DNA of 64,000 nt, taken from Rhodoferax sp. Lineage in GTDB: Bacteria > Pseudomonadota > Gammaproteobacteria > Burkholderiales > Burkholderiaceae_C. The DNA lies in the NCBI RefSeq assembly GCF_030646845.1, contig NZ_JAUSLE010000004.1, positions 1 through 64,000 of the forward strand. The letters run 5' to 3'. This document shows, one piece after another, positions 1 to 64,000 of this stretch (its first letter is position 1; each line of letters begins with the position of its first letter). The position numbers and the translations under genes are program-made. Below the pieces are notes generated by a model, which was not told where the DNA came from, did not search any database, and saw only the letters and a list, made by a program, of their open reading frames with translations.

Positions 1-208
1 CCCCATGGATCGTATCTGAAATGATCCACGTAAAATTCCCATTTGGTGTCGTGCTAATACCGATCGAATTCTGCGGAATATATTTCTTGAATTTTTGTTT
101 TTTCCCAATTGGTATTGGCGGCGGAAGTTGTCCGGCAACGATCTTGAGCGGGTCGGCAGCAGCGACCGCATGCTGGAAACTCTCCAGCAAAAGCTTCTTG
201 TAATCCAT
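1..208 (-). CDS. Partial frame with a glycerate 2-kinase-like N-terminus
   Basis: An open minus-strand frame starts at ATG 208 and runs off the left edge with no stop. Its first 35 or so residues (MDYKKLLLESF..., AAADPLK, LPPPIPIG) look like the start of MOFRL-type glycerate 2-kinases. The glycine-rich VVGAGKA stretch that should follow is missing. Instead the frame becomes Lys/Asn/Ile-rich and the DNA is clearly more AT-rich than its neighbours (about 1-115). This could be a kinase gene broken by inserted DNA, or an unrelated gene. No strong ribosome-binding site is seen. The match is from memory of the family, so confidence is low. Confidence 0.35.
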   Translation of the reverse strand, partial: MDYKKLLLESFQHAVAAADPLKIVAGQLPPPIPIGKKQKFKKYIPQNSIGISTTPNGNFTWIISDTIHG

Positions 209-285
209 TCTGGTAATTGTTTGCGCCGTCGAAGGCGACAACTATAACCGCAATTGCGTGCAAACCGATGCCACGGACACTGAAG

Positions 286-1011
286 TCAGTGGATGATCCT
301 GGTGAGAAAATCGCGCGCCCGGTCGGACTTCGGTGTGTCGAAAAAAACGTCCTTCCGGGTGTCTTCCACGATCCTGCCGTGATCCATGAAAACGACGCGG
401 TGCGCTACTCGCCGGGCGAATCCCATCTCGTGGGTCACGACCATCATGGTCATCCCTTCCTGGGCCAGTTGCGTCATGACATCCAGCACTTCGTTGATCA
501 TCTCGGGGTCGAGCGCTGAAGTCGGCTCGTCGAACTGCATGGCGATCGGGTCCATGCACAGTGCGCGCGCAATTGCCACGCGCTGCTGCTGGCCACCGGA
601 AAGTTGTCCGGGAAACTTGTCCTTGTGGGCCAGCAAGCCGACCCGATCCAGGTATTGCAGCCCGCGTGCCGTCGCTTCATCCTTGCCGCGGCGGAGCACC
701 TTGACCTGCGCGAGGGTGAGGTTTTCACGGACCGACAGGTGAGGGAACAGTTCGAAGTTCTGGAACACCATGCCGATCCGGGCACGCAATGCAGAAAGAT
801 TGGTGCCCGGGTCGTTCACGCGGATGCCGTCGACGCTGATCTCGCCCTTCTGGATTGGCTCCAGCCCGTTGACTGTCTTGATCAGCGTCGACTTGCCTGA
901 ACCAGAAGGGCCGCAGATCACAACAACCTCGCCTTTCTTCACAGACAGGCTGCAATCGGTCAGCACCTGGAAGCTGCCGTACCATTTGCTGACGTCTTTC
1001 ATCTCGATCAT
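286..1011 (-). CDS. gltL: Glutamate/aspartate ABC transporter ATP-binding protein
   Basis: Cytoplasmic ATPase that powers uptake of acidic amino acids. Walker A (GPSGSGKST), the signature LSGGQQQR and a Walker B ending in FDEPTSALDPE are all visible. Starting at ATG 1011 (MIEMKDVSKWYG) gives 241 residues, the length of E. coli GltL; an upstream start at 1089 would add a 26-residue tail overlapping gltK and is less likely. It is the last gene of gltIJKL, all on the minus strand. The exact substrate is inferred from the whole cassette. Confidence 0.9.
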   Translation of the reverse strand: MIEMKDVSKWYGSFQVLTDCSLSVKKGEVVVICGPSGSGKSTLIKTVNGLEPIQKGEISVDGIRVNDPGTNLSALRARIGMVFQNFELFPHLSVRENLTLAQVKVLRRGKDEATARGLQYLDRVGLLAHKDKFPGQLSGGQQQRVAIARALCMDPIAMQFDEPTSALDPEMINEVLDVMTQLAQEGMTMMVVTHEMGFARRVAHRVVFMDHGRIVEDTRKDVFFDTPKSDRARDFLTRIIH

Positions 1012-1078
1012 CTTGTGTTTCCAGTCATGTGGGGCAGGCGAATCTGTTTCGGTCTGGTGGCGCGCGTTCAGGAAAGGT

Positions 1079-1768
1079 TCAACGCACAATCGTGACCCGT
1101 CTCTGCAACACTTTCACGAGCAAGGAAAGCGCGAAGCAGATGACGAAATAGACGAGCGCCACGAACAGGTACATCTCGACCAGCCGTCCATCGCGCTGCG
1201 CCACCTTCGATGCAGCACCGACGACATCAGTGATCGACAGTACGTACACCAGCGAGACGTCCTGGAAAAGCACGATGGTCTGGGTCAGCAGGACGGGAAT
1301 CATGTTGCGGAATGCTTGTGGCAGGACTACGTTCGCCATCGCCTGCCAGTAATTCATTCCAAGCGCCTGGGCGGCGCTGACCTGTCCGCGCGGAACCGAC
1401 TGGATGCCGGCACGCATGATTTCGCAGTAGTACGCGGCCTCGAACAGGATGAAAGTGATCAGCGACGAAGAGAAGGCGCCGACCCTGATCGGCTCGCTCG
1501 CGCCGATCAGCCAGGCGCCGATGTAAGGGACCAGGAAATAGAACCAGAAGATGACGAGTACCAGCGGTATGGAACGGATCAGGTTCACATAGCCTGCCGC
1601 TGCCAGCGAAAGCGCCCGGAATCGGGACAGCCTCATCATCGCCAGTGCGGTGCCGAACACGAGACCGCCGATCATCGCCAGCACGGTCAACTGCAACGTG
1701 AAGCTCATCCCCGTGGTGAACAGGTAGACCCAGGAACGCTCGATCACATTGAAATCGAAGCTGGACAA
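1079..1768 (-). CDS. gltK: Glutamate/aspartate ABC transporter permease GltK
   Basis: Inner-membrane permease of the HisMQ/GltJK family, 229 residues with about five membrane segments. The EAA-type loop (SVPRGQVSAAQALGMNYWQ) that contacts the ATPase is clear. The start is TTG at 1768, directly after the gltJ stop codon; a good GGAGGG ribosome-binding site lies inside the end of gltJ and supports it. Translation is probably coupled to gltJ. It forms a heterodimeric channel with GltJ and uses GltL for energy. Confidence 0.88.
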   Translation of the reverse strand: MSSFDFNVIERSWVYLFTTGMSFTLQLTVLAMIGGLVFGTALAMMRLSRFRALSLAAAGYVNLIRSIPLVLVIFWFYFLVPYIGAWLIGASEPIRVGAFSSSLITFILFEAAYYCEIMRAGIQSVPRGQVSAAQALGMNYWQAMANVVLPQAFRNMIPVLLTQTIVLFQDVSLVYVLSITDVVGAASKVAQRDGRLVEMYLFVALVYFVICFALSLLVKVLQRRVTIVR

Positions 1769-2518
1769 TCAGTGCCCTCCGCCTGCATTGCTGCGGCTGA
1801 TGTATCCGGGAACAGCGAAGTTTCGTTCCAGCCTGTTCATCAGGAGAACGACGACCACGTTCAACGCGACGTAAATCAGGGTGGCAGCGGTGAACGCCTC
1901 GAACACCTGGAAACTGAATTCCTGCATCGACCGCGCCCTCGCGGTCAACTCCATCAATCCGATCGTGAGCGCGACCGCACTGTTCTTGATGATGTTGAGG
2001 AATTCGCTGGTCAATGGCGGGATGATGATGCGAAACGCCATCGGCAGCAGCACATGACGGTAGGTCTGCAGCGTGGTCAGGCCCAGCGCCTGCGCGGCCA
2101 GCCGCTGCCCCCGCGGCAGCGAGCCGATGCCGGCCGCGACCTGCACGGCAATCCGGCTTGACGTGAAAAAACCAAGACAAAGCACGGCGGTGATGAATGC
2201 CGAATTGGGCAGGCTTTTTATCCAGTCCCCGGCAGCAGTGGGCAGCAACTCGGGCACAACGAAGTACCAGAGGAACATCTGGACCAGCAGCGGGATATTG
2301 CGGAACAGCTCGATCCAGGCGTTGGCCAGGGCGACCAGCCAGCGTTGCGGGACGGTGCGCAGGGTGCCGACGATAGCGCCCAGCAGCAGCGCCATGATCC
2401 AGGCGGACATCGAGGTCGCGATGGTCCACAGCAGGCCGCTGAGCAAAGTGTCGAGATAGGTTCCGGCGGCGTCGGGGGAAACCTCCCAGAAGATCCGCCA
2501 GTTCCAGTTGTAGTTCAA
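1769..2518 (-). CDS. gltJ: Glutamate/aspartate ABC transporter permease GltJ
   Basis: Inner-membrane permease, 249 residues. The N-terminus (NYNWNWRIFWE) resembles E. coli GltJ, which supports the TTG start at 2518; an AGGGGG ribosome-binding site lies just upstream. The EAA loop (SLPRGQRLAAQALGLTTLQ) and several hydrophobic helices are visible. It pairs with GltK, whose start codon directly follows its stop. Two consecutive TTG starts in one operon are a little unusual and may set subunit levels. Confidence 0.88.
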   Translation of the reverse strand: MNYNWNWRIFWEVSPDAAGTYLDTLLSGLLWTIATSMSAWIMALLLGAIVGTLRTVPQRWLVALANAWIELFRNIPLLVQMFLWYFVVPELLPTAAGDWIKSLPNSAFITAVLCLGFFTSSRIAVQVAAGIGSLPRGQRLAAQALGLTTLQTYRHVLLPMAFRIIIPPLTSEFLNIIKNSAVALTIGLMELTARARSMQEFSFQVFEAFTAATLIYVALNVVVVLLMNRLERNFAVPGYISRSNAGGGH

Positions 2519-2561
2519 GCTACCCCCTCAGCCTTGACCATGGCCACTACAGGCGCCAGCC

Positions 2562-3494
2562 CTATTTTTTCTGGCTCGGGGGAACGGCTGCGTAGGTAGC
2601 GGGATCGCCCGAGTCGGTCGGATTGGCAATCACCGCCTTGAGTTGTTCGCTCATCGGTATCGACAAGTTGATCCCTTTTGGCGGGATCGGCGACTGGAAC
2701 CACTTCGCATAGATCTTGTTGATCTCTCCGGACTTCATCAGCTTGATGATGGCGCTGTCGACAGCCTTCTTGAACGGCTCGTCGCCCCGGCGCATCATGA
2801 TGCCGTAGGGCTCGACCGACAAGGATTCTTTGGTGATCGCATAGTCGTTCGGCGACTTCGAACTGGCGGCCAGCGACGAAAGCAGGATGTCGTCCATGGC
2901 AAAGGCGACTGCGCGCCCGGTCTCCACCATCAGGAATCCTTCTGCATGATCCTTGGCGGCGAGGATGTTCATCCCCAGCTTGCGCTCGGCGTTCAGTGCG
3001 GTCACCTGTTTCAGATTCGCCGTGCCAGCCGTTGACACCAGGGTCTTCCCCTTCATGTCATCAAGCTTGGTGATATTCGCACTCTTCTTCGCCAACAGAC
3101 GGTTCGCCGTGACGAAGGTGGTGGGCGCAAAAGCCACCTGCTTTTGCCGTTCCAGATTATTGGTGGTGGAACCGCACTCGAGGTCGACCGTGCCGTTCGC
3201 CATCAGCGGTATGCGGGTGGACGACGTAACCGGGTTCATCTTTACATTCAGGGCCGTCAGGCCGAGCTGCTTCTGAATGGCTGTGACCGCGCGCAGGCAA
3301 AGGTCGATCGAGTAGCCCTGGTAGGACTGCTTGTCGTCGAGATAGGAAAACGGAATCGAGGAATCGCGCACGCCCAGCGTGACGCTGCCGGTGTCCTTGA
3401 TCTTCTTGAGCGTTCCGGTCAATTCCTGGGCCGTCGCGGCGCCGGCGAGCAAACCCGCTCCAATCAGTACTGCCACCAACCTGGATGCCTTCAT
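2562..3494 (-). CDS. gltI: Periplasmic glutamate/aspartate-binding protein
   Basis: Solute-binding protein of the SBP_bac_3 family, 310 residues. ATG 3494 has an AGGAGAG ribosome-binding site and begins a signal peptide (MKASRLVAVLIGAGLLAGAATAQ, predicted cleavage after ATA-Q). The ligand-binding fold is shown by VTLGVRDSSIPFSYLDD and the DLECGSTTNN stretch typical of GltI. It delivers the amino acid to GltJK. It is first in the operon, so the promoter should lie in the short gap before gdhA. Confidence 0.9.
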   Translation of the reverse strand: MKASRLVAVLIGAGLLAGAATAQELTGTLKKIKDTGSVTLGVRDSSIPFSYLDDKQSYQGYSIDLCLRAVTAIQKQLGLTALNVKMNPVTSSTRIPLMANGTVDLECGSTTNNLERQKQVAFAPTTFVTANRLLAKKSANITKLDDMKGKTLVSTAGTANLKQVTALNAERKLGMNILAAKDHAEGFLMVETGRAVAFAMDDILLSSLAASSKSPNDYAITKESLSVEPYGIMMRRGDEPFKKAVDSAIIKLMKSGEINKIYAKWFQSPIPPKGINLSIPMSEQLKAVIANPTDSGDPATYAAVPPSQKK

Positions 3495-3570
3495 TGCCTC
3501 TCCTTGCCGTTTTGCCAATCGGCCTAGTGTAGCAAAAGGGAGGCCGGCAGGCGAACTCGTTTCAGTAGAT

Positions 3571-4908
3571 TCACGGATAGAGTCCGCGCATCTCCCGCGC
3601 CTGCAACACCCGGGTGCAGCCAACGATGAACGCGGCCGTGCGCAGCGATACCTTGCGGTCTGCAGCCAGTTGCCATACCGCTGCGAAGGCTTCCTTCATG
3701 ATCCGGGTCAGGCGCTGGTTGATTTCATCCTCGGTCCAGAAGAAGCTGGAGAAGTCCTGCACCCACTCAAAATAGCTCACCGTGACGCCGCCCGCGTTGG
3801 CAATCACGTCGGGCAGCACGAGCACATTGCGGTCGTGCAGGATGTCGTCCGCCGCCGGTGTCGTCGGACCATTGGCGCCCTCGATGATCATGCGCGCCTT
3901 GATGCGCCCCGCGTTGAGCTCGGTAATCTGCTGCTCCAGTGCGGCCGGAATCAGGATGTCGCAGTCGACATCCCAGAACTGGTCGTTGGGCAACACCTCT
4001 GCCTGGGTAAAACCGGTCACGGTGCCGACCGCGGCCACGTGGGCCAGCAGCGACGGCACATCGAGACCGCTTTCCCGGTAGATGGTGCCGCCATGGTCCT
4101 GCACCGCAACGACGCGCGCGCCTGCCTGCGCAAACAGCCTGGCTGCGACGCCGCCGACATTGCCAAAACCCTGGACCGTCACACGCGCGGTGGCAATGTC
4201 CAGACCGATGTGCCGGGCGGCCTCAACGCCGACGGTGAACACGCCCCGCCCCGTGGCATCGCGCCGTCCGAGTGAGCCGCCCAGGTCGACCGGTTTGCCG
4301 GTGACCACACCGGTGGCGGTAGCGCCCTCGTTCATGGAGTAGGTGTCCATCATCCAGGCCATGATCTGCTCATTGGTGTTCACGTCCGGCGCCGGAATGT
4401 CCTTGGTCGGGCCGATGATGATGCCGATCTCGCTGGTGTAGCGGCGCGTCATGCGCTCCAGCTCGCCCAGAGACAGTGTCTTGGGGTTGACCCGGATGCC
4501 GCCTTTGGCGCCACCGAAGGGCACGTTCACTGCCGCGTTCTTGATCGACATCCAGGCGGACAGGGCCATCACTTCTGACAAGGTCACATCCTGGTGAAAA
4601 CGCACGCCGCCCTTGCCGGGCCCGCGCGAGGTGTTGTGTTGCACGCGATAGCCTTCAAAATGCGCCACGGTGCCGTTGTCGAGCTGGATGGGCACATCCA
4701 CAATCAGCGCCCGTTTGGGCCGCCTGAGGGTTTCCGCCCAGCGTGCCAGAGGACCCAGGTAGGGCACGACGCGGTCGACCTGCTGCAGGTAAATGCCCCA
4801 GGGGCCAAGATTATCGGCCTGCAGATAGGAGGGGATCGAAGCGGCGACGCTGGCCGCCGCGCTTGTGGCGGGGAGGGTGGCGGCGGCTGGGCTGGACGGT
4901 TGTGACAT
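3571..4908 (-). CDS. gdhA: Glutamate dehydrogenase
   Basis: Interconverts glutamate and 2-oxoglutarate plus ammonium in the cytoplasm; 445 residues from ATG 4908. KGGVRF and GGAKGG near residues 95-130 carry the catalytic lysines, [13 protein letters not shown] is the substrate-domain signature, and VQGFGNVGG is the Rossmann turn for NAD(P). It is the compact hexameric type of about 420-450 residues. It sits upstream of gltIJKL in the same direction, so imported glutamate could be deaminated directly. The coenzyme cannot be assigned from sequence alone. Confidence 0.92.
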
Positions 4909-5040
4909 GCAGAAGTACCTTGTGGGTTGATCAAGTCCCGCACTGTAGTGCGCTCCCGCTCCACTGTCTAAGGCCGAGTTCCTCTGCATCTATGCAATAA
5001 ATTAATAACCAGGCTTGTTGATGCCGATCGGCCTGCCAAC

Positions 5041-6816
5041 TCAGGCGTTGAACTGCAGCGCGGCCAGGCCCGCATAAACGCCGCCTCGTGCCACCAGTTC
5101 GGCGTGGGTGCCTTGCTCCACCAGCCGGCCGTGATCCAGCACCACAATGTGGTCGGCCTTTTGTACCGTCGCCAGCCGGTGCGCAATCACCAGCGTGGTG
5201 CGGTCGCGCATCGCGGACTCCAGTGCCGCTTGCACCATGCGTTCGCTTTCGGCGTCCAGTGCGCTGGTCGCCTCATCCAGCAGCAGCAGAGGGGGGTTCT
5301 TCAGCATGGCGCGGGCAATCGCAATGCGCTGGCGTTGACCGCCGCTCAGGCGCACGCCGCGCTCGCCCAGGAAGGTGTCGTAGCCCTCGGGCAGCGCGCT
5401 GATGAATTCGTGGGCAAAGGCCGCCTGGGCTGCAGCCTTGACTTCATCGTCACTCGCCTCGGGTTTGCCGTAACGAATATTCTCCAGCGCGCTGCTGGAG
5501 AAAATGACCGCGTCTTGCGGCACGATGCCGATGCGCTGGCGCAGGTCGTGCAAAGCCAGGTCCCGCGTCGCCACGCCATCCAGCAGGATGCGCCCCGAGG
5601 CCGGGTCGTAAAAACGAAGCAGCAGCTGAAACACCGTGCTCTTGCCCGCACCACTGGGCCCGACGATGGCCACGGTCTGGCCCGGTTCGACAGTCAATGA
5701 AAAATCACTCAGCGCGGCCTGGTTGGGACGCGATGGGTAGTGGAAATTGATCGCTTCGAATTTGATAGCACTCCCCGCAAGCTGCACGGGGGCTGGGGCT
5801 GGATTTTTCGGTGATGCAATGGGTGAGCGGCTGCCCAGCAACTCCATCAGCCGTTCGGTCGCACCCGCGGCGCGCAACAAGTCGCCATAGACCTCGCCCA
5901 GAATCGCAAAGGCGCTGGCCAGAATGATGACGTACATCACCGTCTGGCCCAGATCGCCAGCGCTGATGCGCCCGGCCATCACGGCCTGCGTGCCCTGGTA
6001 CAAGCCCCACAAAAGCGCCGCCGAGGTGGCGATGATGATGAAGGCCACCAGCACCGAGCGCGCCCGGGTGCGCCGCACCGCCGTGTTGAAAGCGCTGTCG
6101 GTGGAGGCATTGAAACGGGCCGCTTCGCGCCCCTCTGCGGTATAGCTCTGCACGACCGGAATGGCGTTCAGCACTTCAGCCGCAATCGCGCTTGAATCCG
6201 CCACCCGGTCCTGGCTGGCACGCGACAATTTGCGCACGCGGCGGCCAAACCACAGGGACGGCACGACGATCAGCACCAGCACCCCCAGCACCTGAATCAT
6301 CACATAGGGGTTGGTCCAGATCAGCATGCCCAGGGCCCCAATGCCCATCACGGTGTTGCGCAGGCCCATGCTCAGTGACGAGCCCACAACCGTCTGCACC
6401 AGCGTGGTGTCGGCGGAGAGGCGCGACAGCACTTCACCGGTCTGGGTGGTCTCGAAGAACTCGGGGCTTTGCTGCAGCACATGGCCGTACACCGCGTTGC
6501 GCAAATCGGCGGTCACCCGCTCGCCCAGCCAGCTCACCATGTAAAAGCGGCCGGCTGAAAACAGGCCCAATGCCACAGCCACCGCAAACAGCGCGACAAA
6601 GTGCTCGCGCAGCGCCATCACCTGTGCGCCCTTGTCGGATTGCACCAGGCCGCCATCAATCAGGCTGCGCAGGGCGACTGGAAACGCCAGCGTGGCCATG
6701 GCCGCCATCACCAGAAACACCAGCGCCAGCCCGATACGGCCGCGGTAAGGTCGCAGAAATGGCAGCAGGCCGGAAAGGGATTTGGGGTTGGAGGACTTGG
6801 GGCGTTCGCTTGTCAT
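5041..6816 (-). CDS. ABC exporter, fused membrane and ATPase domains
   Basis: A 591-residue half-transporter that should work as a homodimer. Residues about 20-310 hold the six-helix membrane domain; residues about 350-580 hold the nucleotide-binding domain, with Walker A (GPSGAGKST), signature LSGGQRQR and Walker B (LLLLDEATSALD). It resembles the MsbA/lipid-multidrug exporter group; the substrate is unknown. The linker between the domains (around residues 335-350) is encoded by a copy of a dispersed repeat. It stands alone between gdhA and a lipocalin-like gene. Confidence 0.88.
   Translation of the reverse strand: MTSERPKSSNPKSLSGLLPFLRPYRGRIGLALVFLVMAAMATLAFPVALRSLIDGGLVQSDKGAQVMALREHFVALFAVAVALGLFSAGRFYMVSWLGERVTADLRNAVYGHVLQQSPEFFETTQTGEVLSRLSADTTLVQTVVGSSLSMGLRNTVMGIGALGMLIWTNPYVMIQVLGVLVLIVVPSLWFGRRVRKLSRASQDRVADSSAIAAEVLNAIPVVQSYTAEGREAARFNASTDSAFNTAVRRTRARSVLVAFIIIATSAALLWGLYQGTQAVMAGRISAGDLGQTVMYVIILASAFAILGEVYGDLLRAAGATERLMELLGSRSPIASPKNPAPAPVQLAGSAIKFEAINFHYPSRPNQAALSDFSLTVEPGQTVAIVGPSGAGKSTVFQLLLRFYDPASGRILLDGVATRDLALHDLRQRIGIVPQDAVIFSSSALENIRYGKPEASDDEVKAAAQAAFAHEFISALPEGYDTFLGERGVRLSGGQRQRIAIARAMLKNPPLLLLDEATSALDAESERMVQAALESAMRDRTTLVIAHRLATVQKADHIVVLDHGRLVEQGTHAELVARGGVYAGLAALQFNA
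5755..5820 (-). repeat. Dispersed repeat inside the ABC exporter gene
   Basis: The stretch TTTGATAGCACTCC through GGGGCTGGGGCTGGATTTTT matches the general pattern (TTTGATAGC, then GC-rich arms ending GGGCTGGAGG) of a small element I recall scattered through Comamonadaceae genomes. Here it lies in frame in the linker between transporter domains. Related copies lie at 11556-11604 and 55695-55738. Confidence 0.45.
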
Positions 6817-6911
6817 GGTGAGTCAGGTGGGGGCAGGTTAGGCACGGCGCAAGCACCGAGGTGGAATATGCATGATACAAGGCCCTGGCCCTTATGGATA
6901 TTGCGCAACTA

Positions 6912-6928
6912 GCTATTGAATTAATAGC
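6912..6928. repeat. 17-bp inverted repeat, intergenic
   Basis: GCTATT-GAATT-AATAGC is a perfect 6-bp inverted repeat in the 196-bp gap between the ABC exporter and the lipocalin-like gene. A copy matching at 14 of 17 positions lies at 43581-43597. It may be a remnant of the same dispersed repeat family. Nothing else is recognised in this gap. Confidence 0.5.
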
Positions 6929-7012
6929 ATTTCAAGTGCTGCCAGTGGAATGCCCGGGATTGCTTGAGGCATCCAGGCGATGGCTGGTCGCGGTGCGGGC
7001 ACATGCCTGTCC

Positions 7013-8107
7013 CTACAACTGCAGCGGGCTGGAGTAGCCGGTCATCTCCAGGTAGCCGCGCCCAACCAGTTTGCCATTGCTGTCAAACAGCTCGCTCAGG
7101 CCTTCCCAGTAGACCGCGCCGGTGGAGGCGCGACTGTCGAGCTCCTGGTTGTCGATGACGGCCTTGACGGTATAAAAGTCAGCCGGCGTGCGCACGATCC
7201 ATTCCACCGGATACCTGGCCCGGGTCAACGGGCTGGTCCAGTGGCGCACCGGCTTGAACAGGACCTCGCCATGGCTGAAGACATGGGGCGTGCCACCCAT
7301 GGAGGGGTGACGAAACGAGCCGCCATCCCATAGCGCCTGGCCGGCCTGGTCCCGCAGGCGAAAAGCGGTCAGGGCGCTGCCATCCAGGAGATTCATGCCG
7401 ATCCAGTCCCAGCCCACCGCCATTGGATGCAGCAGCGCCTGACTCCATTCGTGGTCGAGCCAGGCCGTGCCCTGCACCGGCATCGGCCGCCCATCCAGTG
7501 CCAGGGTGCCCGTGGCCTGTAACTGCGGCAGGCTGTAGTAGTAGCTCGCCTGCGTTTCTTGCGGCCCCTTGCGTGACAGACCACGATCACCTTGCAGCAG
7601 CAGCGGCTGGGTTTCGCGCAAGGCCAGCTGGAACCCAAAGCCGCTGCCAGCCGCAATGGCTTTGTACTGCGTGGCGTTACGCTCGAGCGACCAGTCGCGC
7701 AGGGTGATAGTGGTGTCTTTTTCGCTGGCTTGTGCCACCCCGAAGCCTTCGCGCGCAATGCGCTGGTCGTGCCACAGTTTCTTGCCTGCCACGTCGGTCA
7801 CGGCCGCGTGCGCAAAGACCAGTTGCCGGGCGGCAAAGGCGGATGTCATGCCCTGTGTGGCGGCCACGCGGGAACGAAAGAACGTGAGCTGAAAACCAAA
7901 CTCGCGTTCGCCCGAGCGAAGGTGCCCGGTGATGTACCACCACTCGGTACGAAAGTTCGGGTGACTGCCCAGGTCGCGTGGAAACTGCAACACACGCCGG
8001 GGCAGCGTTGGTGCTTCTGCCGGTGCCTGTGCCCCTGCCTGCAGAGGCCACAGGGGCATGGCAAGTCCGGCGGCCAGCAGGTGTCTTCGAAAGAGGCCTT
8101 TGGTCAT
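7013..8107 (-). CDS. Secreted lipocalin-like/CrtC-domain protein
   Basis: A 364-residue exported protein. From ATG 8107 an N-terminal signal (RRHLLAAGLAMPLW...AGAQA) is visible. The body carries the motifs of the AttH/CrtC lipocalin-like family, such as HPNFRTEWWYITGHL near residue 50 and WLDHEWS in the middle. These proteins are usually encoded beside an FtsX-type permease and a LolD-like ATPase. Here the FtsX gene lies 2.8 kb upstream (10900-13476) and the ATPase 46 kb away. Its function is unproven; extracytoplasmic lipid handling is likely from context. Confidence 0.8.
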   Translation of the reverse strand: MTKGLFRRHLLAAGLAMPLWPLQAGAQAPAEAPTLPRRVLQFPRDLGSHPNFRTEWWYITGHLRSGEREFGFQLTFFRSRVAATQGMTSAFAARQLVFAHAAVTDVAGKKLWHDQRIAREGFGVAQASEKDTTITLRDWSLERNATQYKAIAAGSGFGFQLALRETQPLLLQGDRGLSRKGPQETQASYYYSLPQLQATGTLALDGRPMPVQGTAWLDHEWSQALLHPMAVGWDWIGMNLLDGSALTAFRLRDQAGQALWDGGSFRHPSMGGTPHVFSHGEVLFKPVRHWTSPLTRARYPVEWIVRTPADFYTVKAVIDNQELDSRASTGAVYWEGLSELFDSNGKLVGRGYLEMTGYSSPLQL

Positions 8108-8235
8108 CCGGCTGATTGTCGTCGCGATCCGGGGCGTTCGAGGTCGAAACGGCCTGCTCTTTGACACGGATTTGTCACGCCACCGTCACACCGCCCGCAC
8201 AAGATTGGTTCAAATTTTTCAGAAAGATCCAATCA

Positions 8236-9825
8236 ATGTCACATTCAAGTTCCTGGAGCGGGTCCAGGGCATCGGGTTCCTTTTCGCGCCGTATTCTGGG
8301 TGTCCTGTCGCTTGTTCTTGCCGTCGCCCTCCTGGGTTCGGCGTTGGGGGTCTGGTCCTTGCATCGGGTGTCCAACGAGACCGGACGCATGGTCGGTGAA
8401 GCCATGGCAACCGAGCGCATGGCGGCGCAATTGCACCGCCACATCTCGGTGAACGTGGCTCGTTCCAAGGCATTTGCGTTGAGCTCGGAGCCTCAGGTCG
8501 GCGACGTGCTGACCCCCGAGATCAACCAGACGACAGCGGTGGTGGATGAACTGCTGCGCAGTCTGGGCGGGATGCTGACCAGCCCGGAAGACCAGGCCAT
8601 CCTTCTTCAAATGACCGACGCCAACCGCGAATTCCTGAAAGCCCGCCAGGACCTGACGGTGGCCCGTGATGGCGGCCTGACGGCGAGCATCGAGCGGGTC
8701 TATGTCAGCCGCTTCACGCCGGCGGCGCAGGCCTTGCTGCAGGCCGTGACCCGGCTGGGGGACTCCCAGCGCGCCAGGATTGATGCGTCCGTGGTTCATA
8801 TCAGCGACATGAGCGTGTCAGCCCAATGGGGGCTGATTCTGTTTGGGTTATTCGCTTTGGTGCTGGGGCTTGTGTTGTCGATCAGGCTCCTGCGCGGTAT
8901 CACCCGGCCCATCCAGCAGGCGGTGGACACCGCCAATCGGGTCGCGGCGCTGGACTTGACGGAGCGCATTGAAGGGCACGATCACAACGAGGCCGGACGG
9001 TTGCTGTGCGCATTGAGTCGGATGCAGGTGTCTTTGGGCACATTGGTGTCCCAGGTCCAGGGTGCCAGTCGCAGTGTGGCGCAGGGGGCAACCGAGATCG
9101 CGGCGGGGAACATCGATTTCTCCAGCCGGACCGAACAGGCTGCATCCAGCCTGCAACAGACGGCCGCCGCCATCGAGCAGATTGCCGCGACCATGCATCA
9201 CTCGCTGGAGGCTGCGTCCCGAGGTGAGGTGCTAGTGAAATCTGCTGCCATGGAGGCAGTCGATGGCGGCACCGCCATCTCCGAGGTGATGCGCACGATG
9301 AACGATATCCGCGAATCGTCACGCCAGATTGTGGACATCACGGCAGTCATCGACGGCATCGCCTTCCAGACCAACATCCTCGCCCTGAATGCGGCTGTCG
9401 AGGCGGCCCGTGCGGGCGACGAGGGGCGCGGATTCGCGGTGGTGGCGGCCGAGGTGCGCACGCTGGCGAACCGCTCTGCGGCGGCGGCGCGGCAGATCAA
9501 GTCGCTGATCAGCGCCTCGGTGCACAAGGTGGAACTGGGCACCAGCAAGGTTGGTCAGGCGCGCGACACCATGACCGCCATCGTGGATTCCGTTGGGCGC
9601 GTGGCGCTGGCCATTGGTGAAATCACCGCTGCCACCCGCGAACAAAGCAGCGGCATGTCGGAAATCAACATTGCGGTGAATCGCCTGGATCAGATGACCC
9701 AGCAAAACGCCGCAGCCGTCGAGGAGTCCGCTGCGGCCACGCGGAGCCTGCAGGAGCAAGCGGGTGATCTGCGGGATATGGCTGGTCGGTTCAGGCTGCC
9801 GGGCCTTGTGCTGGCTCGTCAGTGA
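8236..9825 (+). CDS. Methyl-accepting chemotaxis protein
   Basis: A 529-residue receptor. The ATG at 8236 is chosen because the first membrane helix (residues about 20-42) then lies near the N-terminus. A periplasmic helical sensor region follows, then a second helix (GLILFGLFALVLGLVLS), a HAMP linker and the cytoplasmic signalling domain. The kinase-contact hairpin (FQTNILALNAAVEAARAG) is intact. The sensor is a four-helix-bundle type, so the ligand cannot be guessed. It lies between the lipocalin-like gene and a receiver protein in opposite orientation, interrupting an expected transporter gene set. Confidence 0.92.
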   Translation: MSHSSSWSGSRASGSFSRRILGVLSLVLAVALLGSALGVWSLHRVSNETGRMVGEAMATERMAAQLHRHISVNVARSKAFALSSEPQVGDVLTPEINQTTAVVDELLRSLGGMLTSPEDQAILLQMTDANREFLKARQDLTVARDGGLTASIERVYVSRFTPAAQALLQAVTRLGDSQRARIDASVVHISDMSVSAQWGLILFGLFALVLGLVLSIRLLRGITRPIQQAVDTANRVAALDLTERIEGHDHNEAGRLLCALSRMQVSLGTLVSQVQGASRSVAQGATEIAAGNIDFSSRTEQAASSLQQTAAAIEQIAATMHHSLEAASRGEVLVKSAAMEAVDGGTAISEVMRTMNDIRESSRQIVDITAVIDGIAFQTNILALNAAVEAARAGDEGRGFAVVAAEVRTLANRSAAAARQIKSLISASVHKVELGTSKVGQARDTMTAIVDSVGRVALAIGEITAATREQSSGMSEINIAVNRLDQMTQQNAAAVEESAAATRSLQEQAGDLRDMAGRFRLPGLVLARQ

Positions 9826-9889
9826 CCTGGGGCACCGTCGCTGTTTCCGGCCCGTCGCGGCGAACGGTGGCGGCTGGGCTGATTCGAGA

Positions 9890-10792
9890 TCAACCCAGCG
9901 CTGGCCCATCGGTCCTGCTGCGCAGCAAGCGAATGATCTCCGGCGATCCCGCCTCCTGTGCGACGGTGAGCGCAGTTGTGCCAGCAAAGGGCTCTTCGAT
10001 CCTGATGGCGTCGCTGGCAATAAACAGTTCGACTGCCAGCTGGTCTGCCCGACGAATAGCCGCAAAGAACTGCGCCTGATCGAAGTACTGCAAGCCCATG
10101 GCGGTGAGTTCCTTGCGGGCACCCAGTGCGGACCATCGACGCTGTGTGGCACCGAGGGGTGCACGGGTCGATGTTGCTGGTGCGGCGCTGCGCGTTTGGA
10201 CCGGTGGTGTCGCGGACCTGCCGGTAACGCCTGCCGGTGCGTCGGCCCCCGCAGTCAAGCCCTTTCTGCGGGGGATCTGATTGTCATCGAGCAAGGTCTC
10301 GATACGGGCGAACACTTCGAATCGGGGAAAGGGCTTCTTCATGAAGTCGTCGGCACCAATCCGGCTGGCGTAAAACTGCTCGGTGGCGTGCTCATTGCCG
10401 CTGATCATGATGACGGGAATGTCATGCGTCGCGGCATCCCTGCGGATGGCCCGCAGTGCGCCAAAGCCATTCATGCCCGGCAGGATGATGTCGAGAAAAA
10501 CCAGGTCCGGTTTTTCTTCGTTGATCAGCGCCAGACCCTGCTCGGCATTGGCAGCGTCGCGAGTGTCGTAGCCCGCGGAGCGCAGTATTCTGCGCAACAC
10601 CGCAACGACTGTGGCCGAGTCGTCAATGATGAGGGCCTTGGTTCCGTGACGGGCATTCTTGCGCTTGCGATGCCGTCGATCAAAGCTGGCCGCAACCGAT
10701 CCGTCAAGCGAAGGTGACTTGCCCTCGGCGGCTGTGCGTTCTTCCGCCTCGGCTCTTTTTGAGGCTGCCCAGAACCGGTCAAAGATACTCAT
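9890..10792 (-). CDS. Response regulator with ankyrin-like tail
   Basis: 300 residues. Residues about 52-170 form a CheY-like receiver with the acidic pair D57/D58, phospho-acceptor D101 (FLDIILPGMNG) and a conserved lysine in FMKKPFPR. A charged N-terminal stretch precedes it. A Pro/Ala/Thr-rich linker (about 180-225) leads to a short C-terminal region, ALTVAQEAGSPEIIRLLRSR, that reads like one or two ankyrin repeats. There is no DNA-binding domain, so output is probably by protein contact, perhaps in motility or pili. An AGGAG lies 12 nt before the ATG. Confidence 0.8.
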   Translation of the reverse strand: MSIFDRFWAASKRAEAEERTAAEGKSPSLDGSVAASFDRRHRKRKNARHGTKALIIDDSATVVAVLRRILRSAGYDTRDAANAEQGLALINEEKPDLVFLDIILPGMNGFGALRAIRRDAATHDIPVIMISGNEHATEQFYASRIGADDFMKKPFPRFEVFARIETLLDDNQIPRRKGLTAGADAPAGVTGRSATPPVQTRSAAPATSTRAPLGATQRRWSALGARKELTAMGLQYFDQAQFFAAIRRADQLAVELFIASDAIRIEEPFAGTTALTVAQEAGSPEIIRLLRSRTDGPALG

Positions 10793-10899
10793 GCTGTTGC
10801 TTTTCTCCTAGGGGTGGACCCGCACAGTCAACCCAGAATGTCAAATGAAACAAAGTGTAGCCATTCTGCATGATCGTCGCGTTGATATGCCGCGTTCAG

Positions 10900-13476
10900 C
10901 TACCAGTCTTCCTTCACGGCCAGGATCGCATCCTTGCCCGCAGCCGCTTTGCCCGCTAGCCAGGCAGTGACGGTGCCGGCCAGCACCACGGCCAGGCACA
11001 GCGCCAGCAGCCGGGCCCAGGGCAGCATCAGCTCCATCGTCCAGTGAAAACTCTGCGGGTTCACCACATGCACCAGCACCACCGACACCGCTAGCCCCAG
11101 GCCGAGGCCGGCAATGGCACCCAAGGCCGTCCAGGCCGCGCCTTCCAGGGCGACCACGGTCAGAATTTGCCGCCGTGTCAGGCCCAGGTGCGCCAGCAGG
11201 CCAAACTCCTTGCGCCGCGCCAGCACCTGGGCACTGAAAGATGCCGCCACACCAAACAGGCCGATGGCGATGGCGACCGCCTGCAACCAGTAGGTCACGG
11301 CAAAACTGCGGTCAAAGATTCGAAGCGAGGTGGCGCGGATCTGGCTGGCTGTGCCAAATTCGAGCAGCTGGCCCGCGCCAGGACCGGACTGGTCGGCCAG
11401 GGCGCGCAGGGCCCGCTGCACGCGTTCGGCGCCAAGCCCATCGACCAGCCAGAGGGCCAGGTCGTTGGCGCGCCGGTCGCCGGTGAGCCGCTCAAAGATG
11501 CGCTTGTCCATCGCAATGGCGCCGGATTGTCGCGCATAGTCACGCCACACGCCCGCTACAAAAAACGTAGCTATAGGCGCTTGTTCTACGAGGGCTAGAG
11601 GCCTGAAAGAGTCTGAAAGTTGGGTGAACACCGTGCCCATGCGGGCGCCATGCAGGTCGACCATGGCCTCGCTCACATAGATGCCGATTTGTCCTGGCGG
11701 TACGGGCAGTGGTTCGCCAATGAGCGGCAGATCGCGCGCCGGGTCATTGAGCGCGCGTGCAATGAGCGCCACCGCCGGTCGGGCCGGGTCCAGCAACAGC
11801 GCCAGCGTGCGCTGGGGCTGCACCCGCTGCACGCCCGTCACTGTGGCCGCTGCCTGCACAAACTCCGGCGTGAAATACACCGTGTCAGTGGCTCCCAGGC
11901 TGGCGGCGCTGCGCACATACAGATCGGCGGGCAGCACCCGGTCCAGCCACTGCGTCACCGAGTCGCGAAAGCTCGCCACCATGACGGTCAGCGCCACTGC
12001 CAGGCTCAGCGACGCCACCACGCCGCTAACTGCGACGGAGGCGCTCTCGCGCACCCGGCGCGCGCGCTCCACGGCCAGCAGGGGCAGTGCATGACGCGCC
12101 AACAGCGGCGCCAGTTGGTCCAGCAGCAATGCAATCAACCACGGCAGCGCGGTGATACCGCCTACCAGCAGCAGCGCGACCGACACATAGGCTGCCAGGG
12201 GAATGTCATAAATGGCCGGAGCCCTCGAAAACAGTGCGCCAGCCGCTATCAAAATGATACTCACCCAGTGACTGCGGCGCGTCACCAGGCTGCCACCCAG
12301 TCCTTTGAGCGTTTGCGCGAGTGGCAGGCCCTGCGCCTGCCGTGCCGGCCACCAGCCACCTACGAGCGCAGCCAGCACACCCAGCGTGCCGTACGCGAGG
12401 GCCGCCCATCCGTTCCATTGCAGCGCCGGGGCCACGCCGGCAAAGTAGCCACCACCCAGATCACCACCCAGTACCTGCAAGGCCAGCGCGGCCAGGCCGG
12501 TGCCCAGGGCAATGCCGGCCAGGCTGCCCACCGCTCCCAGCGCGAGCGACTCCCACAGTACCAGACCCAGCCGGTCGCACCCAGTCAGACCCAGCACGCC
12601 CAGGAGGGCGAATTGCTGCGCGCGCTTGGCCACACTCAGGGACAGGACGGAGAACACCAGGAAGGCCCCGGTAAACAGGGCGACCAGGGCCAGCACGGTG
12701 AGATTGACGCGGTAGGCGCGCGACAGGTTGCTGACGCGCGCTGCCGCGTCGCCGGGCTCGGTCACTGTCACATCGGGCGGCCAATCGGCGGCGCCTTGCA
12801 GGGCACGCACAAAGGCTGCCCGGTCGACGCCGGTGTGCAGGCGGATATCGATGCGGGAGAGTTGGCCCTGGCGGTCGAACAGTTCCTGTGCCGCGCCAAT
12901 GTCCATCACGGCCAACGGCGCGCCACCGGCGCTGACGCTCCCGGCAACTGTTACGGGTTTGACTTGCAGTGCACTCTGCAACTGCAATTTGTCGCCGCGC
13001 AGGCGCTGGCGCGCGGTGGCATTCAAGTACAGCGTGTTGGGCGAGAAATACGCCAGGCGGTCGGCGCCAGCAGCGGGCCGCGGCATGAGCGCCGGGGCCA
13101 CAGTGGCCACCACGAGGGCGTCGACCCCGACCACGCGCAGAGGCACACGCTGCGCATCGCCAGCGAGTGCATAGGTGCTGACTTCCAGCACCGGGGAGGC
13201 CACGGCGACTTGCGCATGGTTGGCGACTCGCGCAAAGACCGCTTCGTCAAAGTTGCCTTGTACGCCGCGCAGTTCCAGGTCCGGTTGACCATTGACGGAG
13301 CGCACTGCCTGTGAAAACTCGTCCAGCGCCGAGGCGTTAATCAGTTGCACGGAGAATGCCAGCGCTACGCCCAGCATGACGGCGACGACGGCCGCTGCGT
13401 TGCGCCACGGATGGTGGCGCAATTCCTGCCACGAAAAGGTTCGAAGAAGAGCGAGCACAAGGGAGTCTACCCCCAA
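10900..13476 (-). CDS. FtsX-family ABC transporter permease
   Basis: 858 residues with an N-terminal helix (AAAVVAVMLGVALAFS), a large periplasmic domain, and two clusters of three or four helices around further soluble domains. This is the duplicated FtsX/MacB-type layout of AttFG-like permeases. Such permeases extract lipids or lipoproteins and need a separate ATPase; the LolD-like ATPase at 54606-55259 is the only candidate here. A dispersed repeat lies in frame near 11560-11600. The gene ends a run that begins with sqr, 13 nt upstream, but belongs functionally with the lipocalin-like gene. Confidence 0.85.
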   Translation of the reverse strand: MGVDSLVLALLRTFSWQELRHHPWRNAAAVVAVMLGVALAFSVQLINASALDEFSQAVRSVNGQPDLELRGVQGNFDEAVFARVANHAQVAVASPVLEVSTYALAGDAQRVPLRVVGVDALVVATVAPALMPRPAAGADRLAYFSPNTLYLNATARQRLRGDKLQLQSALQVKPVTVAGSVSAGGAPLAVMDIGAAQELFDRQGQLSRIDIRLHTGVDRAAFVRALQGAADWPPDVTVTEPGDAAARVSNLSRAYRVNLTVLALVALFTGAFLVFSVLSLSVAKRAQQFALLGVLGLTGCDRLGLVLWESLALGAVGSLAGIALGTGLAALALQVLGGDLGGGYFAGVAPALQWNGWAALAYGTLGVLAALVGGWWPARQAQGLPLAQTLKGLGGSLVTRRSHWVSIILIAAGALFSRAPAIYDIPLAAYVSVALLLVGGITALPWLIALLLDQLAPLLARHALPLLAVERARRVRESASVAVSGVVASLSLAVALTVMVASFRDSVTQWLDRVLPADLYVRSAASLGATDTVYFTPEFVQAAATVTGVQRVQPQRTLALLLDPARPAVALIARALNDPARDLPLIGEPLPVPPGQIGIYVSEAMVDLHGARMGTVFTQLSDSFRPLALVEQAPIATFFVAGVWRDYARQSGAIAMDKRIFERLTGDRRANDLALWLVDGLGAERVQRALRALADQSGPGAGQLLEFGTASQIRATSLRIFDRSFAVTYWLQAVAIAIGLFGVAASFSAQVLARRKEFGLLAHLGLTRRQILTVVALEGAAWTALGAIAGLGLGLAVSVVLVHVVNPQSFHWTMELMLPWARLLALCLAVVLAGTVTAWLAGKAAAGKDAILAVKEDW
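11556..11604 (+). repeat. Dispersed repeat inside the FtsX-type gene
   Basis: The plus strand reads AAAAAACGTAGCTATAGGCG, then CTTGTTCTACGAGGGCTAGA and GGCCTGAAAG. This matches the AGCTAT...GCGCTTG...GGGCTAGAGGCC pattern of the small dispersed element also seen in miaA and the ABC exporter gene. It is in frame on the minus strand and adds about 16 residues (LALVEQAPIATFFVAG) to the permease. Confidence 0.5.
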
Positions 13477-13489
13477 GCGCCGCGCTGTC

Positions 13490-14848
<1,359 letters not shown>

Positions 14849-14922
14849 CGTGTTTCCCTACCAGCGCCAGTGGAACTGGATACCGATGGCCTGCTGTCAC
14901 ATCGTTAGGGTCTGCAATTGCC

Positions 14923-16248
14923 TCAGAAACGATGGCTGTACATCAACTGCAAGTTCGTCTGCCCATGCGAAATTGCTGGACCAGCACCGCTGTTGACCGT
15001 CTCTGAAGGCGCAAGGGTCAGCGACGCATTGAACTCCCCTGCCTGCGACACCTTGTAGCCCAGACCCAGCGTGACGTGGCTCTTCACAGTCGCCGGGAAC
15101 AGGGGGTTGACATAGGCATCAGGAATCGGGTTGTCAGCCAGATTGAGACCGGCACGCAGGGTTAGCTGTTCATTGGCCTTCCAGGCCATGCCCAGACTCA
15201 GCACGGTCTGGTCTTTCCAGTTTTGCGGCATCGAAAAACTCACCGAACCACCCATCACAGCACTGTCATAGCGCATTTTGAAGCTCTTCATGGCGTCAGC
15301 CCAGCCGATGTATTTGAGGTCAGCCGCCAGCAACAACGCTGGCTGGGCTTGCCAACTGGCACCCACCGCGAAAACCGAGGGCATCTGGAAGTCAATCACG
15401 GTGAGCTGGCCGCTGTCAGTAAATCCCGTGGAGGCTGTCATGCTGGCCGCGCTGCTGGACGTCTTCATGTCATCCAACGCGGACTTGAACTGGTAGGAAC
15501 CCCCCACGGTCACGTCTTTGTTGACCTTATAGACAGCGCCAAGGGAGGCCCCGAAACCGGTGGCCTTGGCGGCGCCGGTGAAGTCATTGCTGTCGGAGAA
15601 GTTGATTCGCGCCCAAGTGGCTGTATTCAATGCGCCGCCAGCAATCGCACCGCCAAGAGCACCGGACCCGCCCGTAACCATTCCACCCAATTGCGCAGGC
15701 GTTGCCGCAAATAGCATGTCCAGTGAGGACCACATGAATTTCAGGGTGGCGCCTACCGTCAAATTTGGATTGACCTGGTACGCAACCGGAAAGATGACAT
15801 TTCCCACGCCAAGCTCCGATCGCACCGGCGCACCCGAGCCCATGGCCAGGAACGAAGTCGCCTCGTACTCGGTCCCCATGCCGCCCTGGGCAAACATGCC
15901 AATGCCGTAGGTATAGGCACCACTACGCCTGGTGTAGCCCAAAGCAGGCATGACATAAGACGTGCCACTCGATTTGGCGTCCATGCCCATCATGCTGCTC
16001 TTCACATCAGGTCCCAAAATGCCAAACGCCACATCGAGGCGCGAGGTGCCGTCAGGCATCAAGCCCAGCGTCGCCGGGTTTGCTGCCATGGCAGCGTTGC
16101 CATGGTCAATCGCCTGGGATGCACCGCCCATGCCGGTAGAGATGGGACCATAGCCCTCCATCAGCATTCCATTCGTGGCGTGTGCCGAACCGGCTGCTAG
16201 CAGCGCGCAAAGAGGTGTCAGACAAAAAAGTGTTCTGGATGCTTTCAT
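14923..16248 (-). CDS. FadL/OmpP1-family outer-membrane protein
   Basis: 441 residues. The ATG at 16248 starts a signal peptide (MKASRTLFCLTPLCALLAAG...AHA). The mature N-terminus (TNGMLMEGYGPISTGMGGA) is the hatch-plug signature of FadL proteins, and the C-terminus ends in a hydrophobic aromatic (YSHRF) typical of outer-membrane barrels. FadL proteins pass hydrophobic molecules through the outer membrane by lateral diffusion. Its place between a Rieske protein and sqr suggests a role with sulfur or polysulfide, but fatty acids or hydrocarbons are equally possible from sequence. Confidence 0.85.
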   Translation of the reverse strand: MKASRTLFCLTPLCALLAAGSAHATNGMLMEGYGPISTGMGGASQAIDHGNAAMAANPATLGLMPDGTSRLDVAFGILGPDVKSSMMGMDAKSSGTSYVMPALGYTRRSGAYTYGIGMFAQGGMGTEYEATSFLAMGSGAPVRSELGVGNVIFPVAYQVNPNLTVGATLKFMWSSLDMLFAATPAQLGGMVTGGSGALGGAIAGGALNTATWARINFSDSNDFTGAAKATGFGASLGAVYKVNKDVTVGGSYQFKSALDDMKTSSSAASMTASTGFTDSGQLTVIDFQMPSVFAVGASWQAQPALLLAADLKYIGWADAMKSFKMRYDSAVMGGSVSFSMPQNWKDQTVLSLGMAWKANEQLTLRAGLNLADNPIPDAYVNPLFPATVKSHVTLGLGYKVSQAGEFNASLTLAPSETVNSGAGPAISHGQTNLQLMYSHRF

Positions 16249-16342
16249 GGTGGTCTCCGATAGTTGTAATGAAGGGAAGCGCGGGTTTTTCACTGGGATG
16301 GTGATCGGTGGGGGAGGGCGGACGGCTACAGCGGCTCGGGGC

Positions 16343-16981
16343 TTACCAAAAGCCCAGCAAACGGCCTTTGGCGACTTTGGACTCGATGCGTTTAAGCGGG
16401 CTGTTGCCAATTTTTATGCAGTCGCCGCTTTTCACATCGAACTCCCATTGGTGCTTGGGGCAGGTCAGGGTGCTGCCCTTCAGCGCCAGTTCCGGTATGT
16501 CGGTGCTCTGGTGCGGGCAACGGCTGTCGTAGACCTGAAAAGTCTTCCCATCGCGGTAGATAAACAGGCCGCGACCTTCGCATTCGGTGCGTATGACTTC
16601 ACCGTCCTTGACATCGGCGCTGGCCAGTACATCGTGCCACTGGCCGGGGCCAGGCGTCGGGCCGAGGAGGGCCTCGGGCTGAAACCCGGGGATATTCATG
16701 TCCAGAATGATGTCCACGGCCCAGATGATCTTGGCCAGCCCCAATGCCGGAAACGCCATCAGCAGCGCATCCAGAACCTCCATGGGCGTGCAGCCCTCGC
16801 GCAGTGCGCGCCCCAGGTATTGGCGAAAGCCGCGTTCGGTCTGAGCATGGACCTTGGTGATGACGGAAATGAGATTCCTGGTTTTCGGGTCCAGATGCTG
16901 GCCGGCATCCTTTAAGAAGGCGAAGTAGTGGCCCAACGCCTCGGGCCGGGCCTTGAGGAGGTAGTTCAGTGCGTCACTCAT
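16343..16981 (-). CDS. CMD (AhpD-like) domain fused to Rieske ferredoxin
   Basis: 212 residues from ATG 16981. Residues about 1-105 are a helical carboxymuconolactone-decarboxylase-like domain without the CxxC of active AhpD peroxidases. Residues about 110-205 are a Rieske [2Fe-2S] domain with ligands CPH and CPKH. The frame continues upstream but that part overlaps the Usp gene and is noise. A fusion of a CMD fold to a Rieske electron carrier beside sqr and soe genes suggests an electron-transfer role in sulfur metabolism; the partner is unknown. Confidence 0.8.
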   Translation of the reverse strand: MSDALNYLLKARPEALGHYFAFLKDAGQHLDPKTRNLISVITKVHAQTERGFRQYLGRALREGCTPMEVLDALLMAFPALGLAKIIWAVDIILDMNIPGFQPEALLGPTPGPGQWHDVLASADVKDGEVIRTECEGRGLFIYRDGKTFQVYDSRCPHQSTDIPELALKGSTLTCPKHQWEFDVKSGDCIKIGNSPLKRIESKVAKGRLLGFW

Positions 16982-17001
16982 GGCAGGGGAGACTCCTTCG
17001 A

Positions 17002-17826
17002 CTATTGAGAATGAAGAACCAGCACAGGATGTTCTGAAAGCCCCATCACCTTTTGCGCCACGCCACCGAGCAGGGCGCGGCCAATGCGGCTGTCGCCGCG
17101 GCTGCCCATCACGATCAGGTCGGACCCGCTGCTGGCCGCCGCGGCCAGGATTTCCTTGAATGGGTTTCCGCTGAGTACCTCGCCTTGTGCAACAAGACCA
17201 CCAATGCGCACTTGGCTCAACATGTCGGAAACGAAGGCTTCCGCCGACGGACGTAGTCCTTCGGCGGCAATCACGCTCACCAGATGCAGCGGCAGTCCAC
17301 ATTGGGCGGCAACCGCAGCCGCCGTGGCGACCACCTGACGTCCTTGCCCGCTGGGCTCTGCCGCAGCCAACACGCGCTGGCGCCACATGCGACTCTCCCG
17401 CGGCACGATCAACACATGACATGGCGCGTGCGCAACCACTTTGCTCACCATCTCGCCCACCAGCAGATTTGCCAGAAAGCTCCGCTTGCCACGGCGTCGG
17501 ATGATGATCACGTCGCTGCCTTGTTCTTGTGCTTCCTGCACGATCTCCCGATAAGGTTCCTCACCCCGGCGCACGTGCAGATCGATCGTCACACCGACCG
17601 TCTCCGCCTGGGCGCGCAACTGGCCGATCTTGGTCGAAGCTTCCCGCTCGGCCCGCGCCGCAATCTGGGGCGCCAGCGCTTCATATTCCGGATTGCTTAC
17701 CAAGGGGACGACGGTGGCCAGCGGCAGCTGGCAGCGCTGCGCCAGATCCATGGCCACCGTTTCGGCGCCCGTGTCGAATTCGGTGTGCTCGGTGGCCAGC
17801 AACAGATGCGAAAAGAGTCCTGCCAT
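17002..17826 (-). CDS. Tandem universal stress protein
   Basis: 274 residues from ATG 17826, with two UspA domains (about 1-145 and 146-274). The second keeps an ATP-binding-type loop (VMGSRGDSRIGRALLGGVA); the first has RRRGKRSFLANLLVGEM. It follows the membrane protein gene after only 2 nt and precedes the CMD-Rieske gene by 20 nt, so it is a member of the soe-sqr transcription unit. A stress or redox role in sulfite handling is inferred from position only. Confidence 0.85.
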   Translation of the reverse strand: MAGLFSHLLLATEHTEFDTGAETVAMDLAQRCQLPLATVVPLVSNPEYEALAPQIAARAEREASTKIGQLRAQAETVGVTIDLHVRRGEEPYREIVQEAQEQGSDVIIIRRRGKRSFLANLLVGEMVSKVVAHAPCHVLIVPRESRMWRQRVLAAAEPSGQGRQVVATAAAVAAQCGLPLHLVSVIAAEGLRPSAEAFVSDMLSQVRIGGLVAQGEVLSGNPFKEILAAAASSGSDLIVMGSRGDSRIGRALLGGVAQKVMGLSEHPVLVLHSQ

Positions 17827-17828
17827 GC

Positions 17829-18257
17829 TCAATGCCCCCCCGTCAAAATGCCTGATGCAGCCAATCCGATGACCAATGCGATCAGGGCACAGAGACCAGC
17901 ATAAACATAGTCGCGCCGCTTCAGGTACAAAGGGATCAAGCCCAGCAAGGGGGGCAGCGAACAGCCGGCCAGCAGTGCAATGCCGATCAGGTTGGACAAG
18001 TCCCCTTTGTGCGCCAGGGCTAGCCAGCCCCAGCCGGTGGGGGTGCCCGTGCTTTGCAGGTAGGCACTCACCGGCAGGTTCCAGACCTTGGGCAGGTGTT
18101 CCAGCGGTACGTGTGGCTGCAGGAGCCCGAACAGGTAGGCCGCGAAACTCAGGATGAGCGCCAGCACGCCAACGCGCGTGCCCCAATCCAGCAACAGCGC
18201 GTAGCGCGAAGCCTCGGCTTGCTGCTCTTGGGCGTTCGTAAGGTTTGGTGTGTTCAT
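17829..18257 (-). CDS. Small inner-membrane protein of unknown function
   Basis: 142 residues from ATG 18257. Three or four hydrophobic segments are visible (VGVLALILSFAAYLFGLL, LIGIALLAGCSLPPLLGLI, YVYAGLCALIALVIGLAAS). I cannot name a family. It starts 14 nt after the stop of the TauE/SafE exporter gene and ends 2 nt before the Usp gene, so it is probably cotranslated with both. It may assist the exporter. Confidence 0.75.
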   Translation of the reverse strand: MNTPNLTNAQEQQAEASRYALLLDWGTRVGVLALILSFAAYLFGLLQPHVPLEHLPKVWNLPVSAYLQSTGTPTGWGWLALAHKGDLSNLIGIALLAGCSLPPLLGLIPLYLKRRDYVYAGLCALIALVIGLAASGILTGGH

Positions 18258-18270
18258 CGATTGGTCGCTC

Positions 18271-19260
18271 TCAGACCCACAGGCCCAAGCCTTTAAGCAG
18301 GGCGCGGATGCCCGCAAACAGCAGCAGTGTGATCACCATTTTGCGGATCACTGACCCCTTGAGCACATGCAGCAGGCGGGCGCCGATGCGCGCGCCCAGC
18401 ATCATGCCCACCACCGAGGGCACGGCGATCATCGGCAACACGGCGCCCCGGTTCAGGTACACCCATGCGGCCGAGGAATCCACCAGCGACAGCACGAGGC
18501 CGGAAGTCCCGGCCGAGACCTTCAGCGGTGCGCCCATCAGCAGGTTCAGTGCGGGCACGTTGGCCCAGCCGGCGCCGATGCCGAACATGCCTGCCATGAC
18601 ACCAATCGCCAGAAACAGTACCAGACCCAAAGGGGTGCGGTGCACCTGCCAGTCAATGGCACGCCCGGAGGCGCCGTCGATAAAGACCCCATGAATACCC
18701 AGCGCGGAGGACAGCCGGTCGGGTTGCGCCACATGCGGAAATTCTGATTTCTTCGACATCAGCATGAGTGCCACGATGCCCAGCACGATCAAGCCCAGTG
18801 CCGTCTGGATCGCCGAGGCGGGAAGTGCCAGACCGAGCAGGGCGCCGGCAATGGAACTCATGCAGGCCAGCAGTGCCAGTGGAAGCGCCAGGCGCAGGCT
18901 GGCCAAGCCCCCGCGCAGCAGCAACGGCCCGGCCGCCAGTGCACTGGCGAGCGCCACCAGCAAGCCCGCACCACGCACAAAGTCCAGGTGAAAGGGAAAG
19001 AAGCCGCCGATGATCGGCACAAATAGCGTGCCACCGCCAATGCCCGCGGGCACCGCCACAATGCCAATGAAGAAGCAGGTCACAAACAGCGCCAATGGCC
19101 AGAACCACCAGGGCAGGGGACTTGTTGGCGCCACACTGCCAGCGGCCTGCACGGGACCGGCCAGGAGCAGAACCAGAAGGATGGCCAGCATCAGCCATGG
19201 TCGACGCAGCTGCTTGAGAAATGCCAGTATGGGCGGTGTGCGAGTGGCAACGTCGTGCAT
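18271..19260 (-). CDS. TauE/SafE-family sulfite/organosulfonate exporter
   Basis: 329 residues with about eight or nine membrane helices and the family repeats IGIVAVPAGIGGGTLFVPI and MAGMFGIGAGWANVPALNLL, where short glycine-rich loops repeat in the two halves. Family members export sulfite or sulfoacetate, or move thiosulfate. Next to soeABC, the likely job is to expel toxic sulfite made by the Dsr pathway faster than Soe can oxidise it. The N-terminal 30 residues before the first helix are unusually polar. Confidence 0.85.
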   Translation of the reverse strand: MHDVATRTPPILAFLKQLRRPWLMLAILLVLLLAGPVQAAGSVAPTSPLPWWFWPLALFVTCFFIGIVAVPAGIGGGTLFVPIIGGFFPFHLDFVRGAGLLVALASALAAGPLLLRGGLASLRLALPLALLACMSSIAGALLGLALPASAIQTALGLIVLGIVALMLMSKKSEFPHVAQPDRLSSALGIHGVFIDGASGRAIDWQVHRTPLGLVLFLAIGVMAGMFGIGAGWANVPALNLLMGAPLKVSAGTSGLVLSLVDSSAAWVYLNRGAVLPMIAVPSVVGMMLGARIGARLLHVLKGSVIRKMVITLLLFAGIRALLKGLGLWV

Positions 19261-19300
19261 GAAGGGGAATCGGGTTGTTTTGTCGCCGCTGATGTCAGGT

Positions 19301-19861
19301 TCACATTGCCTTGCGGATCGTCATGGCACCGCGAATCTGGCCAATGGAATAGCCAACCCCTTTGTCGCCGGGATACAGCGTGCGCAACTGCGTGATGACT
19401 TCCGGCTTGAGGGATTCAGGCGCACCATGGCAGGCCAGGCATATCTGCTGCACGGGAAGCGCCTTCATGTAGCGATATTCCTTGCGCTCAGCCTCGGTCA
19501 CGACCTCCCATTTCTCCAGTGTGGCCGGGCCTTCGCCAGCGGCGGCGCGTCGGTCAAAGTCTTCCAGTGTGGCCCGCTCCCAGGCATCGGGAACCGCCTT
19601 GGGGTTACGCTCGCGCAGGCTGACACGCCGGATGGCCCAGCCGGTTTGCTCGGATGCCGCCTTGGCCATTTGCGGTGCTTTTTCCCGGCAAACGCCAATG
19701 GCGGATTCCGGTCCGCCTTTGGCGATTTCTTCAGTCAGCACCTGAAGCAGTTTGGGTGGCACAGAACTAGCGACTTTGCGCGCCTCGATCAGCCAGGGCG
19801 CATCCTCGGCCAAGGCATTCAGGCTGGCGAGCACGGCCATGGACAATAGAATTTTGCGCAT
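19301..19861 (-). CDS. Periplasmic DUF3365 c-type haem protein
   Basis: 186 residues. The ATG at 19861 begins a signal peptide (MRKILLSMAVLASLNALA). One haem-binding CLACH lies near residue 145, with ICLACHGAPESLKPE; the rest matches the DUF3365/Tll0287-like fold (WAIRRVSLRERNPKAVPDAWE, GYSIGQIRGAMTI). It lies between soeC and the tauE-like gene on the same strand, 12 nt from soeC. A redox sensor or electron shuttle tied to sulfite oxidation is plausible but unproven. Confidence 0.8.
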   Translation of the reverse strand: MRKILLSMAVLASLNALAEDAPWLIEARKVASSVPPKLLQVLTEEIAKGGPESAIGVCREKAPQMAKAASEQTGWAIRRVSLRERNPKAVPDAWERATLEDFDRRAAAGEGPATLEKWEVVTEAERKEYRYMKALPVQQICLACHGAPESLKPEVITQLRTLYPGDKGVGYSIGQIRGAMTIRKAM

Positions 19862-19873
19862 GGAAAATTCCTT

Positions 19874-20818
19874 TCAGGAGATCGTTTGGTAGTAAAGGTT
19901 TTGCGGGTGGTTGGCCTGGGCAAAAAAGAACCAGCGTTCTGCCAGCAAACCCACATACTGCAGCGCGAAGGCCGCCCCCAGCATCCCGATGGATGAGGCA
20001 TTCACGCCAACGGCCAGACACAGCAGCGGCAGGGGAAATACCATCAGCAGGAAAGCCCATTTGACTGAACGCAGCACCGCTGCGCTGCGGCCGTGGAAGA
20101 ACTCGCGTGTATTGAACGAGCCGCCCATGAAGCCCTGGGCCTTTTGCACGATCCGCGGGTGTTTGACACCAATGGCACTTTGCAGGGTTGATTTGGGTTT
20201 GAGACGGGCATTGCGCACCAGCGACGCACTGCGTGTGATCAGCGCCAGCAACGTCAGCACGACTGCGGCTGAGGCGTAGGGCACAACCAGAGTGGACATG
20301 CCCAGAACGGCCGCCAGGAGCGTCGCCAGCGTCAGGCCTGAGGCACAGCCCAGCAGCAAATAGTTCACCAGTGTCAGCGGGCTGGCCCACTCTTGCAGAA
20401 AGCGCACCGAGGCGTAGATCATGGCGGTGCAGACGAACAACGCCAGGCAGACCAATGCCACCGCAGCGCCAATGAGCACCGTGCTCCCGCTCAAGCCAAG
20501 AAAGTGGGCGCCCCCATAGAGGAACAGTCCCAGCATGAACAACGGCAGCACGATCACCTCACGCGACAGCCAGGAGGTGCGCCACATGGCAGCGGAACGC
20601 CATGCGCGCTCCGGGCGACCCAGGTGGAAGAACGAGGCAAACAGCCCCAATCCGGTCAGCACCAGCGCGACCCCGTTTCCTGCAAACAGGAAGCGTTGGC
20701 TGTCCTCCGGGGCGAGTCCGCCGAGGCCTGAAATTTCAGTGCCGTAAAGCGCGAGGAAAAGTCCTTGCGCGGCGCCGATCAACGTGGTCAGAAAGATGAC
20801 TGAAAAAGCAGGTTGCAT
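19874..20818 (-). CDS. soeC: Sulfite dehydrogenase membrane anchor SoeC
   Basis: 314 residues, a DmsC-type anchor with about eight helices; ATG 20818. It fixes the SoeAB pair to the inside of the cytoplasmic membrane and passes electrons from sulfite to quinone. Typical DmsC features are an N-terminal helix (FSVIFLTTLIGAAQGLFLALY) and HLGRPERAWRSAAMWRTSWLSRE. It follows soeB by 19 nt. Assignment as SoeC rather than dimethyl-sulfoxide or polysulfide reductase rests on the dsr and sqr context. Confidence 0.88.
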   Translation of the reverse strand: MQPAFSVIFLTTLIGAAQGLFLALYGTEISGLGGLAPEDSQRFLFAGNGVALVLTGLGLFASFFHLGRPERAWRSAAMWRTSWLSREVIVLPLFMLGLFLYGGAHFLGLSGSTVLIGAAVALVCLALFVCTAMIYASVRFLQEWASPLTLVNYLLLGCASGLTLATLLAAVLGMSTLVVPYASAAVVLTLLALITRSASLVRNARLKPKSTLQSAIGVKHPRIVQKAQGFMGGSFNTREFFHGRSAAVLRSVKWAFLLMVFPLPLLCLAVGVNASSIGMLGAAFALQYVGLLAERWFFFAQANHPQNLYYQTIS

Positions 20819-20837
20819 AGCGTGCGGGTGGTGGGGT

Positions 20838-21566
20838 TCAGGTGGCGAAGTCTTCGCGACCGGGGTCACGGTGCGCGTGCTCGGGCTGCTTGCCGTCAAT
20901 CTTCAGCGGGTTATCAACGCGCTCCAGGTCTTCGGGGTGAATCCGGACTTCGGTCTTGCGCCGGGGCAGGTAGTGGTTGGCCGGACGTGTGCCCCATTCG
21001 GGCATGAGCTGATAGCCGCCACGTTCCGCGATGGCTTTCGAGACAATGGATTCCGGATCATGCACATCGCCGAACAGGCGCGCGTTGGATGGACAGGCCA
21101 GCACACAGGCCGGTTTGCGCTCGGGCTCCGGCAATGCCGTGCTGGTGACACGGTCCACGCACAACGTGCATTTGGTCATGACCTTGCGCTCTTCATCGAA
21201 CTCTCGTGCGCCATACGGACAAGCCCAGGTGCAGTACTTGCAGCCTATGCATTTGTCGTAATCCACCAGCACAATGCCGTCTTCGGCCCGTTTGTAGCTG
21301 GCACCCGTAGGACATACCGGCACGCAGGGCGGCTCTTCGCAATGCAGGCAGGATTTGGGGAAGTGCACCGTTTGCGTGTTCGGGAATTCGCCCACTTCAA
21401 AGGTCTGCACCCGGTTGAAGAAGGTGCCGTTCGGCTCGGCGCCGTAGGGGTTGAGGTCCACCAGCGCGCCCGCCGTACCGGACGTGTTCCATTGCTTGCA
21501 GCTGGTCACGCAGGCGTGGCAGCCAACGCAGACATTCAGATCAATGACGAGAGCCAACTGGGTCAT
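20838..21566 (-). CDS. soeB: Sulfite dehydrogenase iron-sulfur subunit SoeB
   Basis: 242 residues with four [4Fe-4S] motifs: CVGCHACVTSC, CLHCEEPPCVPVC, CIGCKYCTWAC, and CTLC with a later CVLAC. This DmsB/NrfC-type subunit wires SoeA to SoeC in the cytoplasm; no Tat signal is present, as expected for the Soe group. The ATG at 21566 overlaps the soeA stop in ATGA. A long upstream extension of the frame is noise overlapping soeA. Confidence 0.9.
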   Translation of the reverse strand: MTQLALVIDLNVCVGCHACVTSCKQWNTSGTAGALVDLNPYGAEPNGTFFNRVQTFEVGEFPNTQTVHFPKSCLHCEEPPCVPVCPTGASYKRAEDGIVLVDYDKCIGCKYCTWACPYGAREFDEERKVMTKCTLCVDRVTSTALPEPERKPACVLACPSNARLFGDVHDPESIVSKAIAERGGYQLMPEWGTRPANHYLPRRKTEVRIHPEDLERVDNPLKIDGKQPEHAHRDPGREDFAT

Positions 21567-24484
21567 TTGTTGTCTCCCTTGCCCGCAAAATAAGCCTGCA
21601 AGCGCGGGAGCACTTGCCGCATTCCGGGTGCTGCAGACACCGCCTTGAACTGGGGCCAGGTTTGCTCGGGCTCGTCGTCTTGTGCCTTGTAGATCCGTAC
21701 GCGCACGTCGTACCACGCGGCCTGCCCGGTGATGGGGTCCGAGTTGGACAGCGACGCGCCGTTGCTTCCTGCCGGCAATTCCTCCGAGATCAGGTGATTG
21801 AGCAAAAAGCCGCGCTGCGATTCATTCGCGTCGGGCGTCAGGTTCCAGGCGCCCGCGGATTTGCCGATGGCGTTCCAAGTCCATACCGTGCCGGGTTCCA
21901 CGGCTTCCGAGTAGCGGCACATGCAGCGCACCTTGCCCCACTGTGACTCCACCCACATCCAGCCGCCATCGGCAATGCCCGCGGCGCTGGCCGTCCTGGT
22001 GTTGACGAACAGGTAGTTGTGTGTGTGAATCTGGCGCAGCCAGGCGTTCTGCGAGTCCCACGAGTGGTACATCGCCATCGGGCGCTGGGTGATTGCATTG
22101 AGCGGGTATTTGGCGGTGTCGGTGGCCTGTTCTTCCAGGGGCACGTAGTAAAAAGGCAGTGGGTCGAAGTAGGTCTCCACCCGCTTGCGCAGGTGGTCTG
22201 GCGGTTGTTTGCCCGGGCGTTTGCCCTGGGCGGCGCGACGGAAACCCTGCAGGAATTCGGAGTAGATGTGGATGACGATCGGATCCTTGTCACGCCGGAT
22301 ACCCACCTTTTGCGCCCACTCCATGTAGCCGCGGTTCCAGTTGCGCATGTACTGGTACTCCAGCGGCATCTCGTAATGGAACACGCAGTTGTTCTTCTCG
22401 TACATCTCCCACTGTTTGGGGTTGGGTTCACCGCGCATGGACTTTTCGCCGCCCTTGCCGCGCCAGCCCGCCAGGAAGCCGATGCCCGAGCCCGGGGCTG
22501 TTTCGTAGTTGACGATGAAGTCCGGATAGCTCTTGAACTTGCGAGAGCCGTCCGCCTGGGTAAAGGCCGGCAGCTTGAGCCGGCCAGCCAGCTCCACCAG
22601 TACTTCCTGAAACGGTTTGCACTCGCCTTTGGGCGCGACCACCGGGATGCGGACTGAATCAGCCGGGCCATCGAATTCGGATATCGGGCGGTCCAGCATG
22701 GACATGCAGTCGTGCCGCTCCAGGTACGTGGTGTCGGGCAGGATCAGGTCGGCAAAGGCCGTCATCTCCGACTGGAAGGCGTCGCACACCACGAGGAAGG
22801 GAATCTTGTACTCACCGCTGTGCTCTCCGTCCGTGTGCTTGTCATTGAGCATCTTGCGCACTTCGGACGTGTTCATGGTGGAGTTCCACGCCATGTTCGC
22901 CATGAAGATCAGCAGGGTGTCAATGCGGTACGGGTCGCCGCGCCAGGCGTTGGTGATGACGTTGTGCATCAGGCCATGGGCGGACAAGGGATGTTCCCAG
23001 GAGAAGCCTTTGTCGATGCGCACCGGCTGGCCCTGATCATCCACAAACAAGTCATCCGGGCTCTCAGGCCAGCCCAGCGGCGCGCCGTCCAGCGGCGTAT
23101 CCGGTTTTACCGCCTGCGGCCCCTTCGGTGGGCGCGCGTTGGGCGGTACCGCACGGGGATAGGGCGCCTTGTGCCGGAAGCCACCGGGTCGGTCGATGGT
23201 GCCCAGCAACGACATCAGAATTGACAGCGAGCGAATCGTCTGAAAGCCGTTGGAGTGTGCCGCCAGTCCCCGCATGGCATGGAACGCCACCGGATTGCCT
23301 TTGACTGATTCGTGGCGTTTACCCCAGCTATCGGTCCAGGCGATGGGCAGTTCTATTTTCTGGTCGCGGGCGGTGATGCCCATTTCATGCGCCAAGCGGC
23401 GGATGGTGGCCGCCGAAATGCCGGTGATGCCCTCGGCCCATTCGGGTGTGTAGGCTTTGACGCGCTCCTCCAATAGCTGGAAGGCCGGCACCGCCGGCGT
23501 GCCGTCAGGCAGTTTGAAATGCCCCAACAATGCCGGGTCGGCGCCTTCTGCGTGATCGGCAACGCCCTGGTCGGTGAGTCGGTCCCACCAGTAGAAGTTG
23601 GCCGGGCGTAGCGGGTTGACGACATCGCCTTCCGGGTTGCGCAGCATCATGCCGAAGTCATCGCTGCTGGCATCCTGATTCACCAGTTGGCCGGCATTGG
23701 TGTAGCGCGCCAGAAACTCGCGGTCATACAGCCCCAGCTTGATGAGTTCATGGATCAGCGCCAGCAGGAGCGCGCCGTCGGTGCCCGGCTTGATCGGCAC
23801 CCACTCGTCGGCGATGGCCGAGTAGCCGGTGCGCACCGGGTTGATGGAGACAAAGCGGCCGCCATTTCGCTTGAACTTGGACAGCGCCGCTTTCATCGGG
23901 TTGGAGTGATGGTCTTCGGCGGTGCCGATCATCACAAAGAGCTTGGCGCGTCCCAGATCGGGGCCACCGAACTCCCAGAACGACCCACCGATGGTGTAGA
24001 TCATCCCGGCCGCCATGTTGACCGAACAAAAGCCGCCGTGCGCGGCGTAATTGGGCGTGCCGAACTGGCGTGCAAACAGACCGGTCAGTGCCTGCATCTG
24101 GTCGCGGCCGGTGAACAACGCGAATTTTTTCGGGTCAGTCGCGCGGATTTTCTTCAGGCGCTCTTCGAGCATCGAAAAGGCGGCTTCCCATTCGATCTCC
24201 TCAAACTGGCCTTCACCGCGCTCGCTGCCGGGCTTGCGCAACAGGGGTTTTGTCAGCCGGGCCGGCGAATACTGCTTCATGATGCCGGAGGAGCCCTTGG
24301 CACAGATCACACCCTGGTTCAGCGGGTGTTCGGGATTGCCCTCGATGTAGCGCACTTCGCCATTGCGCAAGTGCACACGGATGCCGCAACGGCAGGCGCA
24401 CATGTAGCACGTCGTATTGCGCGTCTCGGTGGTGGCGCCAAGCAGCGGCGGGCGGCAAGGGTCGTGAAGCGGTGTGGCAGACAT
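21563..24484 (-). CDS. soeA: Sulfite dehydrogenase molybdenum subunit SoeA
   Basis: 973-residue molybdopterin oxidoreductase that oxidises sulfite to sulfate in the cytoplasm. The N-terminal [4Fe-4S] ligands are C26, C29, C33 and C61, followed by the bis-guanine-dinucleotide binding domain (FTGRDQMQALTGLFARQFG, GTAEDHHSNPMK) and a C-terminal dinucleotide domain. There is no Tat signal, which distinguishes cytoplasmic SoeA from periplasmic relatives. It is first in the soe-sqr run and divergent from a two-component gene. Replacing AprAB/Sat by Soe is common in dsr organisms without those genes; none of those are in this window. Confidence 0.9.
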   Translation of the reverse strand: MSATPLHDPCRPPLLGATTETRNTTCYMCACRCGIRVHLRNGEVRYIEGNPEHPLNQGVICAKGSSGIMKQYSPARLTKPLLRKPGSERGEGQFEEIEWEAAFSMLEERLKKIRATDPKKFALFTGRDQMQALTGLFARQFGTPNYAAHGGFCSVNMAAGMIYTIGGSFWEFGGPDLGRAKLFVMIGTAEDHHSNPMKAALSKFKRNGGRFVSINPVRTGYSAIADEWVPIKPGTDGALLLALIHELIKLGLYDREFLARYTNAGQLVNQDASSDDFGMMLRNPEGDVVNPLRPANFYWWDRLTDQGVADHAEGADPALLGHFKLPDGTPAVPAFQLLEERVKAYTPEWAEGITGISAATIRRLAHEMGITARDQKIELPIAWTDSWGKRHESVKGNPVAFHAMRGLAAHSNGFQTIRSLSILMSLLGTIDRPGGFRHKAPYPRAVPPNARPPKGPQAVKPDTPLDGAPLGWPESPDDLFVDDQGQPVRIDKGFSWEHPLSAHGLMHNVITNAWRGDPYRIDTLLIFMANMAWNSTMNTSEVRKMLNDKHTDGEHSGEYKIPFLVVCDAFQSEMTAFADLILPDTTYLERHDCMSMLDRPISEFDGPADSVRIPVVAPKGECKPFQEVLVELAGRLKLPAFTQADGSRKFKSYPDFIVNYETAPGSGIGFLAGWRGKGGEKSMRGEPNPKQWEMYEKNNCVFHYEMPLEYQYMRNWNRGYMEWAQKVGIRRDKDPIVIHIYSEFLQGFRRAAQGKRPGKQPPDHLRKRVETYFDPLPFYYVPLEEQATDTAKYPLNAITQRPMAMYHSWDSQNAWLRQIHTHNYLFVNTRTASAAGIADGGWMWVESQWGKVRCMCRYSEAVEPGTVWTWNAIGKSAGAWNLTPDANESQRGFLLNHLISEELPAGSNGASLSNSDPITGQAAWYDVRVRIYKAQDDEPEQTWPQFKAVSAAPGMRQVLPRLQAYFAGKGDNK

Positions 24485-24549
24485 GCGGTGGGTATTCTTC
24501 TGGCGGGCAGGGTGTGCGGAGTGACCCTATTAAAGACAAGGGCACCCGG

Positions 24550-24599
24550 CTCCGTCTATAGCCGACACGGGTAACCCGGCGTAACCCAAATGGGTAGCG
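24550..24599 (+). promoter_or_regulatory. Shared 50-bp block, soeA/sensor-kinase copy
   Basis: It reads CGTCTAT at 24553-24559, GGGT at 24569-24572, and TAACCCAAATGGGTA at 24582-24596. The same elements at identical spacing occur at 40501-40550 (minus strand) and 49231-49280. The block starts 66 bp upstream of soeA and ends 135 bp before the proposed sensor-kinase ATG, so it could act on both. A second near-perfect palindrome, CGGGTAACCCG (24568-24578), lies inside it. The remaining 24485-24733 gap holds no further recognised element. Confidence 0.8.
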
Positions 24600-24733
24600 T
24601 GCCCCGTTTTTAGTTGTCCCAACCCGATTTCAGGCCCGATCTGGCCCGGCCCGGTCATTTCATGGGGGCTTCGGGTTTTTACGATAGATCAGTTCCCGGT
24701 TATGTATTAGCATGGCTTGTCTGTGACCTCACC

Positions 24734-25951
24734 ATGATTCCTGCCCAAACCCTGTTCACTCCAGCGACCCTCGCAAGCCGCGCGGACGGGAGTTCCATCG
24801 TCTCCAGATTGGTGACCGAACTGGCGGCCGGCACTGACCTGGAGTTGTTGCTGGAGCGCTTTCTGGTTTCCATCGTTGCGCTGGCTGGTGCCCAGGCCGG
24901 GGCCGTCCGCTTGTTGACCGACGATGGGCAGCATATGCGCCTGGTGGCGCAGCAGGGCTTACCGGCGCACGTGCTGATCGCCGAACGCTTGGTGGAGCGC
25001 GACTGCGGCATGTGCGGGATCGCCGCCGACAACGACGTGCTCGGCTGGGTGGAAGACGTGCAATCCTGCGCCCGCCACAGCAATGACCCCTATTTCGGCC
25101 AGCAGTGCAGGCGTGTGCTGGCCATATCGCTGCCCCACGGCAACCAGGTACTGGGAATCTACAACCTGTTTTTTGAAGCAGATACCCAGATCAATTCCCA
25201 GACACAGACCATCCTGCGGCTGATTGGCCAGTTGTTGGGACTGACATTGCACAACGCCCGCATTGAGCGCGAGCGACTGCGAGTCACGGTGATGAAAGAG
25301 CGGCAGGAAATGGTCAATGAAGTGCATGACGCCCTTGCGCAGACCTTGGCCTACGCCAGGATGCGCCTCCCCCTGCTGCATGACGCCATGCTCGCCCACG
25401 ACGACGAGCGATCGCTGAAGTATTTCACTGATGTCAAGTCAGCCGTAGGAGAAGTGCATGACAACTTGCGTGAGGTCATGACCTACTTCCGCACCCGCAT
25501 GGATCCGCTGGGACTGCTGCATGCGCTCCAGGGTATCGCAGACGGGTTTTTCAGTCGCACCGGCATCACGCTCGAAATCAGGAATTCGGGGCAAAATCTG
25601 AACCTGACCGACGAACAGGAGGTTCAGGTGTTTCACATAATTCAGGAGGCGCTCGCCAATATCGCCAAGCACTCCATGGCCCGGCGGGCCGTGGTGGCCA
25701 TTGACAAGACGCCCCAGCGGCTTGAGTTCGTCATTGAGGACGATGGGCTGGGTATGGCCGCGCCGTCTGTCTCGACGATTGTGACGATGGCGACAGGGCT
25801 GGCTGCATCCACCCATTTTGGGCTGGAAATCATGCAGAGTCGTGCCCAGCGTCTGGGCGGCCACCTTGAAGTGGGCATGAAGGACGGTGGCGGCACGCGC
25901 GTGCGCCTGGTGCTTCCCATGACGCCAACGCCCACGGAGTCCAGCGTATGA
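24734..25951 (+). CDS. NarX-like sensor histidine kinase with GAF domain
   Basis: 405 residues from ATG 24734; upstream starts at ATG 24662 or TTG 24614 are possible and none has a strong ribosome-binding site. A GAF domain (about 20-180) with two cysteines in DCGMCGIA comes first, then a HisKA_3 dimerisation box with the phospho-histidine in NEVHDALAQTL, then an ATPase domain (EALANIAKHS, DDGLGM, FGLEIM). There are no membrane helices, so it should sense a cytoplasmic signal. Its stop overlaps the response regulator start, and its promoter region is shared with soeA. Confidence 0.85.
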   Translation: MIPAQTLFTPATLASRADGSSIVSRLVTELAAGTDLELLLERFLVSIVALAGAQAGAVRLLTDDGQHMRLVAQQGLPAHVLIAERLVERDCGMCGIAADNDVLGWVEDVQSCARHSNDPYFGQQCRRVLAISLPHGNQVLGIYNLFFEADTQINSQTQTILRLIGQLLGLTLHNARIERERLRVTVMKERQEMVNEVHDALAQTLAYARMRLPLLHDAMLAHDDERSLKYFTDVKSAVGEVHDNLREVMTYFRTRMDPLGLLHALQGIADGFFSRTGITLEIRNSGQNLNLTDEQEVQVFHIIQEALANIAKHSMARRAVVAIDKTPQRLEFVIEDDGLGMAAPSVSTIVTMATGLAASTHFGLEIMQSRAQRLGGHLEVGMKDGGGTRVRLVLPMTPTPTESSV

Positions 25952-26646
25952 CGGCCAAGACCCGGGTGATGCTGGTGGACGACCACGCGCTGTGTCGCAG
26001 CGGCCTGACGGAACTGCTGGAGCACCGGGGCGACATGAAGGTGGTGGGGGCCACGGGCGACCCTGCGCAGGTCGTGCCGATGCTTCGCGAGCATCTGCCA
26101 GACCTGATGGTGCTGGACCTGCGCCTGGCCACGACAGATGGCTTGAGCCTGTTGCGCATGATTCGCGCTGAAGGTTGTGAAACCCCGGTTGTGATATTGA
26201 CGATGAGCGACAACGAAGATGATATGTCGGCTGCACTGCGCGCCGGCGTTCGGGGTTACCTGCTCAAAGACATGGAGCCTGAGGAGGTGATTGATGCCAT
26301 CGCACGGGCGGCGCGCGGCGAGATGGTCGTGGCGTCGGCCATGACACTGAAGCTCGCGCAAATACTGCAATCCGGCCCCAGGGGATCGGTCAAGGGAGAC
26401 TTGGTGGCCTCACTCACCGAGCGCGAGCGCCAGGTGCTTGACCACGTGGCAAGTGGCCAGAGCAACAAGGTCATTGCGAAGGCGCTGGACATCAGCCACA
26501 ACACCGTCAAACTGCACGTGCGCCACATCATGGACAAGCTCAACCTGCGCTCGCGGGTCGAAGCGGCGGTGTTTGCGTTTGAGTACCGCACTTCGCCGGA
26601 GGGAGTCAAGACGACGGGTGAGGGCGGTCAAAAACCCAAAGGCTGA
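25948..26646 (+). CDS. NarL/FixJ-type response regulator
   Basis: 232 residues; ATG overlaps the sensor kinase stop. Receiver domain with acidic residues VDDH, phospho-acceptor in VLDLRLA and lysine in LLKDMEPEE. The C-terminal LuxR-type helix-turn-helix includes [14 protein letters not shown] followed by RSRVEAAVF, very like the NarL recognition region. NarL binds TACYNMT heptamers; the palindrome in the shared 50-bp block contains TACCCA(T). It is therefore the best candidate to control soe, dsr and tus promoters. Its 3' end overlaps the convergent cobA by 19 nt. Confidence 0.88.
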
Positions 26647-27428
26647 CGCGTCATCAGCTGGGGCTGGAACCATGCCAGCGAATCATGCAGTTTGACGACC
26701 TCGCCGATGATGGTGAGACACGGTGATTTGAGGCCCGCCTGTGCGACGCGTTCAGGCATATCGGCGAGCGTTCCAGTGACTACTTTCTGGGTGGAAATGC
26801 TGCCGTCTTGCACCACTGCGATGGGCAGGGTGGCTGCAGCACCATGCTGCATCATCTGGCGGCAAATCTCGGGCAGGCCGCCCAACCCCATGTAGATCAC
26901 GACGGTCTGACGCGGTCTGACCAAGCTGGGCCAGTCCAGGTCGGCCGTCCCGTCCTTGAGGTGGCCAGTCACGAACATGCAGCTTTGCGCGTAGTCGCGG
27001 TGCGTCAGCGGGATGCCAGCGTAGCTGGAGACGCCAGATGCTGCCGTCACACCGGGCACCACCTCAAACGCGATCCCACTAGCCGCCAGCGCTTGCAGTT
27101 CCTCGCCGCCTCGCCCAAAGATGAACGGATCGCCCCCCTTGAGGCGAACCACCTGCTTGCCCTCCATGGCAAGTTTGACCAGCAGCGCGTTGATCTGCTC
27201 TTGCCGCATGGTGTGCTCGTTGCGACGCTTGCCGGCATAGATGCGCTCGGCAGTGGGCGATACAAAGTCCAGCACGGCGCTGGACACCAGGTGGTCATAG
27301 ACGATCACTTGTGCTTGCTGCAGCAGACGGACGGCGCGCAGGGTCAGGAGCTCGGGGTCACCGGGGCCGGCGCCCACCAGGTAGACACGCCCGCTGCCGG
27401 GTGCTTGGTGCAGTGCGTCGGTTTTCAA
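26628..27428 (-). CDS. cobA: Uroporphyrinogen-III C-methyltransferase
   Basis: 266 residues. It makes precorrin-2 from uroporphyrinogen III with two SAM molecules, the first step to siroheme for DsrAB. SUMT motifs are clear: [41 protein letters not shown] and [10 protein letters not shown]. The start is TTG at 27428, whose TTGA overlaps the dsrR stop; it is the last gene of the dsr operon. The siroheme ferrochelatase/dehydrogenase is not present in this window. Confidence 0.9.
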
Positions 27429-27808
27429 TGCGTGCGTCCTGTACTGCCACAGCCGCCACCGCTACAGCCACCGCTGCTGCAACCGCCACCGCCAGTCGGC
27501 GCCGGCTCGGGCACATCCCCGGACTGGCGGCCATCAATGAAGATAAAGTTGAATTCACCGGGCTGGAGTTCCACGTAATCCAGCACGATTTCGTCCAGCA
27601 ATTCCTGGTATTCGTCAGCGATCACCACCGCCACGCCTTCCAGGTCGAGCTTCATGTCTTCCTCGTTTGGATCGTCAAACCCCATGCCGTATTGGACCGA
27701 GCCGTCGGGATCGACCCGGGCGGCGATGCGCAGGGCCATCTCCTGGGCTCCACTGGCGCTTGCCGCTTCCCGGATTTGCTGGGCAGCCGCACTGGTTACT
27801 GTAAACAT
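27425..27808 (-). CDS. dsrR: DsrR, IscA-like A-type carrier homologue
   Basis: 127 residues. The HesB/IscA fold is recognisable, but the three cysteines that bind iron-sulfur in IscA are absent from the folded part, as in DsrR of other sulfur oxidizers. A Gly/Ser-rich tail of about 20 residues (from 106) adds C110, C115 and C120. AGGAG precedes the ATG. It lies between dsrN and cobA in the dsr operon; in Allochromatium dsrR affects dsr expression after transcription. Whether the cysteine tail restores metal binding is open. Confidence 0.8.
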
Positions 27809-27888
27809 GTTGTACTCCTGGTCAGTTGGGGAGAGAGCTTGCCCGGCGATCGCATCGCTGAGGCCTGTCTCACCGAATATTCGAATGC

Positions 27889-29640
27889 CTAATGCTCACC
27901 TTTGGTTTTCAAAAGCCCGGCCAGACGGTTGCCTTGTTTCTGCGGCCCACCGATGGGGAATAGATCGTGCAGATGGTGATTATTGCCACGTTCCGGCCCC
28001 CACACTCTGGCGAAGTGCCAAATCATCGCACGCACTTGCGCTTGTACCCGATGCTCCTCGAAATACGAGCGCAAAAAGTGGATCACTTGCCAATGTTCAT
28101 CGGTCAACTCCAGGCCTTCGGCCTTCGCCTGTGCCCGTGCAAAATCTTCCGACCAGTCATCCAGGTTTCTCAGATAGCCTTCGACGTCGGTGGCGATGGC
28201 TTTGCCATTGATCAGCACGCTCCGCGCCGCGGCTGTGGCCGGCGGCTGTGACGCGATGCAGTGCGCGCGCACAAAGGCGACAAACTGAGGCGCCCAGTCG
28301 GTGCCAGCGCCATTGCGCAGATGGGCATAGGAGGCGAGTACGTTACGGTAAACGATGCCGTCGCGCTGGCCGTCCACGCCATGTCCGCGTAACACTTGAT
28401 AGGCGAATTTCAGGTCTGGCGCCAGGTTTTCCAGGCTGGAGTAATGAAACTCGTGCCCACGCAGGGTTTGTGGTGCGGCACCCGCGGGGGCGGGCCAAGG
28501 CGCATCGGTCGTAGTCTGTAGCTCCATGTAGCCACGACCCACGGGCCGCTCGTGCATCACCACGTTCGCCGGAAGTGCGCCCACCATTTCGTAGACATTT
28601 TCTTTCCAGCGCAGTGTGCGCGCCAGGTACATGAGGCCGCCACATTCGGCATAGACAGGCAGTCCCCCTTCGATAGCCGCGCGGATACCGTGCCGCAGGG
28701 CCGTATTGGCCTGCAGTTCCGGCATGAACATTTCCGGGAAGCCGCCGCCAATGAACAGCCCATCCACATCGGGCAGACAGGCGTCTTGCAGGGTGTTGAA
28801 CGGGACGATCTCGGCCCCGGCCGCTTCCAGGGCCAGCAGGTCGTCCGGGTAGTAAAAACCAAACGCCTTGTCGCGCGCCAGCCCGATGCGAACCCGTGGC
28901 TGCGGTGCAGGTGCCAGCACGGCCGTGGTTTGCGCAGGGGACGGCGAGGGCAAAGGCGCGACATTGGCGGCCAGCGCCAATACCCGCGACAAATCAACCT
29001 GTGCCGCAATCAGTTCACCCATGGCATGCACGCGCTGCGCCGCGTCATCCAGCTCATGGTTGGGCATCAGCCCAAGATGGCGCTCTACCACGGCGAGCCG
29101 CGGGTCGTGCGCAATCGCGCCCAACACGGGCACATCGGTGTAGTGCTCGATCACAGCGCGGAGCTTGGATTCGTGGCGGGCTCCGCCCAACTGGTTAAGG
29201 ATGACGCCGGCAATGCGGATGCGCGGATCGAACGCCTGGTACCCCAGAATCAGCGGCGCGATGCCGCGCGTCATACCGCGCGCATCCAGCACCAGCACCA
29301 CAGGCAAGTCCAGTAAATGTGCCAGCGCGGCGTTGCTGTTGCTGCCGTCCAGCGCCAGCCCGTCGTACAAACCTTTGTTGCCTTCGACGATGCTGATGTC
29401 AGCCTGCGCAGCGTGTTGCGTGAAGCAGGCGGTGATCTGCTCGGGCGTCATCAGAAACGGGTCGAGGTTGAAGCAGGCGCGTCCGCTGGCCTGGCCCAAC
29501 CACATGGGGTCGATGTAGTCCGGTCCTTTCTTGAAAGGCTGAACGGCAAGGCCTTGAGCCGCCAGGGCAGCGCAAAGGCCGACCGTGATCGTGGTCTTGC
29601 CGGAGGATTTGTGCGCAGCCGAAACCAGAAAGCGTGACAT
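27889..29640 (-). CDS. dsrN: DsrN fused to a cysteine-free DsrC-like domain
   Basis: 583 residues. Residues about 1-460 are a cobyrinic acid a,c-diamide synthase-like (CbiA) enzyme with P-loop KSSGKTTITVG and a glutamine amidotransferase domain (AECGGLMYLA); in sulfur oxidizers DsrN amidates siroheme for DsrAB. Residues about 474-583 are a complete TusE/DsrC-type domain (INGKAIATDVEGYL, DEHWQVIHFLR, HLHDLFP) that ends KQGNRLAGLLKTKGEH. Neither of the C-terminal DsrC cysteines is present. One uninterrupted frame covers both parts. The fused domain may be regulatory rather than a sulfur carrier. Confidence 0.88.
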   Translation of the reverse strand: MSRFLVSAAHKSSGKTTITVGLCAALAAQGLAVQPFKKGPDYIDPMWLGQASGRACFNLDPFLMTPEQITACFTQHAAQADISIVEGNKGLYDGLALDGSNSNAALAHLLDLPVVLVLDARGMTRGIAPLILGYQAFDPRIRIAGVILNQLGGARHESKLRAVIEHYTDVPVLGAIAHDPRLAVVERHLGLMPNHELDDAAQRVHAMGELIAAQVDLSRVLALAANVAPLPSPSPAQTTAVLAPAPQPRVRIGLARDKAFGFYYPDDLLALEAAGAEIVPFNTLQDACLPDVDGLFIGGGFPEMFMPELQANTALRHGIRAAIEGGLPVYAECGGLMYLARTLRWKENVYEMVGALPANVVMHERPVGRGYMELQTTTDAPWPAPAGAAPQTLRGHEFHYSSLENLAPDLKFAYQVLRGHGVDGQRDGIVYRNVLASYAHLRNGAGTDWAPQFVAFVRAHCIASQPPATAAARSVLINGKAIATDVEGYLRNLDDWSEDFARAQAKAEGLELTDEHWQVIHFLRSYFEEHRVQAQVRAMIWHFARVWGPERGNNHHLHDLFPIGGPQKQGNRLAGLLKTKGEH

Positions 29641-29652
29641 GCTGGATCGGGT

Positions 29653-30876
29653 TCAGGCGCTGGCGACCGCCTGCGTGGCGTCGCTGGTCTGTAGCGCGGC
29701 CTCGTCCAGCCGCTCGGGAAGAAAACCCAGAAACTTCAGCGCCAACATGACGATCAGGCCCGCGATGGCCACACCCGCAAAGCCCAGCAGCCACTCCGGC
29801 AGGCTGGGCGAATAGCTGTTCAGCACGCCATCATAGAAACTGCTGCTTACCTGCCGACCTGGAAACAGCACCAGCGGGAAGGCTTGCCCGCCGATGATGG
29901 TGACATACATCTGCGCAAATCCACCGCCCACCACCAGTGCGGTGCTTGCAGCGACGCGCAAACGCATTTGGCCGATGCGGGGGTGCAGCAGCATCACCAG
30001 CGGCAACACACTCCCCAGCAGCACCTGGCCCAGCCAGAACAAGGTCGTGTACAAACCACCTTCGAGCAGGAGGAATCGCTCGAAATCGTGGTGCTTGGTG
30101 AAATACAGATTGGTCAGGTGATAGACCAGAACGAAATAAAGGCCAGCTGCAATGAAGATGATTTGCAGTCGCGCAAACCGTGCCACCAGTGCGTCGCCCA
30201 GGGGCCGGCCACTGCCATGGCACGCCAGCATCAGCACCAGCACGAACACGGCCAGACCATAGCTGAGCGACAACGCGATGAACAAGGGCGCCAGCAACGC
30301 CGAATCGTAGGCCTGCCTGGCCACCAAAAAGCCAAAAATCGAGCCGGTTCCGGTGGTCAGCGCCATGCGCCAGACGAAGGCGAACAGACCCGCCACGGGG
30401 GTGTAGCGGTTCATACGCCGCTCCATCATGGTCCACAGGTACGCGATGACAAAACCCATAAAACCTGAATAGAGGAAGATGTTCAAGGCAAAGATGGACT
30501 TGAAATTGAAGTGCGTCATGGCGATGATCAAACGGTCGGGACGCCCCAGATCGAGCATCAACACCGTCAAGCCACCCAGCAAAAGCGCAATGGCCAGCAA
30601 GCCGGACAGGGGCGCAAGCGGTTTGAACTCTGTTTTACCGAACACCGAGGCCATGGAGGCGACGTTCAATGCCCCCGATGCCGCCACCACCAGAAACACG
30701 GCAAAGACATGGGGCAGACCCCAGACGATCTGGTTGTTCATGCCGGTCACGATGTGGCCCTGGTGCTCCATGATCCAGACAGCCCCCAGGCCAAAGAGCG
30801 TGACCAGCCCGAGAGCACCCAGCAGCAGGTAGTAGCCGGGACTGTTACCTTGCAGTTCACGCAGAGTGATTTTCAT
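29653..30876 (-). CDS. dsrP: DsrP integral membrane quinol oxidoreductase
   Basis: 407 residues, an NrfD/PsrC-type protein with about ten helices; example helix YLLLGALGLVTLFGLGAVWI. It is the quinone-reactive membrane subunit of the DsrMKJOP complex with DsrO. It starts 3 nt before dsrO ends and ends 12 nt before dsrN starts. Sequence alone does not show the direction of electron flow; in oxidizers DsrMKJOP passes electrons from DsrC-trisulfide turnover into the membrane quinone pool. Confidence 0.92.
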   Translation of the reverse strand: MKITLRELQGNSPGYYLLLGALGLVTLFGLGAVWIMEHQGHIVTGMNNQIVWGLPHVFAVFLVVAASGALNVASMASVFGKTEFKPLAPLSGLLAIALLLGGLTVLMLDLGRPDRLIIAMTHFNFKSIFALNIFLYSGFMGFVIAYLWTMMERRMNRYTPVAGLFAFVWRMALTTGTGSIFGFLVARQAYDSALLAPLFIALSLSYGLAVFVLVLMLACHGSGRPLGDALVARFARLQIIFIAAGLYFVLVYHLTNLYFTKHHDFERFLLLEGGLYTTLFWLGQVLLGSVLPLVMLLHPRIGQMRLRVAASTALVVGGGFAQMYVTIIGGQAFPLVLFPGRQVSSSFYDGVLNSYSPSLPEWLLGFAGVAIAGLIVMLALKFLGFLPERLDEAALQTSDATQAVASA

Positions 30877-30879
30877 GGT

Positions 30880-31668
30880 TCAGATTCCGAGGTAGCGCAC
30901 GCCAGTGTCGAGATTGAGGTCCTCACGGATCTGGCGCGTTGGGTAACGGGCAACCCGTTTGGATATCTCGCTGTTGGGGTCGTTCAGATCGCCAAACACA
31001 ATGGCTTCGTGCCCCGCTTTGGAACAGGCGCTCACGCAGGCCGGTTGCTCGCCGCGGTCTACCTTGTGGACACACAGGGTGCAGCCTTCAACGGTACCCT
31101 TGCCACGGGGAACATCGACTTTCTGGTCCTGCAGCGGTTCATGCACGAAGGAGCGTGCCTTGTAAGGGCAGGCCATGACGCAGTAACGGCAACCTATGCA
31201 AATGTGCTTGTCCACCAGCACGATGCCGTCAGCACGCTTGAAGGATGCACCGGTTGGGCACACGTCGACGCAAGGTGGCTCGGCGCAATGCTGGCACATC
31301 ATGGGCAGGGACTGCGTTTTGCCGGTACGAATTTCCTTGATTTCGATCTTTCGAATCCACTGTGAATCGGTGGTTCGTGTGCCCCCGGAAAGACCGTTTT
31401 CCGTGTTGCAGGCAGTGACGCAGTCGGTGCAGCCGCTGGCGCACTTGCCGCTGTCAATCAGCATGCCCCACCGGACTTTGCTGCTGGCCCCGGGGCTGGA
31501 CCCAACGCCCACGGGGGCGGCTTGGGCGATCTCGATCAGCCGGACGCCGGGCGCAATCATGATACCTGCCAAGCCGGCTGCGGCCACACCCAGAAAACCG
31601 CGGCGGCTGGTCTTCGTGTCAGTCGTATCAGTCGTGTCGCTCGATGGGGTCGTCTTGTCTTGCTTCAT
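30880..31668 (-). CDS. dsrO: DsrO periplasmic iron-sulfur subunit
   Basis: 262 residues from ATG 31668. The twin-arginine signal (SRRGFLG followed by a hydrophobic run) targets it to the periplasm. Four [4Fe-4S] sites are visible: CASGCTDCVTAC, CQHCAEPPCVDVC, CIGCRYCVMAC, and CTLC with a later CVSAC. It partners with DsrJ and DsrP. The ATG overlaps the dsrJ stop as ATGA, indicating coupled translation. Confidence 0.92.
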   Translation of the reverse strand: MKQDKTTPSSDTTDTTDTKTSRRGFLGVAAAGLAGIMIAPGVRLIEIAQAAPVGVGSSPGASSKVRWGMLIDSGKCASGCTDCVTACNTENGLSGGTRTTDSQWIRKIEIKEIRTGKTQSLPMMCQHCAEPPCVDVCPTGASFKRADGIVLVDKHICIGCRYCVMACPYKARSFVHEPLQDQKVDVPRGKGTVEGCTLCVHKVDRGEQPACVSACSKAGHEAIVFGDLNDPNSEISKRVARYPTRQIREDLNLDTGVRYLGI

Positions 31669-32168
31669 GGCTTGATTTGTTGCTGCGCTACCACCCGTCG
31701 CAATTGCAGACTGAGTGGCTGGCCACCTGGCTCGCCGTGGGAAACCAGCGGATGGAATGATGTCTGGGGTGGCTTGTTGGCGTGGCACTCAAAACAGTCA
31801 ATTTTTACTGCGGCGTAGCTATGGCAACTCTGACAGAAGTTGGTGCTTGCCACTGTCACGCTGCCGCTGGTCTTGCTGGCATGGCACTCAATGCAGGCCT
31901 TCAGGCTGTACTTCGCAGCGCGAATCCCGCCACGAACCGTGTCGTCGCGCTGGTGTTTGAGCAATTCCATGTGATTGCGCCGCATGAAAGCGGGGTCTTC
32001 CACACATTTGTCGCCGCGTGCCGCTTCGATGACCGGCTGCGGCACCCGCCCAGCTGCGACTGTCGCGCTCGTGCCATCGGCTAGAGCGGCGTGGCTTGCG
32101 GTCAGCAGCAAGGCCGCGCCGATCACCTGGCGAACTGCCCTGACAAAAAAAACAGCAAGCCGTGACAT
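31665..32168 (-). CDS. dsrJ: DsrJ tri-haem cytochrome c
   Basis: 167 residues from ATG 32168, with a signal-anchor (VFFVRAVRQVIGAALLLTAS) and three haem-binding motifs, CIECH, CQSCH and CFECH. DsrJ carries three haems, one with unusual His/Met/Cys ligation; a cysteine upstream of the first haem (DKCVEDP) may provide it. It acts in the periplasm in DsrMKJOP. An overlap with dsrO of 4 nt and a gap of 4 nt to dsrL show tight coupling. Confidence 0.92.
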   Translation of the reverse strand: MSRLAVFFVRAVRQVIGAALLLTASHAALADGTSATVAAGRVPQPVIEAARGDKCVEDPAFMRRNHMELLKHQRDDTVRGGIRAAKYSLKACIECHASKTSGSVTVASTNFCQSCHSYAAVKIDCFECHANKPPQTSFHPLVSHGEPGGQPLSLQLRRVVAQQQIKP

Positions 32169-32172
32169 AACG

Positions 32173-34131
32173 CTAGTCTCCCAGCCCCATCTGGATATAG
32201 CCGGTCGGACAGACGTCGGCACAGATATGGCAACCAATGCATTTGCTGTAGTCGGTATCCACATAGCGTCCGATAGTGGACTTGGCTTTCGGCACCTTGA
32301 AGACCGCCACCTGCGGGCAATAAACGACGCAGTTGTCGCATTCAAAACATTGCCCGCAACTCATGCAGCGTTTGGCCTCAGCCACCGCCTGGGCCTCCAG
32401 CAGGGGGCGCAGACGCTCTTCGAAATTGTTCAGGGCCTGCTCGGCGGTAAGCGTGACCATGCCGCGACGATTGCGCGCCACATAGGGAAAGTGCCCCAGG
32501 AACAATTCCTTGTGGGAGATCACATAGCGGTCCGAGCGGTTATCAAAATTGTGAATCGCCGCCGTGTTCTTGTCTGTGCCGCGTATGGGTTCATGCACTT
32601 CACTGAAGGCGTAGCCTTTTTCCAGCATCTTGCGCTTCAGATCGAAGGCATGCACGTCGATCTTGGGGCGCTTCTCCAGTGGTTCGCTCTGCAAAAAGCG
32701 GTCGATGCCATCGGCCGCTATGGCGCCGTGTCCGATCGCGGTGGTCAGCAGATGGGGGCGCACGACGTCACCGCCTACAAAGAACCCGGGCTGCCCCTGC
32801 ACCTGGTAGTTCTTGTCGCTGTTGATGGCGCCTTTGCCGTTGTTGAATTCGTCCAGTCCGGTGAAATCCACCGCCTGGCCGATGGCCGACACGATCAGGT
32901 CAGCGGGAATGTCTTCCTCCGTTCCTTCAATGTTCTTGATCTCCAGCCGACCGCCCACTACTTTTGCCTCGCAGCGCATCACGCGCAGCGCGGTGGCGCG
33001 ACCATCCGGCCCGCGCACGACCGCTACCGGCGTCATGCCACCCCGGATAGTGATGCCTTCGGACATGGCCTGCTCCACCTCGTGCTTGGTGGCCTGCATC
33101 TTGTCCACGGCAAAGATGGAGGTGAGCGTGACTTCTGCACCCTGACGTGCCGACGCCTCCGCCACATCGTGTGCCACATGGCCGGCGATGGCGTGTTCGG
33201 GTCGATCGGACTCATGGATCTTTTCGATGTGACCCAACCGCCGGGCCACCGTGGCCACGTCGATCGAGGTGTCGCCACCCCCGACCACCACCACGCGCTT
33301 GCCGACATGGCGCAAGCGACCGTCATTGAAGGCCTTGAGGAAGGATGTAGCCGTGACGCAGTTGGGGGCATCAGCGCCTTCGACCGGCAGCGCGCGGCCG
33401 GCCTGCGCACCCAGACCCAGGAACACGGCATCGAACTCAGCACGAATTTGCGCCATGCTGATGTCGGTGCCGATGCGGCAGTTCATGCGGGTCTTCACGC
33501 CCAGGTCGATGATGCGCTGGATCTCTGCGTCCAGCACATCACGTGGCGTGCGAAACCCTGGAATGCCATAGCGCATCATGCCGCCCAGCTCCGCGCGCTC
33601 ATCAAACAGGGTCACCTCGTGGCCCTTGAGTGCCAATTGGTAGGCCGTTGACAAACCAGCCGGGCCACCCCCGATCACCGCAACTTTCTTACCGGTCTGG
33701 GTAGCCGGCTTGGGGTAGGCGAGTCCTTTTTCAATCGCGTAATCACCCAGAAAATGCTCGACCGAGTTGATGCCGACAAAGTCCTCCACTTCGTTGCGGT
33801 TGCAGCCAGACTCGCATGGGGCCGGGCACACGCGTCCCATGACGGAGGGGAAGGGGTTGGCCTCGGTCAGCCGGCGAAACGCGTATTCCTGCCACACCAT
33901 GCCTGTGGGCGGCTTCTCGATGCCACGCACGATGTTGAGGTAGCCGCGGATGTCCTCGCCCGCCGGGCAACTGCCCTGGCACGGGGGGGTGCTCTGAATG
34001 TAGGTGGGACACTTGTGCGAGTGGCCCGCATCAAAAATCTCTTTTTGCCAGGACCCGACCTTGCTGTCGCCGTCCTTGTAGCGACGGAAGTTGAGTGGCT
34101 TGGCTGTAACGGATTCGGTGGGCGTGGACAT
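32173..34131 (-). CDS. dsrL: DsrL iron-sulfur flavoprotein
   Basis: 652 residues, soluble. It resembles the small subunit of glutamate synthase: an N-terminal iron-sulfur region, FAD-binding GGGPAGLSTAYQL and a NAD(P)-type GGGDTSID, plus a C-terminal pair of ferredoxin motifs (CMSCGQCFECDNC and CIGCHICADVC). DsrL is found only in rDsr organisms and passes electrons from DsrAB to NAD or vice versa. Its presence with dsrEFH marks this as the oxidative pathway. Confidence 0.95.
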   Translation of the reverse strand: MSTPTESVTAKPLNFRRYKDGDSKVGSWQKEIFDAGHSHKCPTYIQSTPPCQGSCPAGEDIRGYLNIVRGIEKPPTGMVWQEYAFRRLTEANPFPSVMGRVCPAPCESGCNRNEVEDFVGINSVEHFLGDYAIEKGLAYPKPATQTGKKVAVIGGGPAGLSTAYQLALKGHEVTLFDERAELGGMMRYGIPGFRTPRDVLDAEIQRIIDLGVKTRMNCRIGTDISMAQIRAEFDAVFLGLGAQAGRALPVEGADAPNCVTATSFLKAFNDGRLRHVGKRVVVVGGGDTSIDVATVARRLGHIEKIHESDRPEHAIAGHVAHDVAEASARQGAEVTLTSIFAVDKMQATKHEVEQAMSEGITIRGGMTPVAVVRGPDGRATALRVMRCEAKVVGGRLEIKNIEGTEEDIPADLIVSAIGQAVDFTGLDEFNNGKGAINSDKNYQVQGQPGFFVGGDVVRPHLLTTAIGHGAIAADGIDRFLQSEPLEKRPKIDVHAFDLKRKMLEKGYAFSEVHEPIRGTDKNTAAIHNFDNRSDRYVISHKELFLGHFPYVARNRRGMVTLTAEQALNNFEERLRPLLEAQAVAEAKRCMSCGQCFECDNCVVYCPQVAVFKVPKAKSTIGRYVDTDYSKCIGCHICADVCPTGYIQMGLGD

Positions 34132-34173
34132 GTTGAAGTCTCCTGATGTATGTATTTGCAGCCGGGGGCGGCG

Positions 34174-35667
34174 CTACTTGTCGCCCAGGCGGATCGCCTT
34201 GCTGACCAACTGGTGGACACCGCCCACCATGCTCATGTTGAAGCCGTAGTAGGGCAATACCTTGGTGAATTGCGCTTTGCAGATGGCGCAGATCGTCGCC
34301 ATGAAATTCACGCCGTGGTCGTCCACCACATCTTTCAAGGCTTCCATGCGGGGCAGGGCACCCTTGACGCGCAATTCCATCAAATCGTCCGTCAGCAGGC
34401 CACCACCGCCACCGCAGCAGAAAGTGCTTTCATGGATGGTTTTCGGCGCCATGTCATGAAAATGGTTGGCCACGGATGTGATGATTCGCCGTGGGATGAT
34501 GAACTGTCCGCCAGGCATGTTGCCCATGCGCGAGGCACGCGCCACATTGCAGGAATCATGAAAGGTGATGATGCGGTCGTCGTTGGCGTCTTTATTGAAG
34601 CTGAGCGCGCCGCGTTGAATCAGGTCATCGGTGACCTCGCAGATGTGCTGCGGCACGGGGTAGCGTTGATCCAGATAGTCGAACGGACCAATCAGCGTGT
34701 TCCAGAAGCTGTAGGCCACGCGCCAGGCATGACCGCACTCGCCGACCACGATGCGCTTGACACCGAGTTCAAGGGCAGCCTCACGCACCCGCAGCGAGAT
34801 ATTGCGCATCTGCTCGTAGTTGCCGATGAACATGCCGAAATTGCCGGCCTCCGAGGCGTGCGAACTCAAGGTCCAGCTGATACCGGCAGCGTGAAACACT
34901 TTGGCGTAACCGATCAGGCTCTCGACATGGGGTTCGGAGAAAAAGTCGGCCGACGGGGTGATCAGCAATACTTCGGCGCCCTTCACGTCAAGTGGAAATT
35001 TGATATCCAGTCCGGTCTCGTCTTTGGTGTCTTCTTCCAGGCCTTCCAGTGTGTTTTCAAGGGCCGGGCCCGGGATGCCCAGGTTGTTGCCGATCCGGTG
35101 CACCTTGCCGATGATCTCATTCGAGTATTTTTGCCCCATGCCGATGGAGTCCATGATCTCGCGGGCGGCCATGGTGACCTCGGCGGTGTCGATGCCGTAA
35201 GGGCAAAACACCGAGCAGCGACGGCACTCCGAGCACTGGTTGAAATAGCTGTACCACTCGTCGAGCACTTCGCGCGTGAGGTCCACTGCGCCCACCAGCT
35301 TGGGGAAGTGCTTGCCTGCAAACGTGAAGTAGCGCCGGTAAACCTTGCGCATCAGGTCCTGACGCGCCACCGGCATGTTTTTCGGATCGGCCGTGCCCAG
35401 GAAATAGTGGCATTTGTCCGAGCAGGCTCCGCAATGCACACAGGCGTCCATATAGACCTGGAGCGAGCGGTACTTGCCCAGCAACTCGCCCATCTTGGCA
35501 ATGGCCTTGGCCTGCCAGTCCTCTACCAGTTCTTCCGGGAATCCAAGCGCTTTCTGAATCGGTCCGCTCGCCACAAAGGGCTTGAGGTGCGATACGGCCC
35601 CTGCCTGTACCAGCGGGATGACCGGGTAGCTCTTGAGCTTCGGGGTTTCAAATGCGGCGGTGGCCAT
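34174..35667 (-). CDS. dsrK: DsrK HdrD-like subunit
   Basis: 497 residues. Two ferredoxin-like motifs, CVHCGACSDKC and CSECRRCSVFC, precede the CCG-type non-cubane cluster region with CCGGGGGLLTDD near residue 400. It is the cytoplasmic face of DsrMKJOP where DsrC is oxidised or reduced. It follows dsrM by 15 nt and precedes dsrL by 42 nt. The gene is complete. Confidence 0.93.
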   Translation of the reverse strand: MATAAFETPKLKSYPVIPLVQAGAVSHLKPFVASGPIQKALGFPEELVEDWQAKAIAKMGELLGKYRSLQVYMDACVHCGACSDKCHYFLGTADPKNMPVARQDLMRKVYRRYFTFAGKHFPKLVGAVDLTREVLDEWYSYFNQCSECRRCSVFCPYGIDTAEVTMAAREIMDSIGMGQKYSNEIIGKVHRIGNNLGIPGPALENTLEGLEEDTKDETGLDIKFPLDVKGAEVLLITPSADFFSEPHVESLIGYAKVFHAAGISWTLSSHASEAGNFGMFIGNYEQMRNISLRVREAALELGVKRIVVGECGHAWRVAYSFWNTLIGPFDYLDQRYPVPQHICEVTDDLIQRGALSFNKDANDDRIITFHDSCNVARASRMGNMPGGQFIIPRRIITSVANHFHDMAPKTIHESTFCCGGGGGLLTDDLMELRVKGALPRMEALKDVVDDHGVNFMATICAICKAQFTKVLPYYGFNMSMVGGVHQLVSKAIRLGDK

Positions 35668-35682
35668 GATGAATGTGGGTGC

Positions 35683-36417
35683 TCAGGGTCGTTTGTCCAG
35701 CGCCGCGGCCCATGCCGAGACGTGCCGGACTTCGCGGGCGTTGTCCGCCTGATTGCGGGTGGGGCTGAAAAACAGGCCCGGCGCATGCAATAGCTTGCTG
35801 ATGGGAAAGATGATCATGAGCAGTGCTACCAATGCCAGATGCACCAGCAGCACCGGGTCGCTCGGCAAGGGTTGCCAGTCAAACCGCATCAGTCCCAGCA
35901 TGAATGCCTTGACGGCGATGATGTCGGTATGTGCCACAAAGCGCATACCCAGCCCGGTCAGGCCGATGGCCAGCAGCAGAGCGAGCATCAGATGGTCCGA
36001 TGGCGTGGAGATGTAGCGCACGCGATCAACCAGCCAGCGCCGAGCCCACAAACCGGCCAGGCCCGCCACCATGGCAAAACCCGCATAGGTGCCAAAGGGC
36101 TGGATCAAGGCGACGGGCAACCAGACCGGCTCCTGAAAATACCGCAGATGACGCAATACCACCAGCAACAGCGCTGCGTGAAACGTCCAGCCGAAGATCC
36201 AGGTCCATTTGCTGGACTTGAACAGGCTTTCAAAGAAAACGACCTCGCGGGTCATGCGCCAGCCCACTCCGGCGGTGGTCATCGGTGCCGGTGTGGTGGG
36301 AATCTTCAGCGGCGCAGGGGTCTTGGCATAGCTGCGGATCTTGCGCGCCAGCCCGACAACGAACACCCCTGTGGCGACGTAGAACAACACGGCGTAGAAA
36401 ATCGTCAGGAGTGACAT
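35683..36417 (-). CDS. dsrM: DsrM membrane haem b subunit
   Basis: 244 residues with five predicted helices, the usual DsrM size; NarI-like, expected to carry b haems in the cytoplasmic membrane. Start ATG 36417. Together with DsrK it forms the quinone module. It lies between dsrC and dsrK. No unusual feature is seen apart from a long polar C-terminus. Confidence 0.9.
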   Translation of the reverse strand: MSLLTIFYAVLFYVATGVFVVGLARKIRSYAKTPAPLKIPTTPAPMTTAGVGWRMTREVVFFESLFKSSKWTWIFGWTFHAALLLVVLRHLRYFQEPVWLPVALIQPFGTYAGFAMVAGLAGLWARRWLVDRVRYISTPSDHLMLALLLAIGLTGLGMRFVAHTDIIAVKAFMLGLMRFDWQPLPSDPVLLVHLALVALLMIIFPISKLLHAPGLFFSPTRNQADNAREVRHVSAWAAALDKRP

Positions 36418-36474
36418 GGGCAGTACCGGCGGTTTATCGGCGTAGCAGGCGCAACTGGAATGCAGTGTCTGCGG

Positions 36475-36807
36475 TCAGATACAGCCGGTAGGCTTGGGCA
36501 GGCCGGCGATCTTGCAGGCCTGCTTGGCTGGCCCATAGGGAAACAGGTCGTACAAGTATTTGCTATTGCCCTTTTCCTCACCGAATTGCTTGCCAATCGC
36601 CTTCGTCAGCACGCGCACAGCGGGCGCAATCTGGTACTCGTTGTAGTACTCACGCAGGAAATTGATGACTTCCCAGTGGTTGTCGGTCAGCGCCACTTTC
36701 TCTTCTTCGGCCAGGTGCACCGCGGCGTCCGTCGTCCAGTCAGCCAAGTTCAGAAGGTAGCCCTCCTCATCAGTTTCGTAGTTCTTTCCGTCAATTTCAA
36801 AGCTCAT
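36475..36807 (-). CDS. dsrC: DsrC sulfur carrier
   Basis: 110 residues. Both redox-active cysteines of the flexible arm are present, C98 and C109 (KQACKIAGLPKPTGCI). DsrC is the sulfur substrate carrier: it receives sulfur from TusA/DsrEFH, reacts at DsrAB as a trisulfide and is turned over at DsrK. It is encoded between dsrH and dsrM. It is the only one of three DsrC-fold sequences in this window that keeps its catalytic cysteines. Confidence 0.95.
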   Translation of the reverse strand: MSFEIDGKNYETDEEGYLLNLADWTTDAAVHLAEEEKVALTDNHWEVINFLREYYNEYQIAPAVRVLTKAIGKQFGEEKGNSKYLYDLFPYGPAKQACKIAGLPKPTGCI

Positions 36808-36849
36808 GTATTTCTCCAGGTAAAAAATGGGTAGTGAATCGTGTTCAGC

Positions 36850-37149
36850 TCACAACCACGAGTGAGAGGTGCTGTATTCCACGGTCAGGTCGACAAAGCC
36901 GGCATAGTCCACCAGCGTGACGCCCTCGATCAGTTTGCCGGTCACGCCGCGGGCATCCATGTCGGGTTGCAGGGCATAGACCTTGAGGGTGGTGCAGGCC
37001 TGGCGCATGCGGGCTTCTGCGGCGCTTCCTGCCGTGGCGGCATATACGCCATCTTCGATGAGCAGCAGCGCATTGCCCGGCTGGGCCATTCGCAAGCAGG
37101 TGTCCAGCGTGCTGGTCTGGAAGGGGGATTTATTGATGATGTGCAACAT
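36850..37149 (-). CDS. dsrH: DsrH sulfur-relay subunit
   Basis: 99 residues, TusB/DsrH family, start ATG 37149. It forms the DsrEFH hexamer in the cytoplasm and, with DsrE, moves sulfur to DsrC. Cysteines at 18 and 52 are visible. The N-terminus (MLHIINKSPFQTSTLDTC) is typical. It lies 16 nt after dsrF. Confidence 0.9.
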   Translation of the reverse strand: MLHIINKSPFQTSTLDTCLRMAQPGNALLLIEDGVYAATAGSAAEARMRQACTTLKVYALQPDMDARGVTGKLIEGVTLVDYAGFVDLTVEYSTSHSWL

Positions 37150-37165
37150 GGGTTTCGTTCTTCCT

Positions 37166-37561
37166 TCAAAAGCTCAGGATCACGTCCTGTTGCTGCATGA
37201 GCTGACCCATTTGCTGCCCGTTGAGCACCTCGACCGGAACCAGCAGGTCTTTCTCGGTGAGGCCGCGCTGCGCCAGTGAGTCCTGATCGACATAGAGTTT
37301 TTCCACGTCGTAGCCGTCCAGCGCCCGGTAGCTGGGCGAGAAGTTCTTGATGCCGATGCCCTTGGTTTGCTGTCCCTTGACCAGTTCATAGACGCCGTCG
37401 TCCATGAACACCAGACTCACATCCTGGTCAAAAGTGGCGGTGATCAATACCACCTCCAGGCTTTCCAGCGCATAGATGGTGCCGTAGGGCGCCTTGCGGT
37501 TCACAAACATGAATTTCTTCACTTTGGGGCCGGTCGCCGGGGTTGCTTGCTGTTCACTCAT
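37166..37561 (-). CDS. dsrF: DsrF sulfur-relay subunit
   Basis: 131 residues, TusC/DsrF family, start ATG 37561. It contains no cysteine, which fits a structural role in the DsrEFH hexamer. The core KFMFVNRKAPYGTIYALE is characteristic. It is in the fixed order E-F-H, 24 nt after dsrE. Confidence 0.9.
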   Translation of the reverse strand: MSEQQATPATGPKVKKFMFVNRKAPYGTIYALESLEVVLITATFDQDVSLVFMDDGVYELVKGQQTKGIGIKNFSPSYRALDGYDVEKLYVDQDSLAQRGLTEKDLLVPVEVLNGQQMGQLMQQQDVILSF

Positions 37562-37585
37562 ATCGGGTGTCTTCCCTGTAGTCGA

Positions 37586-37945
37586 TTAATCGCCAAACGT
37601 GACCAGGCGATCGGCCTTGATGCCGCTGTCCACCAATTGCCCCAAACCGGAGATGCGAAAGCCCGGCGCCAGCACTTCTTCCTTGATGCCACGGCGCAAG
37701 GCGGCCGCCACACACACCACCAGATCCACCTTGTGCTCTGCGGCCAGGGCCGACCAGCGGTTCACGACATGGCGGTCGTCCTGTGGCGGCTCGGTGAGGC
37801 GGGTCGCGTTATTGACACCGTCGTGGTAGAAAAACACGCGCTGAATCTCATGGCCTTTGGCCAAGGCCGCTACGACGAACTGGTAGGCAGTGTCGGACGC
37901 CTGGTGCGTGTAGGGCCCTTCGCTCACAAGTAAACCAAATTTCAT
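37586..37945 (-). CDS. dsrE: DsrE sulfur-relay subunit with catalytic cysteine
   Basis: 119 residues, TusD/DsrE family. The active-site cysteine is C78 (LVVCVAAALRRG), at the same number as in Allochromatium DsrE as I recall it. DsrE accepts persulfide sulfur from TusA and passes it to DsrC. It is 22 nt after dsrB. Fits the oxidative pathway; reductive dsr operons lack dsrEFH. Confidence 0.93.
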   Translation of the reverse strand: MKFGLLVSEGPYTHQASDTAYQFVVAALAKGHEIQRVFFYHDGVNNATRLTEPPQDDRHVVNRWSALAAEHKVDLVVCVAAALRRGIKEEVLAPGFRISGLGQLVDSGIKADRLVTFGD

Positions 37946-37967
37946 GGTGCGTTCGTTCCGGTGTCAA

Positions 37968-39038
37968 TTAAAAACGGATATGCGTCGAGGCATTGAGGCT
38001 GGAACGCGAACCGCGCCAGTCATCAATCAGGTACTTGGTGAAGGGCAGATCGCACTTCTCAAAGAATTGTGGCCAGCCGATACGTTCGATCCAGTCGGAC
38101 ACCCGCTCCCACGAACGCGCATCTTCCTTGTAGGTGTACAAAATCTTCTTGACCATGGCCGAAACTTCAGGCCAGCGCGGCGGGTTGTTGGGCAGACCCG
38201 ATGCCACCATCTTCATGAAAGTAGGCTTGCCACGGGCATTGGAGTTCTTGCCGCCGACCCAGATCGCCAGCTTGCTGTGCTCGGGATCGTTGATCTGCAT
38301 CGGGGGGCAGGGTGGGTAGCAGGCACCACAGCACATGCATTTGGATTCATCGATTTCCAGCGACGGCTTGCCGTTGACCATGGCGGGCCGGATGGCCGCG
38401 ACCGGGCAACGCGCCACCACAGTCGGTCGTTCGCACATATTGGCCACCAGATCATGGTTGATTTTGGGCGGCTTGGTGTGCTGAATGACGATGGCAATGT
38501 CGGCCTGGCCACCACAGTTGATCTCGCAGCACGAGGTCGACAGGTGAACCCGATTCGGCATCTCTTCCTTGATGAACTCGGCGTGCAGATCGTCCATCAA
38601 CGCTTTGACCGCGCCCGAGGCGTCGGTGCCCGGAATATCGCAATGGAGCCAGCCCTGGGTATGCGCAATCGCCGATACTGAATTGCCGGTGCCGCCCACC
38701 GGGAACCCGTTGGTGGTCAGCGCTTCGACCAACGGAGCCACCCGACCCGGGTCAGACACCATGTACTCGATGTTGGAGCGAATCGTGAAGCGCACGTGCC
38801 CGTCGGCGTAAGTGTCGGCAATGTCGCACAGCTTGCGAATGGTGAACAGGTCCATCTGACGCTGCGTGCCGGCGCGCACCGTCCAGATTTCGTCGCCAGT
38901 GTGCGAGACATGGTGCAGCACGCCCGGGCGTGGCCGGTCGTGGTACTTCCAGTTTCCGTAGTTTTTGAGCATCAGCGGATGCAGGTACTGCTTGTTATCC
39001 GGTACGCCGCTTTCGATGGGGGTGCGCATGGTTGCCAT
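37968..39038 (-). CDS. dsrB: Reverse dissimilatory sulfite reductase beta subunit
   Basis: 356 residues. Siroheme-iron-sulfur cysteines occur in STSCCEINCGG near residue 170, and a ferredoxin insertion in CMCCGACYPPC near 235. With DsrA it forms the cytoplasmic heterotetramer that oxidises DsrC-bound sulfide to sulfite. ATG 39038 follows dsrA by 27 nt. The gene appears intact. Confidence 0.95.
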   Translation of the reverse strand: MATMRTPIESGVPDNKQYLHPLMLKNYGNWKYHDRPRPGVLHHVSHTGDEIWTVRAGTQRQMDLFTIRKLCDIADTYADGHVRFTIRSNIEYMVSDPGRVAPLVEALTTNGFPVGGTGNSVSAIAHTQGWLHCDIPGTDASGAVKALMDDLHAEFIKEEMPNRVHLSTSCCEINCGGQADIAIVIQHTKPPKINHDLVANMCERPTVVARCPVAAIRPAMVNGKPSLEIDESKCMCCGACYPPCPPMQINDPEHSKLAIWVGGKNSNARGKPTFMKMVASGLPNNPPRWPEVSAMVKKILYTYKEDARSWERVSDWIERIGWPQFFEKCDLPFTKYLIDDWRGSRSSLNASTHIRF

Positions 39039-39065
39039 GTTGGTCTTCCTGTGTTCGTCAGAGTT

Positions 39066-40346
39066 TCAGGCCGCCGCCTTGCGGGCATTGATCTTGGCTA
39101 CTTCGTCGTCCCAGCCGTCAGTGCGGACATACGGGTTGGTGCGCGGCGTGGAAACCATGTTCGGGTCAATCTCCAGCCCAATGCCTTCCAGGAAATTGAT
39201 CAAGCCGATGCGCTCAATCATCTCGCCGGTGCGCTCATGCTCCAGCGCGTTTTCAGCGAAGAAGTCGATCGACTTCTGAGCCAGTTCCACCAGGGCCTGG
39301 TAATCCTCATCGGTCTTCATGGGCATGAAGGGTGTCACCACAGTGCCCATCAGGTCGCCGATCTTGAGAGTACGCTTGCCCCCCATCAACACCGTGACAC
39401 CCTTGTCCGTGCCCGAGGCCAGGGCACCGGTCATGACATTGATGCAGTGCATGCAGCGCACGCAGTTGGCGTTGTCGATCTCGAGCGACTGGGTATCGTT
39501 CAGGGCAACGCTTGAAATCTTGGGGCCCTTGGAGACGTCCTTGGTCTCCTTGAGCATGATGGCCTTGGTCGGGCAACGGCTGACCACATCATTCACCAGT
39601 TCGGTCATGCCATGCTTGGCAAACCATTTGCGCGCCAGGGGTTCATCAGTGCGCATGTTGTCACGCCAGGTGCCAATGACCGCCATGTCCGCACGCTGGA
39701 TCGAATTCATGCAGTCATTCGGGCAACCCGAGAACTTGAACTTGAACTTGTACGGAAGCGCCGGGCGGTGCATGTCGTCCAGGAAGGTGTTGACCACCTG
39801 ACGGTGTGCCCGTGCTTCGTCAAAGCACGATTGTTCGCAACGCGCCGCACCGACACAGGACATGGAGGTCCGTACCGCCGGGCCGGCGCCGCCGAGGTCA
39901 AAGCCCAACTCGTTCAACTCATCGAAGGCACCCTGCACGTTGGCTGTGCTGGCACCCTGAAACATGATGTCGCCCGACTGGCCGTGAAAGGCGATCAGGC
40001 CTGAACCGTGACGCTCCCAGATATCGCACATCTTGCGCAGCACATCGGTGTTGTAGTGCATGCCTGCCGGCGGTTGCACCCGCAGGGTGTGGAACTCCTT
40101 GGAGGCGGGGAACATCTCGGCCACTTCGGAGAAGCGCGGAATCACGCCGCCGCCGTAACCAAAAACCCCCACCGTGCCACCTTTCCAGTAGCCTTTGCGG
40201 GTTTTGTAGGAGTGCTCCAGTTGACCCATCAGGTCGGTCATGTAGTCGCTGTCTTTGGCCAGACGCTTCAGACCGGTGACAAAGCTGGGCCATGGACCAG
40301 CCTCTAGCTGGTCGAGCATGGGGGTGTCGTGTTGTTTCTTGCTCAT
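39066..40346 (-). CDS. dsrA: Reverse dissimilatory sulfite reductase alpha subunit
   Basis: 426 residues. The siroheme-[4Fe-4S] ligands are C164, C170 (C-x5-C in SCVGAARC), then C208 and C212 (GCPNDC), and ferredoxin ligands follow in CVRCMHC. AGGAG precedes ATG 40346. First gene of the 15-gene dsr operon. Its upstream region holds the minus-strand copy of the shared 50-bp block, about 155 bp before the start codon. Confidence 0.96.
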   Translation of the reverse strand: MSKKQHDTPMLDQLEAGPWPSFVTGLKRLAKDSDYMTDLMGQLEHSYKTRKGYWKGGTVGVFGYGGGVIPRFSEVAEMFPASKEFHTLRVQPPAGMHYNTDVLRKMCDIWERHGSGLIAFHGQSGDIMFQGASTANVQGAFDELNELGFDLGGAGPAVRTSMSCVGAARCEQSCFDEARAHRQVVNTFLDDMHRPALPYKFKFKFSGCPNDCMNSIQRADMAVIGTWRDNMRTDEPLARKWFAKHGMTELVNDVVSRCPTKAIMLKETKDVSKGPKISSVALNDTQSLEIDNANCVRCMHCINVMTGALASGTDKGVTVLMGGKRTLKIGDLMGTVVTPFMPMKTDEDYQALVELAQKSIDFFAENALEHERTGEMIERIGLINFLEGIGLEIDPNMVSTPRTNPYVRTDGWDDEVAKINARKAAA

Positions 40347-40661
40347 GGTGTGTCTCCTGTCAAGGGGTCGAACGGGGTGCGCCGGTCGGTCAAATTGGCC
40401 TTGTTGACGTCTGCCTCTTCGGGCCGGTTCACAGTCAACTCTGGGATGGATAGTACGTGTCCCGGTGTGGCTGACGCTATCACCCTCGTTGATTATTCTG
40501 TGCTACCCATTAGGGCTATATGAGCCCACCCGTCCCGGTTATAGACGGGGTGGCCCGGCATTGCGCCAAATAGCGGTACTGGGGCTTATTCCGCCGGTCG
40601 GCGTCAGCGTTCACGGCGCAGCGGCACCTGAACGGCCAGTACAGGACAAATAATACGCAAT
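40347..40661. other. Divergent promoter region between dsrA and companion operon
   Basis: 315 bp without a gene. It holds the shared 50-bp block (40501-40550) and an imperfect inverted repeat CACCCGTC/GACGGGGTG around 40528-40552, within that block. The remaining part is GC-rich with no clear sigma-70 promoter that I can defend. Both transcription units start from here, so one regulator could control dsr and companion genes together. Confidence 0.75.
40501..40550 (-). promoter_or_regulatory. Shared 50-bp block, dsrA/companion-operon copy
   Basis: Read on the minus strand it has CGTCTAT (40547-40541), GGGT (40531-40528) and TAGCCCTAATGGGTA (40518-40504), with the same spacing as the copies at 24550 and 49231 (29 bp from CGTCTAT to the palindrome in all three). 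The palindrome consensus is TARCCCWNNTGGGTA. GGGT recurs 23 bp apart, about two helical turns, as expected for a protein binding on one face of DNA. Confidence 0.8.
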
Positions 40662-40901
40662 ATGACGACCATTACACCGCTTGAAAAGCTGACCAGCCCT
40701 CTGGGCGGGCAGGTCATCGAATTGCAGCAGCTGGACTATGACGCGGGAGGCATGAGCCTGCTGCGCACGCGCATCCGTGAGAAAAGCCGTTTCACGGTGT
40801 TTGAGATTGATCCCCACACGGCGCGGCTTTGGGGCGAGGCCTTGCTGCGCTGGGTGGAGACGCAGCCCCAGACGGCGCCCGAGGCCCAGGAACCGACATG
40901 A
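40662..40901 (+). CDS. Small conserved-looking protein of unknown function
   Basis: 79 residues, no cysteine or membrane segment. Central residues GMSLLRTRIREKSRFTVFEI suggest a small alpha/beta fold. The stop overlaps the start of the Cas6-like gene as ATGA, so the two are translationally coupled. It is the first gene of the companion operon. I do not recognise the family. Confidence 0.7.
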   Translation: MTTITPLEKLTSPLGGQVIELQQLDYDAGGMSLLRTRIREKSRFTVFEIDPHTARLWGEALLRWVETQPQTAPEAQEPT

Positions 40902-41518
40902 CGATGTCGCCCGTATTGGCTGATGCAGCGGTGGACGTGGTGTTTCCCATCGAAGGCCAGACCTTGCCGCGTGACTATGCACAGGCGTTGCAGCAGGCCC
41001 TGTCTGAGAAGTTGCCCTGGCTGGATGCAGATCCGGTGGCAGGCATACATCCCGTCAAGGTGGTGCAAGGCAATGACGATCAAGCCCTCTTGTCCCGGCG
41101 CACGTCTCTGTTGCTGCGGGTGGGCGCGGGGCGCGCGGACGAACTGCTGGCGCTGGCAAAGCTTGAGCTGAGTGTGGGGGGGCATCTTCTGCGCCTGAGC
41201 CGGCCGCACCTGCGCGAACTGCTGGCTCACACCACCCTGTATGCATACCGGGTGGCAGCCGAGAGCGCGGATGAACTGACGTTCATGGCAGCGGTGGAGC
41301 GGGAACTGGCTGAATGGTCCATCGGCGGCGAGCGGGTGTGTGGCAAGCGCCAGCGGATGATGGTTTCAGGCCACGCGCTGGATACGTTCAGCCTGATGCT
41401 GCACTCGCTGCCGCCTGAGCAATCGCTGCGTCTTCAGCAACATGGCCTGGGTTTGCACCGACTGCTGGGTTGCGGAATATTTGTGCCGCACAGGTCGGCG
41501 GCAGCCGTAGGGTCATAG
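40898..41518 (+). CDS. Stand-alone Cas6-like (Cmx6-type) RNA-binding protein
   Basis: 206 residues from ATG 40898. It resembles the Cas6/Cmx6 family of CRISPR RNA endonucleases: a first region LSRRTSLLLRV near residue 66, VCGKRQRM near 148, and a C-terminal glycine-rich loop GLGLHRLLGCGIFVPH at 183-198, which is the RNA-binding signature. There are no other cas genes and no repeat array in the window. Translation is coupled to the preceding small gene. In this sulfur operon it may process a cellular RNA; the assignment comes from motif memory, so a structure-based check is needed before trusting it. Confidence 0.7.
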   Translation: MTMSPVLADAAVDVVFPIEGQTLPRDYAQALQQALSEKLPWLDADPVAGIHPVKVVQGNDDQALLSRRTSLLLRVGAGRADELLALAKLELSVGGHLLRLSRPHLRELLAHTTLYAYRVAAESADELTFMAAVERELAEWSIGGERVCGKRQRMMVSGHALDTFSLMLHSLPPEQSLRLQQHGLGLHRLLGCGIFVPHRSAAAVGS

Positions 41519-41550
41519 ATTTCTTTGTCAATGGAAATGGAGAAAAAACG

Positions 41551-41880
41551 ATGATGTACAACGTCAATGGCGTGGAGCTTGAGGCCGATGACCAGGGCTA
41601 CCTGCTGGAGCCTGTTTTTGAAGATGATGCGGTGCGCGCTATCGCAGCGGCGGAACAGATCGAGTTGACCGACGCTCACTGGGAAGTCATCAACTACCTG
41701 CGTGACGAGTACCGCGAGCATGGCCACACACCGAATTTTCGCGCCATGCTCAAGGGCATGGCCGAAATACGCCCTGAAGTGGACAGCAAGTATCTCTACG
41801 ATCTGTTTCCGATCGGGCCCGCCAAGCAGGGACCCAAGGTGGCTGCCTTGCCGCAGCCCCTGGGCAAGGGCGGATATTGA
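41551..41880 (+). CDS. DsrC/TusE-family paralogue without cysteines
   Basis: 109 residues, start ATG 41551 with GGAGAA upstream. The DsrC core is plain: AHWEVINYLRDEYREHG and KYLYDLFPIGPAKQG. The arm ends PKVAALPQPLGKGGY, so both sulfur-carrying cysteines are absent, and the protein has none at all. Cysteine-free homologues have been grouped as likely regulatory (RspA-type). It cannot carry sulfur, so it may compete with DsrC or sense its state. It follows the Cas6-like gene by 32 nt. Confidence 0.85.
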   Translation: MMYNVNGVELEADDQGYLLEPVFEDDAVRAIAAAEQIELTDAHWEVINYLRDEYREHGHTPNFRAMLKGMAEIRPEVDSKYLYDLFPIGPAKQGPKVAALPQPLGKGGY

Positions 41881-41904
41881 TGCCCCCACGCTTGTCACTG
41901 CGTG

Positions 41905-41970
41905 TATTGCGCTGCCCCCCAAGGGGGCTGGCCTTGCTTGGGGCGGCCCGGCGCGGCGGCCGGATTCCCC
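41905..41970. repeat. GC-rich dispersed repeat with C/G runs
   Basis: Reads TTGCGCTGCCCCCCAAGGGG and then GCTGGCCTTGCTTGGGGCGG. The same CGCTGCCCCCC...GGGG(G)...GGGG(T/C)GGCCCGG pattern occurs at 56262-56330, and a looser version at 48284-48356. It can form a hairpin and lies in the gap between the DsrC-like and 205-residue genes, so it may affect mRNA stability in this operon. Confidence 0.55.
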
Positions 41971-41988
41971 CCCGTTCGCTGGTTTGAT

Positions 41989-42606
41989 ATGGCCAATATC
42001 AGAATCAAGAGCCAGTGGTTCCGTAACGGCGCCGCCAAGACCCCGCAGCAAACTGCCAGTGCGATGGCCTTCATCGCCTGGCGCGTGGCGCAAAACATGC
42101 TCAAGCAGATGCGCTCGGCCCACTTCGACATTGAGGTGGGCGCGCAATACTTTGCCTTCACGCGCGAAGTGCTGGTGTTCCTGACGCAGGTGCTGGACCG
42201 CATGGCCCATGAGCGCATGGGTGCTGAAGGGCGCGCCGAGTTCATCACGGCCTTGGTCAAACGGGTAGCCGAGGTACTGCAGGACAACGAGGACACCCTG
42301 CTGGGCATACGCCCTGCGGGCCAGCCCAGTCACTACGACGAATTCATAGACCTGTTCAACGAACTGGCCGACCATTACGCCGAGTTCGCCTATGGCCCTG
42401 ACGGGCCGGACTTTGCCTTTGTCCGCTATCTGGGGCATCGCATCGAGGCGCTCATGCCGCAAAAAGACCAGCGTTGGGTGGTCGATCAGATCATGGCCAC
42501 CGAAGTGCCCGAGGCAGTGGAAATGCTGCAACGCGCCATGCAGGATGTGCTGTCAACCGAGCCGCGCGCGCCGCGCGCCGCCCGTACCGCCACATCGGGC
42601 GACTGA
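41989..42606 (+). CDS. Helical protein of unknown function
   Basis: 205 residues from ATG 41989 (MANIRIKSQWFRNG). It is mostly helical, rich in charged and aromatic residues, with no cysteine, signal or membrane segment. A run near the middle (DEFIDLFNELADHYAEF) may be an interaction helix. The C-terminus is a basic disordered tail. No family is recognised; it is cytoplasmic and cotranscribed with the DsrC-like and TauD-like genes. Confidence 0.75.
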   Translation: MANIRIKSQWFRNGAAKTPQQTASAMAFIAWRVAQNMLKQMRSAHFDIEVGAQYFAFTREVLVFLTQVLDRMAHERMGAEGRAEFITALVKRVAEVLQDNEDTLLGIRPAGQPSHYDEFIDLFNELADHYAEFAYGPDGPDFAFVRYLGHRIEALMPQKDQRWVVDQIMATEVPEAVEMLQRAMQDVLSTEPRAPRAARTATSGD

Positions 42607-42619
42607 ACACAGAGTCAGA

Positions 42620-43570
42620 ATGAGCACGCCGTTCGACCTTGATGCGCATGCCGCCTACCAGCGCTGGCGTGACGCCAAGCGCGCCAGCCATCCGCTGCGC
42701 GCACAAGATCTGGTGGTGGATGTGGCCGATCCACGCGCCCTGAGTGCTGCGGAGAAGCAGGCCTTGCTGCAGCGCTGTGCCACGGCCAATATGGCCATCT
42801 ACCGCAGCCCCGTGTGTGGCGAGGACAAAGGCATTCCGCGCCAGCTGGCGCAACAGTTGGGGCTGCACCGGCTGGACGGCAACTGGCTTGCCGACGAGGA
42901 CGGTATTTCGCAGATTGCGGTCGCGGCGTCGAACGGGGTCGGCGAGCGCGCCGCGTTCATTCCCTACACCAACCGCTCCATCAAGTGGCATACCGATGGC
43001 TACTATCACCCCCAGTCCAGACATATCCGGGCGATGATTCTGCATTGTGTGCGTGCGGCTGCTGCCGGCGGCGAGAACGCCCTGATGGACCATGAGATGG
43101 CCTACATCGCCGTGCGTGAAGCCAACCCTGACTGGGTGCGCGCGCTCATGGCGCCGGACGCCATGACCATTCCTGAACGGCTTGATGAAGACGGTGTCGC
43201 GCGCGCCGAGCAGACCGGGCCTGTGTTCTCAGTAGATGAATTCGGCGGTGCGCTGCACATGCGCTACACGGCACGTACACGCAGTGTGCAGTGGAAGGAC
43301 GATGCGCCAACGCGCGCGGCGGTCGCGTTCCTGGCGCAGTTGCTGGAGTCTGGCGGACCGTATCTGTTTCGTGTGCGCCTGGAACCCGGCATGGGGCTGG
43401 TGTGCAACAACGTGCTGCATGACCGCGCTGGTTTTGTGGATGACCTGCCGCAACCCCGGTTGTTGTACCGTGCGCGCTATCTGGATCGCATACGTCCACC
43501 CACGGCGGTCAACGCTGGCGCTGTTGCAGCCAGTTTATTTGAAAAATCAGCCCCTGGCCCTCAGAAATAG
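42620..43570 (+). CDS. TauD/TfdA-family 2-oxoglutarate dioxygenase
   Basis: 316 residues. The iron triad is complete: H124 and D126 (KWHTDGYYH) and H267 (NNVLHDRAGF); an arginine in the following LLYRARY could bind 2-oxoglutarate. This is the fold of taurine and sulfonate dioxygenases, which release sulfite. The substrate is unknown. Its place in a sulfur-oxidation operon suggests release of sulfite from an organosulfonate or modification of a sulfur compound. It starts 13 nt after the previous stop. Confidence 0.85.
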   Translation: MSTPFDLDAHAAYQRWRDAKRASHPLRAQDLVVDVADPRALSAAEKQALLQRCATANMAIYRSPVCGEDKGIPRQLAQQLGLHRLDGNWLADEDGISQIAVAASNGVGERAAFIPYTNRSIKWHTDGYYHPQSRHIRAMILHCVRAAAAGGENALMDHEMAYIAVREANPDWVRALMAPDAMTIPERLDEDGVARAEQTGPVFSVDEFGGALHMRYTARTRSVQWKDDAPTRAAVAFLAQLLESGGPYLFRVRLEPGMGLVCNNVLHDRAGFVDDLPQPRLLYRARYLDRIRPPTAVNAGAVAASLFEKSAPGPQK

Positions 43571-43580
43571 GGCGTATATA

Positions 43581-43597
43581 GCTATCATATTAATAGC
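43581..43597. repeat. 17-bp imperfect inverted repeat
   Basis: GCTATCATATTAATAGC, matching the copy at 6912-6928 at 14 of 17 positions. It lies in the 38-bp gap before the ferredoxin-reductase gene, close to its ribosome-binding site (AGGAGC). Confidence 0.5.
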
Positions 43598-43608
43598 AAA
43601 GGAGCATC

Positions 43609-45084
43609 ATGTCACATCAGGTCAGCGTATGGCGTGCGGCCCAGTTGGTGGGCGTGGCGCGCGGCGTCTTGCAGCAACAGGTGCGCGCCGGTGCACTGGT
43701 CTTGAGTGACGGACTGGTATCTACCGATGCCCTGCTGCGCCTCTATCCCGGCGCGAAGATGGAGGAGTCTGGTTTGTTGGAGCGCGTGGCGCAAATCCGG
43801 GACGAAGCATTTGGCAGGCGCGTGCGCGAGCGCATGTTGCCGAGTCAGGAAGTGCTGGCGCAACGTCTGTTTGCGCAAAGCCAGGAACTGGCCGACGTGC
43901 GCAAACACCTGCAGCGCTACCACAGCCTGGTGATCGAACTGCAGCAGCGCATTCGGGAACTGGCCGCGGAGCGTCCTGGCGACGCCACCTGGCTGGCGCT
44001 GGAACAACAGCTAACCCAAGGCCTGGCGCAGGCGCTGGCGACCGAATCGGTTGATTTGCTGGAGGTGATGGACGATATGCTCAAAGTGATGACAGCACAG
44101 GTCACGGTGCGCCCCAGCGGCCACGAGTTTTCGGTGGAGGGGCACGCTAACCTGCTGCAGTCAGGGCTGCACGCCGGGCTCAAACTCAATTACGGCTGTG
44201 GCAATGGCAGTTGCGGCATGTGCAAAGTGCGCGTGATTTCCGGCGAAGTCGTGAAGACCCAGCACTATGACTACCCCCTGTCGGAAGCGGAGAAAGCCCA
44301 GGGCTACACGCTGATGTGTTGCCACACCGCCGCCAGCAGTGAGCTCACGCTGGAGATGCTGGAAGCCAGCGGCCCGCAGGACATTCCGGAGCAACACATC
44401 GTGACCCAGGTGCGTGCGGTCACCGAGCTGGCGCCCGATACCCGGCTGCTGCATTTGCAGACGCCGCGCACGCATCGACTGCGCTTTCTGGCTGGCCAGT
44501 CCGTCTCGCTGGGGTGGACGACGCCAGGGCAAGGCGATGCGCATGCCACGTACCCGGTGGCCAGTTGCCCCTGTGATGACCGCAATCTGCTCTTTTTTGT
44601 CTCGCGGGATGAGTCCGACGGTATGGCGCGACATTTGTTTGCGGGTGATATCAAACCTGGCGCCGCCGTGACAGTCCTGGGGCCAACCGGCGAGTTCGTT
44701 CTGGCCGACGGACATCGCCCCCTTGTATTCGCTGCCTGCGACGCTGGCTTTGCACCCATCAAGAGCCTGATCGAGCATGCGCTGTCACTGGATGCGTCGC
44801 CTTCGCTCTCGCTGTTCTGGCTGGCCACACGGAGCGACGGGCATTTTCTGGGTAACCAGTGCCGCGCCTGGTCACAGGCGCTGGACCAGTTTGAATACGA
44901 GCTGGTGTCGCATGCCGATGTCATAGTCGGCGCCCGGCAGATCGCCCAGGCCATGCGGGCAGACCTGTTTGATATTGACTGTGATTTCTACCTGTCCGGG
45001 CCGCCCGACTTCGTCACCACGCTGCACGATGAGTTGCGGGCGGTGGGCGTGGCGGCTGCGCAAATCTTCACCCAGGTGCTGTAA
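43609..45084 (+). CDS. Ferredoxin-NAD(P) reductase with extra N-terminal domain
   Basis: 491 residues. Residues 165-260 are a plant-type [2Fe-2S] ferredoxin with C197, C202, C205 and a fourth cysteine at 237 or 238. Residues about 265-491 are a flavin- and pyridine-nucleotide-binding reductase (GQSVSLGW, YPVASCP, FAACDAGFAPIKSL). The first 155 residues are unusual: a helix-turn-helix-like start (VWRAAQLVGVARGVLQQQ) followed by a charged coiled coil. It could supply electrons to the TauD or other oxygenase, or act as a redox-responsive regulator. Confidence 0.82.
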   Translation: MSHQVSVWRAAQLVGVARGVLQQQVRAGALVLSDGLVSTDALLRLYPGAKMEESGLLERVAQIRDEAFGRRVRERMLPSQEVLAQRLFAQSQELADVRKHLQRYHSLVIELQQRIRELAAERPGDATWLALEQQLTQGLAQALATESVDLLEVMDDMLKVMTAQVTVRPSGHEFSVEGHANLLQSGLHAGLKLNYGCGNGSCGMCKVRVISGEVVKTQHYDYPLSEAEKAQGYTLMCCHTAASSELTLEMLEASGPQDIPEQHIVTQVRAVTELAPDTRLLHLQTPRTHRLRFLAGQSVSLGWTTPGQGDAHATYPVASCPCDDRNLLFFVSRDESDGMARHLFAGDIKPGAAVTVLGPTGEFVLADGHRPLVFAACDAGFAPIKSLIEHALSLDASPSLSLFWLATRSDGHFLGNQCRAWSQALDQFEYELVSHADVIVGARQIAQAMRADLFDIDCDFYLSGPPDFVTTLHDELRAVGVAAAQIFTQVL

Positions 45085-45109
45085 GCCAGCGCCGCCCACC
45101 GAGGTTCAT

Positions 45110-45499
45110 ATGCTCCTGCCGACGAATCCACCAACATCGCATGGCGCCACCTACGCCGATGCAGCACCATCAGCTGCCGATCTTGCTGTGCCGGACTGCG
45201 GGGGCGGCGAGTCCTTTGCCTTGATGGTGCTGGGTCACAGCATGGCACCCGAGTTCCTGGAGGGCGAGATCATCATCATCGAACCCGACGGGCTGGCCCA
45301 GGATGGCTCCTATGTGCTGGCCTGGCACAACGAAGAATGGACCTTCCGCCAATTGCTGCGTGCGGGCAGCGGCTGGCTGTTGCACCCGCTGAACCCGGCC
45401 TTTGCGGATGCGGCGCTGGACAGTCTGGCTGCCGTGCGCGGCGTCATCATCCAGAAGGCGCTGCCAGGGCGCCGGCGGGCTTCCAAGCACTACATCTGA
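45110..45499 (+). CDS. S24/LexA-fold protein without the catalytic lysine
   Basis: 129 residues. The S24 peptidase fold is seen in VLGHSMAPEFLEGEIIIIEP with nucleophile-position S44. The lysine that activates serine in LexA, UmuD and CI should sit where the sequence reads EWTFRQL (R80/Q81), so it is absent and self-cleavage is unlikely. There is no DNA-binding domain. It may be a signal-sensing or binding protein derived from S24. GAGGT lies 5 nt before the ATG. Confidence 0.75.
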   Translation: MLLPTNPPTSHGATYADAAPSAADLAVPDCGGGESFALMVLGHSMAPEFLEGEIIIIEPDGLAQDGSYVLAWHNEEWTFRQLLRAGSGWLLHPLNPAFADAALDSLAAVRGVIIQKALPGRRRASKHYI

Positions 45500-45532
45500 A
45501 CTTCTGTTTTCAACCTTCCGAGAGAAGCCACC

Positions 45533-45751
45533 GTGCCCTACTACATCTACCGGGTCAAACCCTTCGCACAGCTGGAGAAATTGTCCGAATTTGAAACCTT
45601 TCCGGATGCGTCAGCCCATGCCAAGGGCCTGCGCGCCCAACAGGCTGCCGATGCGCCGGGGAAGATAAAAATCATGTTTGCAGACAATGAACTGCAGGCC
45701 GAAGACCTGCTATGCCAGGTTCGCACACCCGGACCCAGGGGCGACGACTGA
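45533..45751 (+). CDS. Small protein of unknown function, GTG start
   Basis: 72 residues starting at GTG 45533, with GAGAAG upstream. Sequence MPYYIYRVKPFAQLEKL and later KIKIMFADNELQAED suggest a compact alpha/beta fold. One cysteine. It overlaps nothing and is 33 nt after the S24-like gene. Family not recognised. Confidence 0.65.
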   Translation: MPYYIYRVKPFAQLEKLSEFETFPDASAHAKGLRAQQAADAPGKIKIMFADNELQAEDLLCQVRTPGPRGDD

Positions 45752-45761
45752 GACTTACGCC

Positions 45762-46205
45762 ATGGATGAGCCTGCGTATCACGCGTCACGCCGGACCATC
45801 AACCCCTCGCCCTGCGTGTTTGAGAGAGCCATTCTGGCGGACTGTGCGCAGTGCGAGCTGGCCAGACGGCACGCGCTGGCCGAGCGCGAGGTCGTGGCCT
45901 GTTCACTGGAAGTGGCGCGTATCAATTGCACGACGCTGGAAAGCCTGTTCCGTGAGCGGGCTACGTTCGCGTTGCGTCTGCCGCGCCCGGGCGTTCCCCT
46001 GGTTCACGCCAAGGCGATGCAGCTGCAGTGCGGTGGCCTGCGTGGTTTGCAGGCCGCTGTGGCAGCACCAACCACAGACGTCCATGCCATGGTGAAAAGG
46101 GCGCAGCTGAACGATGCGAGCCTGCTGGACTTGCCCTGGGAGCAGATTGTCTCCAGCATCGTGGCGTGGCAGACGCGGCGCCGCGCGCCACCTCCCGACT
46201 CCTAG
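45762..46205 (+). CDS. Cysteine-containing protein of unknown function
   Basis: 147 residues from ATG 45762. A CxxC (ADCAQCELARRH) near residue 28 plus cysteines at about 18, 47 and 55 could bind metal. No membrane segment. It is the last gene of the companion operon and ends 46 nt from the convergent yeeE-like gene. Unknown family. Confidence 0.65.
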   Translation: MDEPAYHASRRTINPSPCVFERAILADCAQCELARRHALAEREVVACSLEVARINCTTLESLFRERATFALRLPRPGVPLVHAKAMQLQCGGLRGLQAAVAAPTTDVHAMVKRAQLNDASLLDLPWEQIVSSIVAWQTRRRAPPPDS

Positions 46206-46251
46206 CTTGCCGCTGGCGCCGACATGGCGTCGCCAATGCCGGGGCGCTCTT

Positions 46252-47355
46252 TCAGCGTTGCTGCCACTTCATGGTGGCCACCGCGCCACCAACGATACCG
46301 GTCAGCGCGATGAAGGACCCCACTGCCAGCGTTGAAACGCCGGAGAGTCCCTGGCCAATGGTGCACCCGATAGCGGTAACGCCACCAAAACCCATCAGCA
46401 CCGCACCAATCAACTGGGTGCGCAGATCTTCCATCGAAGCGAAGCCTTCCCAGCGAAACTGCCGCGTGCTGAGGGCATAGGCCATGGAGCCGAGAACAAC
46501 ACCGATCACCGTGGCGATGCCGAATGTCACACGCATCGATTTGTCCGTCCACAGCATCAGCAACTCCAGGCTGAAAGCTGTCGGCGCCACAAAACTCAGG
46601 GACTCCAGCGTGCGGGTGTTGGTGGCGAAATACACGGTTTCCAGCGTCTCCGGGTTTTCGCCATGGCCGATGTTGCCGGTGAGGTACCAGGCCGCGACGA
46701 TCAGCAAGCCGAGCACAATGGACCCGATGACATGGGACAGATTGCCGCGAAAGCGTTTGTCCTTGAAGACGAACACCAGCAGACCCAACCCGATCACGAC
46801 CAGCGTGGCGAGCAGGGCGGTTTTTTCTGGCAGACCGCTCAGTTTGGTCAGGATTTGCGGCAGGCCCTGGGTAGCCAGCCCGAAGGCGGACAAATCGATG
46901 GCTACCGGGTCCAGATAGCTGGACCGCCACTGACCAAACAGGCCCTTGAGCGTCATGTAGGCCGAGATCGCCAGAAACACCAGCACCACCAGCGAACGCA
47001 AGCTGCCACCGCCCAGGCGAACCAGATTCTTGTTGGTGCACCCCGCCGCGATGGTCATGCCGATGCCGAACAGGAAACCGCCGACCAGCATGGACAACCA
47101 GGGCAACTGGGGGCGCTGGTAGACGGATTTGGACAGGTCAATCAGACCGAAGTAATACAGCAGGTTGGCACCTATCATGGCTACCGCAATGGTGAGCAAC
47201 CACATGCGCATACGCCCCCAATGGCCCATGTTGACCACGTCCGAAACGGCGCCCATGGTGCAGAAGTTGGTCTTGTTGGCGACCGCGCCAAAGATGAAGG
47301 CCAGCACAAAGCCACCCCAAACGACCAGGGTGGCTGGACTGATTGCTTCGCTCAT
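46252..47355 (-). CDS. YeeE/YedE-family sulfur-compound transporter
   Basis: 367 residues from ATG 47355 with about nine or ten helices. Three conserved cysteine loops typical of the TsuA/YeeE group are present: FCTMGAVSDV, AAGCTNKNLVRLGGGS and AIGCTIGQGLSG. Family members import thiosulfate or other sulfur for TusA-type carriers. Here it is the last gene downstream of tusA-dsrE2-DUF302, so delivery of imported sulfur to TusA is likely. Confidence 0.87.
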   Translation of the reverse strand: MSEAISPATLVVWGGFVLAFIFGAVANKTNFCTMGAVSDVVNMGHWGRMRMWLLTIAVAMIGANLLYYFGLIDLSKSVYQRPQLPWLSMLVGGFLFGIGMTIAAGCTNKNLVRLGGGSLRSLVVLVFLAISAYMTLKGLFGQWRSSYLDPVAIDLSAFGLATQGLPQILTKLSGLPEKTALLATLVVIGLGLLVFVFKDKRFRGNLSHVIGSIVLGLLIVAAWYLTGNIGHGENPETLETVYFATNTRTLESLSFVAPTAFSLELLMLWTDKSMRVTFGIATVIGVVLGSMAYALSTRQFRWEGFASMEDLRTQLIGAVLMGFGGVTAIGCTIGQGLSGVSTLAVGSFIALTGIVGGAVATMKWQQR

Positions 47356-47377
47356 TTGATACTCCAGATCATTTTTT

Positions 47378-48259
47378 TTAGTTGCCTGGCACCGTGCCGC
47401 CAGCGACACGGGTCAGAGTGGTCCGTATGGTTTCAGGGGCGCTGATGATGCCCATGAATTGTCCCATGCCCAAAGCAGGCCAGGCCAGTGCGATGCGGTA
47501 GCGGGCATAGGGTGCGTAGACCTTGGAGCCCACGATGAACAGTTCATAGGGCAGGCCGGCCATGTGGTCGGCTCCCACCTTGTTCACCCACCAGCCTTCG
47601 CCGTCGCCCGGGTCGTTCATCGCCACGCCGAACACCGCTGTCTGGCTCTGCCGGTTGACCACTTCATAAACGCGGCTGGTTGCACCCACCCCGCTGGACA
47701 GATTGGCCTGCACCGCCTTGAGCGCGTCGTCAAAGCTGGCGTGTGTGCTGAGTTCGCTATTGGCAGAATCGAATCGTTCCATGCCCAACATGTAGCGGTA
47801 CTGTGGCAGATCGGCCTCTGGCACGTCGCCACCAAAACCAGGACCTTCGCCCAAGGCCTTCGCCAGTCGCAGCTGGACAGATTTGGCGGCTGGTTGCGCA
47901 GTCTTGAACTGACCACGCAGATAGGCGCGATACCAGTAGTCCGGGTTCATGTACGAGACGGCGCCGTCAGTTTTCACCCCTACGCGAATTCCGGATGCAA
48001 TGACGGCGGAGCCCCCGATGGTGCGAATGGCCTCCAGCATCGCCGGGTCGGTGACCACCAGGCTGGCGTGCCCGGGCAGCCCCGTTGGTGTGTGTCGTCC
48101 AATGACCGTGAATCCTTCAGCCTGCAGCTTCTTCTCAAGCTGTGCCAACTGGGTGGGCAGGTCCGCACCGGGCAGCTTTTCCCCCTGCACATAGGGCGCA
48201 AGTGCCAGGCAAACCTGCGCCGAGCACAGCAGGGCACACCATAGGATCAGTTTTCTCAC
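47378..48259 (-). CDS. Secreted DUF302-domain protein
   Basis: 293 residues starting at GTG 48259 (RKLILWCALLCSAQVCLALA, a signal peptide) with GGAGAA upstream; the longer frame upstream of this start is not supported. The DUF302 fold is visible (LPTQLAQLEKKLQAEGFTVI). Often found with sulfur genes, role unknown. It is placed between dsrE2 and the YeeE transporter. Confidence 0.78.
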   Translation of the reverse strand: MRKLILWCALLCSAQVCLALAPYVQGEKLPGADLPTQLAQLEKKLQAEGFTVIGRHTPTGLPGHASLVVTDPAMLEAIRTIGGSAVIASGIRVGVKTDGAVSYMNPDYWYRAYLRGQFKTAQPAAKSVQLRLAKALGEGPGFGGDVPEADLPQYRYMLGMERFDSANSELSTHASFDDALKAVQANLSSGVGATSRVYEVVNRQSQTAVFGVAMNDPGDGEGWWVNKVGADHMAGLPYELFIVGSKVYAPYARYRIALAWPALGMGQFMGIISAPETIRTTLTRVAGGTVPGN

Positions 48260-48283
48260 AGCGCTTCTCCATCTCGGTTGTTC

Positions 48284-48356
48284 CGCGATGTCGCGCTGCC
48301 TCTCCCCCGTGGGGGATGGCCGCGCAACCAGGGGCAGTGGCACCGGGTACACCGGC
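48284..48356. repeat. Degenerate GC-rich repeat copy
   Basis: CGCGCTGCCTCTCCCCCGTG and a following GGGGGATGGCCGCGC match the outline of the repeats at 41905-41970 and 56262-56330. Located between the DUF302 and dsrE2 genes, where it could form a hairpin. Confidence 0.45.
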
Positions 48357-48368
48357 AGGACGAAGTTC

Positions 48369-48839
48369 TTAAATGAACAGGCAGACGTCGGATTCGCCGG
48401 CAAACTTCATGAAGGTGGCGGCGCCGCCGTATTCCACATCCTTGATGAACTCGCTGGTCTCAAACTCGAACAGGTCCACAGTCATCTGACAGGCGACAAA
48501 CTTGACGTCGGCCTCAAGGCAGATGTCACGAAGTTCCTGCAGCGATGCGACGCCCTTGGACTTCATCTTGTTCTTCATCATCATCGTGGCCATGGATTCC
48601 ATACCCGGCAGCATCTGCACCATCACAGGCATGGGAACGGGCATGGGCATGGCGGGATTGGCCAATGGGCTGATCTTGATGCTGTCCAGGTTCTTGCGGA
48701 GCAACTGCAGGCCGTAGAAGGTAAAGAAGATCTGGACATCCCAGCCCAGCGCTGCCGCGGTAGACGCAAGGATGAACGGCGGGTATGCCATGTCCAGCGT
48801 GCCTTTGGTGGCGATGAGCGCCATTTTTTTGGTTGCCAT
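48369..48839 (-). CDS. dsrE2: DsrE2-type sulfur-transfer protein
   Basis: 156 residues from ATG 48839. Cysteines at 107, 117 (VACQMT) and 153 are present; the one in VACQMT is the expected sulfur-binding site. It has a hydrophobic N-terminal stretch and a Met/Pro-rich loop (MPMPVPMPVMVQML) typical of DsrE2A. Works with TusA and usually a rhodanese in sulfur-oxidizers, though no rhodanese is in this window. Confidence 0.85.
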   Translation of the reverse strand: MATKKMALIATKGTLDMAYPPFILASTAAALGWDVQIFFTFYGLQLLRKNLDSIKISPLANPAMPMPVPMPVMVQMLPGMESMATMMMKNKMKSKGVASLQELRDICLEADVKFVACQMTVDLFEFETSEFIKDVEYGGAATFMKFAGESDVCLFI

Positions 48840-48879
48840 GCGTGTGTGCTCCGGGGTATGTTGAGGTGCGCCCTTGGGC

Positions 48880-49107
48880 TCAGGCCTTCTTGAGATAGAA
48901 GACGTATTTGCTGTTTTCGCTGCCTTGTTCCAGCAGCGCATTGCCCGTCTGCTCGGCAAAAGCAGCCATGTCGCATACCGATCCTGGATCGGTGGAGATC
49001 ACCCGCAGCACCTGTCCGGAGGTCATGTCCGCCAGCGCCTTCTTGGTTTTTACGATGGGCAGCGGGCAGGCCAGGCCAGATGCGTCAAATTCCTTGTTGA
49101 ATTCCAT
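48880..49107 (-). CDS. tusA: TusA sulfur-carrier protein
   Basis: 75 residues, SirA/TusA family. The sulfur-accepting cysteine is C14 in the CPLP motif. TusA carries persulfide sulfur in the cytoplasm toward DsrE and DsrC. GGAG lies upstream of ATG 49107. First gene of tusA-dsrE2-DUF302-yeeE, and its upstream region holds the third copy of the shared 50-bp block. Confidence 0.93.
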   Translation of the reverse strand: MEFNKEFDASGLACPLPIVKTKKALADMTSGQVLRVISTDPGSVCDMAAFAEQTGNALLEQGSENSKYVFYLKKA

Positions 49108-49230
49108 ATCTTGTCTCCATTGGTTGACTGATTACTGATTGCAGCCGGTTATTGTGGGGGAAAGCAGAACCAATCCTTCGCGGCGAGCACCATGCCCGCT
49201 GCACGTGCTGATTCTTGAGGAGGCGTTGCG

Positions 49231-49280
49231 GCGCGTCTATCACCGCAAAGGGTGATGTTGGGTAGCCCATCTGGGTAATG
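49231..49280 (+). promoter_or_regulatory. Shared 50-bp block, tusA/hsp20 copy
   Basis: CGTCTAT at 49234-49240, GGGT at 49250-49253, and TAGCCCATCTGGGTA at 49263-49277, in the same spacing as the other two copies. It ends 241 bp before hsp20 and starts 123 bp upstream of the tusA ATG, so tusA is the more likely target. Confidence 0.8.
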
Positions 49281-49391
49281 GGGTTTTTGCCCTTGCCTGT
49301 AGATCTACATCAAGGTGGGGTAAGAAGCTGATCGTCGAGCAAGGATGTGCGCGATGCCACCATCGACAGCGTGGGCCGCGAGCTGCGGTAG

Positions 49392-49405
49392 TTGATTTTC
49401 GTCAA
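49392..49405. promoter_or_regulatory. FNR/ANR-like box upstream of hsp20
   Basis: TTGATTTTCGTCAA matches TTGATnnnnATCAA at nine of ten fixed positions. This is the binding site of Fnr/Anr-type regulators for low oxygen. It lies 116 bp before the hsp20 ATG. Confidence 0.6.
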
Positions 49406-49422
49406 CCGCTTTGCAGGTGGCT

Positions 49423-49450
49423 CTTGAGAACTGCGCGGCAGTCCTCATAC
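49423..49450 (+). promoter_or_regulatory. Possible sigma-32 promoter for hsp20
   Basis: CTTGAGA at 49423-49429 and CCTCATAC at 49443-49450, 14 bp apart from the six-base core, resemble the heat-shock pattern CTTGAA...CCCCAT. Transcription would start about 65 bp before the gene. Confidence 0.45.
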
Positions 49451-49521
49451 TCAGCGGTGTCGCTCATGGCCATCGGGGTCATGGGACGGTATCTTGGTCA
49501 TTTATGCAAAGGAGAGAACTA

Positions 49522-49953
49522 ATGAGCTCATTGATTACCCGTGGCAACCTGTTCGACGATTTTTTCCGCGACGTCGCGCCCGGCTTCTACGTCAAACCTC
49601 TGCACGGCGACCCTTTGCCGAGCCCGACCCAGATCAAGGTGGATGTCAAGGAAACCGACAAGTTGTACACCGTGCATGCTGAAGTTCCCGGTGTGAGCAA
49701 GGAAGACATTGATGTGTCGCTGGATGGCAACGTGGTGACCCTGCGCGCCGAAGTGAAACAGCAAGACAGCACGGAGAAGGATGAAAAAGTGTTGCGCAGC
49801 GAACGCTACTTTGGCGCAGTGTCGCGCAGTTTTCAGCTGCCGGTGGACATTGACCAGGCACAGGCCAAAGCCAAGTACGACAACGGTGTGCTCACCCTGA
49901 CGCTGCCCAAGAAGCAGACCACCGGAGGCGTCCAGCGTTTGACCATTGAGTAG
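49522..49953 (+). CDS. Hsp20/alpha-crystallin small heat-shock protein
   Basis: 143 residues; GGAGAG precedes ATG 49522. The alpha-crystallin domain is intact with YTVHAEVPGVSKEDIDVSL and the final GVLTLTLPKK. It prevents protein aggregation under stress. The promoter region suggests both heat and low-oxygen control. It heads a small plus-strand stress group with the ribosome-hibernation and CBS genes. Confidence 0.92.
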   Translation: MSSLITRGNLFDDFFRDVAPGFYVKPLHGDPLPSPTQIKVDVKETDKLYTVHAEVPGVSKEDIDVSLDGNVVTLRAEVKQQDSTEKDEKVLRSERYFGAVSRSFQLPVDIDQAQAKAKYDNGVLTLTLPKKQTTGGVQRLTIE

Positions 49954-49974
49954 GGAGCACTGACTGGGCTCGCC

Positions 49975-49999
49975 AAGCCGGGGTTGACGCCCCGGCTTG
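49975..49999 (+). terminator. Hairpin after hsp20
   Basis: AAGCCGGGG pairs with CCCCGGCTT around a seven-base loop. There is no T-run, so it is a stable hairpin rather than a certain intrinsic terminator. Confidence 0.5.
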
Positions 50000-50011
50000 C
50001 TGGGCTGGCGT

Positions 50012-50025
50012 TGACAAATCTCAAG
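50012..50025. promoter_or_regulatory. FNR-like box upstream of the hibernation-factor gene
   Basis: TTGACAAATCTCAA fits the Fnr pattern at eight of ten fixed positions. A CAAAAT -10-like hexamer lies at 50046-50051, so the box would be centred near -40, the class II activator position. Confidence 0.5.
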
Positions 50026-50086
50026 GCGCTTGCGGTGGCTCCTTGCAAAATGAAACACTATGCCAGCAAAGGCCAAAGGGTAGAAC

Positions 50087-50632
50087 ATGAAGCTTCCGGT
50101 TCACATTCAATTTCATGGCATGGAGCCATCGGATGCGCTTGAGACAAGCGCGCGTGAGCACGCGCACAAGCTTGAATCATTTGCCTCCGACCTGATGGCC
50201 TGCCGTGTCGCTATCGATCTTGAGCAAAAGCACAAGCACCAGGGGCGTCCCTACAGTGTGCGCATCGACCTCACCATGCCCGGCCACGAACTCGTGGTGA
50301 ATCGGGTCCAGGACGAAGATGTGTATGTGGCCCTGCGCGATGCTTTCGACAGCATGAAGCGCCAGGTCGAGGAAGTCGTGCGCAAGCGCAGGGGGCAGGA
50401 AAAGCAGCATGCTGTGCCCCTGCATGGCGAGGTCGTCCGGCTGGACGAGGCGGGTGGCTTTGGTTTCATCCGTACGCCGGGAGGTGAGGAGTACTACTTC
50501 AGCCGCGACAACGTAGCCGGCACGCCGTTTGAGCACGTGCAGGAAGGCAGCGCCGTGCAGTTCATCCCCGAGGCCGGTGACGAAGGCTTGCAGGCCAAGC
50601 GCGTGAGTCTGGGCAAGCACGGAATGGGTTGA
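50087..50632 (+). CDS. Ribosome hibernation factor fused to cold-shock domain
   Basis: 181 residues. Residues about 1-105 are an HPF/RaiA-type ribosome-binding domain (VHIQFHGMEPSDALE...ALRDAFDSMKRQVEE). Residues about 110-175 are a CspA-like cold-shock domain (GEVVRLDEAGGFGFIRTPGG, with YYFSRDNV). The fusion joins ribosome protection with RNA binding. Likely expressed in stress or low oxygen through the box at 50012. Confidence 0.85.
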   Translation: MKLPVHIQFHGMEPSDALETSAREHAHKLESFASDLMACRVAIDLEQKHKHQGRPYSVRIDLTMPGHELVVNRVQDEDVYVALRDAFDSMKRQVEEVVRKRRGQEKQHAVPLHGEVVRLDEAGGFGFIRTPGGEEYYFSRDNVAGTPFEHVQEGSAVQFIPEAGDEGLQAKRVSLGKHGMG

Positions 50633-50675
50633 GCGAATCTCGGCAGGTTACACACAGCACAACAGGGAGAAAACA

Positions 50676-51137
50676 ATGGGTGAACGTTTGACGACAGGTG
50701 AAACATGCACCCGCAACGTGACCATCGCCTTCAGGAAAACGACCCTGAGCGGGGCGGCGCGGCTCATGCGTGAGAACCATGTCGGCTGCCTTGTGGTTGT
50801 GGAGGAGACCGGCGGCATGCGAATCGTCGTGGGCGTGCTCACCGACCGCGACATCGTGACCGCTGTGGTGGCCCCGGGCCTTGATCTCAACAGCTTTTGC
50901 GTCGAAGACGTGATGAGCACCGACCTGATCACCGCGCGCGAGGATGATTCCCTGATTGATTTGATGCGCGCCATGCGCCGCAAGGGCGTGCGGCGCGTTC
51001 CCGTCATTGGAGGGCAGGGCGAGTTGATCGGCGTGGTGACGCTGGACGATGTGCTGGACATTCTGGCGCAGGAGCTGAGTCTGTTGGTGGGAGCCATTGA
51101 CGGCGAAGGCAAGCGCGAGCGCCAGATGCGAAAGTAA
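50676..51137 (+). CDS. CBS-pair domain protein
   Basis: 153 residues with two CBS motifs (FRKTTLSGAARLMRENHVGC and VMSTDLITAREDDSLIDLMR, then VIGGQGELIGVVTLDDVLD). Such proteins sense adenosine nucleotides or SAM. It is 43 nt after the hibernation gene with a GGGAGAA site, so it is likely in the same stress operon. Confidence 0.85.
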   Translation: MGERLTTGETCTRNVTIAFRKTTLSGAARLMRENHVGCLVVVEETGGMRIVVGVLTDRDIVTAVVAPGLDLNSFCVEDVMSTDLITAREDDSLIDLMRAMRRKGVRRVPVIGGQGELIGVVTLDDVLDILAQELSLLVGAIDGEGKRERQMRK

Positions 51138-51160
51138 GCCGGCCTCAATGGCTGGTCGTA

Positions 51161-52267
51161 TTACCAGTGCAGTCGCCAGCTGCCATCCTCCTGCGTTTGT
51201 ATGCCTGTGTTGAAGTGCCTGCCTTCGGTATCGAAGAGCGATTGCAGGCTGCGTCGTGCGGCGGGTTTGGCGTGCGTCAGACGCAGGCGGCGCAATTGCA
51301 TGGGCACGATCTCAAGCCGTGTCAGCGCGCCGGTCTCACGCGAAAGTTGCGCGAAGTACAGGCAGACGGCGCTGGGGTCAAAGGTCTCCTGGGACGCGAT
51401 GCCTTCATAGTCGTTGATGAGATCGCCACAGCCATAGAGAATGAGCCGCCCGCGATACACCTCGACCGGCCGCGGATGGTGGGACGAATGGCCATGGACG
51501 AGATCAGCCGCGCCCAGATCAATCAGGCGCTGCGCAAAGCGGCGCTGCAGCTGCGGCACCTCGGCGCCCCAATTGCCGCCCCAGTGCAGGGACACCATGA
51601 CGAGATCGCCAGGCTGGCGGTGTCCGGCGACGGCTGTGGCTATTTGCTGTGCGCTGGTCTCGGTCAAATCCGGCAGCAGGGCGACGCCGGCGCGCTCCGG
51701 CGTGGCGGCCCAGGCTGAAGGTACGCCGCTGTCCGGACTGGCCCAGGAAAACACCAGCAGTCGTGCGCCGCCAGCAATTGGCAAGGCCGCAGGCGCGCAG
51801 GCCGCCTCAGTATGGCGGCCCGCTCCCACACTATGGATACCTGCCCGCTGCAGCGTTTGCAGGGTCTCGTCAAGTCCTGTCCGCCCCCAATCCAGCACAT
51901 GGTTGTTGGCCAGCGCGCAGCAGTCAATGCGCGCGGCGGTCAGGCAGTCGATATTGGCGGGATGCATGCGGTAGTGAATGCCCTTGTTGGGCCAGTGTTC
52001 ATCTGAGGTGGTGATTGCGGTCTCCAGATTGACCAGACGCAACTCGGGCTGGCGCCTCTCAATCTCGGCCAGTGCATCGCCCCAGATATAGTCCGGCGCC
52101 ACCGGCGCGGGCACCCGTCCGTTCACGCGCTCGGCCAGCCGCACGTAGTCGCGTGCGTCGCGTACCCAGCTCTCATACAGCACCGGCGCGCCCGGGTGCG
52201 CCTGGATCTGGTCGACGCCACGCCCGGTCATGACGTCGCCAGCCAGCCAGAGCGTGAGTGTGTCCAT
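51161..52267 (-). CDS. CapA/PgsA-like metallophosphoesterase-fold protein
   Basis: 368 residues from ATG 52267. CapA family signs are GDVMTGRGVDQI near the N-terminus, NLETAITTSDEHWPNKGIHY, ALANNHVLDWGRTGL and HGHSSHHPRPVEVY. Members take part in poly-gamma-glutamate export in Bacillus, but most proteobacterial copies are of unknown role. Its C-terminus ends 23 nt from the convergent CBS gene. No signal peptide is visible. Confidence 0.82.
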   Translation of the reverse strand: MDTLTLWLAGDVMTGRGVDQIQAHPGAPVLYESWVRDARDYVRLAERVNGRVPAPVAPDYIWGDALAEIERRQPELRLVNLETAITTSDEHWPNKGIHYRMHPANIDCLTAARIDCCALANNHVLDWGRTGLDETLQTLQRAGIHSVGAGRHTEAACAPAALPIAGGARLLVFSWASPDSGVPSAWAATPERAGVALLPDLTETSAQQIATAVAGHRQPGDLVMVSLHWGGNWGAEVPQLQRRFAQRLIDLGAADLVHGHSSHHPRPVEVYRGRLILYGCGDLINDYEGIASQETFDPSAVCLYFAQLSRETGALTRLEIVPMQLRRLRLTHAKPAARRSLQSLFDTEGRHFNTGIQTQEDGSWRLHW

Positions 52268-52278
52268 GGCGCGCGGTG

Positions 52279-53709
52279 TTAGCCCTTGATGCACACCAGC
52301 GGCTCCAGTCGCGCCACCTTGCGCGCCAGGCCTGCCGCGTCGGCGGCATCGACGACCGCGTTCACATCCTTGTAGGCGTCGGGCGCCTCCTCGGCCACGC
52401 CGCGCATGGAGGGGCTGCGCACCAGGATGCCGCGTTGTGCCAGCTCATCGACGACGGTGCGCCCATTCCAGGTTTTGAGGGCCTGGTGGCGGCTCATGGC
52501 GCGCCCGGCGCCGTGGCATGCCGACGAAAAAGCCAGTGACTCCGAAGCCTGTGTGCCGGCCAGCACATATGAGCCGGTGCCCATGGAGCCGCCGATCAGC
52601 ACCGGCTGGCCGCTGCTGCGCAAGGCTTGCGGTAGTTCAGGGTGGCCGGGGCCCCAGGCCCGCGTGGCACCCTTGCGGTGCACATAGAGTTCGCGCAATC
52701 TTCCATCGACTTTGTGCGTTTCCAGCTTGCAGGTGTTGTGCGACACGTCGTACAGCACCGGCAGTTGAGCCGCGGGCAGCAGCTTGGCAAACACGTCGCG
52801 CACCAACTGGGTCAGGATCTGGCGATTGGCCAGGGCGCAGTTGATGGCGGCCCGCATCGCGCCCAGGTATTCCTGGCCCAGGTCCGAGTGGATCGGCGCG
52901 CAGGCCAGCTCGCGGTCCGGCAACACGAGGCCGTGGCTGGGCGCGGCCTCCACCATCCGGCGCAGGAACTCGGTACCTATCTGGTGTCCCAGCCCGCGCG
53001 AGCCGCAGTGAATCATCAGCACGACATCACCCAGGTGCAGGTCATAAGCGCTGGCGATGGTGTCATCAAACACCGCCGTCACCTCCTGTACTTCCAGATA
53101 GTGGTTGCCACTGCCCAGCGTGCCCATCTCCTCGCGCTGGCGCTTTTTGGCCTGGTCGGAGACGTATTTCGGTTTGGCGTGCAGCATCTGGCCCTGTTCC
53201 TCAATGCGTTCCAGATCGGCGCTGGTGCCCCAGCCCCGCTGCACCGCCCATTTCGCGCCGCCGCTGAGCATGGCGTCCATCTGCGTGCTGTTGAGCCGGA
53301 TCGACCCGGTGCTACCCACGCCCGCCGGAATCTGCTGGAACAGCGCGTCGGCCAGCTTGTGCTGCACGGCCGTGATGTGTTCGCGGCGCAGCCCGGTGTG
53401 CAGGCAGCGTACGCCACACGACACATCAAAGCCCACGCCACCGGCCGAGACCACACCACCGGCATCGGCGTCAAAGGCGGCTACGCCGCCAATCGGAAAG
53501 CCGTAGCCCCAGTGGGCGTCGGGCATTACACAGGATGCGCCGACGATGCCGGGAAGCGTGGCCACGTTGACCGCCTGCTCGTACACCTTGTGGTCCATGG
53601 CCTGTACCAGTTCCCGGCTGGCGAAGACCATGCACGGCACACGCATATTCCCCTGAGCTGGGATCTCCCAGGCGCAGGGGCCGTGTTGTTTGAGCAGATT
53701 CAGATCCAT
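52279..53709 (-). CDS. rtcB: RNA ligase RtcB
   Basis: 476 residues, 3'-phosphate RNA splicing ligase. Metal-binding residues lie in GGVGFDVSCGVRC, LGSGNHYLEV and MIHCGSRGLGHQIG, and the GMP-linked histidine near the C-terminus is in SSACHGAGRAMSR. It joins 2',3'-cyclic-phosphate and 5'-OH RNA ends. It is 11 nt before the CapA-like gene and 3 nt after archease, so it is in an operon with its own cofactor protein. Confidence 0.95.
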   Translation of the reverse strand: MDLNLLKQHGPCAWEIPAQGNMRVPCMVFASRELVQAMDHKVYEQAVNVATLPGIVGASCVMPDAHWGYGFPIGGVAAFDADAGGVVSAGGVGFDVSCGVRCLHTGLRREHITAVQHKLADALFQQIPAGVGSTGSIRLNSTQMDAMLSGGAKWAVQRGWGTSADLERIEEQGQMLHAKPKYVSDQAKKRQREEMGTLGSGNHYLEVQEVTAVFDDTIASAYDLHLGDVVLMIHCGSRGLGHQIGTEFLRRMVEAAPSHGLVLPDRELACAPIHSDLGQEYLGAMRAAINCALANRQILTQLVRDVFAKLLPAAQLPVLYDVSHNTCKLETHKVDGRLRELYVHRKGATRAWGPGHPELPQALRSSGQPVLIGGSMGTGSYVLAGTQASESLAFSSACHGAGRAMSRHQALKTWNGRTVVDELAQRGILVRSPSMRGVAEEAPDAYKDVNAVVDAADAAGLARKVARLEPLVCIKG

Positions 53710-53712
53710 GGC

Positions 53713-54165
53713 TCAGACATCGACCACGGTTTGCGCCAGCCAGCCACCATTGAATGGTGCCACGCGCAAGGCGGTATAGGTGGCGCCCTTGACCTCCACC
53801 GCCGGCTGGTGGCGCCGCACCAGCGTTGGCTCACCCATCACCTGTGCAATCAGCTGCGTTCCTTTGAGTTCGACATGAAAGCGGGAGAACAGCATGTGCC
53901 GCACCGCCATTTCATACACGAGCGCATTGAGCCAGGCCGCCAGCAGCAGTTCGTCGTCTGGTGCCTCGCAAGTGATGCGCACCGCCTCGCGCTCGGCCAC
54001 GCACTGGGGGTCGGTGATGACAGCCGTCAGCGCGAGGGCCGCCTGTTCAAATGCCTCGGCCTTGGTCGCACCAATACCACGCACACCGATGTCGGCGCCA
54101 TGGTCGAAGTGTTCCCAGTGCTTCTGCACTGTGTCTACGACCGTCAGGGCTTGAGGCCGGCGCAT
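53713..54165 (-). CDS. Archease
   Basis: 150 residues from ATG 54165 ([20 protein letters not shown]). [25 protein letters not shown] is broken here only for length; the [10 protein letters not shown] motif is the archease signature. It activates RtcB by promoting guanylation. Its start overlaps the end of the upstream gene by 22 nt, which suggests translational coupling. Confidence 0.92.
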
Positions 54166-54512
54166 GCATCCCGCCGCGGTTGGGCCAAAGCCTTGCCGCC
54201 CTTCTCTTTGGCGCGCGCTGCCATCTGTTCGTGGTGCTGGTCCAGATAGGCTTTGCATTCCTCGTAGGTCGTCATGGACCGCATGCGTGCACGATGTTCG
54301 TTGCGCTCTGCCCGTGTCATCAGGGTCCACCCCGGCGTGAAATCCGTCCCCCACTGCGCGGCCGGTCCGCGGCCGGCGCGCATGCCCGGTCCCATGCCCA
54401 TGCCAGGCGTGGGCTCTGCACCGGGCGCGCTTTGCGCCAGCGCAGTGCCATCAAAAAGCGCAAGAGTCGAGACCGAAATGGCCAGCACTGCGGCCAGACG
54501 AATTAGTTTCAT
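54144..54512 (-). CDS. Small secreted protein of unknown function
   Basis: 122 residues with a signal peptide ([20 protein letters not shown]). The mature part begins with a Gly/Met/Pro-rich run and has one helical domain ([20 protein letters not shown]) with two cysteines. It resembles small periplasmic proteins common in Burkholderiales but I cannot name the family. It overlaps archease at its end. Confidence 0.7.
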
Positions 54513-54605
54513 AGCAACCTCCCGGTAAGGATAAAAACGCTACTGGTTTGTATCCATTCCTGTGGCAGGGGGCATTGCGAAACATCAACGCCGAGGGAGG
54601 GTGAC

Positions 54606-55259
54606 TCAGTCGATGCGGACAAGCCCGTCTGCCGCAAGCTTGAGCACGCGGTCAGCGCGCGCGGCAGCCGCCTGCGAATGGGTGACCAGCACCAGCGAAG
54701 CATGGTGTTCCCGGGTCTGGGCAATCAGCGCATCCATCACCGTGGCGGCGGTGGTGGGGTCGAGGTTGCCAGTAGGTTCATCGGCCAGCAGCAGGGTGGG
54801 GCGGTGGATCAGCGCCCGCGCGATGGCCACGCGCTGCAGTTGCCCGCCGCTGAGTTGCTGCGGCAGGCGTGGGCCCAGGCCGGTCAGGCCCACGGCGTCG
54901 AGCATGGCCTGCACGCGGGCGTCGTCATGCTGGCCCAGCAGCAGCAGCGGCAGTGCCACGTTCTGCGCCACATCCAGGTGCGGCAGCACGTGAAAGGCCT
55001 GGAACACAAAGCCGGTTTTCTCCCGACGCAGGCGGGCCTTCTGGTCGTCGCTCAGACGGCCCAGGTCAACGCCGTCCAGCAGCACCGAACCCGCGTCCCA
55101 GCTGTCGAGTCCCGCCATGCAGTTGAGCAGGGTGGACTTGCCCACGCCGGATTCACCCACAATGGCGACGAACTCGCCGGATGCCACAGTCAGCGATACC
55201 CTGCTGAACACGGCCACTTCGCCGTAGTGCTTGCTCAAATTTGTGATCACCAGACTCAT
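54606..55259 (-). CDS. LolD-like ABC ATPase
   Basis: 217 residues with Walker [10 protein letters not shown], signature LSGGQLQR and Walker [13 protein letters not shown]. This type pairs with FtsX/MacB permeases. The only permease of that class here is at 10900-13476, 41 kb away on the same strand. Its start overlaps the miaA stop as ATGA. It may be the separated ATPase of the lipocalin/FtsX system. Confidence 0.88.
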
Positions 55260-56362
55260 GCGCGGCCCTTTGCAAAAGCTCGGGAAAAATCCCGGGCCTT
55301 GATGAGCACCTGCTGCAAGGCGGCAGGCTGGTCGCAGGCCACCACGTGGCGATGCGGCATGGACCGCAGCCAGGTGATCTGGCGCTTGGCCAGCTGGCGC
55401 GTAGCGAAGATGCCCTTGTCGCGCAATTCGCTCATGGGACTGCTGCCCTCCAGCGCCTCCCAGGCCTGCCGGTAGCCGACGCAGCGCATGGAGGGCAGAT
55501 CGGCGTGCAGGTCGCCACGCGCGCGCAGGGCCTTGACCTCCTCCAGAAAGCCACTTGCCAGCATGGCGTCAAAGCGCTGGGCAATGCGCTGGTGCAGCCA
55601 GCCCCGGTCCAGCGGTTCCAGCGAGATCAGCAGTGACTCATTCTCCGAGGAGTTTGAGCCATTTTGGCCTGCAGCCCGCGTGAAATGTGCGCCACTAGCT
55701 ATCATTTTTGCAGTATGAAAGGATGACAGCGCTTGCCCGGAAATCCGGAATACTTCCAGCGCCCTCTGAACGCGTTGCGAATCAGCGGGGTTCAGGCGCG
55801 CGGCCGTCACCGGGTCGACCAGCGCCAGCGCAGCGTGCATGGCGGGCCAGCCTTTGTGGCGGGCTTCTTCTTCCAGTTCCGCGCGGATGGCCGGGTCCGC
55901 CTTGGGCATGTCATCGAGCCCGACCAGCAGCGCCTTGAAGTACAGCATGGTGCCGCCCACCAGCAGCGGCAGTTTGCCGCGCGCCGAGATGTCGGCGATC
56001 AGCGCCTGGGCGTCGGCCACAAACTCGGCTGCGCTGTAGGCCTGCAATGGGTCGCGGATGTTGATCAGGTGGTGCGGCACGGCCGCCAGCTCGGCCGCTG
56101 ATGGTTTCGCGGTGCCGATGTCCATGCCGCGGTAGACCAGCGCCGAGTCGACGCTGATGATCTCGATGTCATGTTCCTGGGCAATCGCCAGGGCGGCCGC
56201 CGTCTTGCCCGAGGCTGTCGGGCCAGCCAGCGCCAGATAGGCCCCCACGCCCGCCACCTTGTGTGCCGCGCTGCCCCCCGGGGGGACCTTCGCACCTTGG
56301 GGTGGCCCGGCGTCGCCCATCGCCTCATGTTTTTGCATGTCACTGCTCACCGGTTTTTCCAT
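55256..56362 (-). CDS. miaA: tRNA dimethylallyltransferase MiaA
   Basis: 368 residues as a full frame; P-loop GPTASGKT near residue 47, then [16 protein letters not shown]. It adds dimethylallyl to A37 of tRNAs. The start is uncertain: ATG 56362 overlaps the MFS gene by 23 nt, ATG 56338 and ATG 56320 are later choices. The N-terminal 35 residues are encoded by a GC-rich repeat, and a further insertion ([13 protein letters not shown]...) by a dispersed repeat, making it about 50 residues longer than E. coli MiaA. Confidence 0.88.
55695..55738 (+). repeat. Dispersed repeat inside miaA
   Basis: Plus strand reads TAGCTATCATTTTTGCAG and then GACAGCGCTTGCC, the same AGCTAT...GCGCTTG pattern as in the FtsX and ABC exporter genes. 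It is in frame and inserts about 15 residues ([12 protein letters not shown]) in the enzyme. Confidence 0.5.
56262..56330. repeat. GC-rich dispersed repeat in the 5' part of miaA
   Basis: CCGCGCTGCCCCCCGGGGGG followed by ACCTTCGCACCTTGGGGTGG matches the element at 41905-41970. It lies within the miaA frame, so true translation may start downstream of it. Confidence 0.55.
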
Positions 56363-57566
56363 GCTTTTGCACCACGGTCCATGCCGCGAGGGCGATCAGC
56401 GCGCTCCAGAACCAGACGCCCAGGGCCAGCGGAAACACGGTGCCGTCCATGTGCGTGCCCAGCCAGCCGCCCATGGCGAAGGCCGCAATCATCATCAGGA
56501 ATCCATTGAGTGCTGACGCCGCGCCGGCGGCTTGCGGGAATGGCCCCACGGCACCGCTCTGGCCGCAGGGCTGGTGGACGCCGTGGCCGAGCATGAAAAG
56601 GTACAGGGGCAGCATGATGGCCCAGCTCGTGTGCAGACCGGCCAGTGCCAGCACGCCCATGAGGGTGCCGCCCGTGAGGGTGAGGCCGCCCGCGATGGCC
56701 ACCGAGCGGCGCACGCCAAAACGCGGCAGCAGACGCCGGCAAAGGAAGGTGCCCAGGATGTAGGCGAAAGACGTCGAAAACATCAGCAGCCCATACTGCG
56801 TCTTGCTCAGGCCCAGCACCTTGATGAAAACAAAGGATGACGACGCCAGAAACGTGAACAGGCCACCATATGACGCGCCGGACAGAGCGGAAAACGCCAG
56901 AAATGTGGGGTTGCTCAGGATGGTGAACCAGGTGCGGACCAGAGTGACGGGCTGGAGTGCCTTCATGTTCTTCTGTGGCAGGGTTTCCTCAAAGCGCAGC
57001 GCGACCATGGCCAGGCAAACGGCCCCAAAAACCGCCAGCGTGAGCAGGGCTGCACGCCAGCCGTACAGATCCGACAGCAGGCCTCCCAGTGGCGCACTGA
57101 AGCAGGCAATCACGCCCAGACCGGTCAGCCCCTTGGACATGATGCGGGCGCCCTGGACCGGCGTGTACAGGTCGCGCACGATGGCGCGGGCGCACATCAC
57201 CCCCGCGCCCATGGCGGCTCCCTGCACGGTGCGCCACACAATGAGCATGTCCATGGTGGGTGCCAGCGTGCTGGCCACCGATGCCAGCACGTAGGCCGTC
57301 ATCCCGGTCAGCAGCACCGGGCGCCGGCCAAACCGGTCCGACAACGGACCCCAGATGAGTTGCGACAGGCCAAAGGCCAGCAGCAGGGCCGTCAGCGTCA
57401 ACTGGGCCTGCGCCATGGGTGCGCCAAAGCCCTCAGTGAGGGCCGGCAGCGCCGGCAGGTATAAATCGGTGGTGACCGGTTGCAGGCCCAGCAGCAGTGA
57501 CAGAATCAAAACGGTCAGGCCGGGCTGCATGGCAGGAATGGCAGTGGGAGAAGGGTGAACAGACAT
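56340..57566 (-). CDS. Bcr/CflA-type drug-resistance MFS transporter
   Basis: 408 residues with 12 hydrophobic segments. [14 protein letters not shown] near the first helix and the loop [15 protein letters not shown] are the family signatures of the Bcr/CflA group. It probably exports a small drug or metabolite such as bicyclomycin or an amino acid. It is first in the MFS-miaA-lolD-like run and divergent from the second sensor kinase. Confidence 0.88.
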
Positions 57567-57765
57567 CCAGCTGAGCGTATCAGATCAATACCCGTCTCTC
57601 ACCTGTCTGGCCAGTGCGGCCACTCGCAGAAATTTACAGATGACGCTGTCGCATTGACAACTCTCAACTCAAGCGCGGACCCACTTGGCATCCATCATTG
57701 CCTACAGCGCTATTTACGCTGTACCCTATCTCCTGTAAGATTTTTCGCATTGCCTGGCCACCGCA

Positions 57766-59628
57766 TTGATTACGTCAGAACCATCATCCAAAGTGTCAAC
57801 CTCCACGGAAACCCCTGGCGTGGATGCGCCCGCTGAAGATGTTTCTCACAAGCTTCAGGTGGCTTATCGGCTGCTGTTTGAACGCAATCCCCTGCCGATG
57901 TGGGTGTATGACGTCAAGACCCTGCGCATGCTGGCGGTCAACGAGGCAGCCGTTGCCAAGTACGGTTATAGCAAGCAGGAGTTTGTCGGACTGACCCTGC
58001 TGGACCTTCACCACGAAGACGATGCGGCGCAACTGCGTGAGCACCTCGAGCTCCCGCCGGAGGCCCAGCGCATGCCCAGACTGTGGCAGCACAGGCATCG
58101 CGACGGCGGTATGTCTGAAGTCGAGGTGGTCACAGAAGACCTTGAGCTCGACGGCATTCGCGCGCGCATGGCGGTGGTTCGGGACCTGACGGCGCAGCGC
58201 CGCGCGGAACAGGCACAACGAGAGCTGGAACGCAGCCTGACAACTATGCTGGAGAACATGCCCGATGGCTTTTTTTCACTGGACCGTGCCGGGCGCTTCA
58301 CCTACGTGAACTCCCGTGCCGAAGAGCTTCTGCATTTCCATCGCGATGAGTTGGTGGGATTCAATGTGTGGGAGAAGTTTCCGGAAGCAGTTGGAACCAT
58401 TTTCCAGAGGGAGTACGAACGTGCAATGGTCGAGGGCACCGCATCGTCCTTCGAAGCCGAATATGCCCCCCTGGGGGCATTCTGGAAAGTGCGCGTCTAT
58501 CCTTCGGAGCAAGGCTTGGCGGTTTACTTCCGCGATGTCACCGAGCGCCGTGTGCCCGAGCAGCGTCTGCTGGAGGAGCGGGAGACCCTCTCCGCCGTGG
58601 TCAACGCGACAAATGACGCCATCATCAGCGTGGATGTGGAAGGAAAGATCAAGATGTTCAACCCGGGCGCCGAGCGCATTTTTCGACGCACGCAGGCCAG
58701 CATGCAGGGCGAGTCCATTGATGCGCTGCTGCCCGAGCGGTGTCGGGAAGGGCACAGACAGAGCCTGCGCCAATACGCCGAATCAAGGGGAAGCAGCCGC
58801 ATGATGGGATTGGGTCTGGTGAAGGGGCTGCGCGCAGACGGTCAGGAGCTTGACCTGGAAAGCACCATCTCCCAGGTGACGGTCAACCAGCAGCAGGTGT
58901 TGATTGCGAATTTTCGGGATGTCACCGAACGCGCGCGAGCTGATGCCGAAATCCGGCAGTCTCAGGCGCAGCTTTCCGATCTGACACAAAGGCTCATGAC
59001 GCAGGAGAAGGCGCTCGTCAAGCGCCTGGCGCAGTCGCTGCACGATCAGCTGGGGCAGACCATGGCTGCCATTCGCATGGCCCATGAAACGATCATGACA
59101 TTGCAGGCAGAAAAAGCCACCACCGGCGTCGACCGGCTCCAGGCGCAAATGGGCATGCTCATCGGTCAGGCCATCCGGCAGGTCAGGCAGGTGCTGATCG
59201 ACTTGCGGCCCCCCTTGCTGGATGAGCAGGGTCTTGCGGAAGCGCTCGACAACGAGCTTCGAAACCGCTCCCTGACGCAGCCCCAAGTCGATTTTTCCAT
59301 TGACGTGGCGCCAGACGTGGCCCTGATGCGCTGGCCGACCGAGGTTGAATATGCCGCGTTCATGGTCGGGCGCGAAGCGATCGAAAACGCGTTGCGGCAC
59401 TCGGGATCGTCTATCGTTTCCGTGCGACTGACGGGCACTCCTGCGTCATTGCGGCTGGAGGTTGCTGACAACGGCGTGGGGATCGCAGCAGGCGGTACCT
59501 CGCGGCCGGGTCACCTTGGCATTGTCGGCATGCACGAGCGAGCCCAGGCGATTGCCGCCACCGTCACGATCGAGCCCGGTGAAGCCCGGGGCACGCGTGT
59601 GATTTTCAGCTGGCAGCGAGCATCATGA
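57766..59628 (+). CDS. Multi-PAS sensor histidine kinase
   Basis: 620 residues if translation starts at TTG 57766; a GTG at 57793 is the next option. Three PAS domains occupy about 25-135, 150-270 and 275-395, then a HisKA_3 box with the phospho-histidine in QSLHDQLGQTMAAI and an ATPase domain with GREAIENALRHS and VADNGVGIA. No membrane helices, so the signal is cytoplasmic, such as redox or small ligands through the PAS domains. Its stop overlaps the response regulator start. Confidence 0.85.
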   Translation: MITSEPSSKVSTSTETPGVDAPAEDVSHKLQVAYRLLFERNPLPMWVYDVKTLRMLAVNEAAVAKYGYSKQEFVGLTLLDLHHEDDAAQLREHLELPPEAQRMPRLWQHRHRDGGMSEVEVVTEDLELDGIRARMAVVRDLTAQRRAEQAQRELERSLTTMLENMPDGFFSLDRAGRFTYVNSRAEELLHFHRDELVGFNVWEKFPEAVGTIFQREYERAMVEGTASSFEAEYAPLGAFWKVRVYPSEQGLAVYFRDVTERRVPEQRLLEERETLSAVVNATNDAIISVDVEGKIKMFNPGAERIFRRTQASMQGESIDALLPERCREGHRQSLRQYAESRGSSRMMGLGLVKGLRADGQELDLESTISQVTVNQQQVLIANFRDVTERARADAEIRQSQAQLSDLTQRLMTQEKALVKRLAQSLHDQLGQTMAAIRMAHETIMTLQAEKATTGVDRLQAQMGMLIGQAIRQVRQVLIDLRPPLLDEQGLAEALDNELRNRSLTQPQVDFSIDVAPDVALMRWPTEVEYAAFMVGREAIENALRHSGSSIVSVRLTGTPASLRLEVADNGVGIAAGGTSRPGHLGIVGMHERAQAIAATVTIEPGEARGTRVIFSWQRAS

Positions 59629-60302
59629 GCCGCCTGTACCTGGTCGACGACCACCAATTGATGCGCGAGGGCCTGCGGGCCCTGCTGGAGGCAAGAGGGC
59701 ATACGGTCGTGGGGGAGTCGGCGGACCCCACCGAAGCGCTGGCCGACCTGCTGCGCCTGCGCCCCGAGGTGCTGCTGCTGGACCTCAATCTTGGCGGGCG
59801 TTCGGGGTTCGAGTTGCTGGCGGAGTTGCAGCGCCGCCACCTGCCGACCCGCTGCGTCGTGCTGACCATGTCGGCCCAGCCGCGCCAGGTGGCTGAAGCG
59901 CTGCGCATGGGGGCCAGCGCCTATGTGCTCAAGGGTTCTGCGGGGAGCGATCTCATGGCCGCCATTGAGGCGGCGGTTCAGGGGAAAAAACATCTTGGTC
60001 CTGAGGTGGCCGATCTGGCGCTGCAGGTCTTTACCCAGCAGGATGAGCACGATCCCTTGAGCGCGCTGTCGCCGCGAGAGCGTCAAATCATCACCATGGT
60101 GGTGGAGGGCCAGTCCAGTGCCAAAATTGGTCTGGAGCTCCATTTGTCGCCCAAGACCGTTGCGACTTATCGCAGCCGCCTGATGGCCAAACTGGGTGTG
60201 AGCGATGTCGCGGGCCTGGTGCGACTGGCCGTACGGTACAAGCTGATTGACTCCGACGACCAGGGTGTCAGGGGCCGGCGTTCGTCGGATACGTCGAGCT
60301 GA
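59625..60302 (+). CDS. LuxR-type response regulator
   Basis: 225 residues. Acidic pair VDDH, phospho-acceptor in LLLDLNLGG, and a C-terminal LuxR helix-turn-helix with SPRERQIITMVVEGQSSAKI and KTVATYRSRLMAKL. Partner of the preceding PAS kinase. Its recognition helix differs from that of the regulator near soeA, so the two probably control different genes. Confidence 0.88.
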   Translation: MSRLYLVDDHQLMREGLRALLEARGHTVVGESADPTEALADLLRLRPEVLLLDLNLGGRSGFELLAELQRRHLPTRCVVLTMSAQPRQVAEALRMGASAYVLKGSAGSDLMAAIEAAVQGKKHLGPEVADLALQVFTQQDEHDPLSALSPRERQIITMVVEGQSSAKIGLELHLSPKTVATYRSRLMAKLGVSDVAGLVRLAVRYKLIDSDDQGVRGRRSSDTSS

Positions 60303-60430
60303 CTGTCCATCGCTGCCTGCGTGACCCGTCAATATCTCCCTACAGACTGGACACGGTGCCCGACCTAAAGTTGTCTCCGGGGTTTGTTTGAGCGCCCACC
60401 GGGCGCGGCATCCGGCAAGAGAGCAACAAC

Positions 60431-61189
60431 ATGATGAACGTTCAACCAATATCGAGTTCAGCCCGCTGGCTGCCCTCGGCGAATCAACCTGCGCTTAAGC
60501 TGGAGAGCGATGAGCGCTGGTCAAATTTTCAGGAGATTTTGAGCTTATTGCGGTTCGACGGCCATGTGCACGAAATGAACGACACCAGCCTGTTCCGGCG
60601 TCGTCGCCTCAAGGCAGGCCAGTCGGCCTTGAGCATGGGACAACCCTTTGAGGGGCTTTATGTGGTTCGACTCGGCGCACTCAAGACGTCGATGACGCAT
60701 GTCGATGGCGCCGAGCATGTGCTCGCCTTTCCGATGAAGGGTGACCTGCTGGGTTTTGACGGCATCTGCAAAAACAAATACTTGAGCGAAGTCGTTGCCT
60801 TGACGGATTGCGACCTGATCAAGATACCCGCAGCGGAGTTGTTTTCACCGGGCCGGGGTTGCAATGACATCGAGCGCATGGCCTACTGGGCCATCAGCCG
60901 CGAGATCGTTCAGGAGCAAACCAACTATGCGCTGTCGCACTCGGCCAAGTCCGAGGCGCGGGTGGCCCGTTTCCTGCGCATCCAGTCGGAACGTTTTACG
61001 GCCATGGGCTACTCTCCCAACCGGTTCACCTTGCCGATGACCCGACGCGACATCGGCAACCACCTTAACGTCACGCTGGAAACCGTCAGCCGCGCCTTCT
61101 CTGCGCTGGACCATTTGGGAATCATCGCGGTCGAACGGCGTGAAATCAAGATTCTGTCGCTGGAAGCGCTGCGTAAATTCGAGAATTAG
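60431..61189 (+). CDS. Crp/Fnr-family regulator without iron-sulfur cysteines
   Basis: 252 residues. A cyclic-nucleotide-binding-type beta roll lies at about 50-165, and a helix-turn-helix near 205-230 with NHLNVTLETVSRAFSAL, where ETVSR is the Fnr recognition pattern. The N-terminal cysteine cluster of Fnr is absent, so it is not a direct oxygen sensor. It could recognise the two FNR-like boxes in this window. It is followed by the Usp gene 5 nt later. Confidence 0.88.
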   Translation: MMNVQPISSSARWLPSANQPALKLESDERWSNFQEILSLLRFDGHVHEMNDTSLFRRRRLKAGQSALSMGQPFEGLYVVRLGALKTSMTHVDGAEHVLAFPMKGDLLGFDGICKNKYLSEVVALTDCDLIKIPAAELFSPGRGCNDIERMAYWAISREIVQEQTNYALSHSAKSEARVARFLRIQSERFTAMGYSPNRFTLPMTRRDIGNHLNVTLETVSRAFSALDHLGIIAVERREIKILSLEALRKFEN

Positions 61190-61194
61190 TCGTC

Positions 61195-61740
61195 ATGGCT
61201 GCCGTTAACGTCGTGTCGCTTCACGGGAGCAGCCCCAAATTCGAAAGCATGCTGGTTCCCACCGACGGTTCGGCCCTGTCCATTGCGGCCGCACTCAAGG
61301 CGGTGGCATTCGCGAAGCGTCTGGAAGTGCGGGTGGTGGCCTTTCATGCCATACCTGTTTACCAATACCCGGTCTATGTGGGCGGCATCCCGTTTGAGTA
61401 TCCATCCGAGGCAGACTACGAGACGCAGTGCCGGGCCATCGTGGATCGCTATCTTGACCTTGTGGTGAAGGCCGCCAGCGCGCAGGGCGTGCCTGTGAGC
61501 ACACGAATCGAATTCAACTCGGCGCCGGCACAGGCCATTGTGGACGCGGCAAAACGCGAGAACTGTGGCATGATCTTCATTGGGTCCCACGGACGTGGCG
61601 GCATGTCGAGGGTCTTTCTTGGCAGCGTAGCGCTCAAGACGCTGACCCTGGCCCCCATACCGGTCCTGGTGGACCGACCGACGCCGGAGGAGATTGCTCA
61701 CGCAGAAGAGTTGATGAGCCAAAGTGCCATTGAACCCTGA
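61195..61740 (+). CDS. Universal stress protein, single domain
   Basis: 181 residues, with VPTDGSALSIAAA at the start of the fold and an ATP-binding loop GSHGRGGMSRVFLGSVA. It sits 5 nt after the Crp/Fnr gene, so it is probably its operon partner. Stress tolerance under low oxygen is a common role for such pairs, but nothing specific can be shown here. Confidence 0.88.
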   Translation: MAAVNVVSLHGSSPKFESMLVPTDGSALSIAAALKAVAFAKRLEVRVVAFHAIPVYQYPVYVGGIPFEYPSEADYETQCRAIVDRYLDLVVKAASAQGVPVSTRIEFNSAPAQAIVDAAKRENCGMIFIGSHGRGGMSRVFLGSVALKTLTLAPIPVLVDRPTPEEIAHAEELMSQSAIEP

Positions 61741-61845
61741 TATACGCCAGTCTTTTTGTGGCTTTTGCCTGCATTTACACTGTCACTCTGAACAGTTACA
61801 GTCAGCCCAGACAGGCTGTCCTCAAAGAGACCAGGCGGAGGTTGA

Positions 61846-64000
61846 TTGAAAAACAATGACGCGCTCCCCGCGAGCGGGCTCTTTCCCATTGTCGGCATTG
61901 GCGCTTCGGCGGGCGGTCTGGTGGCGTTGGAGCAATTTCTGTCCAACGTGCCACTTCACAGTGGCATGGCTTTTGTGATCGTGCAACATCTTGACCCCCA
62001 TCGGGAGGGCATGCTGGTCGAACTGCTGCAACGTCACACCTCCATGCCCATTGTTGAAGCCACAGACCAGGCGCAGGTCGAGCCTGACCATGTCTATGTG
62101 ATTCCACCAGGCCGTGACCTGTCCGTGCTGAACGGCGTGTTGCATTTGCTGGAGCCGCCGGAGCCCCGCGGGCTGCGCCTGCCGATCGATTTCTTTTTCA
62201 AGTCACTGGCCGATGACCGGCAACAGAACAGTATTGGCGTCATATTGTCAGGCATGGGCTCGGATGGGACACTGGGCTTGCGCGCCATCAGGCACGCCGC
62301 CGGGGCGTGCTTTGTACAGACGCCGGCTGAAGCCCAGTTCGACAGCATGCCGCGCAGCGCAATCGATGCCGGTGTCGCCGACGTTGTCGCTCCGGCTGAC
62401 AAACTGCCCGGCAAGATCTTGGCCTATGTGGGGCGCGTCCAGCTTGGTGCCCAAGCCGAGACCGAGGCCGAGGTTGATCAAAAAGACATCGGCTTTCTGG
62501 ACAAGGTGATTCTCCTGCTGCGCTCCCAGACCGGGCATGACTTTTCGCTGTACAAGAAAAGCACCATCTCCAGGCGCATCGAGCGGCGTATGGGCTTGCA
62601 CCAGCTGGCGCGAATCAGTGACTATCTGCGTTACTTGCGCGAGAACCTGGCGGAATCGGAGTTGCTGTTCAACGAACTGCTGATTGGCGTTACCAGCTTT
62701 TTTCGGGATGCGGCCGTTTGGGAGCAGCTCAAAGCCGAAGTCATACCGGCGCTGCTGGCGAGCCACCCGGATGGCGCGGTGCTGCGGGCTTGGTCGCCAG
62801 GCTGCTCCACCGGCGAGGAGGCCTATTCGCTGGCCATGATTTTCAAGGAGGTGATCGAAGAAACCAAGCCGGCGCATCGGTTTTCGCTGCAGATTTTTGC
62901 CTCTGACCTGGACAAGGATGCCATCGCGACGTGCCGGGCAGGCGTCTATCCCCGCAGCATTGCATCCGATATGCCGCAAGCACGCCTGAACCGCTTTTTT
63001 GTGGAAGATGTCTCCGGCTACCGGGTCTGCAATGAGATTCGCGAGATTGTGATCTTTGCCGAGCAAAACCTGATTGTCGACCCGCCCTTCACCAAGCTTG
63101 ATCTGCTGAGCTGCCGCAATCTGCTGATTTATCTGGAATCGGAGTTGCAGGCCAAGCTCATTCAGCTTTTCCATTACAGCCTCAATCCCGGGGGCTTCCT
63201 GGTGCTGGGGAGCGCGGAGTCCGTTGGTGCCGCGGCCGGCCTGTTTGCGCCGCTCGCAGGGAAGTCCCGGATTTACCGGCGACTTGATGCCCCTGCTCGC
63301 GTGTTGCCGATGGGCTTCCCCGCAGCATTTGTCCAGACTTTTCCCAGATCGTGGGCTGGGGCCGACGCGCCGGAGCATGGGGGCGTGATCCCGGCGCCGA
63401 ATCTTCAGATGCTGGTCGACAGACAGGTTTTGTTGCGGTACTCGCCAGCGGCTGTCCTGGTGACAGACCAGGGCGACATGCTCTATTTCAGTGGCAAAAC
63501 CGGCAAATACCTGGAACCTGCCATCGGCAAGCCCAGCCTGAATCTGTTTGCGATGGCCCGTGAGGGGCTCAACCAGGCGCTGAGCGAGGCCTTTCACCGC
63601 GCGGTGCGGGGAAAGACCGCGGTCGATCTCAAGAACGTGAAAGTCAGCGGCGATGGCGTCAGCCAGTATGTCGATGTGGTCGTCCAGCCCCTGGAGGACC
63701 CCCCGGGTCTGCGCGGGATGGCGCTGATTGTGTTCAAGGATGTGGCTGGACCCAGCCGCAGGAAGTCGGCAAAAGCGGCTGCCGATGCAGGGAACAACAG
63801 TGCGCGCATGCAGGAACTGATGCATGCACTGCAGCAGTCCCGGGAGGAGGCCAAGTCCACCCGGGAGGAAATGCAGACCTCCCAGGAAGAGCTGAAATCG
63901 ACGAATGAAGAGTTGCAGTCCACCAATGAGGAGCTGCAGTCCACCAACGAGGAACTGACGACCTCCAAGGAAGAGATGCAGTCCATCAATGAAGAACTGC
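61846..64000 (+). CDS. CheB-CheR hybrid signalling protein, partial
   Basis: The frame runs off the right edge after about 718 residues. An in-frame stop (61843-61845) lies directly upstream, so the first possible start is TTG 61846, which has a GGAGG site 4 nt before it. Order: CheB methylesterase domain (S21 in GIGASAGG, a histidine in VIVQHLDP, and the SGMGSDGT loop), CheR-type methyltransferase (about 220-480), a PAS domain (about 520-620) and a coiled coil of repeated EEL heptads. A kinase domain may follow outside the window. Confidence 0.88.
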   Translation, partial: MKNNDALPASGLFPIVGIGASAGGLVALEQFLSNVPLHSGMAFVIVQHLDPHREGMLVELLQRHTSMPIVEATDQAQVEPDHVYVIPPGRDLSVLNGVLHLLEPPEPRGLRLPIDFFFKSLADDRQQNSIGVILSGMGSDGTLGLRAIRHAAGACFVQTPAEAQFDSMPRSAIDAGVADVVAPADKLPGKILAYVGRVQLGAQAETEAEVDQKDIGFLDKVILLLRSQTGHDFSLYKKSTISRRIERRMGLHQLARISDYLRYLRENLAESELLFNELLIGVTSFFRDAAVWEQLKAEVIPALLASHPDGAVLRAWSPGCSTGEEAYSLAMIFKEVIEETKPAHRFSLQIFASDLDKDAIATCRAGVYPRSIASDMPQARLNRFFVEDVSGYRVCNEIREIVIFAEQNLIVDPPFTKLDLLSCRNLLIYLESELQAKLIQLFHYSLNPGGFLVLGSAESVGAAAGLFAPLAGKSRIYRRLDAPARVLPMGFPAAFVQTFPRSWAGADAPEHGGVIPAPNLQMLVDRQVLLRYSPAAVLVTDQGDMLYFSGKTGKYLEPAIGKPSLNLFAMAREGLNQALSEAFHRAVRGKTAVDLKNVKVSGDGVSQYVDVVVQPLEDPPGLRGMALIVFKDVAGPSRRKSAKAAADAGNNSARMQELMHALQQSREEAKSTREEMQTSQEELKSTNEELQSTNEELQSTNEELTTSKEEMQSINEEL

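Follow-up and report, generated by a model that had tools for sequence, protein, structure and literature searches.

The sulfur-oxidation genes in this 64,000-nucleotide stretch of a Rhodoferax sp. genome (the window) raise the question of how they are jointly controlled. To our knowledge, little is known about how oxidative dsr genes are switched on. The initial annotation claimed that a 50-bp block with identical spacing occurs in the promoters of soeA, dsrA and tusA, and suggested that it is the operator of an unknown sulfur regulon. We find that the block is a tandem element of a sulfur-oxidation regulon, conserved and highly specific.

The three copies read as first described. The core is 44 bp, and one gap-free pattern (CGTCTATNNCCGNNNNGGGTN9TANCCCNNNTGGGTA) fits all of them, with CGTCTAT, GGGT and the palindrome at fixed distances. 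At three or fewer mismatches, the window contains only these copies, and none occur in 100 dinucleotide shuffles. The palindrome alone (at most one mismatch) is found in the same three places only, where 0.28 occurrences are expected. The search of the whole genome (4.35 Mb), proposed with the original observation, returned exactly three exact matches, which front soeA, dsrA and tusA; the reversed control pattern gave none. Chance agreement, already judged very unlikely, and a repeat element are both rejected, as no matches were found in shuffles or for reversed patterns in the window, genome, genus and dsrA-carrier searches. The TGGGTA end of the block faces dsrA, but faces away from soeA and tusA. 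Orientation is constant for each promoter class in relatives, with one exception seen: in L050 (Ramlibacter) a single block is common to tusA and soeA, and soeA is on the TGGGTA side.

Among 89 genomes of the genus (including this one), the block at three or fewer mismatches is present in 30, with 0 control matches; 21 of the 30 have three copies (range one to four). True dsrA genes were identified in 28 of the 89 (25 score above the family cut-off, and G020, G023 and G070 have fragments), and the remaining weak DsrA matches (E 1e-14 to 1e-7) are read as other reductases. All 28 dsrA-positive genomes carry the block, as do only G021 and G077 among the other 61. Merging identical flanks left 81 distinct sites (against 83 matched places), and every one examined adjoins soe, sat, dsr, tusA or sox genes: soeA and kinase (25), sat and kinase (2), dsrA (26), tusA (24, including one common to soxY) and soxY without tusA (4). 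Neither copies before unrelated genes nor loss in close relatives with the same operons, the two outcomes that would have counted against a regulon, were encountered in the genus. Confinement to functionally related promoters and retention with dsrA support the reading of the block as a probable operator. Counting against it, the flanks fetched for the two soxY copies of the Rhodoferax genome itself contain no block.

The DsrA of the window shows 99% identity to a Polaromonas sp. MAG protein and 93-94% to Rhodoferax MAG proteins. We collected 80 dsrA loci, 70 of them outside the genus by our reading, and searched 50 of the 70 (a non-random sample, Burkholderiaceae-like genomes first). The strict pattern is present in 20 of the 50, with 0 control matches, and flanks dsrA, tusA, tusA and soxY, soeA and kinase, sat and kinase, or the kinase gene alone (L156 weakly; L148 and L157 fall in no class). 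By eye, the gene to the right of the block in L148 resembles a TauE-type exporter. Among the cultured strains, Hydrogenophaga aromaticivorans D2P1 and Piscinibacter defluvii SH-1 have three sites each. A looser pattern found the block in 13 of 399 genomes of the order (this one included; 2 reversed-pattern control matches). Relatives of the block occur in dsr promoters of other Burkholderiales: the looser unit TA(N)YCC-N3..5-GGGT lies within 420 bp upstream of dsrA at 55 of 66 non-genus loci (the other 4 of the 70 had too little upstream DNA). Controls gave 111 of 3300 in shuffles, 3 of 607 in eleven control windows, and 24 of 66 in a twelfth starting 100 bp inside dsrA, where the matches presumably reflect conserved coding sequence.

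The block proves to be composite. In a profile built from the 94 sites with full flanks (34 dsr, 27 kinase, 33 tus/sox) among 97 distinct ones, it consists of two direct copies of a unit, TNRCCNNNANGGGTR, offset by 23 bp. Self-comparison of the profile scores highest at this 23-bp shift (5.08; next best 1.86 at 22), and dyad scores peak at midpoints 37.5 (2.79), 26.0 (2.12), 14.5 (1.93), 37.0 (1.92) and 6.5 (1.67). From the self-match and the dyads it follows that the GGGT and the palindrome noted at first belong to one unit, present twice; the outer CGTCTA falls outside it. As a counterpoint to the two-unit view, the whole-block midpoint has a higher dyad score (2.12) than unit 1 (1.93), although imperfect palindromes centred at 14.5 and 37.5 would between them also produce a dyad at 26.0. 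Relatives of the Rubrivivax and Ideonella type have clear palindromes as both of their units (CATACCCGGTACGGGTGA and ATAGCCCATTCGGGTAA), which lie 24 bp apart in L041. The same profile reveals a further 20-bp element, at +9 to +28, that is conserved among dsr-class sites only.

Table 1. Features of the sulfur-gene promoters, ordered along the window.
Feature	Position	Strand	Basis or context
soeA-like molybdopterin oxidoreductase gene	21563..24484	-	family-level matches below cut-offs; name from initial annotation and neighbourhood
putative -10 box TTTAAT, soeA promoter, 18-bp spacer	24529..24534	-	sequence; conserved ATT
block copy 1	24553..24596	+	between soeA (leftward) and kinase-regulator pair (rightward)
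putative -35 box TAGACG, soeA promoter	24553..24558	-	sequence
copy 1, operator unit 1 (TNRCCNNNANGGGTR, block positions 7-21)	24559..24573	+	profile of 94 sites
copy 1, operator unit 2 (block positions 30-44)	24582..24596	+	profile of 94 sites
candidate sensor histidine kinase, GAF-HisKA_3-HATPase	24734..25951	+	domain matches; four conserved Cys in GAF
candidate NarL-type response regulator, proposed block binder	25948..26646	+	domains, structure match, co-occurrence
dsrA	39066..40346	-	family match
further 20-bp element, dsr class only (TACYCAACGAGGGKGATRGC), TAATCAACGAGGGTGATAGC here	40476..40495	-	downstream of block towards dsrA; profile
block copy 2	40504..40547	-	between dsrA (leftward) and divergent small ORF and Cas6-like gene
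copy 2, operator unit 2	40504..40518	-	profile of 94 sites
copy 2, operator unit 1	40527..40541	-	profile of 94 sites
putative -35 box TAGACG, promoter divergent from dsrA	40542..40547	+	sequence
putative -10 box CCAAAT, promoter divergent from dsrA, 18-bp spacer	40566..40571	+	sequence; conserved ATT
operon divergent from dsrA	40662..41518	+	small ORF 40662-40901 and Cas6-like (PF09559) gene
tusA	48880..49107	-	reading of translation
putative -10 box AAGAAT, tusA promoter, 17-bp spacer	49211..49216	-	sequence; conserved ATT
block copy 3	49234..49277	+	between tusA (leftward) and hsp20 (rightward)
putative -35 box TAGACG, tusA promoter	49234..49239	-	sequence
copy 3, operator unit 1	49240..49254	+	profile of 94 sites
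copy 3, operator unit 2	49263..49277	+	profile of 94 sites

We consider it likely that a dedicated NarL-family two-component system, encoded beside soeA (24734-26646), uses the block as its tandem operator, which its regulator would bind to activate the genes. The regulator has the Response_reg-GerE architecture of a NarL-type response regulator (PF00072, 5.6e-26; PF00196, 2.3e-22). Its best match among solved structures is E. coli NarL (E 4.6e-45), and its recognition helix is close to the TVKVHVKHML of NarL. An orthologue (E <=1e-60) is encoded in 27 of the 30 block-positive genomes of the genus (in G095 by a fragment) versus 1 of the 59 block-negative ones; in that one, G009, a diverged block lies between the kinase gene and soeA. 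The three block-positive genomes that lack it (G021, 91% complete; G008, 82%; G087, 69%) also have none at E 1e-40, and the regulator was not found in the block-positive G335/G151. At E <=1e-40 it is present in 48 of the 50 non-genus dsrA-positive genomes. In the order-wide set of 399 genomes, 82 of the 87 with dsrA encode it versus 1 of the 312 without (p about 6e-78), as do 12 of the 13 with the block, figures that are inflated by common descent and by linkage to the dsr island. Of the five dsrA-positive genomes that lack it, two (G379 and G409) have the highest-scoring DsrA (about 598 bits), perhaps of the reductive type.

Another, unlinked transcription factor might bind the block instead, the adjacent two-component system having only been inherited together with the dsr island. 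Because the regulator tracks dsrA itself, it could co-occur with the block through linkage alone, and the dsrA-positive genomes of the order (12 with both, 1 with the block only, 70 with the regulator only, 4 with neither) leave the two statistically inseparable. The block-positive genomes in which the regulator was not found (G021, G008, G087 and G335) and the left half of the unit, which is not a NarL heptamer, also fit an unlinked factor. Position, a more independent pointer to the binder than co-occurrence, argues against it: the block remains beside the kinase gene where the other neighbour is sat rather than soeA (G070, G082, L165), and GTCTAT-plus-dyad sequences precede the kinase gene in distant genera (e.g., L226, L238, L239, L242, L244). 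Counting against the adjacent regulator, several kinase promoters among those listed from outside the genus (L217-L223 left out), including those of Rhodocyclaceae, show no block. The second NarL-type regulator of the window (59625-60302), present in 15 of 30 block-positive versus 18 of 59 block-negative genomes (p = 0.10), is not associated with the block. On balance an unlinked factor is unlikely, and the adjacent NarL-type regulator is the best candidate binder, well supported by position and co-occurrence.

The second regulator is half of a kinase-regulator pair that has PAS domains, and a Crp/FNR-type regulator comes after it (57766-61189, + strand). The latter (60431-61189) was set aside as a binder because the block shows no TTGAT-N4-ATCAA dyad, the motif of Crp/FNR-type proteins. 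A coupling of helix type to the base before GGGT (SHN with T, SHD mostly with C, SYD mixed) is suggestive; it reflects few independent events, and for that reason we do not use it as evidence.

Putative promoter signals overlap the block. Read on the other strand, CGTCTA is TAGACG, which fits a -35 box, and a conserved -10-like ATT (AAT as read) lies 17-18 bp away in all three promoter classes. At the genus sites, T is found at -22 in 80 of 81 and ATT at -23 to -21 in 52; TTA, TTG or TTT, in 27, is the same ATT one base further out in the printed alignments. We infer that TAGACG and AAT form a weak leftward promoter of the sigma-70 type, which would place the unit centres near -43.5 and -66.5. 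No comparable sigma-70-type promoter is evident beside the block for the rightward genes. The block is richer than the initial annotation had it, with its tandem units, the putative promoter signals that overlap it and, in relatives, sat and soxY as additional targets; that observation was right, and somewhat understated.

This arrangement bears on the direction of control. Were the adjacent regulator a repressor that holds the sulfur genes off until a signal arrives, it would be well placed, as unit 1 directly abuts the putative -35 box and a regulator bound to unit 2 in L239 could block a rightward promoter at the TTGATA-16-TATACT sequence that overlaps this unit. The leftward promoters, however, appear weak (TAGACG, NNNAAT), as expected of activator-dependent promoters, and tandem units upstream of the -35 box are the geometry of the activator BvgA; repression is an unlikely role, slightly more so than an unlinked binder. 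It is very improbable that the block is no operator at all and serves instead as a promoter read by an alternative sigma factor or as a structured element within a transcript: ECF sigma factors with CGTC-containing -10 boxes are known and the block is longer than one usual operator, yet its conserved part repeats at 23 bp and is partly palindromic, its distance to gene starts is 50 to 160 bp, with both orientations represented, and the only promoter-like spacing seen next to it is sigma-70-like.

Activation by the adjacent regulator would have a close geometric parallel. BvgA acts with a membrane-anchored hybrid sensor. At the Bordetella fha and ptx promoters, this NarL-family activator binds as head-to-head dimers spaced by 22 bp, of which the nearest abuts the -35 box (PMC7250471). 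Judged by sequence only, the block has the features of such a site (units repeated at 23 bp, about two helical turns as in BvgA, TAGACG next to unit 1, and ATT 17-18 bp further). The likeness is one of geometry; BvgA has another half-site sequence and other genes.

NarL operators combine heptamers in a 7-2-7 inverted repeat. Unit 2 contains ATGGGTA, the complement of TACCCAT, which fits the NarL heptamer TACYYMT (PMC4886647). The near-identical recognition helix and this half-site link the system to NarXL/NarQP, whereas the left half, TARCCCA, fits in no 7-2-7 register, and neither does the spacing. The kinase is also not NarX or NarQ proper (NarQ 133 bits versus a cut-off of 553; NarX 112 versus 578): it has a GAF domain with four conserved cysteines, and the targets here are sulfur genes. 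Across 59 aligned kinases, Cys is found at C91 in 58, C94 in 53, C112 in 55 and C125 in 41, a pattern that suggests a metal-sulfur or thiol sensor.

Two other systems share the theme of sulfur oxidation. NreBC of Bacillus licheniformis is likewise a NarL-type two-component system that activates sulfide-oxidation genes, but it detects sulfide with a PAS domain, and its targets are sqr and pdo instead of dsr, soe or tusA (PMC9918477). RsrS-RsrR of Acidithiobacillus caldus, also a two-component system, controls the tetrathionate intermediate pathway, which is likewise a sulfur-oxidation pathway (PMC5093147). Our survey of the literature on how dsr, soe and sox genes are regulated, by two-component systems or otherwise, with most subscription papers outside its scope, returned no description of the present system, and the regulator seems not to have been described before.

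We predict that the phosphorylated regulator binds as two dimers, one per 15-bp unit, with centres 23 bp apart and facing roughly the same side of the helix. The unit next to CGTCTA would abut the -35 box, and the regulator could help RNA polymerase start transcription of soeA (or sat), of tusA-dsrE2 and of the operon divergent from dsrA. For the rightward genes, namely dsrA, soxY where present, and the kinase-regulator pair itself, these dimers may work as well; at dsrA, the 20-bp element would act alongside them. The kinase probably senses an intracellular sulfur or redox signal via its four-cysteine GAF domain.

More broadly, though we put this forward tentatively as one possibility, a single dedicated two-component system may be the general switch for oxidative-Dsr sulfur lithotrophy in Burkholderiales. 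It would be co-inherited with dsr across families, sense the intracellular sulfur or redox state via the GAF domain (perhaps as an iron-sulfur or persulfide sensor), and use shared tandem operators, acting in both directions, to turn on sulfur transfer (tusA), Dsr, sulfite oxidation (soe or sat) and, in certain species, sox. For the control of oxidative dsr genes, the analysis yields a candidate regulator, a candidate four-cysteine sensor, a precise operator and a defined regulon, which can be tested in the cultured strains that carry block sites. The tie between regulator and dsrA would also help to annotate sulfur oxidizers.

Some neighbouring genes deserve mention. The operon divergent from dsrA encodes a 79-aa ORF and a product matching Pfam Cas6 (PF09559, 1.3e-54), and the Cas6-like gene is a neighbour of dsrA throughout the genus and in further genera (38-71% identity). 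The interval from block copy 3 to hsp20 contains, at 49301-49404 (+ strand), the sequences TAGATctacATCAA and TTGATtttcGTCAA, which we take to be FNR-like. One reading frame (27889-29640, - strand) joins a CobB/CobQ-like amidotransferase part to a C-terminal DsrC domain.
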